DNA of 64,000 nt from Sialis fuliginosa. Its lineage: Eukaryota; Arthropoda; Insecta; Megaloptera; Sialidae. The notes beneath the pieces are model-generated. The model did not search any database, was not told where the DNA came from, and was given only the letters and a program-made list of their open reading frames with translations. This document shows, piece after piece, positions 1 to 64,000 of this stretch; position 1 is the stretch's first letter; each line of letters begins with the position of its first letter. Location of the stretch: NCBI GenBank assembly GCA_961205875.1, contig OY540817.1:17333001-17397000 (forward strand). Direction: 5' to 3'. The translations under genes were made by a program, and so were the position numbers.

Positions 1-973
1 AAGACCCGATTGATACGTCACTGACTTTACGGGGCACATTTTTGCGGAGCATACTGGTAACAAGTTATGAGTCCTAACTATATCTTTGTTTGTCTAAGGG
101 TTGGTTAAATAAATAGTTATTTAACAGTTTAAGAAAAACTACTTGTAACTTTTGTCTATGAAACGGGGCACAAATACAATATTAAATATTAACTGTAAAA
201 GTGCAGTTAAATCTAGTTTTTGTATAAGTTTGACACCATCTTAGAAAGTGAGGTTTTTCATGTGCATCCGGTTTTTTTAATATTATTTTTTTACTAAATC
301 AAAATAAATGCACTTTATTTATTAAATTATTATTTTCTTAATATTTACATTTAATTATGTTAACTTCACTTTTTAAGAAATCGTTTAAATATTTCTTACA
401 AGCAAATAAATTGCACAAAAAATATACAGTGTCACATATTTTCTAAATAAATAAAAAATTACAAAACGGAATATTTGTCAAAATAAATACAACAAAATTT
501 TACACGAGGTACAAATTATTCCATTTAGTTTATGTTTTAAATATGCGGTTTAAGTACATTATATATTTAACTTATTTACACTAAATATTACCCAGGCAAA
601 GAATATTTACGAAACAAATTTTATTTTCTATAAAAATAATATAATTCATATAATTTACGAAACAAACGTCGTGGATAAGAAAAAAATATGGTTACATAAA
701 AAATGTTTAATACCCTGAAATCGCAAATCATAGAAATATTTTAATAGTCTTAAAATATTGATTTTTTTTTTAAATTTTAATTTATGACAAAATCTTAATA
801 AAAACTCAAAAGTCATTCTTTTGATTTTGTGGGCTCAAAAACAATTGCACGACCTCATCAAAATTGCTCTTTGGACACATGTAGTATTAATTTGAAATTT
901 TAATCCGCGGTATTATTTAGACCTAATAACAAAAATTAAAATTAAAACCATTTTTTGTATTCATATTGTCGAA
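1..973. other. AT-rich intergenic flank, no gene seen
   Basis: The sequence is AT-rich, with stops in all frames and no recognisable coding, RNA or transposon termini. It lies beyond the 3' end of the homeobox gene read on the minus strand. Confidence 0.6.
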
Positions 974-1222
974 CAGGGCCGTAACTACCACCGGGGCACC
1001 CGGAGGTTAGATGACCCCCGCGGCAACTTTTTTTTTGGTTCTAACTTGAAAATGTTCCACTTATTATAAATTTAGATTTTAATTACCCTTTTTTTTGTTG
1101 CCAAAATTAGCGACAAAAAAAAGTCATTAAAATTAAAATAAGTCATAAGCATTGCATATTATGGGGACCGCCCCTTCGGTCACTTCTTACCCCGGGCTCC
1201 CAAGCCTCTAGTTATGGCCCTG
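974..1222. mobile_element. hAT-type MITE, CAGGGCCGTAACTA family
   Basis: The left end reads CAGGGCCGTAACTACC and the right end, reverse-complemented, reads CAGGGCCATAACTAGAGG. The flanking 8-mers TTGTCGAA (966-973) and ATGTCGAA (1223-1230) differ at one base, as expected for an aged 8-bp hAT target duplication. The interior is AT-rich, non-coding and itself partly palindromic. A close relative with a perfect duplication sits at 51961-52182. Confidence 0.85.
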
Positions 1223-2024
1223 ATGTCGAAGTTGTGTTTAATACTTTTATATTTGCGGTTTCACCAAAATATGTTAAATTTAGCAACCTTGTTAATTATC
1301 AGACCAATCAGAACCCAGTATTTAGAAGTTTACATTTAAATGTTTAGTTTTGATTGGTCTATTTGGAAATTACAATGATGCTAAAATTAATAGACTTTTG
1401 TTAGGTTACTTTAATATAAATAAAATAATATATTCGATTAGTTTAATATAAACAAGTGCGCGTATTAGGGGGGGGGGGGGGATATAATACAGTCGCAAAT
1501 ATTCTTTGCCGGTAAAATTGTAGGATTTCTAAAGCATATTATTAAGTACAATTATATCAATATTTATTTATATATATATTTATACCTATATATTATTATA
1601 TAGTATATTGCACTTTAACAAAAAGTAATTACTCACTCAAAGTATCTTTATAAAACAATTGTTTCATTCATTGAAAATGAAAATGTAAACCGTTATTGTC
1701 AGTACAGTTGATGTTAATTAATCTAAATTTTGAATTTTACAATAATATTGAGTAACCTGGATATCTTAGAAAAATATTTAAATACATATAATATATGGTA
1801 TTAATATAGAATATTGTTTTACTTTCTTCTGGTATTTTGCATATACATATTTTTAGAGATTATAAACGCAACATATATCGCGTGTAGAAAGTAGACATAT
1901 TTTCTTGTTAAAAAATAAATAGTCAAAATTTAAAATGTAATATTTAGTTTGCAAGAACGTAAATTTTAAATGAAAGAAATGAATTATAAATTATAATAAA
2001 TATTATTTATTTTTATTCGAAAAT
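1223..2024. other. AT-rich spacer with a 14-G run
   Basis: No gene or transposon terminus was recognised. The one notable item is an uninterrupted G run at 1468-1481, followed by an AT-microsatellite-like tract around 1555-1605. Confidence 0.5.
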
Positions 2025-2268
2025 CAATGGCGTACCTAGGGGGAAGGGGGCAGTAGTAGTATGATGTCACGTAAAATATATATAAATGTATACTAACGTT
2101 TGTAAGTGCACTCCCCCCCCCCCCATTTAAAAAATGTTTTGATTAAAAATAATAACAATAGGGGAAATTTGTGATAATGAAAGCAAAAAATTTGAAGAGC
2201 TACAAAATTCAACTGAATTCGTATAAGATTTGCCCCGCCCCCCTCTAAAATACCTAGTTACGCCACAA
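2025..2268. mobile_element. hAT-like MITE, GGCGTACCTAGG ends
   Basis: The left end is CAATGGCGTACCTAGG and the right end, reverse-complemented, is TTGTGGCGTAACTAGG. The flanks TCGAAAAT (2017-2024) and TTGAGAAT (2269-2276) match at six of eight bases, which fits an old 8-bp target duplication. A C run (2113-2124) and a C-rich right sub-end lie inside. There is no coding capacity. Confidence 0.65.
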
Positions 2269-3177
2269 TTGAGAATATTTAAAAAAAAATTAATAAATCA
2301 TTAAAGGAATGTTTCAAAATTTTTAATTACGTAAAAAACTGATAAATGATAAAATTATGTTTTGAAAAAAAAAACGTATAATTTAAAATAGGGCATTGCA
2401 CGAGGCGAAACTGAGGACAATTCAGATAATGTTATTTTTATTTAAATGTCTCGTCAATATTTCCGATCTATAATACTAATTATTATTATTATTTATAATT
2501 ATTACTTCAAAATAGTATTAAGTTCGTTAGAAACTGAAAAATACAATATAAACAATAAAATTTCGCGTGTAAAAAACGAAACCAACTGAATTTTGACGAG
2601 ACTTGAAACGAGAATGCCCTAAATCTCCTCTCGAAACCCTCGTTTTAAATACAGTTTGCAAATATACTGAAACTAAAAATCAATTATTAAAAATATTTAG
2701 TAATATAGCAGACATCCACAAGGAAATAGTTAAAAAAATTTTTGTTTCGCTTCTATTGTACTAATCTCCAGGTAACCAAAAGAATTAAGTACTTACATAT
2801 TTTTATAGTACCTACATAAAATATAGTAGTAACTTGAAATACGGATCCACTAACTGGTCTTTCGCTGTTTCCGAAAGGCGATGTGACCGAAAAATGTACA
2901 ATAATAGGCGTCAATATATAATTATTTACATAAGCTTAGACACTAGTTTGTATTTTTTATTCGATTATATGGTTGACTTCTTATATCTATATACACATAC
3001 AGGATGATCCTAATGCACCGTATCGTCTTTTTCTGTGTTTAAAATAAAATATCAAATAGGTATACAAATATGTATTTTTTTTAAATACATTGAAAAGCAA
3101 ATAAATTTTTTTCCACTTATTGCCATCTATTTTGGATTTAAAAAAAGTAACAACACGAGATTTGTATTTTTATAATA
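2269..3177. other. AT-rich spacer, nothing recognised
   Basis: No coding frame, terminal inverted repeat or RNA gene was recognised. Short TTA-repeat tracts occur around 2475-2505. Confidence 0.5.
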
Positions 3178-3234
3178 CAGTAGAATTTCGTTAATGTGCT
3201 GTAAGCGTAAAAATTGTCTACCAAAATTCTACTG
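3178..3234. mobile_element. 57-bp pogo/mariner-type mini-element
   Basis: The sequence is bounded by TA dinucleotides (3176-3177 and 3235-3236). Its ends are CAGTAGAATTTCGTTA and, reverse-complemented from the right, CAGTAGAATTTTGGTA. At 57 bp it is little more than two terminal repeats joined together, an extreme internal deletion. The CAGT ends and TA duplication place it in the Tc1/mariner/pogo group. Confidence 0.75.
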
Positions 3235-3396
3235 TATTTAAAATTAATTTTTTAAAGAAAGGACAATTTTTATGTATTTTAATTTTTGTCGAAATTTTTA
3301 ATTTTTTGCATAGATATTTGCCTCACAGTGGCGTCGGTGACATGATGTAAAAGAAAAAAATAAATAATTATAGGTATTTCCTATAAGAGGCTTTAA

Positions 3397-3503
3397 TGGT
3401 GGTTTTACACATGCACAAAAAAAAAAAAATACAAACACGATATTTTTAAACCAGTTTGTGTTTTATTTGTTGCCGCTTTATCAAGTTTGGTGTAAAACCA
3501 CCA
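3397..3503. mobile_element. 107-bp PIF/Harbinger-type MITE
   Basis: The ends are TGGTGGTTTTACAC (left) and the same sequence reverse-complemented at the right, a perfect 14-bp terminal repeat. Both sides are flanked by TAA (3394-3396 and 3504-3506), the usual PIF/Harbinger target. The centre is an A-run and AT-rich filler without coding capacity. Confidence 0.75.
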
Positions 3504-4967
3504 TAAGAATTGATATCTAAACGTGAATATACCAAGATATTGAATTTTTTTTAATTTTTCGTGAAATTGCAATTATCATACGCTTTATTTAAAAACCAAT
3601 TAAACGTATTCGTAAAATAACGTCCATTTAATGATACCTATTAATTTATCTCAGATTCGTTTTGAAAAAATCCAATTAGTCGACGATGGTGGAAAAGAAT
3701 TTATGAATTACATTTTCATTTAATTAAGATAATTTGAATTTTCCCCGATATAATCAATTATCGGCACGAAAACGACAATAAAAGAATAATTACAGATCAA
3801 TTTGCTTTTCTTTGTGATACATGTTTGTAATCATTGTTTAATTAAATTTAATTTCTTTGAGGACGTTATTATGGAATAAAAGCATCCAGAAAAATAGCAG
3901 ATGCAGAAACAAATCTTCGTTCTGAAGCAAAAATGACTAATGTCCGAGTTCACAAGCATTTCATAGTTATCTCCGATTTGAAAAGAATAATTTATTACCT
4001 TTTTGTCAAAATTACAGTATCTTCTATTTGTAATGCTAGTTGCAGATTGTATACCTATTTTGAGAGTTAGAAATTATGAGGGGATTTCAGAAACTTAATG
4101 TAACATTTCCAGGGTGATATAAAACCATTAAATAACTCTAAACTAAAAATCCGATTGGGATGATTTTAGTATTATTCAAACTGGCGTATCTTTCCTTACC
4201 CATTAAATACTGAGCCAACCCACGGAAATGCGATATGGGCGGAGGGGGGCTAAACGCGCAGCGTTCATTTTGCACGCTAGCGTAAATTTAAAATCAGTAT
4301 AGTTCGATACTCACGCTGGTTCTTATCCCAAATTATAAATCTCGATTAGATCTACGAGGAACAAGTACAAATCAAAATATTTAACCAGATTTTGTGAGTG
4401 AAAAACTATAAAAAAAAAAAATAAATTCATAATGTCGGCTAAAACACGCGCAAAAGCCAGTATGAAATATAAAAGACGCATTGGAAAGAGTGTCTCAGCA
4501 GCTATCGGAAAATATACCATTACCAGTAGCTGAAAGGATCAAGAGATACAGAGCACGCCAAAATGTGAAAATCAGCGGCTTCGACAGTCGACAGTTGGCT
4601 TAAAACCAGTTGGTTCCAGTGAAATAATGTATAGTGACAAAAATATAATTGTTACGATGAATGCTCGGTAGGTAACTATCGTTTGTGAAATCGGGTATAA
4701 GTTCACTTACTTATAAAAATAGGTGTATTATAAATAGGTAATTAATATTGCAAATATTTTGAGTTTGGAGTTTACTAGAATTTCTTTTTCAAAAATTATA
4801 TCATAAAATAAATCCACATTATCGAAGAAAAATACACATACAATTTATACATTCCACAATCAACATTTGTCTTTTTCAACACTGTCAAAAACTGAACCAA
4901 AAAATCGTAAAAAAATACAACCAACACATCAGTTTACAACGGCGTTAGTCTTCATCAAAATCTTCTG
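3504..4967 (-). other. 3' flank and presumed 3' UTR of the homeobox gene
   Basis: The stop codon of the gene is at 4968-4970, so the minus-strand 3' UTR must run leftward into this stretch. I could not fix a polyadenylation site. The part around 4200-4330 is more GC-rich than its surroundings and not repeated elsewhere in the window, so it could be UTR or regulatory sequence. No other gene was seen. Confidence 0.4.
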
Positions 4968-5521
4968 TCAGAACATATCTCCTCCGTTCTCCTGGACCTG
5001 GGGCATTTGCTCCTGATGCTGATTCTGCTGAAGATGCATAAGACTGTTTGCATTCGCGTCGCAACTTCCACCTACCGTCGAATTCATGGCCTCCTGGTGA
5101 TTATTAACCATATTCGCTAACGACCTAACCTGCAGTAAAAGACCATGGTTCAACAACTTCGCCTGATGCTCTTGAGCCTTCGCTCTCAAGCACGCGATAG
5201 AGTTATTTCTAAATACTTCAGGATCATCTACGAAGTTATATCCAGTTGGATGCTGACTGTGAAGATCGTTAACGTTTCCTGAAGAAGTTTGCTGATGGTG
5301 TTTGGAAGAAGCAGAATTCGCGGGAGTAGGCGACGTGCACGGTGTCGATGATGCAGGGATCGTTGATACCGGCGTTGTTGTGTTGGTGTTGTTGTTGCAC
5401 CCGTTGCCGCTGGTGTCGCTAGTGTCTGTTCGCAAGGATGTGGAGTCTTCGTGGTCACTGCTCGTGGTATTGTCCTGCTCCTTCAGGTGTTCGGCAGCCT
5501 CTAGAGATTTACGGTGCATCC
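4968..5521 (-). CDS. Vsx: Vsx homeobox gene, last coding exon (CVC end, linker, OAR)
   Basis: This is the terminal coding exon of a CVC-type paired-like homeodomain transcription factor, a nuclear regulator of visual-system neurons in known relatives. It opens after the acceptor TTACAG with GG, completing the Gly codon begun at 7438, and continues MHRKSLEAAEHLK, the end of the CVC domain. A Ser/Thr/Asp/Asn-rich linker follows (about exon residues 17-80). Then comes SIACLRAKAQEHQAKLL (residues 107-123), an OAR motif close to that of vertebrate Vsx2/Chx10. The tail is Gln/Asn-rich and ends GGDMF before TGA. The exon is 554 bp and encodes 183 residues after the split codon. It is clearly more GC-rich than its surroundings. 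The OAR favours the Vsx2/Chx10 branch, but insect Vsx1 and Vsx2 cannot be separated here. Confidence 0.95.
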
Positions 5522-5962
5522 CTGTAAGATATTCTTGATTATCTGTTTGTTATGGGAGTAACATAGATTGATTGAAAGTAAATATCAGGTGGATTTTAAA
5601 AAAATGTCTCCTATTTGACGATATAGTACTTTGGAACTATAAATCACAAAAACTTCAGAAATCTAAGGTCTTAAAATGTTTAGTATTTTTTTTCATCTAT
5701 TTACTTATTAGTTATAACCTTTCTTCTCTTTTTAATTAAAATTGTAACTGTTTTTGAGTTCACTTTACAAAATCATGTCGGTAAAATAGAAATCAGATGT
5801 TTACAGTAAAAGAAGAAATTGGGAGATAAACTACTTTATAAATTGATTCTTTGATTAAAAATTACAATTGTAAAATTAAATTAAAAGGGTTGTAAGTTGT
5901 AACACTTGTAACTATAAAACGATTAATTGAATTTATTTGAATTATTTATTTGTAACACTCCA

Positions 5963-6180
5963 CAGTAGCGTACCGCGAGGTGGGGAGAAGAGGTCATTTT
6001 GTTAAGGGCGGCAAATTTGAGGTAGCAACCCAAAAAAAGGCCATCAAAATTAGAAAGCGTAAAATTATGGATTGCCAACGGCAAATTTGAAAAAAAGGTA
6101 TTCAATTTTCGTATTTAGCATATAGTGCTGTGGGGTGGAGGGAGGGGGGGGGGGATTTACCATTTGCCTCGGACCGTAGA
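5963..6180. mobile_element. hAT-like MITE relic
   Basis: The left end CAGTAGCGTACCGCGAGG resembles the CAGTGGCGTA class of hAT ends. The interior has two diverged direct copies of GGCGGCAAATTTGA and CGGCAAATTTGA, and an 11-G run at 6144-6154. The right end is degraded and no target duplication could be assigned. Confidence 0.4.
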
Positions 6181-6903
6181 AACCTACTGATACTCCATTA
6201 TATAGCAACCATCAGTTTAAGACTATTTCGAAATATCTATGATTTATATATAGTTATATATAGTTCCATAATAGGCACTATTTCGCCAAAAAGTATAGAC
6301 TTTTTTATTTTGTAAGAATTATTAATTTTGGTGCATTTGTGAAAAAAAAATTCGTGTGGATATGATAGGGGGTGTTTAAGATATACATATACTTCTTCAG
6401 TTTTGTATTTAAAAAAGAGTAATTAATTTTATGTTAATTGATCTATGTACCATATAAAATAATTGAAGTAGATCTATATTAAAATGTACACTGCTACCGA
6501 CTGACTGAAGAATATGTAATATGTATAAACAATTGTTAATAATTCAGAAGTGTACCTACAATAACTGATAATTTACTTATGTCTGTTGAATAATAATTAA
6601 AGAACGCAGAAGGGGGAAAATAATAGATACAGAGAAACACACTTGTACTAAAAATATAACCCTTTTCTACCTACATTCAATAGTATTTTTTTAATTTATA
6701 TAAATTTTGACCTAACATAATTAATAAAAAAAAAGAAAATATTTTAATACTACAGATGTATAGCCTGAACCAAAATTTTAGTCCTCGCAAATAAAAATGG
6801 TTATAAAATGCCAATTGAGTTATTTTTTTTATCCAATAAATTCTATTGTAAATAATAAATAATAAATTAAATATTTCTCGGATTTATAAGAAAAGTTTTA
6901 GAG

Positions 6904-7307
6904 CAGCGGTTTTTAACCTTGTAGTTTCACCCTTTGAAAAAAAAAATTAATATATTCTATATTAGGGTGTGTGAAAAAAATAGAATACAAAATAAGTTAG
7001 TTTATGACCTAAAATAAATCCCTGTAGTTCAATTTTAAGAGGTGCCGCAAAGGGGGGGGGGGGGGTCCGTTTCCCATTTAAATAACAATGAAAGGGAAAT
7101 GATTTTTTAGTATTAAAGTTGGTATTACTGATTCATGATAACTGTTGAATTTTTTTTATTTAAATAAAAACTAAAAAAAAATAATTAAAAAAGTATAATT
7201 TTTGTTCCACTTTCAATTTAGCGCTACAAGCAGGTGTCTGCCAACAGCCAAATCAATATATATCCCTTTGGGGGTAGTTGTAGTTACCCACAGGTTAAGA
7301 ACCACCG
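6904..7307. mobile_element. hAT-type MITE, CAGCGGTTTTTAACC ends
   Basis: The left end CAGCGGTTTTTAACCTTG and the reverse-complemented right end CGGTGGTTCTTAACCTGTG form an imperfect terminal repeat of the common CAGTGGTTCTTAACC class. The interior shares text with 20180-20420 (GACCTAA-AATCC, then CTGTAGTT and GAGGTG-CGCAA). It contains a 14-G run (7052-7065). The flanking octamers match at only five of eight positions, so it is old. Confidence 0.65.
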
Positions 7308-7437
7308 TTATATAACTTCTTTTAAGGTTTAAATTTTTTTCCTCACTTTAAATTAGTGTTAGTGTGTGTACTATGATATATATATAGTTATTTATTTGTT
7401 GTTGGTAGCAGCGTTCCTTACCCGGGCGCAGACATAC

Positions 7438-7612
7438 CTAAGAGCCAAGGCGCGACGCTCTCGTTCTCCTTGGCGCTCTTGAGGATGGTCTCGGGTAGCG
7501 GAAGTGAGTGCCGCACCATCGCGCCGTACAGCCCGTACTCTGCCATGATTGTACTCCGGCCCCAACACTTCTCCGTTTTGCGCCACTTCGCACGACGATT
7601 CTGGAACCACAC
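7438..7612 (-). CDS. Vsx: Vsx homeobox gene, exon with homeodomain helix 3 and CVC domain
   Basis: The acceptor TTTATTTCAG is followed by GTG TGG TTC CAG, starting [15 protein letters not shown], homeodomain residues 47-60. Residue 50 is Gln and the recognition-helix signature WFQNRR is intact. Next comes [18 protein letters not shown] followed by [19 protein letters not shown] and SVAPWLL. This is the CVC domain that defines the Vsx/Chx10/ceh-10 group. The exon is 175 bp, opens in phase 0 and closes in phase 1 at TTAG|GTATGT. Joined to 5521 it makes GGG ATG CAC, restoring LLGMHRKSLEAA. It therefore sits between a 44.7-kb and a 1.9-kb intron. A second GTAAGG lies 16 bp past the chosen donor. 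Confidence 0.97.
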
Positions 7613-7910
7613 CTGAAATAAAAAACAAAACACATCTTTAATATTACGTATTGCAAATAAATGTTGTAACTCTCACCTATGCCGTGTTTTGACAAAAAAA
7701 AAAAAAAACAACAGCAACACGGTGTTTTAAAACACTACGTATTTAAAAATGTATAGGGTTGATTGCACTTTTGGAAAATTTTAATCGTTTTCTCGTTTCA
7801 CTAGATGGATGTAAAGATATGTACCTACGAAATATGCGGTTTTTCTTAATTACATTCAATTATGTTTTTACACGATTTTGAAATAGCACGGTCGATAACA
7901 ATGAAATAAA

Positions 7911-8330
7911 TTTTTGCTTCCTCGCAATAACGAAGATACGAGAAGCTTTGTGATAGTTTTAGAATGAGAAAAAAAATTGTTCTCCGATTTCAAAATTTTA
8001 AATTGATATTTCCGTTTCAGGTCAAGACAAACACTTTTCGTTCTGTGTCTGTTTGTCTATCTGTCTGTCCCCTGAATCCTTGTCACACGCATAACTCATG
8101 AACCACTGAGCCGATATTAATGAAACTTGTTTGGAAAAAAAATCAAAATCGTGTATTTTTTTTATTTCAACAAATATCAAAAGTCCATCTTGCTGCACCA
8201 CTGTATGTTTCACACATTGTGTTTATCCTACAGACGCCCATGAGTGTGATATGATATCAGAGAACTTTTCACGTTGCAAATAAACATGAAATTAGTTCGT
8301 TAGCCCATGTGAGTGTACTGTTAATGGAGA
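7911..8330. repeat. Dispersed repeat C (TTGCTTCCTCGCAA end), copy 1
   Basis: It opens with TTTGCTTCCTCGCAATAACG and runs through GAAGATACGAGAAGCTTTGTG and the phrase CATAACTCATGAACCACTGA. Further copies or parts lie at 26628-26960, 31010-31745, 40500-41098, 21046-21440 and, inverted, 61575-61760. It has no sustained coding frame and its transposon class is unknown. Confidence 0.75.
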
Positions 8331-8574
8331 ATCTGATATTTCTGTAGATAATTGCAGTGTATCTATTACAGGAACATGTGTTTTGACTCTCACAGACATT
8401 TACTTCAAGATATAAATATCTATATGCCTTCTAATTGGTTCGTAAAAATATGGATATGTTTTATTGGTAGATATATTTTTATTTTTTTTAGTTAAATTGT
8501 ATATATTTAAATTGTGTCAAAATTTATTTACAGTTATGTTTTTTAGTTTTATTTTTATATATAAAACTACTTAT

Positions 8575-9090
8575 TGATAAATTAAATAGTGAAAAAATCT
8601 TTAGTTAGCGCCCCTCTCCCTAAAAAATTTGTACATCATTTTACATGTTCAGTAAAAATTTCAAGTTTCTAGCTTATATAGTTTACGAGATATTTTGCTT
8701 TGACTGAAAAGTACAAAACCTTTTCATAAAAATATATACAAAATTTTAGATTTTTTGCGTCGATAGTTTAGAAAGTAGAAGGGGGGAGGGAACGCTCTGA
8801 TAACGACATTTGCAAATATATCGTGACTGAAGGGTTAAAATCAAAAGGTCATATAACAATTTATATTGAATTTAACAGACCTATCTAAAGACACCCACTA
8901 GATTAAGTGAAATTTTTTTTGGATATACTTTTCAGTCTATGGAAAGGGGGTCCAAAAAATATTTTTTTTCTAAAATCTTATCATTTCTGTTTTTGGCTTT
9001 TTAATTTTCGTCCATATACCAAATTTCATCTTAATCGGTCTAAAAATTTTTAGGACGGACGGACGGACATGGTGAAACTTCTAGTTTTCT
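8575..9090. repeat. Dispersed repeat K, copy 1
   Basis: This shares text with two tandem copies at 32370-32960: GATTTTTTGCGTCGATAGTT, a G-rich step, CTCTGATAACGAC, GACCTATCTAAAGACACC and CTTTTCAGTCTATGGAAAGG. It ends near a tandem GGAC motif (9055-9068). The phrase TTTCATCTTAATCGGTCTAA near the end is of the kind found at the tails of lepidopteran repeats. Confidence 0.7.
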
Positions 9091-9524
9091 ACGAGGATTA
9101 TAAAATTAAATACATATATTTTTAAATCAAATGCGTTTTTCTCTATATAACAAATTCAATCTATTTCAATAGATACATATACATATTTATTTTACAAAAC
9201 CATCGAGTTTAATTAAAATCTTCAAAAAATAAACGACAGCAACTGTATAAAACACATACACACATTTAAATTAATTAATTTACAATACAAATAAACCTGT
9301 TCTCCGTCTAATCTACATTCAGCTTCCAATTTCCGGACCGCAATATTACCGAGAGACTTGTAAAAACAGACTTTGAACAAAGCGTCTATTGAACAAGTTA
9401 ATATCTAATTTAATTTGTTAATTAAATCGGGCGCGGAGTGGGAGAGAGAGACACACAGTGTAGCAACGTGTCTCTAGTAGAAGGCGGTTAGGGTGGGTCT
9501 GTTGGAGACATGTCATATACACCA

Positions 9525-9720
9525 GTGGTTCTAAAACTGTTTGGTTTTATGCGAATCACAAATATACACGTCTTGAGTACGTTACGCACCCGCAGCAGGC
9601 ATGGGCGGAAAATTAAAAAGCTATTCTTCAACTTCTTCGGATCAGAATTATTTTTTAATTTCTTCTTTCGACAGAATTTATTTAAAAAAATCATAATATA
9701 TTTAACGCCAAAACAGTGAC
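9525..9720. mobile_element. hAT-type end fragment (CAGTGGTTCTAAAACTG)
   Basis: The left terminus CAGTGGTTCTAAAACTGT is a textbook hAT end. It is followed by text of the sort found just inside such elements (GCGAATCACAAATATAC, CGCACCCGCAGCAGGCATGG). I could not find the matching right end, so this is a solo end or a degraded element. Confidence 0.5.
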
Positions 9721-10234
9721 GCTCTTTGTGCGCGTTCGGCGCTTGGACAATTTAAAAAACATTTTTCTCAAAACGATATTTTTGCACTGATATAAAAATT
9801 GAATCTAATTAACATTCTTGCAAAATTTTGTATAATATTGAATATTTAACTGATTTTCAAAAAAGTGATTACTGTAAATATGTTTTTAAAATTTTAAAAT
9901 GAGGCATTGGCGTGTCATTATTTTCATTTTAGTGTACGTTTCCATTTTTCATACGAAAAATTATAAAATATCGTACGAATATTCTTATCACCTCCACTTA
10001 TAGTGAACATTTTTTTAGCGGAGCAGGTTTATTCTATGGCGAATTGACAAGTCGTTTAGAAGGTGAAAAAGCTTGTAAATTACTTTTCATTAAATTTAAT
10101 TTACCATTGCTTGATTTTAAGTATTAATTTCTTTCTAAATTAAGATTTACAAAATTTATCAAATTTATCAAATAAATTAATAATTCACATCCGCATCCCC
10201 AAACCGCTAAAATGACATCCGTTACATCCCTATA

Positions 10235-10782
10235 AGGTACTGGCACTAGTCTTGGATATTACCCCAGTAATGGCTATTCTTTAATTAAATCTAGTGAATT
10301 AGAAATATTTAATTACTACCATTTCTGAATATTAATTTATATACATTTGACTGTCTTACAGCGTGATTTGATGACAATCGGCCAATAGGTGTCAAAATGG
10401 TGGATATTTAAACTAATTATTAGTATAATTTATTTATTAATTATTATATGTATTATCAAATCAACTGCTTTACATTGTTTCAAATTTGACGATTCTTTCT
10501 TTTATTTCTTTTGTGTCGTAGTACTTATCATTATGTAATCAGTAGCATGTCTCCATCACTACGTGTTCATTACTGGTTTTACTTTATCCATTAGTGGAGA
10601 AAAAACATAATCAAAATAAAAGGCTATAAAACAACAAAAACAAACTATATTTGCGGGCTTTGGCAATTAAATTGATTAAATAAAGAGTTACTTGAGTTCA
10701 TGAGAATACAAAAAAGAAGCCAGTCAATCACAAAAAACAGTAAACCTTGTTCTTATAGTGGCTATAACTGGTGCCAGTACCT
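10235..10782. mobile_element. Tc1/mariner-type MITE A, copy 1 (548 bp)
   Basis: The ends are AGGTACTGGCACTAGTCTTGG and, reverse-complemented from the right, AGGTACTGGCACCAGTTATAG; the left side is preceded by TA. The interior includes ATCGGCCAATAGGTGTCAAA and a TTATTAATTATTATA tract shared by the whole family. Seven copies or part-copies occur in this window; none has coding capacity. Confidence 0.85.
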
Positions 10783-10880
10783 ATCGATAGTGATAAAAAT
10801 TTGCATGCATTTGAAATAACATTGATTTCCAATTGTACCGTAGTTAGATTCTATACCTACATACATACACATTAAGTTTT

Positions 10881-10904
10881 GTGTGTATGTGTGTGTGTGT
10901 GTGT
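10881..10904. repeat. (GT)n microsatellite
   Basis: A GT tract with one interrupting TA, in the intron. Confidence 0.9.
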
Positions 10905-10929
10905 AAACGCACAAACACAGTCGAGCTCT

Positions 10930-11110
10930 AAATGGATAATGGATAATTTGTAGCTCGCGGGCAGCTCAGCAGTGTGAGAATTAGAACGATTTGTTGTCGG
11001 AACCAATACCGCCCGTACTGTCTCATCCTGCCACCCCCCTTAAACCCTTTACCGACTCAGGACGTCTAATCGATATTTGTTAGCGGTATTAACACTTTCA
11101 GCGCCACTGA
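10930..11110. other. GC-richer single-copy island 1
   Basis: The island contains AGCTCGCGGGCAGCTCAGCA, CAATACCGCCCGTACTG and CGATATTTGTTAGCGGTATT. It is not repeated in the window, has no transposon ends and no splice-framed coding potential. It is a candidate intronic regulatory element on composition alone. Confidence 0.25.
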
Positions 11111-11559
11111 ATTTAGTATTTTGAATAAAAACTTCAGGTCTGTGAAATGGACAAAAAAGTAACTTTTTTTGCTTTTGTCTGTTTTGCATTTCGCCAAATT
11201 CAATGTGTGTATATAAATATTTAATTTTTATTTATTTTTTTATTTATTTAATTATTATTCAGGCCTAACAACGCAGGTGTATAGAATTGAGGGCCGATTT
11301 TTCAGGAATTTATATATTTAAGTATTAAGTATTTTTCTATTTGATTTGCTTTAATTTTTTAGGTTCATGTCCTCTCCCTCTTGGAAACGCGCTTGTTAGA
11401 GACAAAAATAAACTTTAATTTTTTTAAGATAGGTAGGTAAGTATACAAAAGTTCCCTGACGTTTAAACAGTTGGTTCCAATGAAATTAAATCGTCTACAG
11501 TCATATTAGAGACATTTTAACTCCGAATACTTGGTAACTGTTTGTTTATCGAAACTGGG

Positions 11560-11770
11560 CATTAACATTCCCAATGCTAATTCCGCCTTAGTTGGCTGTG
11601 AAAATGTTCTAACCAATCAATGAAGTCGCGCGGATATAATCTTGGCGAGTTAGTGAGAGATGCTGACACCAGTTAGCGCTGCAATCACTCACGGAACGCC
11701 GAGACGACGCTTCTAATCTATGGCACATTCATTGACGTGCCCTCTTCCTCATGTCACAGCCAGCTCGTCA
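11560..11770. other. GC-richer single-copy island 2
   Basis: Single-copy text with mixed base composition (GTTAGCGCTGCAATCACTC, GACGTGCCCTCTTCCTCATG) between AT-rich stretches. It shows no coding frame and no repeat signature, so it is a candidate conserved noncoding element, unproven. Confidence 0.25.
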
Positions 11771-12055
11771 CAAATCTAGCAATTATTAACTGTATTGTTA
11801 CAGAAGAAAATGACTTATTTTACTTTAACAGTTATATCTGATACATCGAAAGGATTTTTTTATAACGGGCGTTCAGATGGCAAGACAACTAACTAACATA
11901 AATACCTACATAAAATATATATTCGAGAAATTCCATGTTTTTATAAAAATACTTCAAGAAAGTCACATTGACGCCTCAAATATGCAAAAATGCTGTTAAT
12001 TAGGGGAGTAGAGTAACAAACGGAGTGAAGGGGGGTAGATCAGTGCCTCAAATCA

Positions 12056-12320
12056 TTTTCGAGATGTAGCTTCTCAAAGTTTTAGTTTTTTCGAAATTTT
12101 TGAGAATATTGGCCGTAACTTTTGAACGAATGGTCGGATTTGATTTTTGTCGACGAGTTTTAAATCAACTTATCAAAATCTATCTGATGACAAGTTACGG
12201 CTATTTTTCTCCAAATTATTGAAAAAGTAAACTTTTTATGTCATTTTTTATACAATAATGGTTTAAATTTCAACTATCCATAAAAATATTCACTTGAAAA
12301 TAAGAAAATTAGAAAAAAAT
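12056..12320. repeat. Relic of the 16744-17488 palindrome family
   Basis: GAGATGTAGCTTCTCAAAGT, then CGTAACTTTTGAACGAATGG and GATTTTTGTCGACG, match one arm of the palindrome at 16744-17488 in order. The end text AAAATAAGAAAATTAGAA also recurs near 39935. Only about one arm is present. Confidence 0.65.
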
Positions 12321-13050
12321 ATCATAATTTGTAACATGAGCAATAATTTCTTTATTTTTCATGTAATTTTTCATTTAAATCACATTTATTTAAACAGAAA
12401 GATTTAATACCTAATATATTCAAATGTAAATATTGATTTTGACAAGGATTTATTATCCAGTTTAATTTATTCATAATATCCATCTATTAAATAACACAAA
12501 TAAATTTTAAGGTCTGATATCATCATTCAAAAATAAAATATTACATAAAATGCAACTGTTGTTTTAACTTCAATAAAAATAAAATATAAATTTTTGTTTC
12601 TCTATTTATCAATCATTAGCTAGTACATAATTTCTTATTCATTTGCCACAACATAATTGGACCTTGTTAGCACCAGAACGCGTCCGCATTTAAACTAATA
12701 AAGAATTATTGCGGACAGGCAGGTATTATGTAGGATGACCAACATGAAATATCAAGAGGGTGTTTTTTTTTATATATTCTACTTGTTGGAAATATATACA
12801 TAATAGTAACTGAGAACAGTGGGTTCGATTGTACCACGCTAACCAAATGCCAATCTTAACAGAATAGTGTTGGTGATGTGTCATCGTGATGAAGCAATTT
12901 TTGGATTTACATGGTAGTTTTTTTTATGTGTGATTATTATTTTTGTTATTATGTCTGGATGAATTGTGGTAGTAATAAACAATTTTTAGATCCGTTAAGT
13001 TGGCATTTATGTAAGTACCTATCTATGTGAATCATTTTTACTTTCTTATA

Positions 13051-13425
13051 AGGTAAAGGCACCAGTTATGGCCGCTATAAGGGTTTGTTTTTTATAATTC
13101 TAATGAACTAATGTTACTAATAAAACAAGTAACTCTTTATTTAATCAATTTAATTACCAAAGTCCGCAAATATAGGTTTTTTTTCTCCAGTAATGGATAA
13201 AGTAAAACCAGTAATGAGTATGCAGTGATGGACACTTGCTAATGATTACAAAATGATAAGTACTACGACACAGAAGATATAAAAGAAAGAATCGTAAATT
13301 TGAAACAATGTAAAGCAGTTGCTCTGATAATATAATAATTAATAAATAAATTATATTAATAATTAGTTTAAATGTCCATCATTTTGACACATATTGGCTG
13401 ATTGTCATCAAATCACGCTATTATC
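13051..13425. mobile_element. MITE A, copy 2, right end lost
   Basis: It begins AGGTAAAGGCACCAGTTATGG after TA and follows the family interior as far as GATTGTCATCAAATCACGC. The expected AGTACCT right terminus is missing. Confidence 0.75.
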
Positions 13426-13501
13426 AAGTTCCCAATGTTAAATCTTTTAAAAACAAACAGTTGAAGATTTAAAGACCCCAACAATTAAAAAAATAAATTA
13501 A

Positions 13502-13833
13502 TGCCCGGTATTATAAAGGACCTAACAAAATTTGTTAGCTAGCAATTACATTCAAATGGGATATTAATTCTGTACTAGTATCTATGGATTAGTTATGGAA
13601 TTTAGAGCAGTGACACTTCAACTAATTGTAACACAGTTGGCATCTTTGACCGTACAAAATAATTTTCATAACATCACCACTGTTTTAATACCGTTTGTAT
13701 TTACCTTCAACGCGTGCGCGAAACTTGTCAAAGTCATCAACAAACTCCAAAAGAACTGTCATATAAGTTTGATATCTCAGTTGAAAGTGTTTGTTAGCTA
13801 ACAAATTTGTTAGGTCCTTTATGATACCGGACA
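13502..13833. mobile_element. PIF/Harbinger-type MITE, TGTCCGGTATTATAAAGG family
   Basis: The left end is TGCCCGGTATTATAAAGGAC and the reverse-complemented right end TGTCCGGTATCATAAAGGAC. TAA flanks both sides (13499-13501 and 13834-13836). The internal phrase CTATGGATTAGTTATGGAAT recurs in opposite orientation in the copy at 29867-30174. A 68-codon open frame inside has no recognisable product. Confidence 0.85.
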
Positions 13834-14333
13834 TAAATTATTCAAATAGTAAATTCAAAAACATACATTCAACAAAGAACTTTAAATATTCGTAGTATAA
13901 TATTATTATATACATTTAAACATAACTTGTATAAAAATAATCAAATTAAAATGATCTAATTATTCATGAAGCAAGTAGCACGTGAAGTAGAAATCACATC
14001 ACACTAATAGACAATTATTCATAATGCGCGCGCGCGTACGGTGCTGCCATTAACGCATTACTTCCGAACCATAAGAGCCGTTGTGTTTGACGCGATCAAC
14101 AAACAATTTATCTTTATCACTGTTTTTGTTCTCTTGTGAATAATTCGCTACGTTGTTTTGTGTGTCATGTGATTTAATTTAATTATATCGAGACCTCTTT
14201 TACAAACGCTAGTTATCTGATGTTTGTGAATACATTTGTTGCTTTTATTTGCAATTCGAATTATTCAATTGTTGGCAAAATTGTTAAAAAAATGTCGGCC
14301 ATCATATGATTTTTACTGTATGAACCATAGACA

Positions 14334-15305
14334 CAGGGCCGGATTAACAACGTAGCGGGAGTAGCAAATGCTACGGGCCCCGCGTCTCTGGGAGCCCCGC
14401 GACTTTGCGGAAAAATATTTCTTATTGGACTTACCACTTACCGTTCAAATCTACAGTAATTAATAATTTAAATTTAGGGTTTCCGATCTTGATTCGATTT
14501 AATCGAAAAATCGATTTATTTAAATTTGCTCAAATCAAATCTAGAAAATTTTGTTTGTAAAAGTGGTGTTTTATTATACACGCCTCAAAAAAATTAAAGG
14601 ATAATTAAAAAATAAGCAAAACAAAAAATTCAAATTTTCAAACAGTTATATTTCCGCGAAAATTCATTTGATTTGCGTGTCCCAAAGCTCATTCAAAAGT
14701 TTGCGCTTTCTAATTTTTTAATAAAAATTTCAACAAATTTTATCATCCCTTTCCGTTCTTTGCCAAAGGTTAAGAATTCAAAAAAATATCCCTTAAATTT
14801 TTATTAACTTATCAATTTATATTTGTATCCCGAAAAAAATGGTGTAATATTTCTTCAAAACAGTGAGAGAGATACAGTGGCGTTTGGGATATATCTATCT
14901 CTTTCTTTTGACACGGCTCTGTTTTCGAGTTAGATGCGCGGTTCATGCTCTATGTCTATGGTATAATATTTACCTCTTTTTTGGTTATTTAAAGCTTCCA
15001 ATGGGAAAAATGTCAAATAAATTGAGTGAATTGACTTTTATTATTATTGAAAGTCTATATATAGGTGATGACCATCTAATTTATTTAAAAAATAGATGCC
15101 ACTGATATTTTTATGTCATTAAAAATTCACAAGGGGTGACGCCCGCTTAATGTGCAAAAAATCCTATTGACTTTTTTCGGAGGGAGTGGGTGAAGATATC
15201 GATTGACTCCCCGAGTTTCACCCCCCCCCCCCCCCCGCGACGCCACTACCAAGGGCCTCTTTATAACATTTGCTACGGGCCCCGCGCTTGCTTAATCCGG
15301 CCCTG
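14334..15305. mobile_element. 972-bp non-autonomous hAT element (CAGGGCCGGATTAA ends)
   Basis: The left end is CAGGGCCGGATTAACAACG and the reverse-complemented right end CAGGGCCGGATTAAGCAAG. Both flanks are the octamer CATAGACA (14326-14333 and 15306-15313), a perfect hAT duplication. Subterminal inverted text GCTACGGGCCCCGCG occurs near both ends. It contains part of another hAT family (14838-14962) and a 16-C run (15221-15236). There is no transposase frame. Confidence 0.92.
14838..14962. mobile_element. Relic of hAT element family H nested in the 972-bp element
   Basis: CAGTGAGAGAGATACAGTGG and GGGATATATCTATCTCTTTC, ending CATGCTCTATGTCTATG, match the interior and right end of the H elements at 27957-28713 and 51719-51959. 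It lacks a left terminus. Confidence 0.65.
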
Positions 15306-15313
15306 CATAGACA

Positions 15314-16509
15314 TGTATGAACTAAATTTCTGGGATGTTGTCCACGTTGTCACATTTTTATACTTTACGTTTCGACTCTCATATCGAAGTCTTCTTCAGA
15401 ATTGTTTCTGAAAGTCTGAAACCAACCAACGTGTTTTGTTTCCATGATGTCAGAGCATACAACTGTCATTTATATAAAAACAAAGTATCCATGGAATAAA
15501 GAATTCTATAATTTCAGGAATTTACGGTTTCAATATTTTATTTTATTTAGTCTCTTTCAATTATTTTAACGAACATTAAGTTGTTAATTGCGTGATTTTA
15601 TAACACAATCTGTTATGACACGTATCATAGCGTGATCAATTAGAACTGGTGGTTATTTTTAATTTGATTAATTTGTGTGCTGTTTATAAATGATAATTAT
15701 TTGTATGATTAATAATCAATTTGTTTAGATTTAATCTCAGTAATTGAATGCTATTAAATTTATTTTATGTGCATGCAATATTTTTTTAATAATGAATTAT
15801 GGCGACAAAGAAAGAAGAAAATGGGAAAGAAATTTAAATAGTGGAGAAATCAATTAGTTACAATTCTCCATGAAGAAATAATCAACTGAGTTGTTCTTTG
15901 TAAAATGTTTCAATCTTAATAATACAAATTATATAAATCACATAACAAATGTTGGCGCCATTTCCAAAATTAGTTACGGTAAATATTGTTCTTCCTTACA
16001 AACCATACCAACTGTATCATTAACAATTTAATATAAAATTTACACCTCCATTTCAAAATATGTATAATTTTTTTGAAACAAAAGTTCAGTGTCCCTTGTG
16101 CATCAACAATAATTATAACAATTACATTCTTGAAACAATAATTTCATCATGCTAAAACAATGACAGTACCAAAAAACCGCTGCGTATTTGTTTAATTTAA
16201 TGCGTGGCGCGTCAAATTAACTTGTCATGTTTGTTAGTTCAAAAAAATTATAATAACCGTGTAATTCCGAGCAGGAAGCTGCTGACGTCTGGTGGACAAA
16301 TGGTCAACGACGCGTGGACTAACTGTTTATATTTCTAATCTATGATCGAATTGGCGCGCGTGAACTGAATTGTTGATTGTTAAATTTTTAAATTACGTAG
16401 CTATTTCTTAATCAATGAGATAATAGGCGGGAAGTTTAAATTGTCAAGAATAGAATAAAAATTTAAAAAATACAGTAGAACAAGTATATTATGGAGTCAA
16501 AAATTGCAT
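15314..16509. other. AT-rich spacer with a GC-richer patch at 16195-16380
   Basis: Mostly AT-rich and featureless. The patch around 16195-16380 (GTGGCGCGTCAAATTAACTT, GCAGGAAGCTGCTGACG, GACGCGTGGACTAACTG) is single-copy in the window and could be regulatory; nothing more can be said from sequence alone. Confidence 0.3.
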
Positions 16510-16600
16510 CCTTAATATATATATAAAGATCAACGTCTATCTGTCTGTTAGTGCGTTTATAACTCGAGAACTACTTGTCCGATTTACGTGTTTTCCAGTG
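16510..16600. repeat. Dispersed repeat with ATAACTCGAGAA core
   Basis: TATAAAGATCAACGTCTATC, GTTAGTGCGTTTATAACTCG and AGAACTACTTGTCCGATTTA recur at 56355-56425 with few changes. This resembles the conserved tails of lepidopteran dispersed repeats. A hAT-like start CAGTGGCGAGGCGTC follows at about 16598. Confidence 0.55.
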
Positions 16601-16743
16601 GCGAGGCGTCAAGTTTTTAATAAGGGAAGCATATTTTGTCAATCCTCCCCCTCATATTAACAAAAAAAAAACTAGTTATGACACATTAAGTTCAAGCTTT
16701 TACTTTTTTAAATCAATTCTTATATATTTGTATAGTAACTAAA

Positions 16744-17488
16744 TGATTCTACGTCTTATTTTTTTGTATTTTAGTCGATATTTGTATGACGAGTTGAAGG
16801 AAATTTCACTAAAAAATTTAGAATTTTCGATTTCGTTAAAAGTATGTTTATTGTATAGAAAATGGCGTGAAAAGTTAAAATTTTCAAACCGCAGGTCTGT
16901 ATCTCAAACCGTTCTTGAGATATAGCTTCTCAAAGTTTTAGTTTTTTCAAATTTTTGGAGAAAAAAGGCCATAACTTTTGAACGGGTGGTTGGAATTGAT
17001 TTTAGTTGACGGATTTGAAATCAGCGTGTCAAAATCTATATAATGACATGTCTAGTACTTTAAAATTCGACAAAAAAAAATTGGTCAAAAATCGACATTT
17101 TTTTAAGATATACCCCTTTGAATTTTTTCGATTTTTCGCGAAATTTTTTTTCTCGAGTTTTAAGGTATTGTACATGTCATTATATAGATTTTGACACGCT
17201 GATTCTAAATCCGTCAACTAAAATCAATTCCGACCACGCGTTCAAAAGTTATGGCCTTTTTTCTCCAAAAATTTGAAAAAACTAAAACTTTGAGAGGCTA
17301 TATCTCGAGAACGGTTTGAGATACAGACCTGCGGTTTGAAACAAACAACTTTTCACATCATTTTCTATACAATAAACATACTTTTAACGAAATAAAAAAT
17401 TCGTAATTTTTTAGTGAAATTTCCTGCAGTGAACTTCAACTCGTCATACAAATATCGACTAAAATATAAGAAAATAAGACGTAGAGGT
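16744..17488. mobile_element. 745-bp palindrome, foldback-type element
   Basis: The left arm (about 16744-17075) is repeated as its reverse complement on the right (about 17160-17488), with roughly one mismatch in ten by eye and a short unique centre. Shared arm text includes TCTACGTCTTATTT, AGTCGATATTTGTATGACG, ACCGCAGGTCTGTATCTC and TCAAAATCTATATAATGAC. Because of the symmetry, near-identical frames of 62 codons can be read on both strands; they are a by-product and not genes. Single-arm relics lie at 12056-12320 and 39811-39945. Confidence 0.85.
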
Positions 17489-17999
17489 ATTATAGTTTTA
17501 TAATTGAGTGTAAATTAATATTAAATGTTATTTTTGATTTTTAGTTAAAATGTTTGAGTTGCGCATAAAGATGAATATAGCTAATATTTTTAGTAATGGT
17601 TATTGAACTGCATACTTTAGTATAGACTATCCCCTCTTACCGCCTACTCCTCAAAGACTGTAGCCAACCTCCTTAAAAGTAATTTAATTTTTATTTAGTT
17701 ATAAATTCCCGAAATCAAGAATGAAGAAAACTAGTAACACATTGCTTCAGATTTAAATAAAAACTAATACAATTACTCCATTACATTAAACCGAATTCAG
17801 AATTAATAAAATCAACATAATTTATATCCGAGGGGTTGTTACATATATATAATGTCATCATTTCACCCCCCAGCAAGAAAACGAACATAATAGCTGGTAA
17901 GTAATTCGGTTTTCATCGAAAACTGCTTTTATTAAGATTTATTTCAACGTTATCCACCGCAGTATATATTTATTTTCTTATTTGTGGCAATTTACAAAT

Positions 18000-18120
18000 T
18001 GAATCTGGAAGACGTACGTTTTCCAAGCTGGCCATTGGTCGCCGCCATTTAATGTCGTAATGTGGAAATGCGATTTCAAAAGGATCTAGTAACCATTGTT
18101 GATGTATGATACATTCACCA
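18000..18120. other. GC-richer single-copy island 3
   Basis: The text CAAGCTGGCCATTGGTCGCC followed by GCCATTTAATGTCGTAATG is single-copy, with a CCATTGG CCAAT-type box and a TTTAAT/TAAT motif. It is a candidate regulatory element only. Confidence 0.22.
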
Positions 18121-18269
18121 TTGTTGTGTGGCTGTTTGTATTGGGTTTTTGTTATTTTTAAACGTAATAGATTAAATTTTTACTTTTATTATGTCTGTGG
18201 ATTATTTATTTTAAAAATACTTATAGATTATTGAATCGTAAAGGAGCGAAGACGATTTTTATTTCATTT

Positions 18270-18720
18270 TAAGGTTCCGTACTTCAAAATGAAAAAACAA
18301 AACACTTATGGGATTTATTTGTTGTTTTTCTGTTTGTCCGTCAACACCTTTTTTTCAGGAATGGCTATAGAGTAGGTATCAAGTTAACATTAATATCAAA
18401 TACTAAGGTCTACAGCAGTCTCATAGTCTTGTAAAAAAAATCAAGTTTCAAACACAGTGAAATAACAAGATACATATTTTGATACTGACAGACTAACTTA
18501 CTGATTATCAAAATTTGAAATTTGGCACAGAGAAAGGTCACATACATAGCACAAGTAAAGGAAAAATCTGAAAATTATTAGTTTCTGTGAAATGATTACG
18601 TAAAAAACTTAATTTTGTGATTTATTTTACAGCGTCTACGTACGAGTAAAGACACCTACATACATACACACAAAGACGCCTTGGGAATCAATTCCATTAC
18701 CTACATAATTTGTAAATATA
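18270..18720. repeat. Lepidopteran-type dispersed repeat (GGTTCCGTACTTCAAAA start)
   Basis: AAGGTTCCGTACTTCAAAAT followed by AACACTTATGGGATTTATTT is the reverse-orientation form of the ACGGAACCCTA-type repeat common in moths and butterflies. The end near 18660 carries GACACCTACATACATACACA. No frame is preserved. Confidence 0.55.
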
Positions 18721-18739
18721 TACACACTATTGTTGATAA

Positions 18740-18990
18740 TTAAGTTTTATATAACGGTAGTCCAGAGGTTATTTTCGGGGGTAGTAGCTTGTTTCTACAG
18801 TTCCAAAAAAGAAAACTGCAGTTGTAAAAGCTAATTTGTGCAATTGAAAAATTACAAGTAGAAAGAAAAATATGAAAAAGTGTAAGTGTAGAGCAAAAAA
18901 AGGTCACTATTATTTGTTAGAGAGAATATACAAAGTGTCGAGCAAAAAAGATATTTGCTGTTGAAAATTTTTCTTAAAAAAACCCTGAAC
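18740..18990. repeat. Dispersed repeat J, copy 1
   Basis: GTTGTAAAAGCTAATTTGTG, TTACAAGTAGAAAGAAAAAT and AGTGTAGAGCAAAAAAAGGT recur in inverted orientation at 24150-24440 and in both orientations at 63176-63660. It starts with TTTTATATAACGGTAGTCCA. It is non-coding. Confidence 0.65.
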
Positions 18991-19329
18991 AGTACGAAAC
19001 TCTCAGGGCACTTATCCGTCTATAATTTATAATAAATATAAATTTCTATTTTACACATATATGGCCATTCAGAGAAACAATTTAAATAAATAGTTTTATG
19101 TTACATAAATACCATAAAAAAGGCAAAAACTGTATATTATATTTTTAAAATTAAGATGGTTGAGTCGTTGGGTGATACCATATCTCCCTAGAGCCTATAC
19201 TATTATATTATTGTTATAATAATTATAATAATCATAATATATACAAATTACACAATGTAAAAACTAACAGAGGAAAGACAAACAGAAATCAAAACTTTGA
19301 ATAGCGATGGACGTATCCTCATTACAAAC

Positions 19330-19500
19330 AATAACATTCTTGTGAGTGTTTGAGAGCGAGTGGGCGCGTAGACCACTAATTGGGTACCTCGAGAGGCTGT
19401 GGTACCGCTGGACACTTCACATTTTCATAGTCAACAATCGAATACCTTCAAAAATCTTGCCGCGTAATGACGAAGCATATTCTCTTCGATAGATACTAAA
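19330..19500. other. GC-richer single-copy island 4
   Basis: GAGCGAGTGGGCGCGTAGAC and CGAGAGGCTGTGGTACCGCT are single-copy and flanked by AT-rich DNA; a GGTACC-centred partial palindrome is present. No coding frame. Possible regulatory element. Confidence 0.22.
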
Positions 19501-19582
19501 TTAAATAAAGAAATAGTTTTCTTGTTTAATTATGGATAGCTTATAGTTTTAGATGAGTATTATTAAATATATATCTTGTAGG

Positions 19583-20170
19583 CAGGGACTTGAACCGGAA
19601 TTTTTCAAACATAAATTTCGGTTCGGGTTCGGGTTCAACATGTTGCAAACTATTTGGGTTCAAAAACCGTTATTTTTTTAGGGTTCGGGTTCAAGTTTGT
19701 AATTGAAAGAAAATTATTTTGTTCGAAAAAAAATTATAATTAACAAATAAAACATTTACTGAAAAAGAAAAAAACATTAATAGCCATTAAAAAATTGCTA
19801 GAAGAAAGGGCAAAAAATAAAATTACATTTAAAAGATTGAAATTTCTATTTTTCAGATTTCTTTTTGCAAATTAAAATGTAAGTATAGTAAAAAATATGT
19901 AAATTTCAGTAGTCAAGTTGATAAGTCACATCATACCATAAAATTCAAGCAGATTTCCAGTATTAGTACATTTTATAAACTCTTTTAAAAATTATTGGAG
20001 GAAAATATTAAAAATAATTTATTGAACCTTTTAAAAGTATATGGTTACCGGTTATCCATAAAAAGGTTCGGGTTCAGATTCAGGTTCGTTGACTTCGAGA
20101 TATAGCGGTTCGGTTCGAGTTCAGGTTAATGAAAAATACGGTTTTTTTCGGGTTCAGGTTCAAGTTTCAG
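19583..20170. mobile_element. 588-bp hAT-type element rich in GGTTCGGGTTC
   Basis: The flanking octamers CTTGTAGG (19575-19582 and 20171-20178) are identical. The left end CAGGGACTTGAACCGG and the reverse-complemented right end CTGAAACTTGAACCTG form an imperfect terminal repeat. Both subterminal zones are built of degenerate GGTTCGGGTTCA units. A truncated copy of the opposite end lies at 37913-38050. Confidence 0.88.
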
Positions 20171-20179
20171 CTTGTAGGT

Positions 20180-20420
20180 ATACACAATGGTGTGTCAAAA
20201 AATGTTTTGCTCTCGTTACGAAATACATTAGTTTTTGACCTAATATAAATCCTTACAGAAGGATTACCCTGTAGTTTTAAGAGGTGTCGCAAGGGAGGGG
20301 GGTTTCGTTTTCCATTTAAATCACATGGGAAAATGATTCTTTAGTATACTAAAATTGGTATAACTGATATGTTATGTCATGTCTCTCAATTCAACGTATC
20401 AAAAGTTACAGGCATTCGAA
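20180..20420. mobile_element. Relic related to the hAT MITE at 6904-7307
   Basis: The phrases TTTTTGACCTAATATAAATC, CCTGTAGTTTTAAGAGGTGT and TTCCATTTAAATCACATGGG follow the same order as in 6965-7100. Ends are not recognisable. Confidence 0.55.
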
Positions 20421-20499
20421 GTGATTTATTCTTTTATTATTTATTATTAATTCTACAAACGTGTTGCAAAAAAAATCATCATCCGATTTTCAAATCCCA

Positions 20500-20740
20500 C
20501 ATAAACGTATGGTCCAGTGGGCACGCACTTGCCTGGGAACTCACATAATTTAGCTCTACCCCCGCTGTGAATGCAGTAACATTATATAGCTCTGAGTTAA
20601 CCGAGCTTTAATGGGCTATCTGTGAAGAACTATCTCATTATACCAGTTGTCCGTTTGCTGTTTGTGGGGAAGGGGCGTGGATACAGAGGGGGGGTGGGGG
20701 TGATTTATTCGCACGCTGTTGTGTGTATTGTGTTTGACTT
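20500..20740. other. GC-richer single-copy island 5
   Basis: GTGGGCACGCACTTGCCTGG, then CTCTACCCCCGCTGTGAATG and GGGGAAGGGGCGTGGATACA, none repeated in the window. A 66-codon open frame over part of it has no recognisable motif and is likely chance. Confidence 0.22.
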
Positions 20741-21045
20741 CTGGCCCACGAGAGTTCCGATGATAATATCATTCGATAATGTTTTTATTTGTTTAAAATT
20801 ATTGATTGGTTTTATTAAATGATACTACTATATCAAATTAACATTTGGTTATCATACTTTATGGGTTTTTATTTTAATTATTATTTACTGAGATATGGGC
20901 AATTTTATACGTCGTCGTCTAAAGCAGAAAGTTTTTTTAATTCCTTTAGACTTTTTGACTTTTTTTATAACTGAACTAAACTAAAAACTAGCATATACAA
21001 AATAAATATGGGTACTCTTCTTTAAAATGTATTTTATTTTATTTA

Positions 21046-21440
21046 CAGGGCCGTAATTAGTGGCTCAGGAACCCCGAGGCAACAAGTCATCGAGAGTTTA
21101 AGAAGGAGGTATGGTATATGACATCCCAAAATATTTATTTTTGCAAGATATCTCAAGAACGACACATGTTACGTGAAAATTTTGTAGAATCTTTTTTGTA
21201 GAGCATATAAATTCCTATAATATAGGTCTACAACGTTTGTTGTAAAATATTCCCTTACAATGGTTTATCTCATTTTGACGTTTGCATAAATTTAGATTTA
21301 GATTTAAATTATTAAAAAATTAAAAATATACGAAAAATAATCAGGTGCGTTTTAAGAAAAATTTCGAACTAATATTTTTTAGTAAAATTGTATAAAAGAG
21401 GAAGCACTGTGCATTTACTTAGCGATGTTTTTTACTTATA
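21046..21440. mobile_element. Composite: hAT end joined to dispersed repeat C
   Basis: The segment opens with CAGGGCCGTAATTAGTGG, an end of the CAGGGCC hAT group. By about 21120 it has switched to repeat C text (CCCAAAATATTTATTTTTGC, AAGATATCTCAAGAACGAC, GCACTGTGCATTTACTTAG). The hAT right end is not visible. Confidence 0.55.
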
Positions 21441-22261
21441 TGCTTTCAAATATACGCTGCAATATGGGAGTACAAATTAGAGTATATTTTCTACCAAAAA
21501 TGAAATGTTTTTTTATGATATCCATATCTGCTAACATAATTTTAAATAGCATCATTATATTTATATTGTATTTAAACTGATATGAGTCATTCATAGCCGT
21601 TATTTCATTACATGTATTAAATAATGATGATGATAGTACAATGGGGTACATGTCGATGCCCGAGGGGTAATAAACATACATACAAGTGTGTGAGAACAAG
21701 TATAATTGACAAAAAATGACAGCGGGGTGCGTTATTTATGATACTGGGGATGTAACGAGTAAGCGAGGACGCGTGTTCTGTACCCGATTATATCAATTAT
21801 TTGTCAAATATTTCTATTTTAAATTTATTGGGTATCGGAAATATGAAATGAATTCTGTATCTGAAAATTGATAAATGTGTGATCCATTTTAGCTGATTTT
21901 TGAAGGTGTAATGGTGAAAATCGGTTGAAATATTTAACGAGTTTAAAAAAATTATAAAGAATTTTTTTTCACAATACTTTCAATTTTACTTTGAGTTAAA
22001 GTAAAGTAGAATGCAATAAAAAGTAGACAATCAATTTTTAACAGTGAAAATTGGTCTTACGTATAATATAAGTGTACGAAAAAAATGTAAGAATAATAAA
22101 AATTACTATTCTATAGTTTAGAAAGTTTAGACAATACATACGTCTATAGTTTTTGAACAATTATTTTTCAGGGAACTTCCTCTCCCAGATAGAAAAACAA
22201 AGAAGGTCGTTAAATACCAATTAATCACTGGTAAATAGAAATGTAATAGTACTTTAATTTA

Positions 22262-22340
22262 TGCCAAACATGTTTCATGGACCCCCGGCAAAAGTTCTGT
22301 GGGCCTCCGGAGGTCCGCGAACCCTTTTTCAGAACCACTG
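22262..22340. mobile_element. Solo hAT right end (CAGTGGTTCTGAAAAAGGG)
   Basis: Reverse-complemented, the segment reads CAGTGGTTCTGAAAAAGGG, then TTCGCGGACCTCCGGAGGCC: a well-preserved hAT terminus of the CAGTGGTTCT class. The opposite end was not found. Confidence 0.5.
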
Positions 22341-22689
22341 TATACGATTAATATAGCCCGATTTAAAATGTAAGAAGTGAGTTTAATTAAAAAAAAATTG
22401 TAATCTTTTAATTAAGCTGTTTTCTAAAAAAATGTATAACCCTTCTAAGACACGGAGTACCTTGTAATCTAGTTTTTTTTTCAGATATGTTTAGGTTTGA
22501 AATGAACATTTTAATTAAACCAAATATTTCTAGTTTCATAAATTTTAATATATACTTACTACATATTAGGTACAATATTTTTTTTGCTTTCTCATAATAT
22601 GAATAAAAAATTCCCCACTGACTGAGAATATTAAAAAAGGTTACACGACCTATAAACTTTCGTCAGCTAACTAACTAACTATGTATAAA

Positions 22690-22920
22690 TTCCCATAATT
22701 TCGAGCGTGCACCTTTGGCACTACTGGCCAAGAGGCCTGGGGGCCTCATTAGCAGAGGCGGGCGCGGCTATGATTGGCGTGTCTGTGCCAACAATGGGCC
22801 TCGAATTAACATCTGACAGGTTTTCGTGTAAATACCAACAGGTATACCAACATCGTCTCGATAAACGGAAGTGAAATCTCAATGGTGTCGACAGCACAAT
22901 AGGTTTCGCGCAGGCACGTA
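22690..22920. other. GC-rich single-copy island 6
   Basis: One of the most GC-rich stretches of the giant intron: CTTTGGCACTACTGGCCAAG, AGGCCTGGGGGCCTCATTAG and AGGCGGGCGCGGCTATGATT. It has nested GGCC palindromes and an ATTGGC box. It has no transposon ends, no second copy here and no splice-compatible coding frame. A strong candidate for an intronic enhancer, untested. Confidence 0.3.
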
Positions 22921-23016
22921 CTTAGGATATATTTTTATATATTTAGACCCTTTAAATATTAAAGTCCAAGAAATAAGTGGTAACTTTTTTTGAAAAATGA
23001 ATTTCAAAAGTATATA

Positions 23017-23427
23017 AGGTACTGGTACCAGTCTTGGACAATACCCCAATGTTAAACACTTGTTTAATTAAAATGTAGGTACTAAATTGTTGATATTTGA
23101 TTACTGCCATTACTGAATCATAATATATAATTTGATGGCAATCGGCCAATGGGTGTTAAAATGGTGGTCATTTAAACTAATTATTAGTGTAATCTAAATT
23201 TTACGATGCTTTATTTTATAACTTTTGTGTAGTAGTATTTATCATTTTGTAATAATTAGAAAGTGTCCATTACTGGGTACCCCTTACTTGTTTTACTTTA
23301 TCCATTAAAATATTAACAAAATAAAGCTTTAATTTAAAAAAAAGAGTAACTTGTTTTATTAGTTCATATCCAATCCTAAAAACAATATACCTTGCTCTTA
23401 AACCATCCAAGACTGGTGCCAGTACCT
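23017..23427. mobile_element. MITE A, copy 3 (411 bp)
   Basis: Complete: TA, AGGTACTGGTACCAGTCTTGG, family interior with ATCGGCCAATGGGTGTTAAA, then the right end, then TA. The reverse-complemented right end reads AGGTACTGGCACCAGTCTTGG. Shorter than copies 1, 5 and 7 through internal deletion. Confidence 0.88.
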
Positions 23428-23440
23428 TATTATTATATAC

Positions 23441-23575
23441 CTATAGTCTGTTTCATTTAAGTGTGCATCGGTAGCTAAAATAGGAAACACAATACGCGCT
23501 CCTAATTAAGCAAAACGCCAGGCAGATTCACGATAACACAATTTTCACTGCAATCTTAAATGAAATAAACTATAG
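23441..23575. mobile_element. 135-bp palindromic-ended MITE
   Basis: The left end CTATAGTCTGTTTCATTTAAG and the reverse-complemented right end CTATAGTTTATTTCATTTAAG agree at 19 of 21 positions. It lies 14 bp beyond the end of MITE A copy 3. No internal coding. The TATAG ends suggest a TA-targeting element. Confidence 0.65.
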
Positions 23576-24149
23576 CTCTATGTTTATGATATAACTATAA
23601 AAATATCTAATTATTTTCAGTACAACTCTGACTACAGTCCAACCATAATATTAATAGATATTTCCAATGAATGACTAGACCTGTCTAATTTGAAATTTTA
23701 CTTCTTCTGCATTATTGATTTGTTAGACAGTTTTTGTTACTCGAGAAAAAATGTAGTTAATTAGACTCCCATTAATTTGTTTGATATGTTTTTTTTTTAG
23801 AAATGCAAACCTATAACATCATACATACATCATTTAACGACATTGATTTGTTAATTGTATAAATGCTGTATAATTTTTAATTGGTATAATATATATTTGT
23901 AGTATCGAATCTAATGATATAATCAAAATTAATTAATTGATGTAAGTACATGTTAGAAAATATAAAAAGTAGTTAAGCCTTTTTGGTTATGTTGCAGTAG
24001 GTATGTATGTCCATATTTGTAAAGGTTGTATGTTTTATTATATGCTAGAGAATGGAAGACGAAATAATATATTCAAAAAGTAAAAGTAAAGATATTTATC
24101 TCATATTAATTTTACGTCCAATTTTAAGTTTAATTTACTGACAAAAATA

Positions 24150-24440
24150 GGACATGTATTATTCTAGGGGTTATTTTAAGAAAATTTTCCAACTGCAAAT
24201 ACCTTACTTGGTATATTTCTCTCTTAAAACTTATAATGACTTTTTTTTTGTTCTACACTTACACTTTTTTATATTTCTCTTTCTACTTGCAATTTTTCAA
24301 CTACACAAATTAAAATTATAGTGACCTTTTTTTTGCTCTACACTTACACTTTTTATATATATTTTTTCTACTACCACACAAATTAGCTTTGAGAAGTGCA
24401 GTTTTCATTTTTGGAACATACTAAAATGATCTCTGATGTA
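24150..24440. repeat. Dispersed repeat J, copy 2 (inverted)
   Basis: Reverse-complement match to 18740-18990: TTTTTTGCTCTACACTTACAC, CACAAATTAGCTTTGAGAAG and GCAGTTTTCATTTTTGGAAC. The CTACACTTACACTTTT phrase appears twice, 100 bp apart, so a small internal tandem duplication is present. Confidence 0.6.
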
Positions 24441-24609
24441 TTCCGTTATTTTTTTCGGTAATTTCTATAGGGATGTTAACGTTCGCTAACTGATATTTGA
24501 CTAATTTGCTAATTTATGCTGATTTGGCGTTAATTATTAATTATTATTCTGTGCATTTTGTTCTTAAACAAAGAAAGAGTTTATTTAATTAAGCTTTTAT
24601 CTTCTTAAT

Positions 24610-24740
24610 ATATTTTAAAAGGCTTTGGTATGTATGTATGTGATCTCATCAGACCTAAACCACTGGACGTATCGAAACCATATTCACACCATATGTTCGT
24701 TTGGTGCTCTGATACGTGTAGAGAGACGGGTCGGTTAGTA
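24610..24740. repeat. Short dispersed repeat, CCACTGGACGTATCGAAACC
   Basis: The phrase GATCTCATCAGACCTAAACC followed by ACTGGACGTATCGAAACCA resembles the act-on-target phrases of lepidopteran dispersed repeats. Only one copy is present in this window, so the call is tentative. Confidence 0.3.
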
Positions 24741-24954
24741 AATTTGTTATTCTATATAATTTTTTTAGGTTTGTATTGCTATTTAAGTCAATGAAATTGG
24801 TGAAAAAAAATAGATTATATTAAAAATTGTAATTAAAAAAGTATTTTTTAAAGAAAATACAGAAATAATTAGAGCAAAACTATATACAAAAGATTAATTT
24901 CAACATGCAGTACAATACAACACTATTATTTTACCACATAATAACAATGTCTGT

Positions 24955-25125
24955 TAGTTGGTGTAAAAATAAGACACCCGCTGAGTGACGACACGTGCCA
25001 GCACGTGGCGAAACAAACTAAATGCATGTTTTAACTGTAACATCGTCAACTCACCCCTCCCACCCCCCCTTCCACTCCATGTTCTGCCTATGCATGTAAC
25101 AGTAATTGAATATTCAGTTTGCTGT
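24955..25125. other. Single-copy island 7 with paired CACGTG boxes
   Basis: Two perfect CACGTG palindromes lie at 24992-24997 and 25002-25007, ten bases apart start to start. They are followed by a C-rich tract. CACGTG is the core site of bHLH-type E-box factors. Short open frames on both strands here show no known motif and are probably chance. Confidence 0.3.
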
Positions 25126-25231
25126 GTTTTATTTGTGATGAAAAATCGATTTAAATTAAAAACATGCATGTATACGTGAAGTAAAAAAATGTTCCAGAAA
25201 AAACTATCTTTCTGTTATTAAATGTATAATA

Positions 25232-25722
25232 AGGTACTGGCATGGGCACCAGTCTTGACCCCTCTAAGAGAAAGATATATAATTTTTTTGGAATTGATGG
25301 GCTTCTTTTTGTAATTCTCATGAATTCATGTTACTAATAAAACAACACATTTTTATTAAATCAATTTAATTACCAAAGTCCGCAAATATAATTTGTTTTT
25401 TTAATTATAGCATTTTATTTTGTTAAAACCAGTAATGTGCACCCAGTAATGGACATTTACTAATGATTACAAAATGATAAGTACTACGACACAAAAGTTT
25501 TGAAGCAATGTATAAATCAGATACTATTAATAGTTTAATTATCCACCATTTTGACACCTATTGGCCGATTGTCATCAAATTAAGCTGTTTTACAGTTAAG
25601 TATCTATAGATTATAATTCAGTAATGGCAGTTATCAAATATCAACAAATATTTTTAATTAAGTACATTTAATTAAACAAGAATCCAACTCTTAGGTATGT
25701 TCCAAGACTGGTGCCAGTACCT
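25232..25722. mobile_element. MITE A, copy 4 (491 bp)
   Basis: It starts after TA with AGGTACTGGCATGGGCACCAG, carrying a small internal insertion in the terminal repeat, and ends with the family right terminus followed by TA. The interior includes ATTGGCCGATTGTCATCAAA. Confidence 0.87.
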
Positions 25723-26627
25723 TATGTTGTAGACTTCAGATATATATAATATATCTCTGAAAATCGACACTCAATTGTTCTTTTGAGACCGCCATTATTC
25801 ATCCCGGAAAAATACTGATACTTTGCCCATTTAACCGATCTTCTAGCTCCAATAATAACAAAGCTAGCAACTGGTGAACACCCTGTATAATATAATTATT
25901 TTAATTTAGTTATCATCACGCCGCTCTATCAAGGGGCTGAGCAGTAATATTACATGTGCGGAAATTTAGTGAACCAATCATCGATATGTTTTATATATTA
26001 TTACATATAAAACAGAGCAGTACATTCGACAAAACAAACACAGGAGTAATCGGTGGATTGGGCAGTAGAACGTTAAAAACTATATTGATAAACTGACTAC
26101 ACCCCTGAAGATAGATACTTTTCACAAATAATAACGTATCCACACAATTAGGTTTATATCTACACCTGAGGTGTATTACATAACATATAATATTTATTTT
26201 AGAAACCAAATACAGCAGGTAGTGGTAAAAAATTCATAGCTTACTATGTCAACAAATTTAAGCCAATTGGCAAATATAATATTCATAAACATTGTTTGTA
26301 CAAATGTGTTTGCCTTTTTTGTGGTAAATCATATAAAAGAATAATGTATATTTAATGTTGTTTACTTAATTATCTACTTAAGTATTTATTTACTTAGCGG
26401 TTTGAATTAAATAAGGAGATTTTATATTTAAGAAAATGTTAGTTTAGAAAGTGTTGATAAGTACAAGATTATTTACTTTACAATTTATTTGTAAACAATA
26501 ATTAATATTTTTATTAAAACAATTTACTAAAAATGAAAGTTTAATGGTAGATTAATTTTCAATTTATTGACAACGGAATGAACTATAGAGCATTTTTTAT
26601 AAAAAAATTATTTACAGAATTTGACGG

Positions 26628-26960
26628 TAATTTTGCTTCCTCGCAATATCGAAGATACGAGAAGCTTTGTGATCGTTTTAGAATGAAAAAAAAAATAGTT
26701 CTCCGATTTAAAAATTTTAAATTGATCATTTCGTTTCAGGTCAAGACAAACACTTTTCGTTCCGTGTCTGTGTGTCTGTCTGTCTGGCCGTTGTATCCTA
26801 GTCATAACTCATGAACTACTGAACCGATATTGATTAAACTTCGTTGGATAGTTGGGTCTGGGGGTGACATCCAAAAATATTTATTTTTTCAAGATATCTC
26901 AAGAACATGTTACATGAAAATTTTATAGAATCTTTTTGTTTGAATGTAAGTCGCACTCTA
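26628..26960. repeat. Dispersed repeat C, copy 2
   Basis: TTTTGCTTCCTCGCAATATCG at the left, AGATACGAGAAGCTTTGTGA, GGTCAAGACAAACACTTTTCG and a GTCTGTCTG tract, then AGATATCTCAAGAACATG. Overlapping open frames on the two strands reflect only the low stop density here. Confidence 0.7.
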
Positions 26961-27344
26961 TTACTTTTACGGATGATGTGTTAACGCGTTTTACAAACAT
27001 GGAAGTGTTGTATTTCTAGTTTTTCATTACTTGAATAAACTTGGTTCGGAAACTACACGTGAATGTATGTGTTTTATAATTTTTATATGTAGTATTTAAA
27101 AGGGTTGAAGCTTAAACGTATCTGTATATAATTTCAATAAATAGAGCACTTCTGGCGAGTTCTCTCATTTACTGGATATTAAAAATTATATTTTTAATAT
27201 CCAGTTACTTAAAAACCATACGTCCAATATAAAAAAAAAAATAGTAAAAATATATGATCAAATAACCTTAATCTAAAGAAAAACGGTAACATTGATAAGG
27301 AAATTAAGGTTGATTGTTATCCATCGCATTCTATGAATCATCAA

Positions 27345-27520
27345 TTCGGTATTAGACAGTTGCGCCGCGTGTCGACACGAGCGACGTCCAATTATTCTGC
27401 GGTGAAGTGAGACACTAGCGCACGCGCACAAACACGCTCGTTATCTGTCGTGGATTGTTTGCAATAATCACGTTATATTCGGTGATTGTTGTAAGCTGTT
27501 TCAAGACATTGTTGTTGCAT
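27345..27520. other. GC-rich single-copy island 8
   Basis: AGTTGCGCCGCGTGTCGACACG, CAATTATTCTGCGGTGAAG and CTAGCGCACGCGCACAAACA are single-copy, with a GTCGAC palindrome and homeodomain-type AATTA cores. No coding frame. Candidate regulatory element. Confidence 0.28.
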
Positions 27521-27579
27521 TGGATTAGGTACGGATGAACAAACTGTAACTGTTATGAATAGTGTTCTAGTTGTTGTTA

Positions 27580-27825
27580 CCCGGGAAAAATGAAGTGATC
27601 AAATTAGATCGTGATAGATCTGCATTTTGAGATATCTTTTTTCACTGGTTTTTGATCTGTGGAGACCTAAAGATCTACAACGATCTATAAAGATCTACAA
27701 TGATCTACAAAGATCTACAACGATTTACAAAGATCTCTGAAGATCGTTGTAGATCTTTGCAGGTCTCCTCAGATGAAAAACCAGTTAAAAATATGATCAC
27801 TTCAGATCTGAAATTTTTTCCAGGG
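27580..27825. mobile_element. 246-bp TA-flanked MITE with AGATCTACAACGATCT units
   Basis: The left end is CCCGGGAAAAATGAAGTGATC and the reverse-complemented right end CCCTGGAAAAAATTTCAGATC, each next to TA. The centre (about 27665-27765) is a degenerate tandem and partly palindromic array of AAAGATCTACAACGATCT. The ends and TA flanks suggest a Tc1/mariner-type non-autonomous element. Confidence 0.6.
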
Positions 27826-27956
27826 TATTTATATAGTAGAGGGAAATTAGCATTTTGGAGTGATGCGTTCGAGAAGTTGAATTTTTTATTTTATTTATAT
27901 AAAAATTATATATTTATATAAAATCTATGTGCATCCCGAGAAAATTACATAATTGT

Positions 27957-28713
27957 CATAGACATAGAGAATGGACAGTGCATTCTGTATTAACACAATG
28001 GTGTAACATCTGTTCAAAAAGTGAGAGAGAGATACAGTGTAGTTTGGAATATATCTATCTCTTTTTCTAAGAATCTGATTGGTAGCTTACTATAGTGCAG
28101 GGTAGTATTTCTGTCAGATATATTTTTGTATATCTATCTTGTGATTTTTGTGCAATAAGTTTTTTATTAGAAAAGTAAATAATATAAACAATACACATAC
28201 TATAATGGTTCATATTTCATCGAGGAATAATTAAAAAAAAACATCAATTGATCTGATAGAAATTTGCAAAATTATGAACGGATATTCCGGGAAAATAACA
28301 TTTTTGCTACCAAAAATATTAAATATATATTAATAAAAAATAGTTTTAAATCAATTTCCATGTGGTTGCTACAAAATGATGAGGTGGATTGCATTTACAA
28401 GATTTATTTAACAAAATTTTAAATATTTTTTTTGAAATTATAGGTTACATTACGAAACTACGAAAAAGGAAGAACAAGATATTCAAATTGGGTCAAAAAA
28501 TTCGAAAATTATATTATTTAGAAATCAATAGTTGTTTTTTTTAAATAAAATTTTTTATAACGTTAATTATTTTTTGTTTTTTAACCTCTTGAATGAAATA
28601 GTTACACTCCTGTTTAAAAAAGGGATTAGTATATTCCAAACCTGTTTCTATCTCTTTCTTTTGACACGGTTCTGTTTTCGAGTCAGATACGTGGTCCATT
28701 CTCTATATCTATG
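27957..28713. mobile_element. 757-bp hAT-type element H with long inverted ends
   Basis: The ends are CATAGACATAGAGAATGGAC and, reverse-complemented from the right, CATAGATATAGAGAATGGAC. The flanking octamers ATAATTGT (27949-27956 and 28714-28721) are identical. Internal inverted phrases built around CTATCTCTTTC occur on both sides. A shorter copy lies at 51719-51959 and a relic at 14838-14962. No transposase frame. Confidence 0.88.
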
Positions 28714-29084
28714 ATAATTGTGCTTTTTTGATACATTTCGAGTGTATCACTACACTGTTTTTTAAAAAAAGTGAGTTAGTTAGTTAGTCAGTCAGTAATT
28801 AAAAATTTTAAAATAATTTTTTTTAAACAAACTTCAATTAAAAATGCACTTAAAATTAAAAAATAAATTTTCAGGTTTGTATGACTAAAACCAATAAATC
28901 AATTCTATTGGAAAGTACAGTACGCTTAAGATAAAGTATTTATTTATATTTATATATATATTAAAAATAATTATATCTTAATTTAAGTAAAAAACATCCT
29001 GCAAAAAAAAATTCCAGCCATGCACGGAAATATCATATCATCATAACTCTGAAGAACAATTAAAATCAAATTAAATTAATCGTA

Positions 29085-29370
29085 TAAATCATCAGCATGG
29101 GGAATATTAGTCGCGTTGTGAGCAGTGCGGTATGCGAGGAGTATAAAGTGTGTGAGAGAGAGAGGTGTAGAGACAGTGAGAGAAGCACGCGGCATTGCGC
29201 ACGGCGTAGGAACGTCAAACACGCAGCTCTGTACTGCTTTTAATTGACTAATTCTCACATTAGTATGGACTCCCGTTCATCCTCCGGTTTGGAATGCGCA
29301 CCGCCGTCGTTGCGAGACCACGTTCAAACGTGTGTCTCGACGTTAAATGTCTAATTAACGTTTGTCATTG
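29085..29370. other. GC-rich single-copy island 9
   Basis: GAGCAGTGCGGTATGCGAGG, GAGAAGCACGCGGCATTGCG and GCACCGCCGTCGTTGCGAGA are single-copy, followed by TTAATTGACTAATTCTC with TAAT/ATTA cores. A 60-codon minus-strand frame shows no known motif. Candidate regulatory element. Confidence 0.28.
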
Positions 29371-29491
29371 ATTTCTGTATTTCCGATTGGGAAATGCAAT
29401 GTATTATCATATTATATATGTAGAAACGGTAGACGCGATCCTAAGTGGAGTTTTCGAGGATTCTGGAAATGGATTTCAAGTTGTGATCTAG

Positions 29492-29631
29492 GTTTCTGGA
29501 TGGAAGAGACGTGGATTTGGTCGTGTTATCGGACAAAGTTTGCAGTGGATTTTTAAAAGATGTCCACTGCAATGTGTGATGAAATGTTGACCGATAACAC
29601 GACCAAATAGACGTGGCTTACATCCAGAAGT
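29492..29631. mobile_element. 140-bp palindromic MITE
   Basis: The left half contains TTTCTGGATGGAAG and TTTGGTCGTGTTATCGG; the right half repeats these as the reverse complement (CCGATAACACGACCAAAT, CATCCAGAAG). Half of another copy is at 33790-33845. The element is a near-perfect hairpin with no coding capacity. Confidence 0.75.
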
Positions 29632-29866
29632 TAAGATGAATTGACGTAGGTAAAAAGTGTTGTTTTCAATGCTCAATAATATGCAAAAGAGCAAGAATAA
29701 GAAATGAAGTATTATATTTCAAACTTGTCTAACAATAACTTAAAAAAAATAGGTAAATTCACGGAAAATTAATTAATTCACAAATTAAATATTAAATTTG
29801 AGTGGCTTAGTAGGTACATTACTGTATAAATCATAGGTAAAATTGACCAATTGGCAAGAAATTTAA

Positions 29867-30174
29867 TGTCCGGTATTATAAAGGAGCTAGCAAATTTGTT
29901 AACTAGCAAGCACTTTCAAATGAGATATCAAACATGATTGGAGTTTGTTGAAGACTTTGACAAGTTTCGCACACGCGTTGTAGGTAAATACCAACGGTAT
30001 TAAAACAGTGGTGATATTATGAAAATTATTTTGTACGGTGAAAGATGACAACCGTGTTACAATTACTGCTCTAAATTCCATAACTAATCCATAGATACTA
30101 GTACAGAATTAATACCCCATTTGAAAGTAATTGCTAGCTAGCAAATTTCGCTAGCTCCTCTATAATACCGAACA
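29867..30174. mobile_element. PIF/Harbinger-type MITE, second copy (inverted)
   Basis: The ends are TGTCCGGTATTATAAAGGAG and, reverse-complemented from the right, TGTTCGGTATTATAGAGGAG, with TAA on both sides (29864-29866 and 30175-30177). The interior matches 13502-13833 in the opposite orientation. Confidence 0.87.
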
Positions 30175-30199
30175 TAAGAGACCCATTTAAATAATAGAA

Positions 30200-30385
30200 A
30201 GGAGTTATGCATGTTTTTACGTTCCACCGTAGATCTCTAATATATCTCAACCGATTTCGATGCGGTTTTCATCATATGGAAGTACATTTCCCCAAGATAA
30301 TGTATTTGAAGTTTTATATGCACATAAGTATTTTTTTGTCATAATTTACTGGTCTAAACGAACTATGCATGATTTAAAACAATAT
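30200..30385. repeat. Dispersed repeat with CCGATTTCGATGCGGTTTTC
   Basis: The phrase CAACCGATTTCGATGCGGTT recurs at 33715-33740 (ACCGATTTCAATGCGGTTTT) and inverted at 57360-57380. It resembles the conserved part of a lepidopteran non-LTR or SINE tail, but I cannot place it in a named family. Confidence 0.5.
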
Positions 30386-30389
30386 TTCA

Positions 30390-30600
30390 AATTCCGTTTA
30401 GCTCGCGATCGTTCGCACGTGGTCTCGACGATCCACACGCGTGTGTGAGCTGCTAATGGGTAATTTCGCGGGTCGGATGATATATGGGCGGCCGGTATTA
30501 ACCGGCACAGCGCTTATTGGAATATTTGAGATGGTCGCGATGATTAGATGCGTTCCACCTCCCGTTAATACCGCACTGTGATGTATGTATGTGCATGTGT
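30390..30600. other. GC-rich single-copy island 10
   Basis: AGCTCGCGATCGTTCGCACG, GGGCGGCCGGTATTAACCGG and GCACAGCGCTTATTGGAATA, then GGTCGCGATGATTAGATGCG. There are several palindromic boxes (CGCGATCG, CCGGTATTAACCGG) and a GATTA homeodomain-type core. No repeats or coding frame. One of the best enhancer candidates here. Confidence 0.3.
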
Positions 30601-31009
30601 GTGTGTTATTAGTAGTATGTAGATGGTTTATTTCAGTCTCTGTGGAATCAATATTTTATATGCGTCTTGTATGCTACAATCAAAAAAATATCAATATTCG
30701 ATTTTGGTATTTTCAACCTCAAAAAGTAAAACAAAAGAAGTTCAGATGAGGTTCAGTAGTAGGCAGTTAAAATGTAGGGAAGATGTGCTATGAAAGGGAA
30801 TCATTTGTAGATATTTAATATATGAATTCATTAATTGAAAATGTCTTTTAAACAACTGATCTTCATTTGCAAGTTTAAATGAGGTCGAATTTAATCCATA
30901 GAGATAATATGACATAGAGACAGTGAGCAAGCCGAAAACGATAACACTCGGTAGAAAGAGAAAGAACGAGATTGTGGACCACAGAATAAAAATACTCCAG
31001 AAACGACAG

Positions 31010-31745
31010 TCACGTCACGTAGATCGTCAATATTTCTTTCTCTTGTGACAAAAAAAATGTTCTCCGATTTCAAAAGTTTAAATTGATCTTTCCGTTTCAC
31101 GTCAAGACAAACACTTTTCGTTCCGTGACTGTCTGTCCGTCCGTCCGTGTGTCCGTTCGTTTGTCCTCTGAATCCTTGTCACACGCATAACTCATGAATC
31201 AGTGCACCGATATTATTGAAACTTGGTCGGATGGGTGGGTCTGGTTTGAGGACGGTCCCATTTTAAAATCATGTGTAAGGGAGAGGAGTTACATTCCAAA
31301 ATATTTATATTTCAAGATATATCAAGAACGACGTATGTTACGTGAAAATTTTATAGAATATTTTTTGTAGAGCATTAAATTTCCTATATAAATTCCTATA
31401 AATATTCCCTTGCAAAGATTTATCTCAATTTATTTTAAAAATCGTGTTTTGTTTTTTAAATTGAGATTTACTTTGACATATTAACTGTCATTTTGACGTT
31501 TTAAATGTCATTTTGACGTTTGCATAAATTTAGACTCAGATTGAAATTGTCAAAAAATTAAAAATATACGAAAAAATAATTAGGTGCGTCTTAAGAAAAA
31601 TTTCGAACTAATATTTTTTAGTAAAATTGTATAAAAAATAAATGGTTAACCAATTCTAAACAATCGGTTTTAATTAAAATTGTTCAATAATTAATTATCT
31701 TTGGTGAATTTAGCACTGTGCATTTACTTGGCAGATGTTTTTTTT
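31010..31745. repeat. Dispersed repeat C, longest copy
   Basis: This runs from the TGTTCTCCGATTTCAAAAGTT phrase through GTCAAGACAAACACTTTTCG, AAGATATATCAAGAACGACG, TTTGACGTTTGCATAAATTT, AAAATTTCGAACTAATATTT to GCACTGTGCATTTACTTGG. It links phrases seen separately elsewhere and so defines the family order. No transposase or reverse-transcriptase frame is recognisable. Confidence 0.7.
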
Positions 31746-31889
31746 TGAAACTGGGCGTTAATTAAACCATTATTATTGCATCCAACTGTACCTAAAGGCT
31801 AAAGGTATATAATAATTGCACATATTGCACGTATATATCTAACATTATAACTAATAACAACTATGTAATAACCAGTAACAAAGCTAGCG

Positions 31890-32040
31890 TGGATGGAGTT
31901 CACGCCTGACTAGAGGGGGTGTATAATAATAACACTTTATTGAGTGCCGGCGATACATACTGACCGTAGTAATCGGCTTACGGGGGCGCTAATCCACCCT
32001 TGTAACTAGTACCTAGGGGTGCAGAAACAAATAGAGTTTT
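31890..32040. other. Single-copy mixed-composition stretch
   Basis: GCGTGGATGGAGTTCACGCC, GAGTGCCGGCGATACATACT and GGCTTACGGGGGCGCTAATC. Not repeated in the window and non-coding by eye; could be regulatory or the weathered end of an old element. Confidence 0.2.
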
Positions 32041-32369
32041 TAATTTTGTGTTGGAATTTATATGTGAGATAGCTGGTGCATATAGTGCTTCTACAAAGTA
32101 TTAATTGTCTTCCAAAATAATTTTAAAAAAATTACCACGTCAAAACTTACAATAACAAAAGAATATTAATTTGAAAATTTTAAACTCCCTTTAGAATAAT
32201 TTAAAAATTAAAAACGGGTAAAAGTTGAGCATGCACATGATAGGTTTCTGTAGTCGTACTCACTAGCATTCTCTACTTAATAATACGTATCAAGAGCTTT
32301 TTCATGTTGACGAAAGATGTAATCTCCATAAAAGTGTACGTTTTCGTGTAACATTTATAAAAGAAGTGT

Positions 32370-32960
32370 TTGTTCTAATTTTCATTGAAAGTACTATATA
32401 CAAAAGCTGCAATTCTGAAATTTTTTCAGATATTTTTCATCGATATTTTAGAAATTTGAGGGTGGGGGGGGGGGGTGCTCTGATAACGACTTAGAAATGT
32501 AAATATATATGTGTCATATGTATGTCAGCTCATGAAACATTTTTTGTTGTATTTTAGGAGACCTACAAAGATACCCCACTCAATTGGGTAAGTGAGAAAA
32601 CAAAATTTGAGTAGACTTTTTAGTCTATGGGAGGGGGTCCAAATAATTCTTCAGTATTCCTTATAATTTTCATTGAAATAACTATATAAAAGCTACATTA
32701 TGAATTTTTTTAGATTTTTTTCATCGACAGCTTAGAAAATAAAGGGTGGGGGGGGGGGGGCATTCTGATAATAACATTGAAGGGTTAAATTCAAAAGAGA
32801 CTAAGGCATTTTTTGTTGCATTTTAGGAGACCTATCTAAAGACACTAAACTTAATGGGTTAAGTGAGAAAACATAATTTGAGTAGACTTTTCAGTTTATC
32901 GAAAGAGGGCCAAAAATTTTTTTTTAAAAATATCTAATCATTTCTATTTTTGGGTTACCA
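32370..32960. repeat. Repeat K in two tandem copies (period about 285 bp)
   Basis: Each copy has TTCATTGAAA-A-CTATAT, an AAAGCT step, a GATTTTTTTCATCGA step, a long G run (32464-32475, 32748-32760), TCTGATAA, TTTTAGGAGACCTA and GAGTAGACTTTT. The copies begin near 32375 and 32660. A third lies at 8690-8960. Confidence 0.75.
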
Positions 32961-33245
32961 ATCTACGTCCGTATACCAATTTTCATCTTAACAGGTTTTC
33001 TACGGAACCCTAAAAAAAGGAAAACCTGTAAAACTTACAGAAAGTAACTTACAGAGAGTAAACTAAAATACCAATTACATCTTATAGGCATATATAGAAT
33101 TTATATAGACAGACAGATTGACAAAGCGAAACTATAAGGTATCCTGATTTTCTACGTAACTCTAAAAAAAGTAAAATCGGTAAAACTTCCAAACATGAAA
33201 TTTAAATTTCATGTAGAGAGTAAACTAAAAAATCACCCCATAGAT
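32961..33245. repeat. Lepidopteran-type tail (CTACGGAACCCTAAAAA)
   Basis: Downstream of the K tandem the text ACGTCCGTATACCAATTTTC, CATCTTAACAGGTTTTC and CTACGGAACCCTAAAAAAAG follows, then a diverged partial duplicate (CTACGTAACTCTAAAAAAAG near 33150). This phrase is a hallmark of moth and butterfly dispersed repeats and is one basis for the species guess. Confidence 0.65.
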
Positions 33246-33649
33246 ATAGGTACTACCAACTGCAACTCAATAAAAATTTCAAAACGCAATCATATATTAA
33301 TTCCCAAAGCGCCTAAACTACGTAAATGAAACCCAAACAGAAGTGAATTAATGAATTCAATATATTACACATCTTAAAAGTTTAACCTTCCCTCAGGATC
33401 GCCGGGTGTAAGTGTCATATTCCCATAGGACTCCGTTCCCTGCTTTCAATTACTTTATTATCGCGTACAGTATTGCCAACATTGCACATATGGATGTAAG
33501 AGGATTGGAGTAGCATCTAATATAATTGAATTTGTTTTCATATTAAAAGAAATACTTGTTAGATTGCTTGTAATGTGTGTTTATGGGGCTATGATTCTAA
33601 ATTTGGTAATTTAATATACAAATTCTGTTTGAACGAAAACCGTATTTGA

Positions 33650-33850
33650 ATTATCTTTATATATAAAAATGATGTTTGTTTGTTTGTATGAGGCTTATAC
33701 ACTCGTGAATTACTGAACCGATTTCAATGCGGTTTTTCACCAACAGTTAAATAAAATAATACAAGTCTTGAGACTTCCGCGGTGATCTTGATATGGATCT
33801 TGGCTTCGATAACACGACCAAATCGACGCGGCTTGCACCCAGAAGCCAAT
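33650..33850. repeat. Dispersed repeat plus half of the 29492 palindrome
   Basis: ATATAAAAATGATGTTTGTTT, TACTGAACCGATTTCAATGC and then GATAACACGACCAAATCGAC with GCACCCAGAAGCC. The second part is one half of the palindromic MITE at 29492-29631. Confidence 0.55.
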
Positions 33851-34029
33851 ATCTACAATAGTTAGATAATTTTTCTGTGGAAATTTGCGGCTCTTGATGA
33901 TTTTTGATACATGTTAACAATTAAATATTTTAAAATATATTGATCGAAAATTGAAATACTTATAAAGAAACATTTCCTTTCTAAAAAAAAGTAAAATAGC
34001 GAAATTAATTATTATGATTGTTGCTAACC

Positions 34030-34185
34030 TATTTATTTATTTATTTTTGATTTTCATACAAATTCTAAGACAGTCCTGGGAGTTTGAAAATATAATTTTA
34101 CACGATTTTCTCAATAACTACTGCACGGATTTTATTCCGCGTTTCATTAATGGATAGGTTAAGTTTAGGTGTATAATTTTTGTAT
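34030..34185. repeat. Short dispersed repeat, AACTACTGCACGGATTTTAT
   Basis: CATACAAATTCTAAGACAGTC, CTCAATAACTACTGCACGG and GCGTTTCATTAATGG resemble a conserved lepidopteran repeat tail. One copy only here. A C run follows at 34415-34425. Confidence 0.35.
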
Positions 34186-34599
34186 ATTTTGTGTTTCCAT
34201 GAAGTCTGAGAAAAAAACAATTCGCGATGATCCGGCATGATTACTTTATGTTTAGTTGAAAAACATGTGAGTAAAAAAATAAATGTTTACTTAAAAAAAA
34301 AAAATTTATTCAAATTTTAAGTAAACAAAAATGAGTTTTGAATAATAAAAAAATAGTAAATGCTAGATTTTCTAGCAGTGTAAAGTAGGTACCCGGGGTG
34401 GAATGTTAGTTGTGCCCCCCCCCCCTCGCTTTTTTTTGAATAACTAAATGTTTTTTTTTATTGTATATATAAAAATATAAAAATTGTAAATTTTTACGAA
34501 TCAATTGTATGTATTCAAATAATTGAAAAATATGATTATATATATAAATATTTATATTTCAAAAATTAAATATTCAGTACTGGTCTGAAAACAGTCGAC

Positions 34600-34800
34600 A
34601 AATACTGGCGATTTAGCGAGTGAACTAGCGAGGGTAGGTATTTATCTACGGCCCCTAAACACTCGATAATTAATTTAGGGGTTTGCTACATGTGTCGTTA
34701 GGCCGCGTAATCGACCGACAAAAGCGCGCTCGTACAAAGGCGATGTACACGCGATTGGTAGGAGGGGGAGGGGGGGGGGTCACCTCTTACTCGTTATTCT
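34600..34800. other. GC-richer single-copy island 11
   Basis: AGCGAGTGAACTAGCGAGGG, GTCGTTAGGCCGCGTAATCG and AAAGCGCGCTCGTACAAAGG are single-copy and contain TAAT-type cores. A 75-codon frame across it has no known motif. Possible regulatory element. Confidence 0.24.
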
Positions 34801-35043
34801 TCTTATTAATATTGCTATATACGAATAAATGTTGGTATGTTTGTAAAAATTATGAAAACATATGTATATCACTTATTATATATACATTATACAAGGTCAC
34901 TTGCAAGTAAAGTAGATTTTTTAGAATTAAATTCGTTTTTATCTAATGAACAACTAAAGGGCGTTAAAGAAAAAACTTTTAGCTTTTCAAATCTGTACTT
35001 GAATTTTTCGAACTAATATTTTGACCACTCTTACGACACCTGA

Positions 35044-35338
35044 TTTAAACATAACTTGATTCAAGAGCAAACAAAAAAATCTTTCATTTACAATGGTTTT
35101 GTAAATAATTGTATAAAAATATATAATAAAATGCTAGAGGTAATTAAAATGTTACCACTGAAAACATTCAAAAAGAAACTAAAAGAATACTTACAAGAAA
35201 ATCCACACTATAATATAGCTGAATTTTTTCAGTAACAGTATTGTACTCTATTTATATATTTACATTTTATTTTATTTTCTGACACATTTAATGTACTTTG
35301 TACAATTTCTTAAATAAAGAATATTATTATTATTATCT
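35044..35338 (+). mobile_element. LINE 3' end with RT C-terminus and (ATT)n tail
   Basis: From about 35050 the plus-strand frame reads HNLIQEQTKKSFIYNGFV, then NNCIKIYNKMLEVIKMLPL, then KTFKKKLKEYLQENPHYN and IAEFFQ before TAA (35233-35235). The pattern of an iYNkLP-type segment followed by a basic FKkkLKeYL segment and an acidic hydrophobic end is typical of the C-terminus of non-LTR reverse transcriptases. After the stop comes a short AT-rich UTR with AATAAAG and an ATT-repeat tail. The element is strongly 5'-truncated, as usual for LINEs; upstream of about 35040 the frame is closed. The clade cannot be assigned. Confidence 0.72.
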
Positions 35339-35660
35339 CAGCTTGGTGCGATCCTACAAACTCCAACTTTTTTTTAAATATAGCTTACATCATTAACTTT
35401 TAAAACTATCAAATGCCCTAAGAGGTTATTTTCAAAATTTATCAGATAAGGTGCTATTTTGACGTCAAATTTCGAAAAAGTTTTTTTGTGTGGATGTATA
35501 ATTTAAAAATATGTTAGAAGTTACTTGCGACTTCTTCCGTGTGGAATTTGTATTTTTTATCTAATCAATTTTCTGGATACAAAGTATCCTATTTCCTATC
35601 TCCCTGCCAAATTTCATCAAGATCGGTTCAGTGGTTTAACCGTGAAAAGGTAACAAACAG
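35339..35660. repeat. Dispersed repeat shared with 38043-38215
   Basis: GCTTGGTGCGATCCTACAAAC, ACATCATTAACTTTTAAAAC and CAAATGCCCTAAGAGG recur at 38043-38215 with their blocks in a different order, as at the junction of tandem units. The segment ends with TTTCATCAAGATCGGTTCAG, a lepidopteran-type tail phrase. Confidence 0.55.
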
Positions 35661-35670
35661 ATTTACTTTA

Positions 35671-36298
35671 TTTTTAGTAAAATTGTACAAAAATTAAAAG
35701 GTTTACAAATACCAGGCAATTTATCTGAACACTTTATCAGTTTTTATTTAAATTGTAAAATAATTAACTACTTTTGATGAATTTAGCACGAGAAAGCACT
35801 GTGCATTTACTTGGCAGATGTTTCTTTTTTAAATTCATTCATACCGCAAATATACAACAGAAAAAAACTTTATATAGTTGAGTATACGTATCTGTACAAC
35901 AAACTCCGGGTCATATTAATCCAGGCGGGTGTCTCTGGAGACCACACACACAACAAACAGACATACAGATTTACTTTCGCATTTATAATATTAATATGGA
36001 TTTTTAGTAAAATTGTATACAAATTAAAAGGTTTACAAATACCAGGCAATTTATCTGAACACTATCAGTTTTTATTTAAATTGTAAAATAATTAACTACC
36101 TTTCATGAATTTAGCGACAAAGCACTGTGCATTTACTTGGCAGATGTTTATTTTTTAAATTCATTCATATCAAATATACAACAGAAAAAAAATGATATAG
36201 TTGAGTATACGTATCTGTACAACAAACTCCGGGTCATATTAATCCAGGCGGATGTCTCTGGAGACCACACACACAAACACACTCATATACACACTGAC
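35671..36298. repeat. 330-bp tandem duplication of repeat C end
   Basis: Copy one starts at 35671 and copy two at 36001, both with TTTTTAGTAAAATTGTA, ACAAATACCAGGCAATTTAT, GCACTGTGCATTTACTTGGC and CTCCGGGTCATATTAATCC. They are highly alike by eye. Copy one ends TTTCGCATTTATAATATTAA, a well-known lepidopteran repeat phrase. The two 91-codon frames come from the duplicated sequence and have no recognisable domain. Confidence 0.8.
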
Positions 36299-36410
36299 AT
36301 ACCCACACCCATACTACTTCAGATTAAAACCAATTGCAATGGCAACAAAATTGATTTCACTCACATACACATATGTATATATGTATACATACGTATATGC
36401 GTGAGTGTGT
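36270..36410. repeat. Simple-sequence tract (CA-, TA-, TG-rich)
   Basis: Imperfect ACACACAAACACAC-type and ATGTATATATGTATA-type tracts follow the second 330-bp unit. Confidence 0.6.
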
Positions 36411-36418
36411 AAACCCTA

Positions 36419-36560
36419 AATTGCGAATTACAATAAATTAGGGTGTAGGCTCGCCCCGCGGGACTTGTGCGCGTAAACATTCCGGTTCGATTCACGGAGA
36501 TATTTGTTGTTATTGTGTTAGATTGTGTATGTCTGTGCGTGTGTTCTTTAAATGGTACGA
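36419..36560. other. GC-richer single-copy island 12
   Basis: GTGTAGGCTCGCCCCGCGGG and TGTGCGCGTAAACATTCCGG, then CGATTCACGGAGATATTTG. Single-copy, non-coding, hemmed in by repeats. Possible regulatory remnant. Confidence 0.22.
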
Positions 36561-36579
36561 TTTTTTTAAGTTTAAAGTA

Positions 36580-36966
36580 CAGTCACCTGCATTAATGGTC
36601 TTGCAGTTTGTATTCATTTTCGTTTATCACAAACTTAGTAGGCTCCTCCCATTTGATTATTATAATATTTAAATCATTTCTCCATGTATCAAACAAAGAG
36701 AGATATTTTGAAATTCATTTGCTAGATAAAGAACTACTCTTCGTTTATAGTACTCATATATATTCGTGCAATTAAATTACTATGTAATCTATTGAAAATT
36801 GTATACGTAAATTTTGTGTTAATGAATATTTGATATTCCGAATTTTAGTATTTTAATATATTAAACTTGATAGAAAAAGATAACCGATGATGTTTGTCTT
36901 TAAATTTGGAATCTGTTGTAAGCGATTCTAGCCTTTAGGGTGCCAGACGAGTTCTGCAGGTGACTG
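36580..36966. mobile_element. Tc1/mariner-type MITE B, copy 1 (387 bp)
   Basis: Flanked by TA (36578-36579 and 36967-36968). Left end CAGTCACCTGCATTAATGG; right end, reverse-complemented, CAGTCACCTGCAGAACTCG. The interior carries AGTAGGCTCCTCCCATTTGA. A near-identical copy is at 42883-43270. Confidence 0.92.
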
Positions 36967-36981
36967 TACATACATGCGTTA

Positions 36982-37487
36982 GGCGGGTATTACACTATCA
37001 AAGAAATATGATAAAATTTCTTTGATCAAAGAAATATGACAGTGTAATAAGTCAACTTTTATAATATTTACCTTCATAATATTTCTATGATCATAGTTAA
37101 TGACAGTCTCTTATATTTGATCAAAGTTTTTTGACGTAAAAAACAAAATGGTGACTACCAAGTTATCACTGACAGTTACAGTTACATAATTATTAATATA
37201 TGAATATCAACAAAATCCAGTATTATATGATAATCTTCTTATTGATTGTAAAAACCACAATACACGGTTGTAAATTCAAACCACGATCGCGTCAATTGAC
37301 GAACATCCACGCACTGATATTCAAAAGGCACCAAAAAAGAAGAAAATATCCCTAGATAATATTAAGAAAATATTATCAAATATTTTATGTAGTGTAATAA
37401 AACAAAATCACGTATTTTATCAAAGAAATATGATCAAATCTTTGTCAAAGATCTTTGACATATTTATTTGATAGTGTAATAGCCGCT
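36982..37487. mobile_element. PIF/Harbinger-type MITE (506 bp)
   Basis: TTA flanks both sides (36979-36981 and 37488-37490). The left end is GGCGGGTATTACACTATCAAA and the reverse-complemented right end AGCGGCTATTACACTATCAAA. Subterminal repeats of TTTGATCAAAGAAATATGA occur on both sides. No transposase frame. Confidence 0.9.
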
Positions 37488-37492
37488 TTATA

Positions 37493-37874
37493 CAGTGTAT
37501 TCCATGTTGATAAGACATAGGAAAATTAACATGGGGACAATTAGAAATGTTGTAGTAACCTTTGGTCAAATTTAACGATGTGTAATTGGTGCGATTTGAA
37601 ATGCCGCATCGAAACTAACTGACAAATTTTAAATTAATCAACAGTATTTTGTTTTCACCAATAAAATACATTAATGAAATTAAAGTAAACATCCTAGATA
37701 AAATTATAAAAATATTTTTTGGCAGATATAAATTTGAAAACAAAATACTAATTACTATTTTATTAAATTTTGTGCACCAATGACACATCGTTAAATTTGA
37801 CCAAAGGTTACTACAACACTTCCAATTGCCCCCATGTTAAATTTCCTATGTCTTAATCAACTTGGAATACACTG
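37493..37874. mobile_element. Tc1/mariner-type MITE (382 bp), long terminal inverted repeats
   Basis: TA flanks both sides (37491-37492 and 37875-37876). Left end CAGTGTATTCCATGTTGATAA; right end, reverse-complemented, CAGTGTATTCCAAGTTGATTA. The inverted match runs well inward (ACCTTTGGTCAAATTTAACG on both arms), over about 100 bp. It directly abuts the preceding element. Confidence 0.9.
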
Positions 37875-37912
37875 TATAACGTAACATAAAGTATTGCTAA
37901 ATTAATTAATAC

Positions 37913-38050
37913 CAGGGACTTGAAACTGAACCCGAACCCGAACCTAAAACCCGAAAAAACTTTTTTTCATTAACCTGAATTCAACGTGAAGTCAACGAAC
38001 CTGAATCTGAATTTGAAACTTTTCATGGATAACCAGTAACCATTTTTTTT
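37913..38050. mobile_element. Truncated copy of the GGTTCGGGTTC hAT element
   Basis: It opens CAGGGACTTGAAACTGAACC, followed by CCGAACCCGAACC units, AACCTGAATTCAACG and GGATAACCAGTAACCA, the reverse complement of the right part of 19583-20170. It is cut off at a T run. Confidence 0.7.
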
Positions 38051-38215
38051 AAATGTAGCTCACATCATTAACTTTTAGACTGTCAAATGTCCTAAGAGCG
38101 TCGAGACCACTTCCCCTATTAATAACAAATTAAAATTGATAAATTAACAAATAAGTTGAATAGTTGATATCTCAGCTTGGCGCGATCCTACAGACTCCAA
38201 CTTTTTTTTTAAATA
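38043..38215. repeat. Dispersed repeat shared with 35339-35450
   Basis: ACATCATTAACTTTTAGACTG, GTCAAATGTCCTAAGAGCG and GCTTGGCGCGATCCTACAGAC match 35339-35450 in blocks. Confidence 0.55.
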
Positions 38216-38469
38216 TAGCAGAAAATATAAATAAACATAGATTTAGATAAATTCTAAACGTATTACAATCTTGTTAATTTTTTTATTAAAATATATAATA
38301 AAAATATTATTTAGAATTTCAAACGTGACGAGAACTATGAACTAGGCAACTGTCGTATTGTTTCGAATTTATAACTGACAAATTCGTGACAATTTAATTA
38401 GGTCTCAAAATAAACAAAAACTGAAGACGGTTTATTCAAAAATAAATCTAATAAAATCTTAACCCCCAC

Positions 38470-38700
38470 CTGTACCCACCCACCCACACTTACACACACA
38501 CACACACACACACACACACCGCGGGTGGTTCGCGAACAGCGTCGCGACTGTGTGTGACAGCCTTAAACGTTCTTTTATTCTGTAATTGAATAATGATTGG
38601 TTTCCCAGCCAGGATGCTGTGCGCGCCACCCCCGCGCACGCCGCCGCCCACAGCCTGCGACAGACAGGTGATTGTTGAAGTCATTTATGTAGCGAACATT
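38470..38700. other. CA microsatellite and GC-rich island 13
   Basis: A CA tract (about 38489-38519) is followed by CGCGGGTGGTTCGCGAACAG and then CGCGCCACCCCCGCGCACG with GCCGCCGCCCACAGCCTG. This is the most GC-rich point of the intron. Open frames exist on both strands, and CAG|GTGATT at about 38667 would fit a plus-strand splice donor, but no homologous protein is recognisable. It could be a regulatory island or the first exon of an unannotated transcript. Confidence 0.3.
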
Positions 38701-38854
38701 GCTACATTGTGTCCGCTAATAGGAAAGCTTTTTATTATTTTATATGTAGATATTTACTTGGAACTATATATGTGTGAGAATTTAACAATAGTTGAGATGT
38801 TTAAAATTTCTACTTCAACTGATTTAATTTTAAGTCATAATCATAATGTACAGT

Positions 38855-39260
38855 CAGGCCCGGATTTAGAAATTTGCCGCCCCTAGGCAGTTGCGAAAAT
38901 TGCCGCCCCCCCTTCTCGAAACTAACAGTTTAAGTCATAGATGTCAAAATATAAAACTCAGGATCATTTTTTTTTGGTTGCGTCAGTTTCAAATTTTATA
39001 AATTTTTATAAAGTTACATTAGGAAACATTAAAACTGAAGACCTTTTTTTTATAGTCATGCTTGAGTTACGAATGTATAGAGAAATTATTGCTTATGGGT
39101 TGAAATTTTTACGTCTCGATTTTCGGATGGCAAACTCATCGATAATGGAATCAAAATCAAATTCAATTCCCACGAATATAACAAGTTTTCAAAGTTTCCA
39201 CCAAAATTTGCCGCCCTTCAAGTAGCTGCCTACTCTGGCTGCATGGTAAATCCGGGCCTG
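38855..39260. mobile_element. hAT-type MITE (406 bp), CAGGCCCGGATTTA ends
   Basis: The octamer TGTACAGT flanks both sides (38847-38854 and 39261-39268). Left end CAGGCCCGGATTTAGAAATT; right end, reverse-complemented, CAGGCCCGGATTTACCATGC. Subterminal TTGCCGCCC occurs several times. The 94-codon open frame inside has no recognisable motif. Confidence 0.92.
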
Positions 39261-39261
39261 T

Positions 39262-39355
39262 GTACAGTGGTCGTCCAGTTTTCATTGAAATTCGCTTATC
39301 ACAAACTTACAATTAGTAGGCTCCTCCTATTTGATTATTGTACACTGTCAAAAAT
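39262..39355. mobile_element. MITE B-related fragment
   Basis: TACAGTGGTCGTCCAGTTTTC, CGCTTATCACAAACTTACAA and GTAGGCTCCTCCTATTTGAT match the left part of the MITE B group (variants at 50288 and 55131). It ends at TACACTGT about 90 bp on. The hAT element at 38855 inserted at its terminus. Confidence 0.65.
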
Positions 39356-39810
39356 TTTCGATGTTTATTTACAAAATATATGTTGAAAGTTTTATTCAAT
39401 TACAGTTTCCGAAATTTCAAATACGTATTGTAAATGATGAAGTGAAGGTTTTGAATTTTTACAAACATGATGTTGGTATTTAAAATATTATACTGTGTAG
39501 GAAATTACGATACCATAACCTTGTAAAATTCCTATATTGGTTATACCAAGATTACAATATCAGTATATACTATTTTGAATTACGAGAAAAATTCTGGACA
39601 TTTACAAAATGTATTGGAAATTTCAAAAATTGTATATGAATAAAACTTGCTACACATGTTTTGTAAAATTTATCTTGGATATTTTTTCTATTTTTGTTTT
39701 TTCCCTTTTCGACCCTTTTTCCTACTTTCTACTATATTTTATATCTGAAATAATTAGGGAGTTGTTGTTTGTTAATTAATACGGGTGGGGGGGGGGGTAC
39801 ATGTAGCATA

Positions 39811-39945
39811 CATTATTTTCTATACAAAAAACGTACTTTTAACGAAATCTAAAATTCAATATCTTTTTGTCATATTTCATGCATCAAATTTTAACTTTTC
39901 ATAAAAAAATCAATTTAAAGATAAGAAAATTAGAAGGAACATCAA
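39811..39945. repeat. Relic of the palindrome family (inner arm)
   Basis: CATTATTTTCTATACAAAAAA, CGTACTTTTAACGAAATCTA and AAGATAAGAAAATTAGAAG match the inside end of the 16744-17488 arms and 12056-12320. Confidence 0.5.
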
Positions 39946-40132
39946 AACTACTTACTTTATAAAGTAGTATTCATTATTTATATATAATATATAATTTGAA
40001 ATTGCTGACTACAAATTTTCGAGAAACATTGAGCAGTTCAGTTAGTTGTATAATATTTAATTCCATTTATCCTGCCTGCTGTTAAAAATCATACAAAATC
40101 CTGAAACATGATAGTGAAAGGAAGAAAGGACA

Positions 40133-40151
40133 ACACACACACACACACACA
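40133..40151. repeat. (CA)n microsatellite
   Basis: Pure CA tract before TACAGACACA. The following 200 bp (GGAAGGACCTTTTCTCCGTG, GTGTGTCCACGAGGATGTGG) are single-copy and unassigned. Confidence 0.8.
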
Positions 40152-40499
40152 TACAGACACAAACGGAAGGACCTTTTCTCCGTGCTCAATCACACTTGAC
40201 TTTTTGTTCGTCAGATTCCTTCACGTTGCTCTAACCACGAAAGTCCTTTGTGTGTCCACGAGGATGTGGGATCCTTTCTGCCCTTGCTCTGTTATCCTTG
40301 CACACAAGGTATTGATGTACGAGGGTACAAGAAAATTCTCAATTTGTTTGCCTTTCGGTTTGTGATATTTTTTTTAGTGATTCGTATATATTTTTGGTTT
40401 TTATACAATTTCAGTGATATAGGTACTGAATTTCAGTAATAAGATTAGGTTTACAAATGTAGATAATCACTGAATTTGTATGTATACAAGTGAGGCGTA

Positions 40500-41098
40500 G
40501 GTAATTTTCTCTCTCGCAATATCGAAGATACGAGAAGCTTTGTGATCGTTTTAAAATGAGACAAAAATTTAAATTGATCTTTTCGTTTCAGGTCAAGACA
40601 AACATTTTTTGTTCCGTGTTTGTCTGTTGAGTGAATCCTTGTCACACGCATAACTCATGAATAGAGATGGGAAAAATATATAGTTGTTATTTTCAATGAA
40701 ATAGTTACTAGTTGAATTTTTTTTCGGAAAATAATTATGATAAATAGTTTTTTTTACGATTTAATAATAATTAGTGCAAACGAAGCAGTAAAAAGTGTCG
40801 CAAATAGTTTTAAAATAGTTGGAAAGGTAGTTGCAAATAGTTGATTTCAAATTATGTTCAATCAAACCAGTTTTGTGAAAACGGTGGAGATATGTAATAA
40901 AAATTACAATAAATGTATTTTTACGTAATAGTTGAAAAACTAATTTTCCAATCTCTACTCATGAACCACTGAACCGATATTAATGAAACTTGGTTGGAAA
41001 GGAGAGAGGTGACATCCAAAAATATTATTTTTTCAAGATATCTCAAGAACGACACGACAAGTTTGTTGTAAAATATTCCTTTGCGAGGAAGCAATACT
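40500..41098. repeat. Dispersed repeat C interrupted by an hAT MITE
   Basis: CTCGCAATATCGAAGATACG at the left and TTTGCGAGGAAGCAATACT at the right look like inverted ends of one element. Inside, the family phrase CATAACTCATGAACCACTGA is split at CTCATGAA by the hAT insertion at 40662-40957. Without that insertion the element would be about 290 bp. Confidence 0.75.
40662..40957. mobile_element. hAT MITE D, copy 1 (296 bp), nested
   Basis: The octamer CTCATGAA flanks both sides (40654-40661 and 40958-40965), a perfect target duplication. The ends are TAGAGATGGGAAAAATATAT and, reverse-complemented from the right, TAGAGATTGGAAAATTAGTT. The interior has several AATAGTTG and ATAGTTGAA motifs. The second copy is at 56826-57115. 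Confidence 0.95.
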
Positions 41099-41338
41099 AT
41101 ATGTAAGTCTTCGAGTAACACCGGGCAGTTAATCTAATTTTATTCATATGTATAACGGTGTATAAGAAAGTAATAAGTCGGCAATATATCACCAGTTCCA
41201 AAACATATATTAGATTCATCTGTTCCTTGTGATAATAACGGCCCTGTCTGTCTGACGTTGTGTTTAAACAAGAAAACATGCATCTATAAATCCACACACA
41301 CACATACCTACACACATAATGTTACATTCTGAAACTTA

Positions 41339-41530
41339 ATTACAGCATCTACAATGTGCGGGCGGAATTTAATTTCTAATTATGTAGTACATAAGGTCGT
41401 CGCAAGAGGGCACGACGCGTTGTGACGGTGCAGGTAACTTTTGTGAGCTCATTAACGAAGCGGGCTGTGCTCGAATTACGTCATTAGTACGCCGCCGCCT
41501 ATCGGTGTAGCTAGTGAACTATGAAAGCTA
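41339..41530. other. GC-rich single-copy island 14
   Basis: CAATGTGCGGGCGGAATTTAA, TTCTAATTATGTAGTAC, CACGACGCGTTGTGACGGTG, CGAATTACGTCATTAGTACG and CGCCGCCTATCGGTGTAGC. The stretch combines a TAATTA homeodomain site, an ACGCGT palindrome and TACGTCATTAG, an unusually motif-dense single-copy text. No coding frame. Strong enhancer candidate, untested. Confidence 0.32.
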
Positions 41531-42034
41531 CATTCTAGTGTTGTTTTGTTATTTGTTATATTTAGGAGGAGTCGTTTAATAAGCGACTTATTATGTTGCT
41601 GTTTTGAAGGTAATTTTAGACGGTTTTGCGGTTATGGGTCGGTTTACTTTTAGATTGGTGAGGGCTGTTAACATTTGAAGTAAGTTGTAACTCGCTGTTG
41701 AAAATATTAGGGCTACTAAAATGAGAGTATTTTCATAACTTAATGAAAGAGAAAAAAAACAATCTATGAGTACGTTTACACAGCGCTGTTAAACCGATGT
41801 AATAAAACCGTTTTAAGTGGTGGTGTTTACACATACAAGAATAAGTGACGTCAGCAGGAATTATAATTCCTATTTGAAATACGCTGGTGTACCAACAAGA
41901 AATCTCAAAAATATTTCGTCTCTTTTATGTCCCACGAATCACGTTTCTTTTGTTTTCCATCTCTTCGTCTCAAGTGTTTTAACCATAATATTTTAACTGA
42001 CAACATATTAATTTATCCTCACATTTTTGCTCTT

Positions 42035-42205
42035 AGAATTCATATAAAATTCATTGTTTTGATTTTTTAGATGTGACGTCACAAAGTTTGTGACACCTGC
42101 CCTCCCTCTTGTCACACCACGTCACATTTTGTAGACCCCCCTTCCTCCTTAACGTGTGACGTAATTTGAATTTTTAAGATTTTCTTAAATGACATTATAA
42201 CGAGG
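42035..42205. repeat. Dispersed insect repeat, TGTGACGTCAC type
   Basis: GATGTGACGTCACAAAGTTTG, GTGACACCTGCCCTCCCTC, TTGTCACACCACGTCACATT and AACGTGTGACGTAATTTGAA. I know this phrase set as a very common insect repeat, probably the 3' part of a non-LTR element. Family name not recalled with certainty. Confidence 0.6.
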
Positions 42206-42228
42206 ATCTAGTTTTACAGTTTGTTGGA

Positions 42229-42242
42229 GGGGGGGGGGGGGG
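42229..42242. repeat. 14-G homopolymer run
   Basis: An uninterrupted G run between the TGTGACGTCAC repeat and MITE A copy 5. Confidence 0.95.
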
Positions 42243-42244
42243 AG

Positions 42245-42603
42245 TCATGGCTCATGAAATGGACAAAAATAGTTACTTTGATATATTTAATAATCATTTT
42301 TCTATATATAAGTACTACAGCACAAAAGTTATAAAATAAAGAATTGTAAAAAATGAAACTAAAAATAAAACAAATTTTATGATAATATAATAATTAATAA
42401 ATAGATTACACTAATAATTAGTTTAAATGTCCACCATTTTGACATCCATGATTGGTCGATTATCATCAATCTAAGCTGTTTTACAGTTAAGTGTACCTAT
42501 ATAGATTATGATTCAGTAATGGCAGTATGTAATCAAATATTATTTCTAATTTAGTACATTTAATTAAACACTGGAGTACGATCCAAGACTGGTGCTAGTA
42601 CCT
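42245..42603. mobile_element. MITE A, copy 5, left end lost
   Basis: From ATGGACAAAAATAGTTACTTT it follows the family interior (AGTACTACAGCACAAAAGTT, ATTGGTCGATTATCATCAAT) to the right terminus GACTGGTGCTAGTACCT followed by TA. The left third is missing. Confidence 0.8.
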
Positions 42604-42882
42604 TATATAATACATAATAGTAGTTTTGACCCGGAATCTCTTGCATACTGCGCTTAGGATTTCGATGCAATTTCTCCGGGTTTTACAAAAAATGATGACG
42701 AGTAAAAAAAAGGTCGTCAAAAATAAAGCAGGGGGCGTAAAAGTGCAGATAAGGGTGATAAATTTTATGAATATAAAAATAAATAGGATAGAATAAAATA
42801 AAAAAGAGGTCTTCATTTATAGAAACTAAAATCTGGTCACCCTATGTATATTGTATATTTGTACATTGTATATACATATGTA

Positions 42883-43270
42883 CAGTCGCCTGCATTAATG
42901 GTCTTGCAGTTTGTATTCATTTTCGTTTATCGCAAACTTAGTAGGCTCCTCCCATTTGATTACTATAATATTTAAATCATTTCTCCATGTATCAAACAAA
43001 GACAGATATTTTAAAACTCATTTGCTAGATAAAGAACTAGTTCTTCGTTTATAGTACTCATATATATTTGTGCAATTAAATGATTATGTAATCTATTGAA
43101 AATTGTATACGTAAATTTTGTGGTAATAAATATTTGATATTCCGAATTTTAGTATTTAAATATATTAAACTTGGTAGAAAAAGATAACCGATGATGTTTG
43201 CCTTTAAATTTTGAATCTGTTATAAGCGATTCTAGCCTTTAGGATGCCAGACGAGTTCTGCAGGCGACTG
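42883..43270. mobile_element. Tc1/mariner-type MITE B, copy 2 (388 bp)
   Basis: Flanked by TA (42881-42882 and 43271-43272). The ends are CAGTCGCCTGCATTAATGG and, reverse-complemented, CAGTCGCCTGCAGAACTCG. It differs from 36580-36966 at scattered positions only and has the same orientation. Confidence 0.93.
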
Positions 43271-44524
43271 TACATATATACATAATTCATAAGTAAATCT
43301 CATGCAGTACCTACATTTATACATATAACATATCATAATTCATCTCTGTGATTTCATTGGTGCCGTAACTACTTGCTGCAAACACTTGAATGTCATTCAG
43401 TAGAAAATAATGACAACAATTACTTATTCTTCAGCAGACATATTTGCATTTACAGTCTCAAATGACAACGAAAATACTTATGCCAAATAATAGCATTTCA
43501 TAATCGCTAACAAGCAAATATAGCACTTGTTTATCTCACTCCAATTCACGAGTATTATCTTAACCGTCCTTGTCTAACTATACTTCAATGTAAATAAAAC
43601 CCATGTACTAGAAAAGGAAAAATATATTATGTATTACATTCCTTAATAAACTGGTCTCTTTCTTCGAGTAAGTTTTAATGAAATGATGCAGTAATGGTAT
43701 TATGCAAAAACAAATCTTTCTTCATAAACAAAGAGGGGGATATAGCTTCATGCATGCATCCGATATACCCATCTCTTTTTTTTAAATCCATAATTCAAAA
43801 CTTGTCATAATGCATATGCATTTTTTTACCACGAACAATCGAGACTCCACCCTTACTGTAATTTTACGACTTTTGATTGGTCGAAACAAATGCATTCAGT
43901 GTGAAAATTTACACGGGGAAGGGGGTGCGACGTAATGATGTAGTCATTGAGTCATTCCATTTATAATCATCAAATTTATTAAAATATAGAAGTTGCACCA
44001 TTTTTAATTTTGATGAAAGTTTAATCAGTTGTTATTATACTTATTAGATAGCAGAAACTGTACTTAGAAAAATTTTAATGGCCATAGTTCGGGGGTGGTG
44101 ACCGTTTTACCCTCTTAAGATATGAAGATTTCGTCGATTTTCAACGTTTTTTCAACTCGCTATAGCACGCGTTCTAATAAAGCAATTACAACGAGCTTAA
44201 TGTCATTTGAAAGACTAAAGAATCTAGTTTTAATTGATCTAGCACAATTTAAAGTTTAAATTATTTTTTTTGTAGATAGAGGCTTTTCAAATTTATTAAT
44301 AAAATTGTCATTTTTTCCATTTTTCGAAATTTATTGTGGCTCTAAGGTTAAACTGAGAAAGCTATAATTATGTGTAAGTTATGTTCATTTATAGTACTCA
44401 GTACCCACAAAAAATCAGCTTGATTGATGCACATCTTTTATTAAAAAAATTTAGTTAAATATCGCAAAAATCACGAAAACACCAAAATCAGCTGTTTTCG
44501 AAGCAAAAAAAAGTTATGTGGGGG

Positions 44525-45190
44525 ACGAGATAAAATTCTGAATTTTTTTTTACAAATGCTCTAAATAGTTATCTTTGAAGGCCTTATAGATTCGTTTTGT
44601 TATTTTCATTTTTATAGCAACCAGATTTTTTTTTAAATTTAAAAAAATACGAAAACTTCAAAAACGGTTATTTTTAAACATAATACAAAAATATGTTGGG
44701 CACGAGATAGAATTCTGAATTTTTTTTTACAAATGCTCTAAATAGTTATCTTTGAAGGCCTTAATGATTCGTTTTGTTATTTTCATTTTTATAGCAACCA
44801 GAATTTTTTTTTTATTTAAAAAAATACGAAAACTTCAAAAACGGTTATTTTTTAAACATAATACAAAAATATGTTGGGCACGAGATAAAATTCTGAATTT
44901 TTTTTTTACAAATGCTCTAAATAGTTATCTTTGATGGCCTTATAGATTCGTTTTGTTATTTTCATTTTAATAGCAACCAGAATTTTTTATTTAAATTTAA
45001 AAAAATACGAAAACTTCAAAAACAGCTATTTTTTAAACAATACAAATATATGTTGGGCACGAGATAGAATTCTGATTTTTTTTTTATAATTGCTTTAAGT
45101 AATTAACTTTAAAGGCCAATTGGCTTTTTCTTGTTATTTTCATTTTTCTAGTCACCAGACTTTTTTTAAATCCTTAAAAGTGTAAAAACT
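44525..45190. repeat. 178-bp tandem units in the left foldback arm (four units)
   Basis: The marker ACGAGATA(G/A)AATTCTGA recurs at 44525, 44702, 44880 and 45059, spacings of 177, 178 and 179. Each unit contains AAATGCTCTAAATAGTTATC, TTGAAGGCCTTA and ACGAAAACTTCAAAAACGG. The fourth unit is the most diverged. Confidence 0.92.
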
Positions 45191-45659
45191 CAGATATTGT
45201 ACTAATCAATACTAAAGAGAATCTAAATTAACAAATCTTACACTTAATAATAGTATTTACTACTTCGGATTGAGTTTGATATTTTTTCAACTTTTTGATC
45301 AATTTCATTTTTTCTCTTTGATAGGTAAAGGTAGTTTTTTAATTACAACAGGAGATTCATTCAAAACAGCACAAACTTGGTTGATTTTTCAAATACAGGG
45401 TTCAAATATTTCATCCCTGATATAGTAAATAATGAATTTTTTTGGACATCACGACAATATTCATAATGAAAAGAAATATTTATAAAAAACATATAATATT
45501 AAACCTTTCAGAGAAGAATAATAACTATACTTCAAAATCAATTTAACAATTAATATATTTGTATGCTTTAACATCATAAATATAATAATAATAATAATAA
45601 TAATATTAATAATATAACACATAATTTTTTTTTGTTTATTTTCGAAAATACATGATTTT

Positions 45660-46147
45660 GGAGATTTTACACTTTTAAGGAATTAAAAAAAATCTGGTAA
45701 CTAGAAAAATGAAAATAACATGAAAAAGCCAATTGGCCTTTAAAGTTAATTACTTAAAGCAATTATAAAAAAAATTTCAAAATTCTATCTCGTGCCCAAC
45801 ATATTTTTGTATTGTTTAAAAAATAACCGTTTTTGAAGTTTTCGTATTTTTTTAAATTTAAAAAAAATTCTGGTTGCTATAAAAATGAAAATAACAAAAC
45901 GAATCATTAAGGCCTTCAAAGATAACTATTTAGAGCATTTGTAAAAAAAAATTCAGAATTCTATCTCGTGCCCAACATATTTTTGTATTATGTTTAAAAA
46001 TAACCGTTTTTGAAGTTTTCGTATTTTTTTAAATTTAAAAAAAAAATCTGGTTGCTATAAAAATGAAAATAACAAAACGAATCTATAAGGCCTTCAAAGA
46101 TAACTATTTAGAGCATTTGTAAAAAAAAAATCAGAATTTTATCTCGT
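45660..46147. repeat. 178-bp tandem units in the right foldback arm (three units)
   Basis: The reverse-complement marker TCTCGTGCCCAAC, or TCTCGTCCCCCAC at the outer unit, recurs at 45788, 45964 and 46142, spacings of 176 and 178. The right arm has one unit fewer than the left, which accounts for most of the difference in arm length. Confidence 0.9.
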
Positions 46148-46866
46148 CCCCCACATAACTTTTTTTTGCTTCGAAAACAGCTGATTTTGGTGTTTTCGTG
46201 ATTTTTGCGATATTTAACTAAATTTTTTTAATAAAAGATGTGCATCAATCAAGCTGATTTTTTGTGGGTACTGAGTACTATAAATGAACATAACTTACAC
46301 ATAATTATAGCTTTCTCAGTTTAACCTTAGAGCCACAATAAATTTCGAAAAATGGAAAAAATGACAATTTTATTAATAAATTTGAAAAGCCTCTATCTAC
46401 AAAAAAAATAATTTAAACTTTAAATTGTGCTAGATCAATTAAAACTAGATTCTTTAGTCTTTCAAATGACATTAAGCTCGTTGTAATTGCTTTATTAGAA
46501 CGCGTGCTATAGCGAGTTGAAAAAACGTTGAAAATCGACGAAATCTTCATATCTTAAGAGGGTAAAACGGTCACCACCCCCGAACTATGGCCATTAAAAT
46601 TTTTCTAAGTACAGTTTCTGCTATCTAATAAGTATAATAACAACTGATTAAACTTTCATCAAAATTAAAAATGGTGCAACTTCAGCACCTTGATGATTTT
46701 ATATGGAATGACCCCATTAGCAAATTTGCATGCTTTTGGTGTAAAGAAAAATCTATTATTTTTACGTAGTTATTGCTGCATTATTCAGGGGTGGTTCGAA
46801 TATATTCTGATATATACTTCTTAAGAGGTATCAAGAGAAGTTAAAATACGAAATTTAAAAAAAAAA

Positions 46867-47345
46867 TACTGGCACCAGTTATGGCCGCTATAAGAGCAAC
46901 TGTTTTTGTGTGATTGACGGGCTTCTTTTGTGTAATTCTCATCAACTCATGTTATTAAAAAAACAAGTAACTCTTTATTTAATCAATTTTTTTACCGCAA
47001 AGATAGTTTATTTTTTAAATTATAACCTTTTATTTTGTTTATGTTTTTCTCTACTAATGGATAAAGTAAAACCAATAATGAGCACGCAGTGATGGACACT
47101 TGCTAATGATTAAAAAATGATGAGTACTAGATAGATATAAAATAAGAAATCGTCAAATTTGAAACAATGTAAAGCAGTTGCTATGGTAATATAATAATTA
47201 ATAAATAAATTATACTAATAATTAGTTTAAATGTCCACCATTTTGACACCTATTGGCCGATTGTCATCAAATCATGCTGTAAGACAGTTAAATGTATATA
47301 GATTAATATTCAGAAATGGTAGTAATCAATTATCAACTATATTTT
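46867..47345. mobile_element. MITE A, copy 6
   Basis: It begins TACTGGCACCAGTTATGGCC, with the outer AGG lost, and follows the family to TCAGAAATGGTAGTAATCAA. The right terminus is missing. Confidence 0.8.
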
Positions 47346-49139
47346 TAATTTACTGGGGCCATATCTAAGAATTACTTATTTTAATAGTAATTTTAACGAT
47401 TCAGTAATACTTATAATAATTATAATTTTCTCGAGCTTAACTACTTTTTTTCAACTAGTACTTATTTTTCAAGAGAGTCGATTTCTCTCCACGACATCTG
47501 CGACATGTTTTTTTTATAAGGTACCTACTAGCGAAGGTAATCGGTTTTTATTTCCTGTTCAACCCTTTGACGTTTATTCAATTTCAGCTCCGCACCAACG
47601 GTGTAAAGCACAAAAGAAAAGTCATCATCCCACATTTAGAGGGTATGTATTGTGTATCTATACACTCTATACTCTACACCAGCGGTACTAGACATTTTTA
47701 TGAACACGCCTCCTCTACATCCAATATTTCAGCTTCATTTATTTTTCAAATATAGATTTCTACATGTACTTATATTTTGAAATTAATAATATGAGTTATT
47801 GATATGTGTCGCGATGGTAGCGACGCGTTCAGTGGTTAAAATCGAAACTAATGCAATCGGGATAATTGTCAACAATTAAATCAGTGGTTATATTATACGT
47901 TTAACAATTAGAGTATTTAATTTATTTTATTAAGAAAACAAGTATAACTAATGAAAAATATTAAAAGTACTTAGAAAATGGCTGGTGCTAGGTTTTCTTA
48001 AAAAAAAAATGTATTATACTGTTGCGTATATATAATTATATATAAAGGTTAGGTTATTTCTTTTTTTATAAAATTAAAAACCTAATAATTAGTATAACGC
48101 TTAGTTCTAGATAACTGATATAATTCTTTAAATAAACAGTATAATTGTACATAAATAGATACTGCTTTCAATAAATAAGTGAATTAATAATAATTTGATT
48201 TAAGAGTTTGTGTGCTTACAACAGTAGAAGAAATCAAAAACTAGAACCGAAAAAAGCTCTTAATTCTTTTAGTTTAATAATTAAAAACAAAATTGTGATA
48301 TAGGTATGTATTTTTTATAATCAAACTCTTAATTTTATTAAATATAAAATAAAATTATAAATTGGAGGAAAATAATTGTGTTAACCTGGGGGCCAAAATA
48401 CCTAGCTAATGAAGGATAACTAAAACATGTATTATTTTATATAATTTTTTATAGGGAATATTAATTTGGTCAATAAAAATAAAGAACATTTCTGCATGGT
48501 GTGGTATTGAAATAAAAATTAATAAATAATTATGTTTAACAATTTACCCTAAATAAATAAATTTATTTTAGTCTTTGGCTCTTAAAGTGTATAAAAACTG
48601 CACTAAAATAATTAAATTTTTATCAGAACTTATACAAAAAAAGTTATTTGTCATGTTATGAAATCAAATCTATTCCCCAGCATCTCCACCATAATAAATA
48701 TTTAAGTTTAATTCACACAACTGTTACGTTAACGAATTCAAGTTGTTACAAGCTACTTATGTTACTAGATGTTGCCGAATGTTGCACCTTGTTTTCCAAG
48801 TTGAGCGGTGAAAATCAAAGAGAAAATGACAATATCATGTGTCGATGCTAAAGTTCCTTTAGTATGGGAAGTTGCTACTAATTGATCATATTTGGACACT
48901 GTGTTGCTAGTGACGCCTGATCTGAGCTATCTATGACTTCTTTTTACCCCTTCCCCCCCAAAAGTTGGATATTGTTTTTTAGGGGGTGGGGGGGTAAGCG
49001 ACGTGCAATTATTATGTTTTTTTGTAAATTTTTACTCTTAAAAATTCTTTAATTTTTGTAAACTGATGTTAAAGCTCACAAACAAATTATAAAATGTTAC
49101 CACGAGTCTAGTCAGAGATAAAGAAAAATAAAAAGTGAG
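47346..49139. other. AT-rich spacer
   Basis: No gene recognised. Short mixed-composition patches occur at 47570-47720 and 48650-48860 without known motifs; a G run lies at about 48980-48993. Confidence 0.4.
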
Positions 49140-49141
49140 TA

Positions 49142-49294
49142 CAGTGAAACCTCGTTAGTACGTTTTTTTTAGATCCAGGCATTGTTCCATAAGACCCCAT
49201 GGACCCCATGTTAAAATATTTCGTTAGGACGTTTTTCTCGTTAATACGTATTTTCTCTCAGACCCTTTAAAAGCGTACTAACGAGGTTCCACTG
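49142..49294. mobile_element. 153-bp pogo-type MITE
   Basis: TA flanks both sides (49140-49141 and 49295-49296). The ends are CAGTGAAACCTCGTTAGTACG and, reverse-complemented, CAGTGGAACCTCGTTAGTACG. The CAGTG-AACCTCGTTA type of end is known from pogo/Tigger transposons. Internal CGTTAGGACGTTTTTCTCG repeats the terminal motif. Confidence 0.9.
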
Positions 49295-49639
49295 TATTCC
49301 TATATTTTTTTAAATAAATAATACGATCTTAATCACATCAAAGAAACTTAAAATCAATTTTGAATTTTAAGAACACCAAGTAAAGTTATATTAGGTCAAC
49401 TTAATTTTTGAGGTTCGTACTGCCCCCTCCCCCCCCTAGAAAAAATTGTTTCCGGCACCGTTGCATGTTGCCATTTGTTACTATAAATATAAGAATGTCT
49501 AAAAGTTAGAAATCATTAATAAGTGTACTTTGTATTTCAACTTCAATAAAAATTTGATACACCTATTTAATAACTACATTTTGCGCTCTTGATCAGATAG
49601 TCAATAAATAAATATAACAAACGCTAATAAATAAAACAA

Positions 49640-49860
49640 ACAATTCCGATCAAGTTAACTAAACATAGACAACCCGCTTTGCATGCAAGTAGTGACTTGT
49701 TTATCGGCGTGTAGCTGATTGGCTGTCCGTAGCGCCTCCCCCCTGTAATGGCTGCGCCTTCAATGACTGCTGTTGTTTTACACTGCACCGAACGCACCCC
49801 ACATACGTGTCTGTTTACTTTGTTTACACTGTACAGGTATATGTACTATGTTTACATACA
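49640..49860. other. GC-richer single-copy island 15
   Basis: GTTTATCGGCGTGTAGCTGA, TTGGCTGTCCGTAGCGCCTC and CTGTAATGGCTGCGCCTTCA, with GATTGGC and TAAT cores. Single-copy and non-coding. Candidate regulatory element. Confidence 0.28.
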
Positions 49861-50287
49861 TATATATCGAGTTAATTGTGTTTTGATTAAATTTGATTCG
49901 ACTGGAATTTATGGCGATTGAATTTAAATGGTTTATTAGAATTTATGATACCTATTGATTTGTTTATTGATGAAGATTTATTGTAGTTTATGATTATAAT
50001 AGTGGTATTATTGAAATTAAATTCAGTTACTATTGATTTGGTCAACTAAAGACTTTTGCTGAATTTCATGAAGTCAAAATATTAGAGCATTAGTGATAAA
50101 CGTAAAATGTTTAATTTTCACCATAACTCAGTCTATCAACATAATCAATTATCAGATGTATTAGTAAAATGAATGAAATATATACAAAATAACATGAGAA
50201 ACATGAAACTACTATTTAAGAATTTAAGAAAAATAGATTTTTTCTTATCTAACAATCCAAGTTATCCCCATAAAAATATGTAGAATC

Positions 50288-50610
50288 GCATGCAGAAGTG
50301 GTCGACCAGTTTTCATTCAAAGTCTCCACCCATTTGATTATTATAATATTTAAATCATTTCTACATGTACCAAACAAAGACAGATATTTTGAAACCCATT
50401 TGCTAGATAAAGAAGTACTCTTCGTTTATAGTATTATATATATTTGTGCCATTAAATTATTATGTAATCTATTGTAAATTGTATAAATAAATTTTGTGGC
50501 AAAAAATATTTGATATTCCGAATTTTAGTAGATATATGTTCAATATATATTTTTTAATCTGTTGTAAGCGATTCTGACATTTAGGGTGGAAGACGACTTC
50601 TGAAGCCCAT
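50288..50610. mobile_element. MITE B-related variant (about 320 bp)
   Basis: It starts ATGCAGAAGTGGTCGACCAG and contains the shared TTTAAATCATTTCTACATG, CAAACAAAGACAGATATTTTG and TTTGCTAGATAAAGAA. It ends GGTGGAAGACGACTTCTGAAG. The terminal text differs from copies 1 and 2 but pairs with the inverted copy at 55131-55566. Confidence 0.75.
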
Positions 50611-50989
50611 AGTACCTAACAATAAAAGTTAAATTTCAAAATCTAGTACCTACTTCCTTTTAAATAATGTTTCACAAAATAACTACAACAAGTAAAAGTT
50701 ACCAAAATTTAAACAGTTGGCTCTAGTGAAATTAAATAGTGATAGAAAGTTATCTGTCACTACATTCAGGTAGGAGATACATATACACTTGATAATTATC
50801 AATTACTAATATCAATTTATAAAATAGTTTGTTAGTCGGTTGGACTTTTGAAGAGTCGAAGTATTATTATTATAAAAAATTACCATTGTACCTACAATTT
50901 TTCTAAAATTTTAAAGAAGTATATATTTTTTGCTTTATACAACATATAATTGTTTAATTAATCAAGTGAAACATTTATATGTTGTACCT

Positions 50990-51140
50990 ACATGTGCCCT
51001 CCTAGTTTCGGCCCTGCTTACGCATTAAGGACGATCGGCAGCCCCACTTTATTCGTTGGTGCTTTTAATACCAACATTAAAAATTCATTTCCACTTCGGT
51101 ATCGCCACCACCCTAGGGTTATCTACTGAAGGGTTTCATG
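50990..51140. other. GC-richer single-copy island 16
   Basis: TTTCGGCCCTGCTTACGCATTA, AGGACGATCGGCAGCCCCAC and CACTTCGGTATCGCCACCAC, with TTTTAATACCAACATTAAAA as a partial palindrome. Lies 1.2 kb from the homeodomain exon. Candidate regulatory element. Confidence 0.28.
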
Positions 51141-51718
51141 GTAGTTTATAAACACACATACACACGCATGCACTCACATGTGTGCAATGACTGTGTATGT
51201 GTGAAATGAAAAAAAGTCTAAATTATATATGATAGTATGTACCTAAATCCAATCTTAAAATTTTTTTATTTTAGGTAGAATTTTTATGAAATGTTTTTTT
51301 TTTGTTTTAATTAGGTGTGCAATAAAAATTTAACAGGCGTTTTATAATGGTATAAGTCAGGTTCTGAAATAAATAAACTAACTATTCAATATAATATATT
51401 CATATTAACTCTCTTAGTATCATTTAAAAAATGAGAACCACCCTATACAAAATTTTTTAGCATTTTTTTAGTGATATAATTTTTTTAATAATAAATAATT
51501 TTTGATAATTCTTCTGTATTTTATTGAGAAAAACTCTTATCCTTATATAAATATAAAACTTTTCGTTTTCAAATCAAGTTTAATATTTTAGAAAAAAAAT
51601 CTTTAATGATGGTATAAATTTTGAAATTTTATGTATTACACAAAAAATTGGGACTCCGAATAATTATTCTTCCAAGCCCCCGACTATCCATAGAGATAAT
51701 TTATATATATAAAAATGT

Positions 51719-51959
51719 CATAGACATAGAGCACGGACCACGCATTCTATATTAACATAATGGTGTAATTTTTTTCCAAAACAGTGAGAGAGATGCAATA
51801 GGTTTGGGATATATCTATCTCGTTTTCTAATAAGAATGAAATATAACCACTCCTGTTTAAGAAAAGTTTAATAAGTATATCCCAAACCATTTTCTATCTC
51901 TTTCTTTTGAAACGGCTCTATTTTTGAGTCAGATGTGCAGTCCATTCTCTATATCTATG
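51719..51959. mobile_element. hAT element H, short copy (241 bp)
   Basis: Left end CATAGACATAGAGCACGGAC; right end, reverse-complemented, CATAGATATAGAGAATGGAC. The interior contains CAGTGAGAGAGATGCAATAGG and TATCTATCTCGTTTTC as in 27957-28713. The next element inserted exactly at its right end. Confidence 0.8.
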
Positions 51960-51960
51960 G

Positions 51961-52182
51961 CAGGGCCGTAACTACAGGCTCGGGGGTCTCCCAGAATATG
52001 CAAAAATATTTTTTTTTAATTCTTACTTGGAAATTTAACACTCATTACTAATTTTGATTTTAATAACTTTTTTTGTCACCAATTCGAATTTTCATGAATA
52101 ATAAGTTGGCAATGAAAAAAAATCATTAAAATCAAAATTTTGCCCCCCTTACTCTAGCTACCCGGTGGTAGTTACGGCCCTG
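51961..52182. mobile_element. hAT-type MITE (222 bp), CAGGGCCGTAACTA family
   Basis: The octamer ATCTATGG flanks both sides (51953-51960 and 52183-52190). The ends are CAGGGCCGTAACTACAGG and, reverse-complemented, CAGGGCCGTAACTACCACC. It lies 161 bp from the homeodomain exon, inside the giant intron near its donor. Relative of 974-1222. Confidence 0.95.
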
Positions 52183-52343
52183 ATCTATGGCCACTGTATA
52201 TAGTTGCGTCTATAATCTCATAAAAATTATTTATAAGTTACCTGACAGTTAAAATAGTTAAACCCTTTCATTAAAATCATACTTCATAAACCATGGAACA
52301 AAAAACATAAAACATATGTTGAAAATAATGAGAAATAACTGAC

Positions 52344-52467
52344 CTGTATCCTATCTTCGGGCAGATCCGTTTTAAGGGACAGCATTTCCCTGGCGTAGAC
52401 ATCCGGGTAGTGCGCGTCCTTAAACGCCTTCTCCAGCTCCTCCAGCTGGTATGAGGTGAAGATCGTC
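52344..52467 (-). CDS. Vsx: Vsx homeobox gene, main homeodomain exon
   Basis: The acceptor CTCCTGCGGCAG is followed by G ACG ATC TTC ACC; the first G completes the Arg codon (homeodomain residue 5) begun in the exon at 53553. The exon then encodes [29 protein letters not shown] and [12 protein letters not shown], homeodomain residues 6-46, covering helices 1 and 2 and the start of helix 3. It ends CAG|GTCAGT in phase 0. The text is essentially the canonical Vsx/Chx10 homeodomain, and no unusual residue stands out. The 124-bp exon is GC-rich against AT-rich introns. The exon joins across 44.7 kb to VWFQNRR at 7612. Confidence is very high because both junction phases and the protein text agree. 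Confidence 0.97.
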
Positions 52468-52577
52468 CTGCCGCAGGAGCAAAAAAACCACGTAGGGTAG
52501 TTAGCACGTTCGGGACAGTTTACACTAACTTTTACATCTGTGCGTACTCACAACACTACAGATTTTTTAATTTAATA

Positions 52578-53038
52578 CAGTGCAACCTCAATATAACAAA
52601 ACTGAAGGGAAGTAGAAAATATTCGTTATACCGCAAGTAATTTGTTACAGTGAGGTTTGTTATATAAAGGTTAGGTTGGTCTACAATTCGTTATAACAAG
52701 GTAAGAATGTAACGATGTCTATTTTTATCGTTGTAGGATTCTCGTCTACATACTTAATGATTTCTCGTTTCTTTGCGACGGTTAAGGAACGCCTTTTTTT
52801 GTTTCTCAACCATTGCAACTTTAAAACTAGCAACAGTGGCAAACAGCAAAAAAACAATAATGATTGTTTTACGAAAAATTTAACGTGTCTGAACCTGTCG
52901 AAAAATTCGTTATAAAGAGGATGTTGACAAATGTATTTGTAATATAAAGGTATATTTTGCATTAGCTCTTACGGGCAGTTTTAGGGGATTTCGAAAAATT
53001 TGTTAAATCGAGGAAATCGTTATATTAAGGTTACACTG
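52578..53038. mobile_element. pogo/Tigger-type element, 461 bp
   Basis: TA flanks both sides (52576-52577 and 53039-53040). The ends are CAGTGCAACCTCAATATAAC and, reverse-complemented, CAGTGTAACCTTAATATAAC. The phrase TTCGTTATA recurs through the subterminal zones. It carries a minus-strand fragment of transposase. It sits between two homeodomain exons in the same orientation as the gene. Confidence 0.9.
52711..52812 (-). pseudogene. Transposase N-terminal fragment of the pogo/Tigger element
   Basis: Read on the minus strand the segment encodes RNKKRRSLTVAKKREIIKYV followed by DENPTTIKIDIV. A basic start, a short L-T/S-xxxK motif and a helix like KREIIKYVDEN match the first helix-turn-helix (CENP-B N-terminal/psq-like) of pogo-family transposases. 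The surrounding frame stays open for 93 codons, but most of the rest is translated noncoding element sequence. The DDE catalytic domain is absent, so this is a deletion derivative and cannot encode an active enzyme. Confidence 0.6.
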
Positions 53039-53139
53039 TATTTAAGATCTGGAAAAATATGTAATGTTTCCCCCTCTCTTCCCATGGGTTATAAGAAATA
53101 GGTTAATAAAATTTTGTTGGTTAAGCGTTGATTACATTG

Positions 53140-53512
53140 AGCGAGTTTACAAGCTACAATCCAGCGAGTTTACAAGCTGCTTGTAAATTCGCTCAGTGTA
53201 ATCATGTTCACTAGCTAACAAGCTGCTTGTAAACAATCTGCTACAAAAGTTGAAATCCGGGTTACTTTACTCGCTACTCGCTGGCTTGTAGGCTTGTTAG
53301 CTTGTAAACAAACCGTGTGTCATCGTAGTAACTACTTCACTAGCTGCTAGTATCTCGATGATTCCTGATTTCAGTGTCTACAAAATGTATTCACAACACG
53401 TGGTTTACTCGCTAGCTAGTTGGTTACTGAGCGAGTGGAAAGTTTTGTGTGTCATTATCACTATTTTACTATCTGACTCGCTCACTTGTAAACAAGCTGG
53501 CTCAATGTAATC
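53140..53512. mobile_element. 373-bp palindromic MITE with GATTACATTGAGC ends
   Basis: Left end GATTACATTGAGCGAGTTTA; right end, reverse-complemented, GATTACATTGAGCCAGCTTG. The left 66 bp (53140-53205) form a hairpin of their own, closing on CGCTCAGTGTAATC. Motifs GCTTGTAAAC and CTCGCT recur throughout. No target duplication could be fixed. Confidence 0.75.
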
Positions 53513-53552
53513 GAATGATTTTTGTAATAAATCGACCGAAAAAAATACTCAC

Positions 53553-53637
53553 CTATGACGTCTCTTCTTCTTTTTCTTTTTACTAAAACCTAATCCATCT
53601 ACGGTAAAGTCTTTCGATGAGTCCATTTGGCTAACGC
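53553..53637 (-). CDS. Vsx: Vsx homeobox gene, exon with basic lead-in to the homeodomain
   Basis: The acceptor CTTTGTTTCAG is followed by GC, completing a codon begun upstream, then VSQMDSSKDFTVDGLGF, SKKKKKKRRH and AG, the first two bases of homeodomain Arg5. It ends at the consensus donor GTGAGT. The acidic stretch and the Lys-rich run leading into RRHRTIFTS are standard for Vsx. The exon is 85 bp. The Met in SQMDSS is in frame, but the exon has a good acceptor and opens mid-codon, so it is not the first coding exon. The N-terminal exon with the family octapeptide was not found between here and 64000. Confidence 0.93.
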
Positions 53638-53734
53638 CTGAAACAAAGTAAAAATATAAAGAATATGTACCTAAATAATATTTTTTTTTATAATAATTTC
53701 TTACAAACTAACTGTTATTAAAATATAATATATG

Positions 53735-53815
53735 CAGGCCCTGAGAGAGCTTCAACGAGGCCCCGACAAACAATATTACAGGGGCCCCATACCTCTCCAT
53801 TTCGCGAGCGTGAAG
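53735..53815. mobile_element. hAT-end relic, CAGGCCCTGAGAGAG
   Basis: CAGGCCCTGAGAGAGCTTCAA and CGAGGCCCCGACAAACAATA, then CAGGGGCCCCATACCTC, resemble one end of a CAGGGCC-type hAT element. There is no partner end. Confidence 0.35.
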
Positions 53816-54099
53816 AAATACTTAACAAATTAAAATACATAGGTGAGTTTTATTTCTGACAAATCCCATAAAAATTTTTCATATACATAAAAAAAGAGCA
53901 TGAAATGGGAGTCGCATGTATACCGATATTTTACTATACTAACAAGAAAAAATGTATATATATACGAATCTGTCAATATTTGCATGCATCTGAAATAACA
54001 TTGAAATCCTTATGTACCGTACTGAACTTTTACACGCGGTATATGTATATGTATATAAGATTGTACAATTTCACAGAGCTGTTGCTGATAAAAACATCA

Positions 54100-54285
54100 C
54101 GGTCTGGAAGCTAATCCCAAAGCTCGCTTCAAAACGACCCGGGTAGTTGAACAACTCCCCCCCCCCGTCCCCTCCCTCTAAAACCCTATCTACATCAACA
54201 TCCCCGTCTTGTTTCCACGTCGTCTTACAGCAGCGACAAACTTTACTTCTTGCAACGGACAGTAGCAAAACACACTGATTATATT
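54100..54285. other. GC-richer island 17 with an 8-C run
   Basis: AAGCTCGCTTCAAAACGACC, CCCCCCCGTCCCCTCCCTC and CACGTCGTCTTACAGCAGCG. Single-copy. Open frames on the minus strand have no known motif. Candidate regulatory element. Confidence 0.22.
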
Positions 54286-54935
54286 GGGATCTACTAATTT
54301 ACTCCTCACAAAAAAGCTGTCGTGTGAACTGTGGAGACCACATGTAATTAAATATTGTAATATGTGGCGAAACATTGTCGAAATGATTTGTTTAACAATG
54401 TGCTTATTATGGGTCGTATTATGATACTTTGGCGGTGATTTTTGTTATTCAGAATTTAATGAGTGATAAACCCTTAGACAAGGAAAGATAAAGAACAAAT
54501 AACACATTATCTAGCGTTGTTACCATATTGCACCACAAGTCATTGGCGTGTCATTCAGATTTTAACATAAATATCAATTGTTTTGAATTATAAAATTAAT
54601 TAATAATAAATGTTTTATATTGTTTTTAAAAGTATTTTAGTGATAATTGATAACAGGGAAACGTCTATTTAGAACTATCATCTCTCAAACATACTAAATT
54701 CAATTGTAATTAAAACATATTTGCATATTATAAATTTTAAACGAACGCCTCTGGGAAATATGCATGGAAATGACGTAACTGACATTTATAAAAGATAGCT
54801 TTGGTTGTTATGTATTCATAGTCTTTCCTAATCTAAGAATAAACTAATGCAATGTTTTTGTTTATTAAAAATTGTTTTGTCATTAATTTCTAAGTCGACT
54901 TGGGAATTGGGTTCCTTGTCTGCATAACTAACTAT

Positions 54936-55010
54936 TGTCAATAATTAAGGTTTATATAACGGTACGGATCCCTCAGGGTGTGAATTTTACTCGCACTTGC
55001 CCTTATTTTA
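54936..55010. repeat. Lepidopteran-type repeat tail (ACTCGCACTTG)
   Basis: TTTATATAACGGTACGGATCC, CTCAGGGTGTGAATTTT and ACTCGCACTTGCCC resemble the widespread moth/butterfly tail in which a gene-like ACGGAACCCT phrase is followed by GACTCGCACTTGGCC. Supports the species guess. Confidence 0.6.
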
Positions 55011-55130
55011 ATTAATTAATATTTCTTTACCGGAACAAATGATTTTTTTTTGCGTGATTATGATTAATCATATAAGTCCGTAGTATTTTTTGAAACAGTT
55101 TTACTATTTTATGATAGAATTTTAAATAGG

Positions 55131-55566
55131 GGCTTCAGAAGTCGTTTGCCACCCTAAAGGTCAGAAAACTTACAACAGATTAAAAATATTAAGACAAACA
55201 TCATCGATTATCTTTTTCTAGGGCGGAGCTTATATAGTTACATCACTTTAAATATCTTTTTAAATAAAAACAGAAATATACGCCCATTTCATTAATTAAT
55301 TTTCTATCAAGTTTAACATATTTAAATACTAAAATCAGGAATATCAAATATTTATTGCAAAACAAAATTTACTTATACAATTTTCAATAGATTACATAAT
55401 AATTTATATATTATATTATATATCTAATAAATGAGTTTCAAAATATCTGTCTTTGTTTGGTACATGGAGAAATGATTTAAATATTATAATAATCAAATGG
55501 GAGGAGCCTACTAAGTTTGTAATAAGTGGATTTCAATGAAAACTGGACGACTACTTCTGCATACGA
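55131..55566. mobile_element. MITE B-related variant, inverted copy (about 435 bp)
   Basis: It begins CTTCAGAAGTCGTTTGCCAC and ends AACTGGACGACTACTTCTGC; inside, TCAAATGGGAGGAGCCTACT is the reverse complement of the family core. Pairs with the variant at 50288-50610. Confidence 0.75.
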
Positions 55567-55789
55567 CTCTACATCATTATAAAACCCTGTGGATAATAAT
55601 CCAGCTTTGATTATTAATTTCTTAAAAACGAGACGGAGGAAAATTTCCTGTATAAATTTGAAATCGATTTAATTATTTTGATTTCGGTACACAACCCCCT
55701 AAAAGAAAACTTTGTATATTTGAAGACTTAAATATGTTAAATATTTCGTATACATTTCTAGCGACATTCTTTAAGGCAGTGTATTTTTT

Positions 55790-56045
55790 GTTCGACATTG
55801 TTTTGCATGCGATCTTCATCTAGAGAACATTTCGACACCATCCAAGGAAACGATGTCAGGAAAGAGGGTGCCAATCGTATTCGCCAATATGGCATCAGTT
55901 TTATTGCCCGAGAGAGACAGCACCACACCGTGCCAATTACTCACAATACGTTGATCCTTGTCTACGTGCAAAACGCATAATTGAATTTTCTTATCGCGAA
56001 TTGGAATTGCCTAAGTGGGAATCTCAACTGAGTTTATCGATTTAC
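55790..56045. other. Unexplained stretch, open in several frames
   Basis: Unlike its AT-rich surroundings, this stretch stays open in at least two plus-strand frames and one minus-strand frame for 55 or more codons. One plus frame reads HRANYSQYVDPCLRAKRI then IEFSYRELELPKWESQLS. No family is recognised. It may be a scrap of a gene or of a transposon protein, or single-copy regulatory DNA. Confidence 0.3.
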
Positions 56046-56337
56046 GTTTTTATTATAAGCTGTAGATGAACGGGCTCTATTGAATGGAAGCTGTAAGTAA
56101 CCAGGGAAATTGGAAAAAATGAATGATTAGTCTGTATATCTGAACATGTATTGGATTTCGCTCGGATTTCATCGGTTATAGTTTGATTTAATTTGACGGG
56201 GTTGGGAATTCTTCAGGTTGTATTTTTATTTGTTCTCTTTGCAGTTTCAGTCTTTTAAATATTTTTTCGATCTCCTAATTTGAAAATTTAACAGATCATT
56301 AATTTAACATGCCATCAAAAAAATACATGTATATTAT

Positions 56338-56425
56338 TTTTAATATATATATATATATATATGTATAAAGATCAACATCTGTCTATCTATCTGTCCGTTA
56401 GTGCGCTTATAACTCGAGAATATTC
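56338..56425. repeat. TA microsatellite plus dispersed repeat
   Basis: A TA tract (56344-56362) leads into AAAGATCAACATCTGTCTAT, CCGTTAGTGCGCTTATAACT and CGAGAATA, the second copy of the repeat at 16510-16600. Confidence 0.7.
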
Positions 56426-56825
56426 ATAGATATGTTATTTGGCCAGGTTATAGGATATATTTTGTTACGTTAAGTAACATAAAGACTAAGCAGTGACGAT
56501 AATAGTAAATCAAGTCGGAAAAAAAAGCGCTCTTTTACAATACACTGCATAAACCGTTAAATATTGAACAAAATAATGTAGTAAAGAATTGTATAGAATC
56601 AAAAGATCTAAAATAATGTCCGAATACCATAAATCTTACTTTTATGTTTAAGCCACAATGATTGCTTTTATGTTACAAAGAAAATTAGTGTTTTGTTTAC
56701 GTGGGCTTATGACCTGAAAAACATTAATCCTTATCGAAATAAATGATTTCAAATATTTAAATTTAAACAGAACAAAAATTATTTGGACTTTTTGTTAGGT
56801 AATTTTGATGTTGATTAGTTATTAT

Positions 56826-57115
56826 TAGAGATTGGAAAAATAGTTGTTATTTTCAATGAAATAGTTACTAGTTGAAATTTTTTTCGGTTAAATTGTTGGT
56901 AAATAGTTTTTTTACGATTTAATAATAATTAGTGCAAACGAAGCAGTAAAAAGTGTCGCAAATAGTTTAAATATAGTTGGAAAGGTAGTTGCAAATAGTT
57001 GAATTCAAATTGTGTTCAATCAAACCAGTTTTCTGAAAACAGTGGAGATATGTAATAAAAATTACAATAAATGCATTTTTACGCAATAGTTGAAAAACTA
57101 TTTTTCCAATCTCTA
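56826..57115. mobile_element. hAT MITE D, copy 2 (290 bp)
   Basis: The octamer GTTATTAT flanks both sides (56818-56825 and 57116-57123). The ends are TAGAGATTGGAAAAATAGTTG and its reverse complement at the right, with one difference in the first 20 bases. The sequence is collinear with 40662-40957, sharing GTGCAAACGAAGCAGTAAAA and AGTGTCGCAAATAGTTT. Confidence 0.95.
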
Positions 57116-57294
57116 GTTATTATTACAATAATAACTAATCGTGTTTATACTTAATTCAATTATATTTTTCAAAACTCTTAAACAATAACTCCGAGCAAAG
57201 CCGCGGGCATAGCTATACTTATAATATATAAGAGTATGAGATCATTTTTTAAATTATATTACATCATGGAAACAAAACGCGTCTTTTGGTGTTA

Positions 57295-57435
57295 ACTTAG
57301 GTTTTCATAAATTATTAATAGCCAGGATACATGCACAGAAAAATTATCTAACTATTGGTGAAAACCGCATTGAAATCGGTTCAGTAATTCCCAAGTCTAT
57401 AAGCCCCATACAAACGAGAATTCATTCTTATATTA
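57295..57435. repeat. Dispersed repeat, inverted copy of 33650-33740
   Basis: AAAACCGCATTGAAATCGGTT, CAGTAATTCCCAAGTCTATA and AGCCCCATACAAACGAGAATT are the reverse complement of the 33650 repeat. Confidence 0.55.
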
Positions 57436-57479
57436 TAGATGTGGAGAGGAAAGTAAACTATTTTGAAATTTGCATATGT

Positions 57480-57800
57480 AATTGTAAATAATACAGATCA
57501 AGCCAGCCCTGCGCACACACATGCAAACAACTGAACAAAGCACGGCTACCCCGCCGAGTTCCCCCCCACTTTACAGAGTCATACTCATAAATCCCGTTGA
57601 TTGGATATTTATGAGCGCCATTTGCGGCGGGCGATCGCAGCCCCCCCAAACCCCTCTGTTTTATGGCTTGTTGTTGTTGTCGAAGGCGGCGCCACCTACG
57701 CAACGCGCGATTTGAATTTGCGCGGGAGTTGTCGTCTGATTTACGATATAGCTTTCGGTGATTCGCATGAAATATACACGGTGGAGATCATATGTTGTTT
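57480..57800. other. GC-rich single-copy island 18
   Basis: AGATCAAGCCAGCCCTGCGC, GCCATTTGCGGCGGGCGATC, GCAGCCCCCCCAAACCCC, GTCGAAGGCGGCGCCACCTA and CGCAACGCGCGATTTGAATT. The largest GC-rich unit upstream of the exons. Frames on both strands stay open for 60-80 codons, as expected from GC content, with no known motif and no octapeptide. It could be an upstream regulatory island, a promoter or a 5' UTR exon. Confidence 0.35.
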
Positions 57801-57835
57801 TTACGAGAAGGGGGAGGGATAGTTTGTTAAATATA

Positions 57836-57915
57836 CAGGGTGTCCCGTAAACATACCGAGAAACTTTCAGGAGTTGTCGAGGATATTAAAATAATCACTT
57901 TTGATCAGTAAACCT
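57836..57915. repeat. ACAGGGTGTCCCGTAAAC repeat end
   Basis: ACAGGGTGTCCCGTAAACAT then CCGAGAAACTTTCAGGAGTT is a frequent start of insect dispersed elements. The matching end was not found. Confidence 0.45.
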
Positions 57916-60054
57916 ATGTCTGAAAATGAGCCGTTTCAGCAGTAGGGGAGAGGTGCTGCAGTTGAAACAGTTTTTGGATTTTCGATGATAACTTTGTTAT
58001 TTTAATTAGTTATTATTTCAAATTTGGACACAATATAGTCTTTCTATTAAACTTCTAATCAGAAAAAGAAAGGACCTCACAAAAAAGCAATGAATTTTGC
58101 CTTTTTGTAAAAAAAAAATTTGTGGAAATTATGGTTCAAAGTTGTAATGGGTGTAACCTACAAAAATGTATAATTTTTGTTTTAGGGGGTATCCATAAAG
58201 CAACGAATTTTGCATTTTGATTGAATTTTTTTGTAACTTGGGGAAATGACACCACAAAATTTCTGCTCCAAAGGGCATCCAAATATTATACATATGTTTA
58301 TGTATATTTTTATGTTTATCTCTTAAAGGATCAAATTTTAAAAAAATTTGCAAATAGTAAAAGTTTTTAGAACTAGCAAAACCGGCTTAAATTTTTATGA
58401 GACGAGATAGAGACGATATGTCTTTTTTTCACAACAAGATCGAAACGAGACTGTCACTGCTCAAATTCGAGATCTAAAAATTAAAATCAAACTTATTTAA
58501 TTCTCGTCTTATGTGCAAGTTATTTCAAATGAAGACATTTTCTTCAGTGTCTCATATTAATCTTAAATATGCATTTTAATCCTTATATGATTTACCGTTT
58601 TTGAATTACAGCGTTTACAAACAGTGTTTGTTTCGTAATTTTACCCGACAGAAATATTGATATTTTTTCTAATAAAAATACACCTATGGCCACAGTTTTG
58701 TCACAAATCAACCAAAAAGATACAGTGTCTGGTATACTAAGAATCACCCAAATCTTAAAACATCTTAATAACAAATTGAACAAATAGACACATTTTAAAT
58801 AGAAGACATATGCTTTAAAAACGTTTAACCATTCATTCTGAAAACTGTTTTGACACATCTATTCTGCGTATCTGTGTAATCTCCTTTAAAAGTTGGTCAC
58901 ACCTTTCTATTGACGTTTTTGTAAGGGTTTAACCCTGTACCAGGCATGTAACACAAGTCACTATTCTAATGCTAATGCATGTAATGACAGTTTGTACATG
59001 TAGGGGCGGATTGTTGTTATGGAAGGGTTAACAAGCTTGTCAAAGTGAATGATAATAACGTATTATGATTATTTCGTTGAAGGAATTTTTGTAAAAATGA
59101 TGTATGGGTATATAATATATTGATGTTTTTAATAAAAATATTGGTATAAAGAAAATAATTTCAAAATTGTATGATATTATAATGGCCTATTACAATAAAC
59201 TAAAAATTAAGTTTAATTTTTTTAGATTATCTAATTAAAAAACATATTAAAAAAGCGAGCGTAAGCAAACCAGTCATAAAAGTCACTAGGTAGGTACATT
59301 ATTAAAAAATGAAGTTATTTTGAGACACTATTTATTACATTTAAAGTTGTTATTAAATAAATACGAAATCGATGTACAAAGTTTTTATTTTTTTGTAGGT
59401 TTTGTATATAATTAATTTAAATTTCATAACGAATTAAGTGGTATATTTTTTATTCAATTATTATTAGAAGCCCCGACATTTCAGAAACACTGAAAATTCT
59501 TATAAATTCTTATCTTCAATACACGAATAATAGTGTTTTATAAAAAATATATCTCACTTAAGAGCTCAATATGAAAAAATATTTTTTATGGATTGTTTTA
59601 AGGATAAAAAAAAAAATTGCCAAAATTTGGTGCAATTTGGGGTATGGAGAAAAAAGTTTTTGACCAAATTAAAAAATGTATAGATATTTGGAAACTACAA
59701 AAAAAATTAAATAAAATGACCTATACCAGAATTATTTTCGTTGAAACCAAAATATTTGGCGGCAATTTAAAAATCGTCTTTTTTTGCAAAAAGAAACAAA
59801 TTTAATGTTTTGGTACCGCATTCGCTCAAAATTGAATATTCGGATCCGAAATAGATTTTAAAGTTATATTTATTTCATATATTCGGACCATCTAAATTAA
59901 TAACGATATATGAATGTATACTGTATTATTATTATTATATTACCCCTCCCCTTCCTTCCTTTTGAGTTATAAAGAAAACGCTGATTTGAATAAATTAAAA
60001 TTAAATAAACTTCAAACAGTTGAATTGAATGAATAATAAATTAATAGAGACAGA

Positions 60055-60250
60055 CGGGCAAAATACGATGTTTTTAGTGAAAAAGACCCCGACAAAGAAG
60101 TCTGTGTAAGGATGATATTAAGAAATATGGATTAACAGCGCTACAAAGAGCTATAAATGCACGCACCACTGAGCTACCATACCGAGCTATGTGCTGTTGA
60201 ATAACGGAGCTTTATTCAGACACGGATTTAGTTCGTTTTAAATATTTTCA
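60055..60250. other. GC-richer single-copy stretch 19
   Basis: GACGGGCAAAATACGATGTT, AAGACCCCGACAAAGAAGTC and AATGCACGCACCACTGAGCT are single-copy. No frame or motif recognised. Confidence 0.2.
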
Positions 60251-60254
60251 TATA

Positions 60255-60763
60255 AGGTACTGGCACCAGTCTTGGCCCCATTAAGAGCAAGATATACTGT
60301 TTTTTTGGATTACTGCGGGGTTATTTTTTGTAATTCTTATGAACTCATATTACTAATAAAATAAGTACCTCTTTGTTAAATCAATTTATTTACCAAAGTC
60401 CGCAAATGTAGTTTTTTATGTTTTTTCTCCAGTGATGGACACATGCTAATGATTAATAAATGATAAGTACTACGACGCAAAAGTTATAAAATAAAAAATC
60501 GAAAAATTTAAAACAAAGTAAAGCAGTTGCTATGATAATATAATAATTAATAAATAATTTACATTAGTAATTAGTTTAAATGTACACCATTTTGACATAC
60601 ATTGGCCGATTGTCATTAAATTAAGCTGTTTTACAGTTAAATGTCTATATATTATGATTCAGTAATGGCAGTAATCAAATATCAACAAATATTTCTAATT
60701 TAGTACATTTAATTAAACTAGAATCCAACACTGGGGTATGATCCAAGACTGGTGCCAGTACCT
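60255..60763. mobile_element. MITE A, copy 7 (509 bp)
   Basis: Complete: TA, left end AGGTACTGGCACCAGTCTTGG, interior with ATTGGCCGATTGTCATTAAAT, right end identical as reverse complement, then TA. The terminal repeats of this copy match perfectly over about 20 bp, the best preserved in the window. Confidence 0.93.
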
Positions 60764-61574
60764 TAGTAAAATATGAAATGTAGTCAATAAAAATTATCTA
60801 CACATTTAATGAATATCTTAAAATATTTAAAAATCAAAAGTCTGTATTCGAGTTTTGAAACCGAAAAAGATAATTTATTTGCATATGATCGCATATTTAT
60901 CAAAAATTATATAAGAACAAAAAAGTTTTTAAATTTTATTGTTAACAAAATAAGAGCCTTAATGTTTCAATTTAATAAGCACATCTCGAGATACAGCTGA
61001 AAGCTCACTAAAGTCGAAATAGTTTTACTTTATGAGCTTGTGGCGTGGGTTGTTTTTAAATTTTATATAACCCTTTATTTAAAACACATTTTCTCACTAT
61101 AAAGTTAACAAATATGGTACCCTTAAGTAAAATTAAATAAAAAGTTATGATTTCGTTTCAGCCATGATATATTCTTAACAAACATCTATGAATTTCTTTG
61201 TCGACCGGTACTGCACAAATCTATTGAATATAGAGAATCTATATCTTGAAGATTATTATAAAGTTTAAGAATGAATATCTGTATAAATTGCAAGATGCAT
61301 TCGTATTGAAGTCCAGCAAGTAGAAGGCGATTACAAGAACAAAAGATACCATGACACAGCCATCTCTATTTTATTACAAATCGTATATTTAATCAGTCGA
61401 TTCAGTAATATTAACTGTAATAGAAAATTATTTTCGATATCTGGATTTGAAGGTTTATAATTATATTTCGTTTGATATATTATTAAGTAAAGGATATTAA
61501 TCTTAATAATTTATAGAAAATATTATAGTTATTTGTATAAGCAGGAAAAAGAATTGAGGCTGAATTTGAATAAT

Positions 61575-61760
61575 TTATATATATATCTGCCAAGTTAATG
61601 CACAGTGCTTCCTCGTTAAAATCATCAAAGGTAGTTAATATTAATTTAAATAAAAAACAATAAAGTGTTCAGATAAATTGCTTGGTATTTGTTAACCAAT
61701 TAAATTTTATACAATTTTACTAAAAAATATTTGTTCGAAATTTTTTTTTGCGAGGAAGCA
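61575..61760. repeat. Dispersed repeat C end, inverted copy
   Basis: CTGCCAAGTTAATGCACAGTG, GTGTTCAGATAAATTGCTTGG and TTTTGCGAGGAAGCAATATA: the reverse complement of the 35671 unit joined to the TTGCTTCCTCGCAA end. Confidence 0.7.
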
Positions 61761-62039
61761 ATATATGACAAGCTATATTTTCATATTTAACATAAATTCA
61801 CAATTTTACTCAAAAAATTGGATAACATCAGCTATCAAAGGATCCTAAACCTAAAACATATTTTAATGGTTAACTTCTGAAACTATGTCAAGAACTATAT
61901 TATTATTCACCTACTTCAATAATCAAATCATATTAATTAAATAAAAATTAATAAAATCAGCATGCATGCCATTTTGAAATAAATTTTCAAAATGACGTAT
62001 GCGACATATCGCTGTGAAATGAACATAAATAAACGAACA

Positions 62040-62330
62040 CATAAAGTGTGCTGTGCATTTCCTTCGTTAAAACGAGACGACAGACGCTGGCGGCGTTACC
62101 ATGACGACGGGCGTCGAAAGCACGTGGGTGCGACAGAGACGGCGAGCGTCGGATCGGAGAGAGACAGCTACTGAGACGCTCTCAAGTCACCAATTATCAA
62201 TTATTCTGCACTAACATGACAGTTATGTGTTTTAAAATGTTGTTGTAACGGATGATAATTAATTTTGTTACGTGACACATTGTTTATGAATTGAATTTGC
62301 TCGTGACTAATTGCAGTTGATAAAAATGGC
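62040..62330. other. GC-rich single-copy island 20
   Basis: AACGAGACGACAGACGCTGG, CGGCGTTACCATGACGACGG and AGACGGCGAGCGTCGGATCG, followed by CCAATTATCAATTATTCTGC with TAAT cores. Non-repetitive; the short plus frame has no known motif. Candidate regulatory island. Confidence 0.3.
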
Positions 62331-62600
62331 GTCACTTTTATTATAATTAAGGACGAAATTTTTCAATTAATTTTAAAATTTTTTTTTTTTACTAATACTT
62401 AATAATTGTCCTTTCAAATGGAATAAATGCATTTTTATTGTGTTAATTTGCTTGAGAAAATTTATAATAATGTGTGACATTAAGGATTACTGTTATATTT
62501 AAAAAAAAATAGCGTAGAGTAGACAAATTTTAACAAATTGCATCTCAAATATTAAAATATCTAACCATAATATATGTTTATCTTTTACCGGCTTACACTC

Positions 62601-62938
62601 GGTATTATAAAGAATTAGCTTGAGTGCAAATGAAATTAGCTTCCAGCTAACGCTATCTGCTAGGTGTCAAATTGTTACGAAATTGCTCGATATTTTAAAG
62701 CAGTGGTAATTAATGTATAATAATGTAAATACTATGCATTTTATAAGGTACACTTGTTAGCATTTATTTTAAGTCACTTATTGTACATACTTATCGCGCA
62801 TGCATCAAGGTTATGATATGTACGATTTTATTCGCTACATCTGTGAGTGTGTTGTCATTTATATTTAATACCTAGCAGATAGCGTTAGCTGGAAGCTAAT
62901 TTGCTTTTGCACTCAAACAAATACTTTATAATACCATG
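62601..62938. mobile_element. PIF/Harbinger-like MITE, diverged member
   Basis: The ends GGTATTATAAAGAATTAGC and, reverse-complemented, GGTATTATAAAGTATTTG match the 13502 and 29867 family. Subterminal AGCTTCCAGCTAACGCTATC is repeated inverted as GATAGCGTTAGCTGGAAGCT. The outermost bases have drifted, and the flanks TTA and TAA differ at one base. Confidence 0.75.
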
Positions 62939-63175
62939 GTAAATGAATTAATAAATTTCTGGTAATTAGACAACAAAATTATTTTATTTTTCTGCGGTTA
63001 TAATGCTATTAACCGTTAAAAGATGTTTATACAATACATATTGTAAACGTTTGAATAAAATAAATTAAACCTTAATTAAAGGTACAATATTTAATTAATA
63101 CCTTTAAAAAATAAAAATAAAACAACTCGCATATTTAACAGAAATTCACTATCTACATTACTGAATTGAAATTAA

Positions 63176-63660
63176 CAGTGCCGTCTTAAAAACTTTACGG
63201 GCCCCAGGCCACGGTTGTTTTAAGAAAATTTTACAACTGCACATTTTCCTTATTTTTATTTTTTTACTATCTACTTGTAATTTTTTTCATATTTTTTTAT
63301 ACTACGTATATATTAGGTACCTATATACATATAATATATTTTATAATTTTCAACTACACAAATTGACTATTACAACTGCAGTTTTCATTTTTACAGCTAC
63401 AGAAACAAACTACAACTACACACTAAAATAACCCCTGTCTTAGGCTACAGTAGTTTTATATAAGGGCCCCTTTTAATATTGGACTGGCAAATTTTGACCT
63501 TAAAAAAAATTACAATATTTAATTTAACAAATATACTCAGGTTTTTTTTTAGTGTGTAGTTAAAGCTTGTTTCTGCAGTTCCAAAAATAAAAACTGCAGT
63601 TGTAAAAGCTAATTTGTGTAGTTGAAAAATTGCAAGTAGAAAAAAAAATATAAAAAAGTC
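63176..63660. repeat. Dispersed repeat J in both orientations, with an hAT-like start
   Basis: It begins CAGTGCCGTCTTAAAAACTT, an hAT-like terminus. It then contains the J text inverted (ACTACACAAATTGACTATTAC) and later direct (GTTGTAAAAGCTAATTTGTG), so two J units face each other around about 63460. Confidence 0.6.
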
Positions 63661-63779
63661 ATCAAAATGTTTTGTAAAATTATTTACATACATTTTAGTG
63701 GTCAACATTTAAAACAGGTCAAGAACTTATGTGATATCTATGTGATGACCATAGACTAAACACTAATCTCAACAAACAA

Positions 63780-64000
63780 ACCACCACCGTTGTGTTTGTT
63801 ATTGATCTGTGCGAGCGAGAGAGCGCGCATTTCACACACATACACACACACCCATCTCTCGTTCGAGGGGAGGGGGGCGTCGTGACGTCTGCGCACAGCA
63901 ACCTCTGATCGCACGTGAATAATTTATGCCATATTTTATTAAATTACCCAAAACGAGTGTCAACTAATTCGATTGAATCCACGAGCTCGATCAGTTTTTG
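63780..64000. other. GC-richer island 21 at the window edge
   Basis: TGCGAGCGAGAGAGCGCGCA, a CACACA tract, GTTCGAGGGGAGGGGGGCGT, CGTGACGTCTGCGCACAGCA and TCGCACGTGAATAATTTATG. Contains TGACGTC and CACGTG sites. It could be the edge of promoter-proximal sequence if the first exon lies just beyond the window. Confidence 0.28.

Follow-up and report, generated by a model that had tools for sequence, protein, structure and literature searches.

At positions 43949-46714 of the window (the whole stretch of 64,000 nucleotides analyzed here, which lies on contig C9 of a 392-Mb assembly in 20 contigs) sits a non-coding inverted repeat of 2,766 bp, which raises the question of what sort of mobile element it is, which enzyme moves it, and what keeps its two arms alike. 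Most of what is known of foldback elements comes from Drosophila, in many cases from few complete copies and without a known mobilizer, as in the account of Tetris in PMC4079207. In the genome examined here, closely similar full-size copies number at least 47 and are accompanied by short deleted forms and a coding relative, which opens three questions to testing: by what route a single subterminal block gives rise to longer arms, what keeps the two arms alike, and whether the number of units has an effect on transposition.

Anatomy of the element and its place in a homeobox gene

The two arms, of ~1,242 and ~1,054 bp, align over 1,113 columns with 1,040 identities and 29 gap columns, and their longest stretch without gaps extends over 707 nt at 96% identity. 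On the left, the 40-bp tip (43949-43988, plus strand) is of a GAG type and reads GAGTCATTCC, its first 24 nt being identical in all 20 copies analyzed below; on the right, a 31-bp tip of a GGG type (46684-46714, minus strand) reads GGGTCATTCC, begins with GGGTC, and shares its first 24 nt with both ends of the coding relative, L051. Whereas the initial annotation had taken the tips to be alike, left and right differ at 17 of 40 columns in this copy, and the same asymmetry (17 or 18 of 40 columns) is found in each of the 20 copies. Next to the tips lie the outer arm modules (43989-44504 on the plus strand and, as delimited by arm alignments, 46158-46683 on the minus strand), which differ from one another at 0 of 480 alignment columns; the left module is 93.7% and 94.5% identical to the two arms of L051.

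Further inward, four units of ~178 bp make up the left array (44515-45167, plus strand; spacings of 177, 178, and 179 bp), as read from a self-comparison and a tolerant unit count, and three make up the right array (45685-46157, minus strand; spacings of 176 and 178 bp), which is the inverse of the left. The innermost arm stretches (44985-45191 and 45661-45867) enclose an AT-rich loop of 469 nt (45192-45660) that is common to most of the family; when the loop stretch (45191-45661) is folded as single-stranded DNA, 98 of 100 shuffles fold equally well or better. No stop-to-stop frame of at least 90 aa was found in this copy, a frame of 98 to 106 aa occurs in 8 of the remaining 19, and an Rfam search of the window gave no match. 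Long inverted arms thus make up most of a non-coding element, and the tandem repeats within them vary in number between copies, both of which are structural characters of the foldback class. Our analysis agrees with the initial annotation on this plan, including the end coordinates, the four and three units, and the length of the loop.

The element lies within the ~44.6 kb that separate two homeodomain pieces of a paired-like homeobox gene, which bears out its earlier placement in an intron of a developmental gene. One piece, at 52287-52547 on the minus strand, covers profile positions 3-46 with 46.7 bits; the remaining positions, 45-57, are found at 7421-7672 on the same strand, where the 18 bits fall short of the 22.9 that Pfam sets as cut-off. 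An OAR motif (4971-5549, minus strand) lies downstream of the homeodomain pieces. The stretch after the homeodomain resembles the CVC region of Vsx genes. Kilobase hairpins in introns, such as the one in this homeobox gene, would be candidate sources of double-stranded RNA and candidate inversion breakpoints. Elsewhere in the window are a tandem duplication at 35670-36276 (1.9 copies of a 323-bp unit, 94% match) and a short array at 27669-27736 with a 10/20-bp unit of the AAAGATCTAC type.

Copies, ends, and target duplications across the genome

Querying the genome with the element returned 307 matches (40 of 315 candidates being scored), and from ~40 elements grouped by eye among the scored candidates, the best-ranked 20 were analyzed together with 800-bp flanks. 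Every one of the 20 copies has GAGTCATTCCATTTATAATCATCA at its start and, at its end, the reverse complement of GGGTCATTCCA(T/A)ATAAAATCATCA. In 19 of them, the 4-mers immediately flanking these ends are identical on the left and right, and the exception, L039, fits a duplication of 5 bp; when flanks were re-paired at random in 20,000 trials, the mean was 1.18 matches and the maximum 7. The CATT that stands in the window at 43945-43948 and again at 46715-46718, which had been noted as a possible duplication, is thus one instance of a 4-bp duplication that is exact in nearly every copy. All 20 copies have A or T as the third base of the duplicated target, the flanks have a G+C content of 29.6%, and no clear target motif beyond AT-richness was found in the 20 copies.

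The initial annotation had envisaged genome searches with the tips and the 178-bp unit. The tip pattern, allowing at most one mismatch, occurs at 296 places (reversed control, 0). Among the 100 tip matches listed out of these 296, 86 form 43 facing pairs and 14 are single; 40 of these pairs combine a GAG with a GGG tip, and three have GGG at both ends. Of the 40 GAG/GGG pairs among the matches listed, 38 span 2.6 to 4.1 kb and two are short (370 and 565 bp). Together with nine copies fetched from other contigs, these 38 pairs, which lie on contigs C1 to C3, bring the full-size copies that carry both tips to at least 47. The unit pattern, for its part, matches 1,112 times (556 on each strand; control, 0). 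A satellite array was considered as a source of these matches and rejected: the 100 unit matches listed, all on contig C1, form runs of at most eight per strand in clusters the size of an element.

By the tolerant motif count, arms carry from 3 to 18 units across the 20 copies. The strongest array asymmetry among them is that of L037 (G000:C4:26961147-26966366), which has 18 units on the left and 3 on the right. The loop is more constant, with at least 399 of 440 nt kept in 18 of the 20 fetched copies (the exceptions being L049 and L050) and with 94 to 100% identity at the 40 places scored in the genome out of 92 candidates. The left arms of the 20 copies differ by a mean of 1.8%, and several copies at separate sites are virtually identical (L031 and L032, for example, at 99.5%), which indicates that the family moved recently. 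An assembly artefact, which the initial annotation had singled out as the circumstance that would undo its reading, is ruled out by the 20 copies, since they sit at different sites within their own flanks and 19 of them have exact 4-bp duplications. We conclude that the element belongs to a young family with defined ends, a 4-bp duplication, many near-identical copies, no coding capacity, a variable number of units, and a loop that is mostly shared.

Several known foldback systems invite comparison. In the FB elements of Drosophila, the inverted arms consist of tandem repeats with very short units, and the duplication is 9 bp. Tetris, from Drosophila virilis, is described in PMC4079207 as a non-coding foldback whose long terminal inverted repeats (TIRs) combine a flanking part with a variable array of ~220-bp units around a non-coding middle; the duplications given there are 8 to 10 bp, as opposed to 4 bp here, and Tetris has, according to that source, three copies of complete structure but no coding partner, in contrast with the numerous copies and the coding relative in the present genome. 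Galileo, a member of the P superfamily in Drosophila, likewise has foldback-like long TIRs lengthened by internal tandem repeats and recruited inner sequence, but its duplication is 7 to 8 bp (consensus GTATTAC) and its transposase is of the P type (PMC4168063). The plan of our element matches those of Tetris and of the extended forms of Galileo and is, as such, already known; what sets the family apart from both is the 4-bp duplication. With 19 of 20 duplications at exactly 4 bp and 1 of 20 at 5 bp, membership in a Tetris-type group was rejected, as was membership in the P superfamily along with Galileo.

A coding relative and candidate sources of the transposase

L051, one of the GGG/GGG pairs among the listed tips, is 7,230 bp long, has GGGTC ends, and is flanked by AATT on both sides. 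Its outer arms are 93.7 to 94.6% identical to the outer arm of the foldback elements, and it carries the ~178-bp unit about once, after its left arm (at about 574-760 of L051). A BLAST search with the loop found no match in L051 or in L052, a shorter relative (G000:C1:609881-611789) that forms a 1.9-kb palindrome, both halves of which match the right end of L051. Under the Repbase rule for superfamilies, as given in PMC4455052, the terminal 11 bp should agree with at most one mismatch and duplications should be of the same length. Compared with both ends of L051 over these 11 bp, the right foldback tip has no mismatch and the left tip has one, within what the rule allows; the AATT of L051, being palindromic and part of a recurrent flank, is weak as a match in duplication length. 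On the minus strand of L051, two overlapping frames (854 and 616 aa) encode what family B (the L054 type) holds as one equivalent protein, indicating that the protein of L051 has been split by a frame change and that L051 itself may be inactive.

In family B, the protein occupies a single open frame of 1,551 aa and is 47% identical to that of L051. The frame, a putative transposase that appears intact, occurs at 11 places, namely L054 and ten further ones. One end of family B starts with GCCCAGTCAT, and a 25-nt pattern of that end matches 11 places. Seven copies, when compared in matching orientation, show no difference over ~4.18 kb as far as the 3' end and have different flanks, so that family B was probably active until recently. 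Contig C14 (G000:C14, at ~4.28-4.29, 5.19, and 6.02 Mb) has mostly interrupted pieces that are 58 to 88% identical to the L051 protein.

Our best guess for the superfamily of this transposase is Academ, and within it the lineage AcademX, whose nuclease is of the XPG type. AcademX elements make duplications of 3 or 4 bp, the length being linked to the encoded nuclease (PMC10045372), and the 4 bp of the foldback family fall within this range; Academ as a whole is counted among the DDD/E superfamilies (PMC9587614). The L051 and L054 proteins have in common a series of invariant acidic residues (D247, D287, D356/D357/D359, D380/D382, and GCD438) followed by a Cys-rich tail. In order and spacing, the acidic series is close to that of FEN1/XPG proteins, the nuclease fold of the partner being putative. 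A Pfam search of the partner proteins gave nothing significant (best E value, 0.031, for DUF3800, which falls below the cut-off), and the best PDB match (E value, 0.0085) was to a TNF-family ligand, which we take as chance, with all others weaker. The XPG_I model matches the genome at four places elsewhere, none of them a locus of a partner protein, and a search of viral contigs confirmed no relatives of the protein. We also compared the partner proteins with a profile of 20 archaeal FEN1 proteins (20 of 53 FEN1 loci, in three of which an internal stop was treated as X): the score was 20.9, and of 60 column shuffles two exceeded it, the highest at 24.05. A pattern built on the acidic motifs is weak as evidence, having been drawn up post hoc and adjusted twice: its first two versions match 0 of 20 FEN1 proteins and the loosened third matches 14, while all three match both putative transposases and none of 40,000 shuffles of each. 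Among the titles and openings of abstracts listed, in a literature coverage outside of which most subscription journals lie, no Academ element with foldback arms and tandem units is mentioned.

Several other sources of the transposase have to be weighed against AcademX. Because PMC4079207 places most foldback elements with Mutator and because Tetris equals our element in plan (an outer domain, tandem units of similar length, and a non-coding middle), a Foldback/Tetris-type element of the Mutator superfamily is one candidate, and it is the one that the comparison with Drosophila foldbacks in the initial annotation suggests. Close kinship with those foldbacks is not supported here. We regard this candidate as very improbable, given that the 4-bp duplications here fall short of the 8 to 10 bp of Tetris and that the proteins of L051, the candidate mobilizer, match no Mutator transposase in Pfam at E values up to 1; since PMC10045372 gives 4 to 10 bp for the whole IS256/MuDR group, length disfavors Mutator at large rather than excludes it. 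A transposase from a Sola2-type or other 4-bp-duplicating superfamily accords better with the duplications, as those of Sola2 are likewise 4 bp and AT-rich (PMC3627910), and the two FEN1 shuffles that outscored the partner proteins leave the competing nuclease reading without statistical support. Such a source nevertheless seems unlikely to us, as the acidic motif series and Cys-rich C terminus of the partner look unlike such transposases. We likewise doubt that the foldback elements are moved by the family B transposase in place of L051-type enzymes: the family B frame is uninterrupted at its 11 places and seven copies are identical, whereas the L051 frame is split, but the known end of family B does not start with GRGTCATTCC and its 25-nt end pattern is confined to 11 places.

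Another alternative concerns the ends of L051, which sit in a recurrent sequence context. L051 and the two other GGG/GGG elements found among the listed tips have in common the 15 nt just outside the tip, and this junction of tip and outside 15 nt occurs at 46 places with 0 to 3 mismatches (the two of L051 and 44 more). Farther outward runs a sequence that we term X, present at 51 and 54 places by two patterns; a block of X is also repeated within L051, ~824 bp further in. X flanks L052 on both sides in inverted orientation, whereas beyond ~16 nt L051 has it on the left only. Given this recurrent context, a larger element may contain L051: either the insertion of L051 into a relative bearing X produced a composite that went on to spread, or GGGTC is an internal sequence of a larger coding element, in which case the foldback family would have adopted an internal sequence as its new end. 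We consider the latter possible, if rather doubtful; the recurrence of the junction and of X speaks for it, as does a search of the genome for a joined empty X site at up to 3 mismatches, which found none, whereas the one-sided X and the AATT on both sides of L051 are as expected after insertion into an X-bearing relative. The ends of the foldback family are unaffected by this question, being fixed by the 19 of 20 exact duplications. The first of the C14 clusters (~4.28-4.29 Mb) also lies near copies of X.

On balance, the element is likely a member of a young non-autonomous foldback family of the cut-and-paste type, moved in trans by an enzyme of the L051 or B type that most likely belongs to AcademX.

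Copying of sequence from arm to arm within an element

Over the 480 columns of the outer arm, the mean left-right distance is 4.77 within elements and 8.47 between elements, and none of 100,000 permutations gave a value as low as 4.77. This test was made on 13 non-redundant elements or lineages of the 20, with 7 near-identical clones dropped. Changes private to a lineage are present in both arms in 8 cases and in one arm in 40, a count that omits 3 private changes also found in L051/L052. The low distance within elements and the private changes shared by both arms show that, within single elements, one arm has repeatedly, though incompletely, received sequence from the other. No such homogenization has affected the tips; conversion may end short of the tip, or the difference between tips may be under selection.

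A mechanism consistent with these observations would run as follows. The transposase would bind the tip and outer arm, excise the element, and insert it with a 4-bp stagger, the enzyme being supplied in trans by relatives of L051, which share the tip and outer arm with the foldback elements, or by the cousin family B. The arms may have grown by amplification of the unit that L051 carries about once, with unequal exchange or slippage later changing the number of units. The arms, paired in a hairpin or a repair intermediate, would be kept alike by gene conversion that stops before the tip. By analogy, the repeated unit may add contacts for the transposase, as PMC4079207 reports to have been proposed for the repeats of Galileo.

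A more specific reading, tentative and roughly as likely as not, assigns this large and currently or very recently active foldback family to the 4-bp, XPG-nuclease lineage of the Academ type, with arms kept alike by continuing conversion, tips of 31 and 40 bp that are held asymmetric, and an array unit derived by amplification of the subterminal block that the coding element carries about once. Should the link to Academ prove correct, the foldback form would have arisen again in an unrelated lineage, besides Mutator and P, and the same genome would also hold a coding relative.

The palindrome L052 shows that one end has undergone inverted duplication in this lineage, which is a plausible first step toward a foldback. 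Together with eleven further pairs, L052 makes up a second family, ~1.9 kb long and with a GGG tip at either end, and in 11 of these 12 pairs, inverted X is found at the expected distance on both sides.
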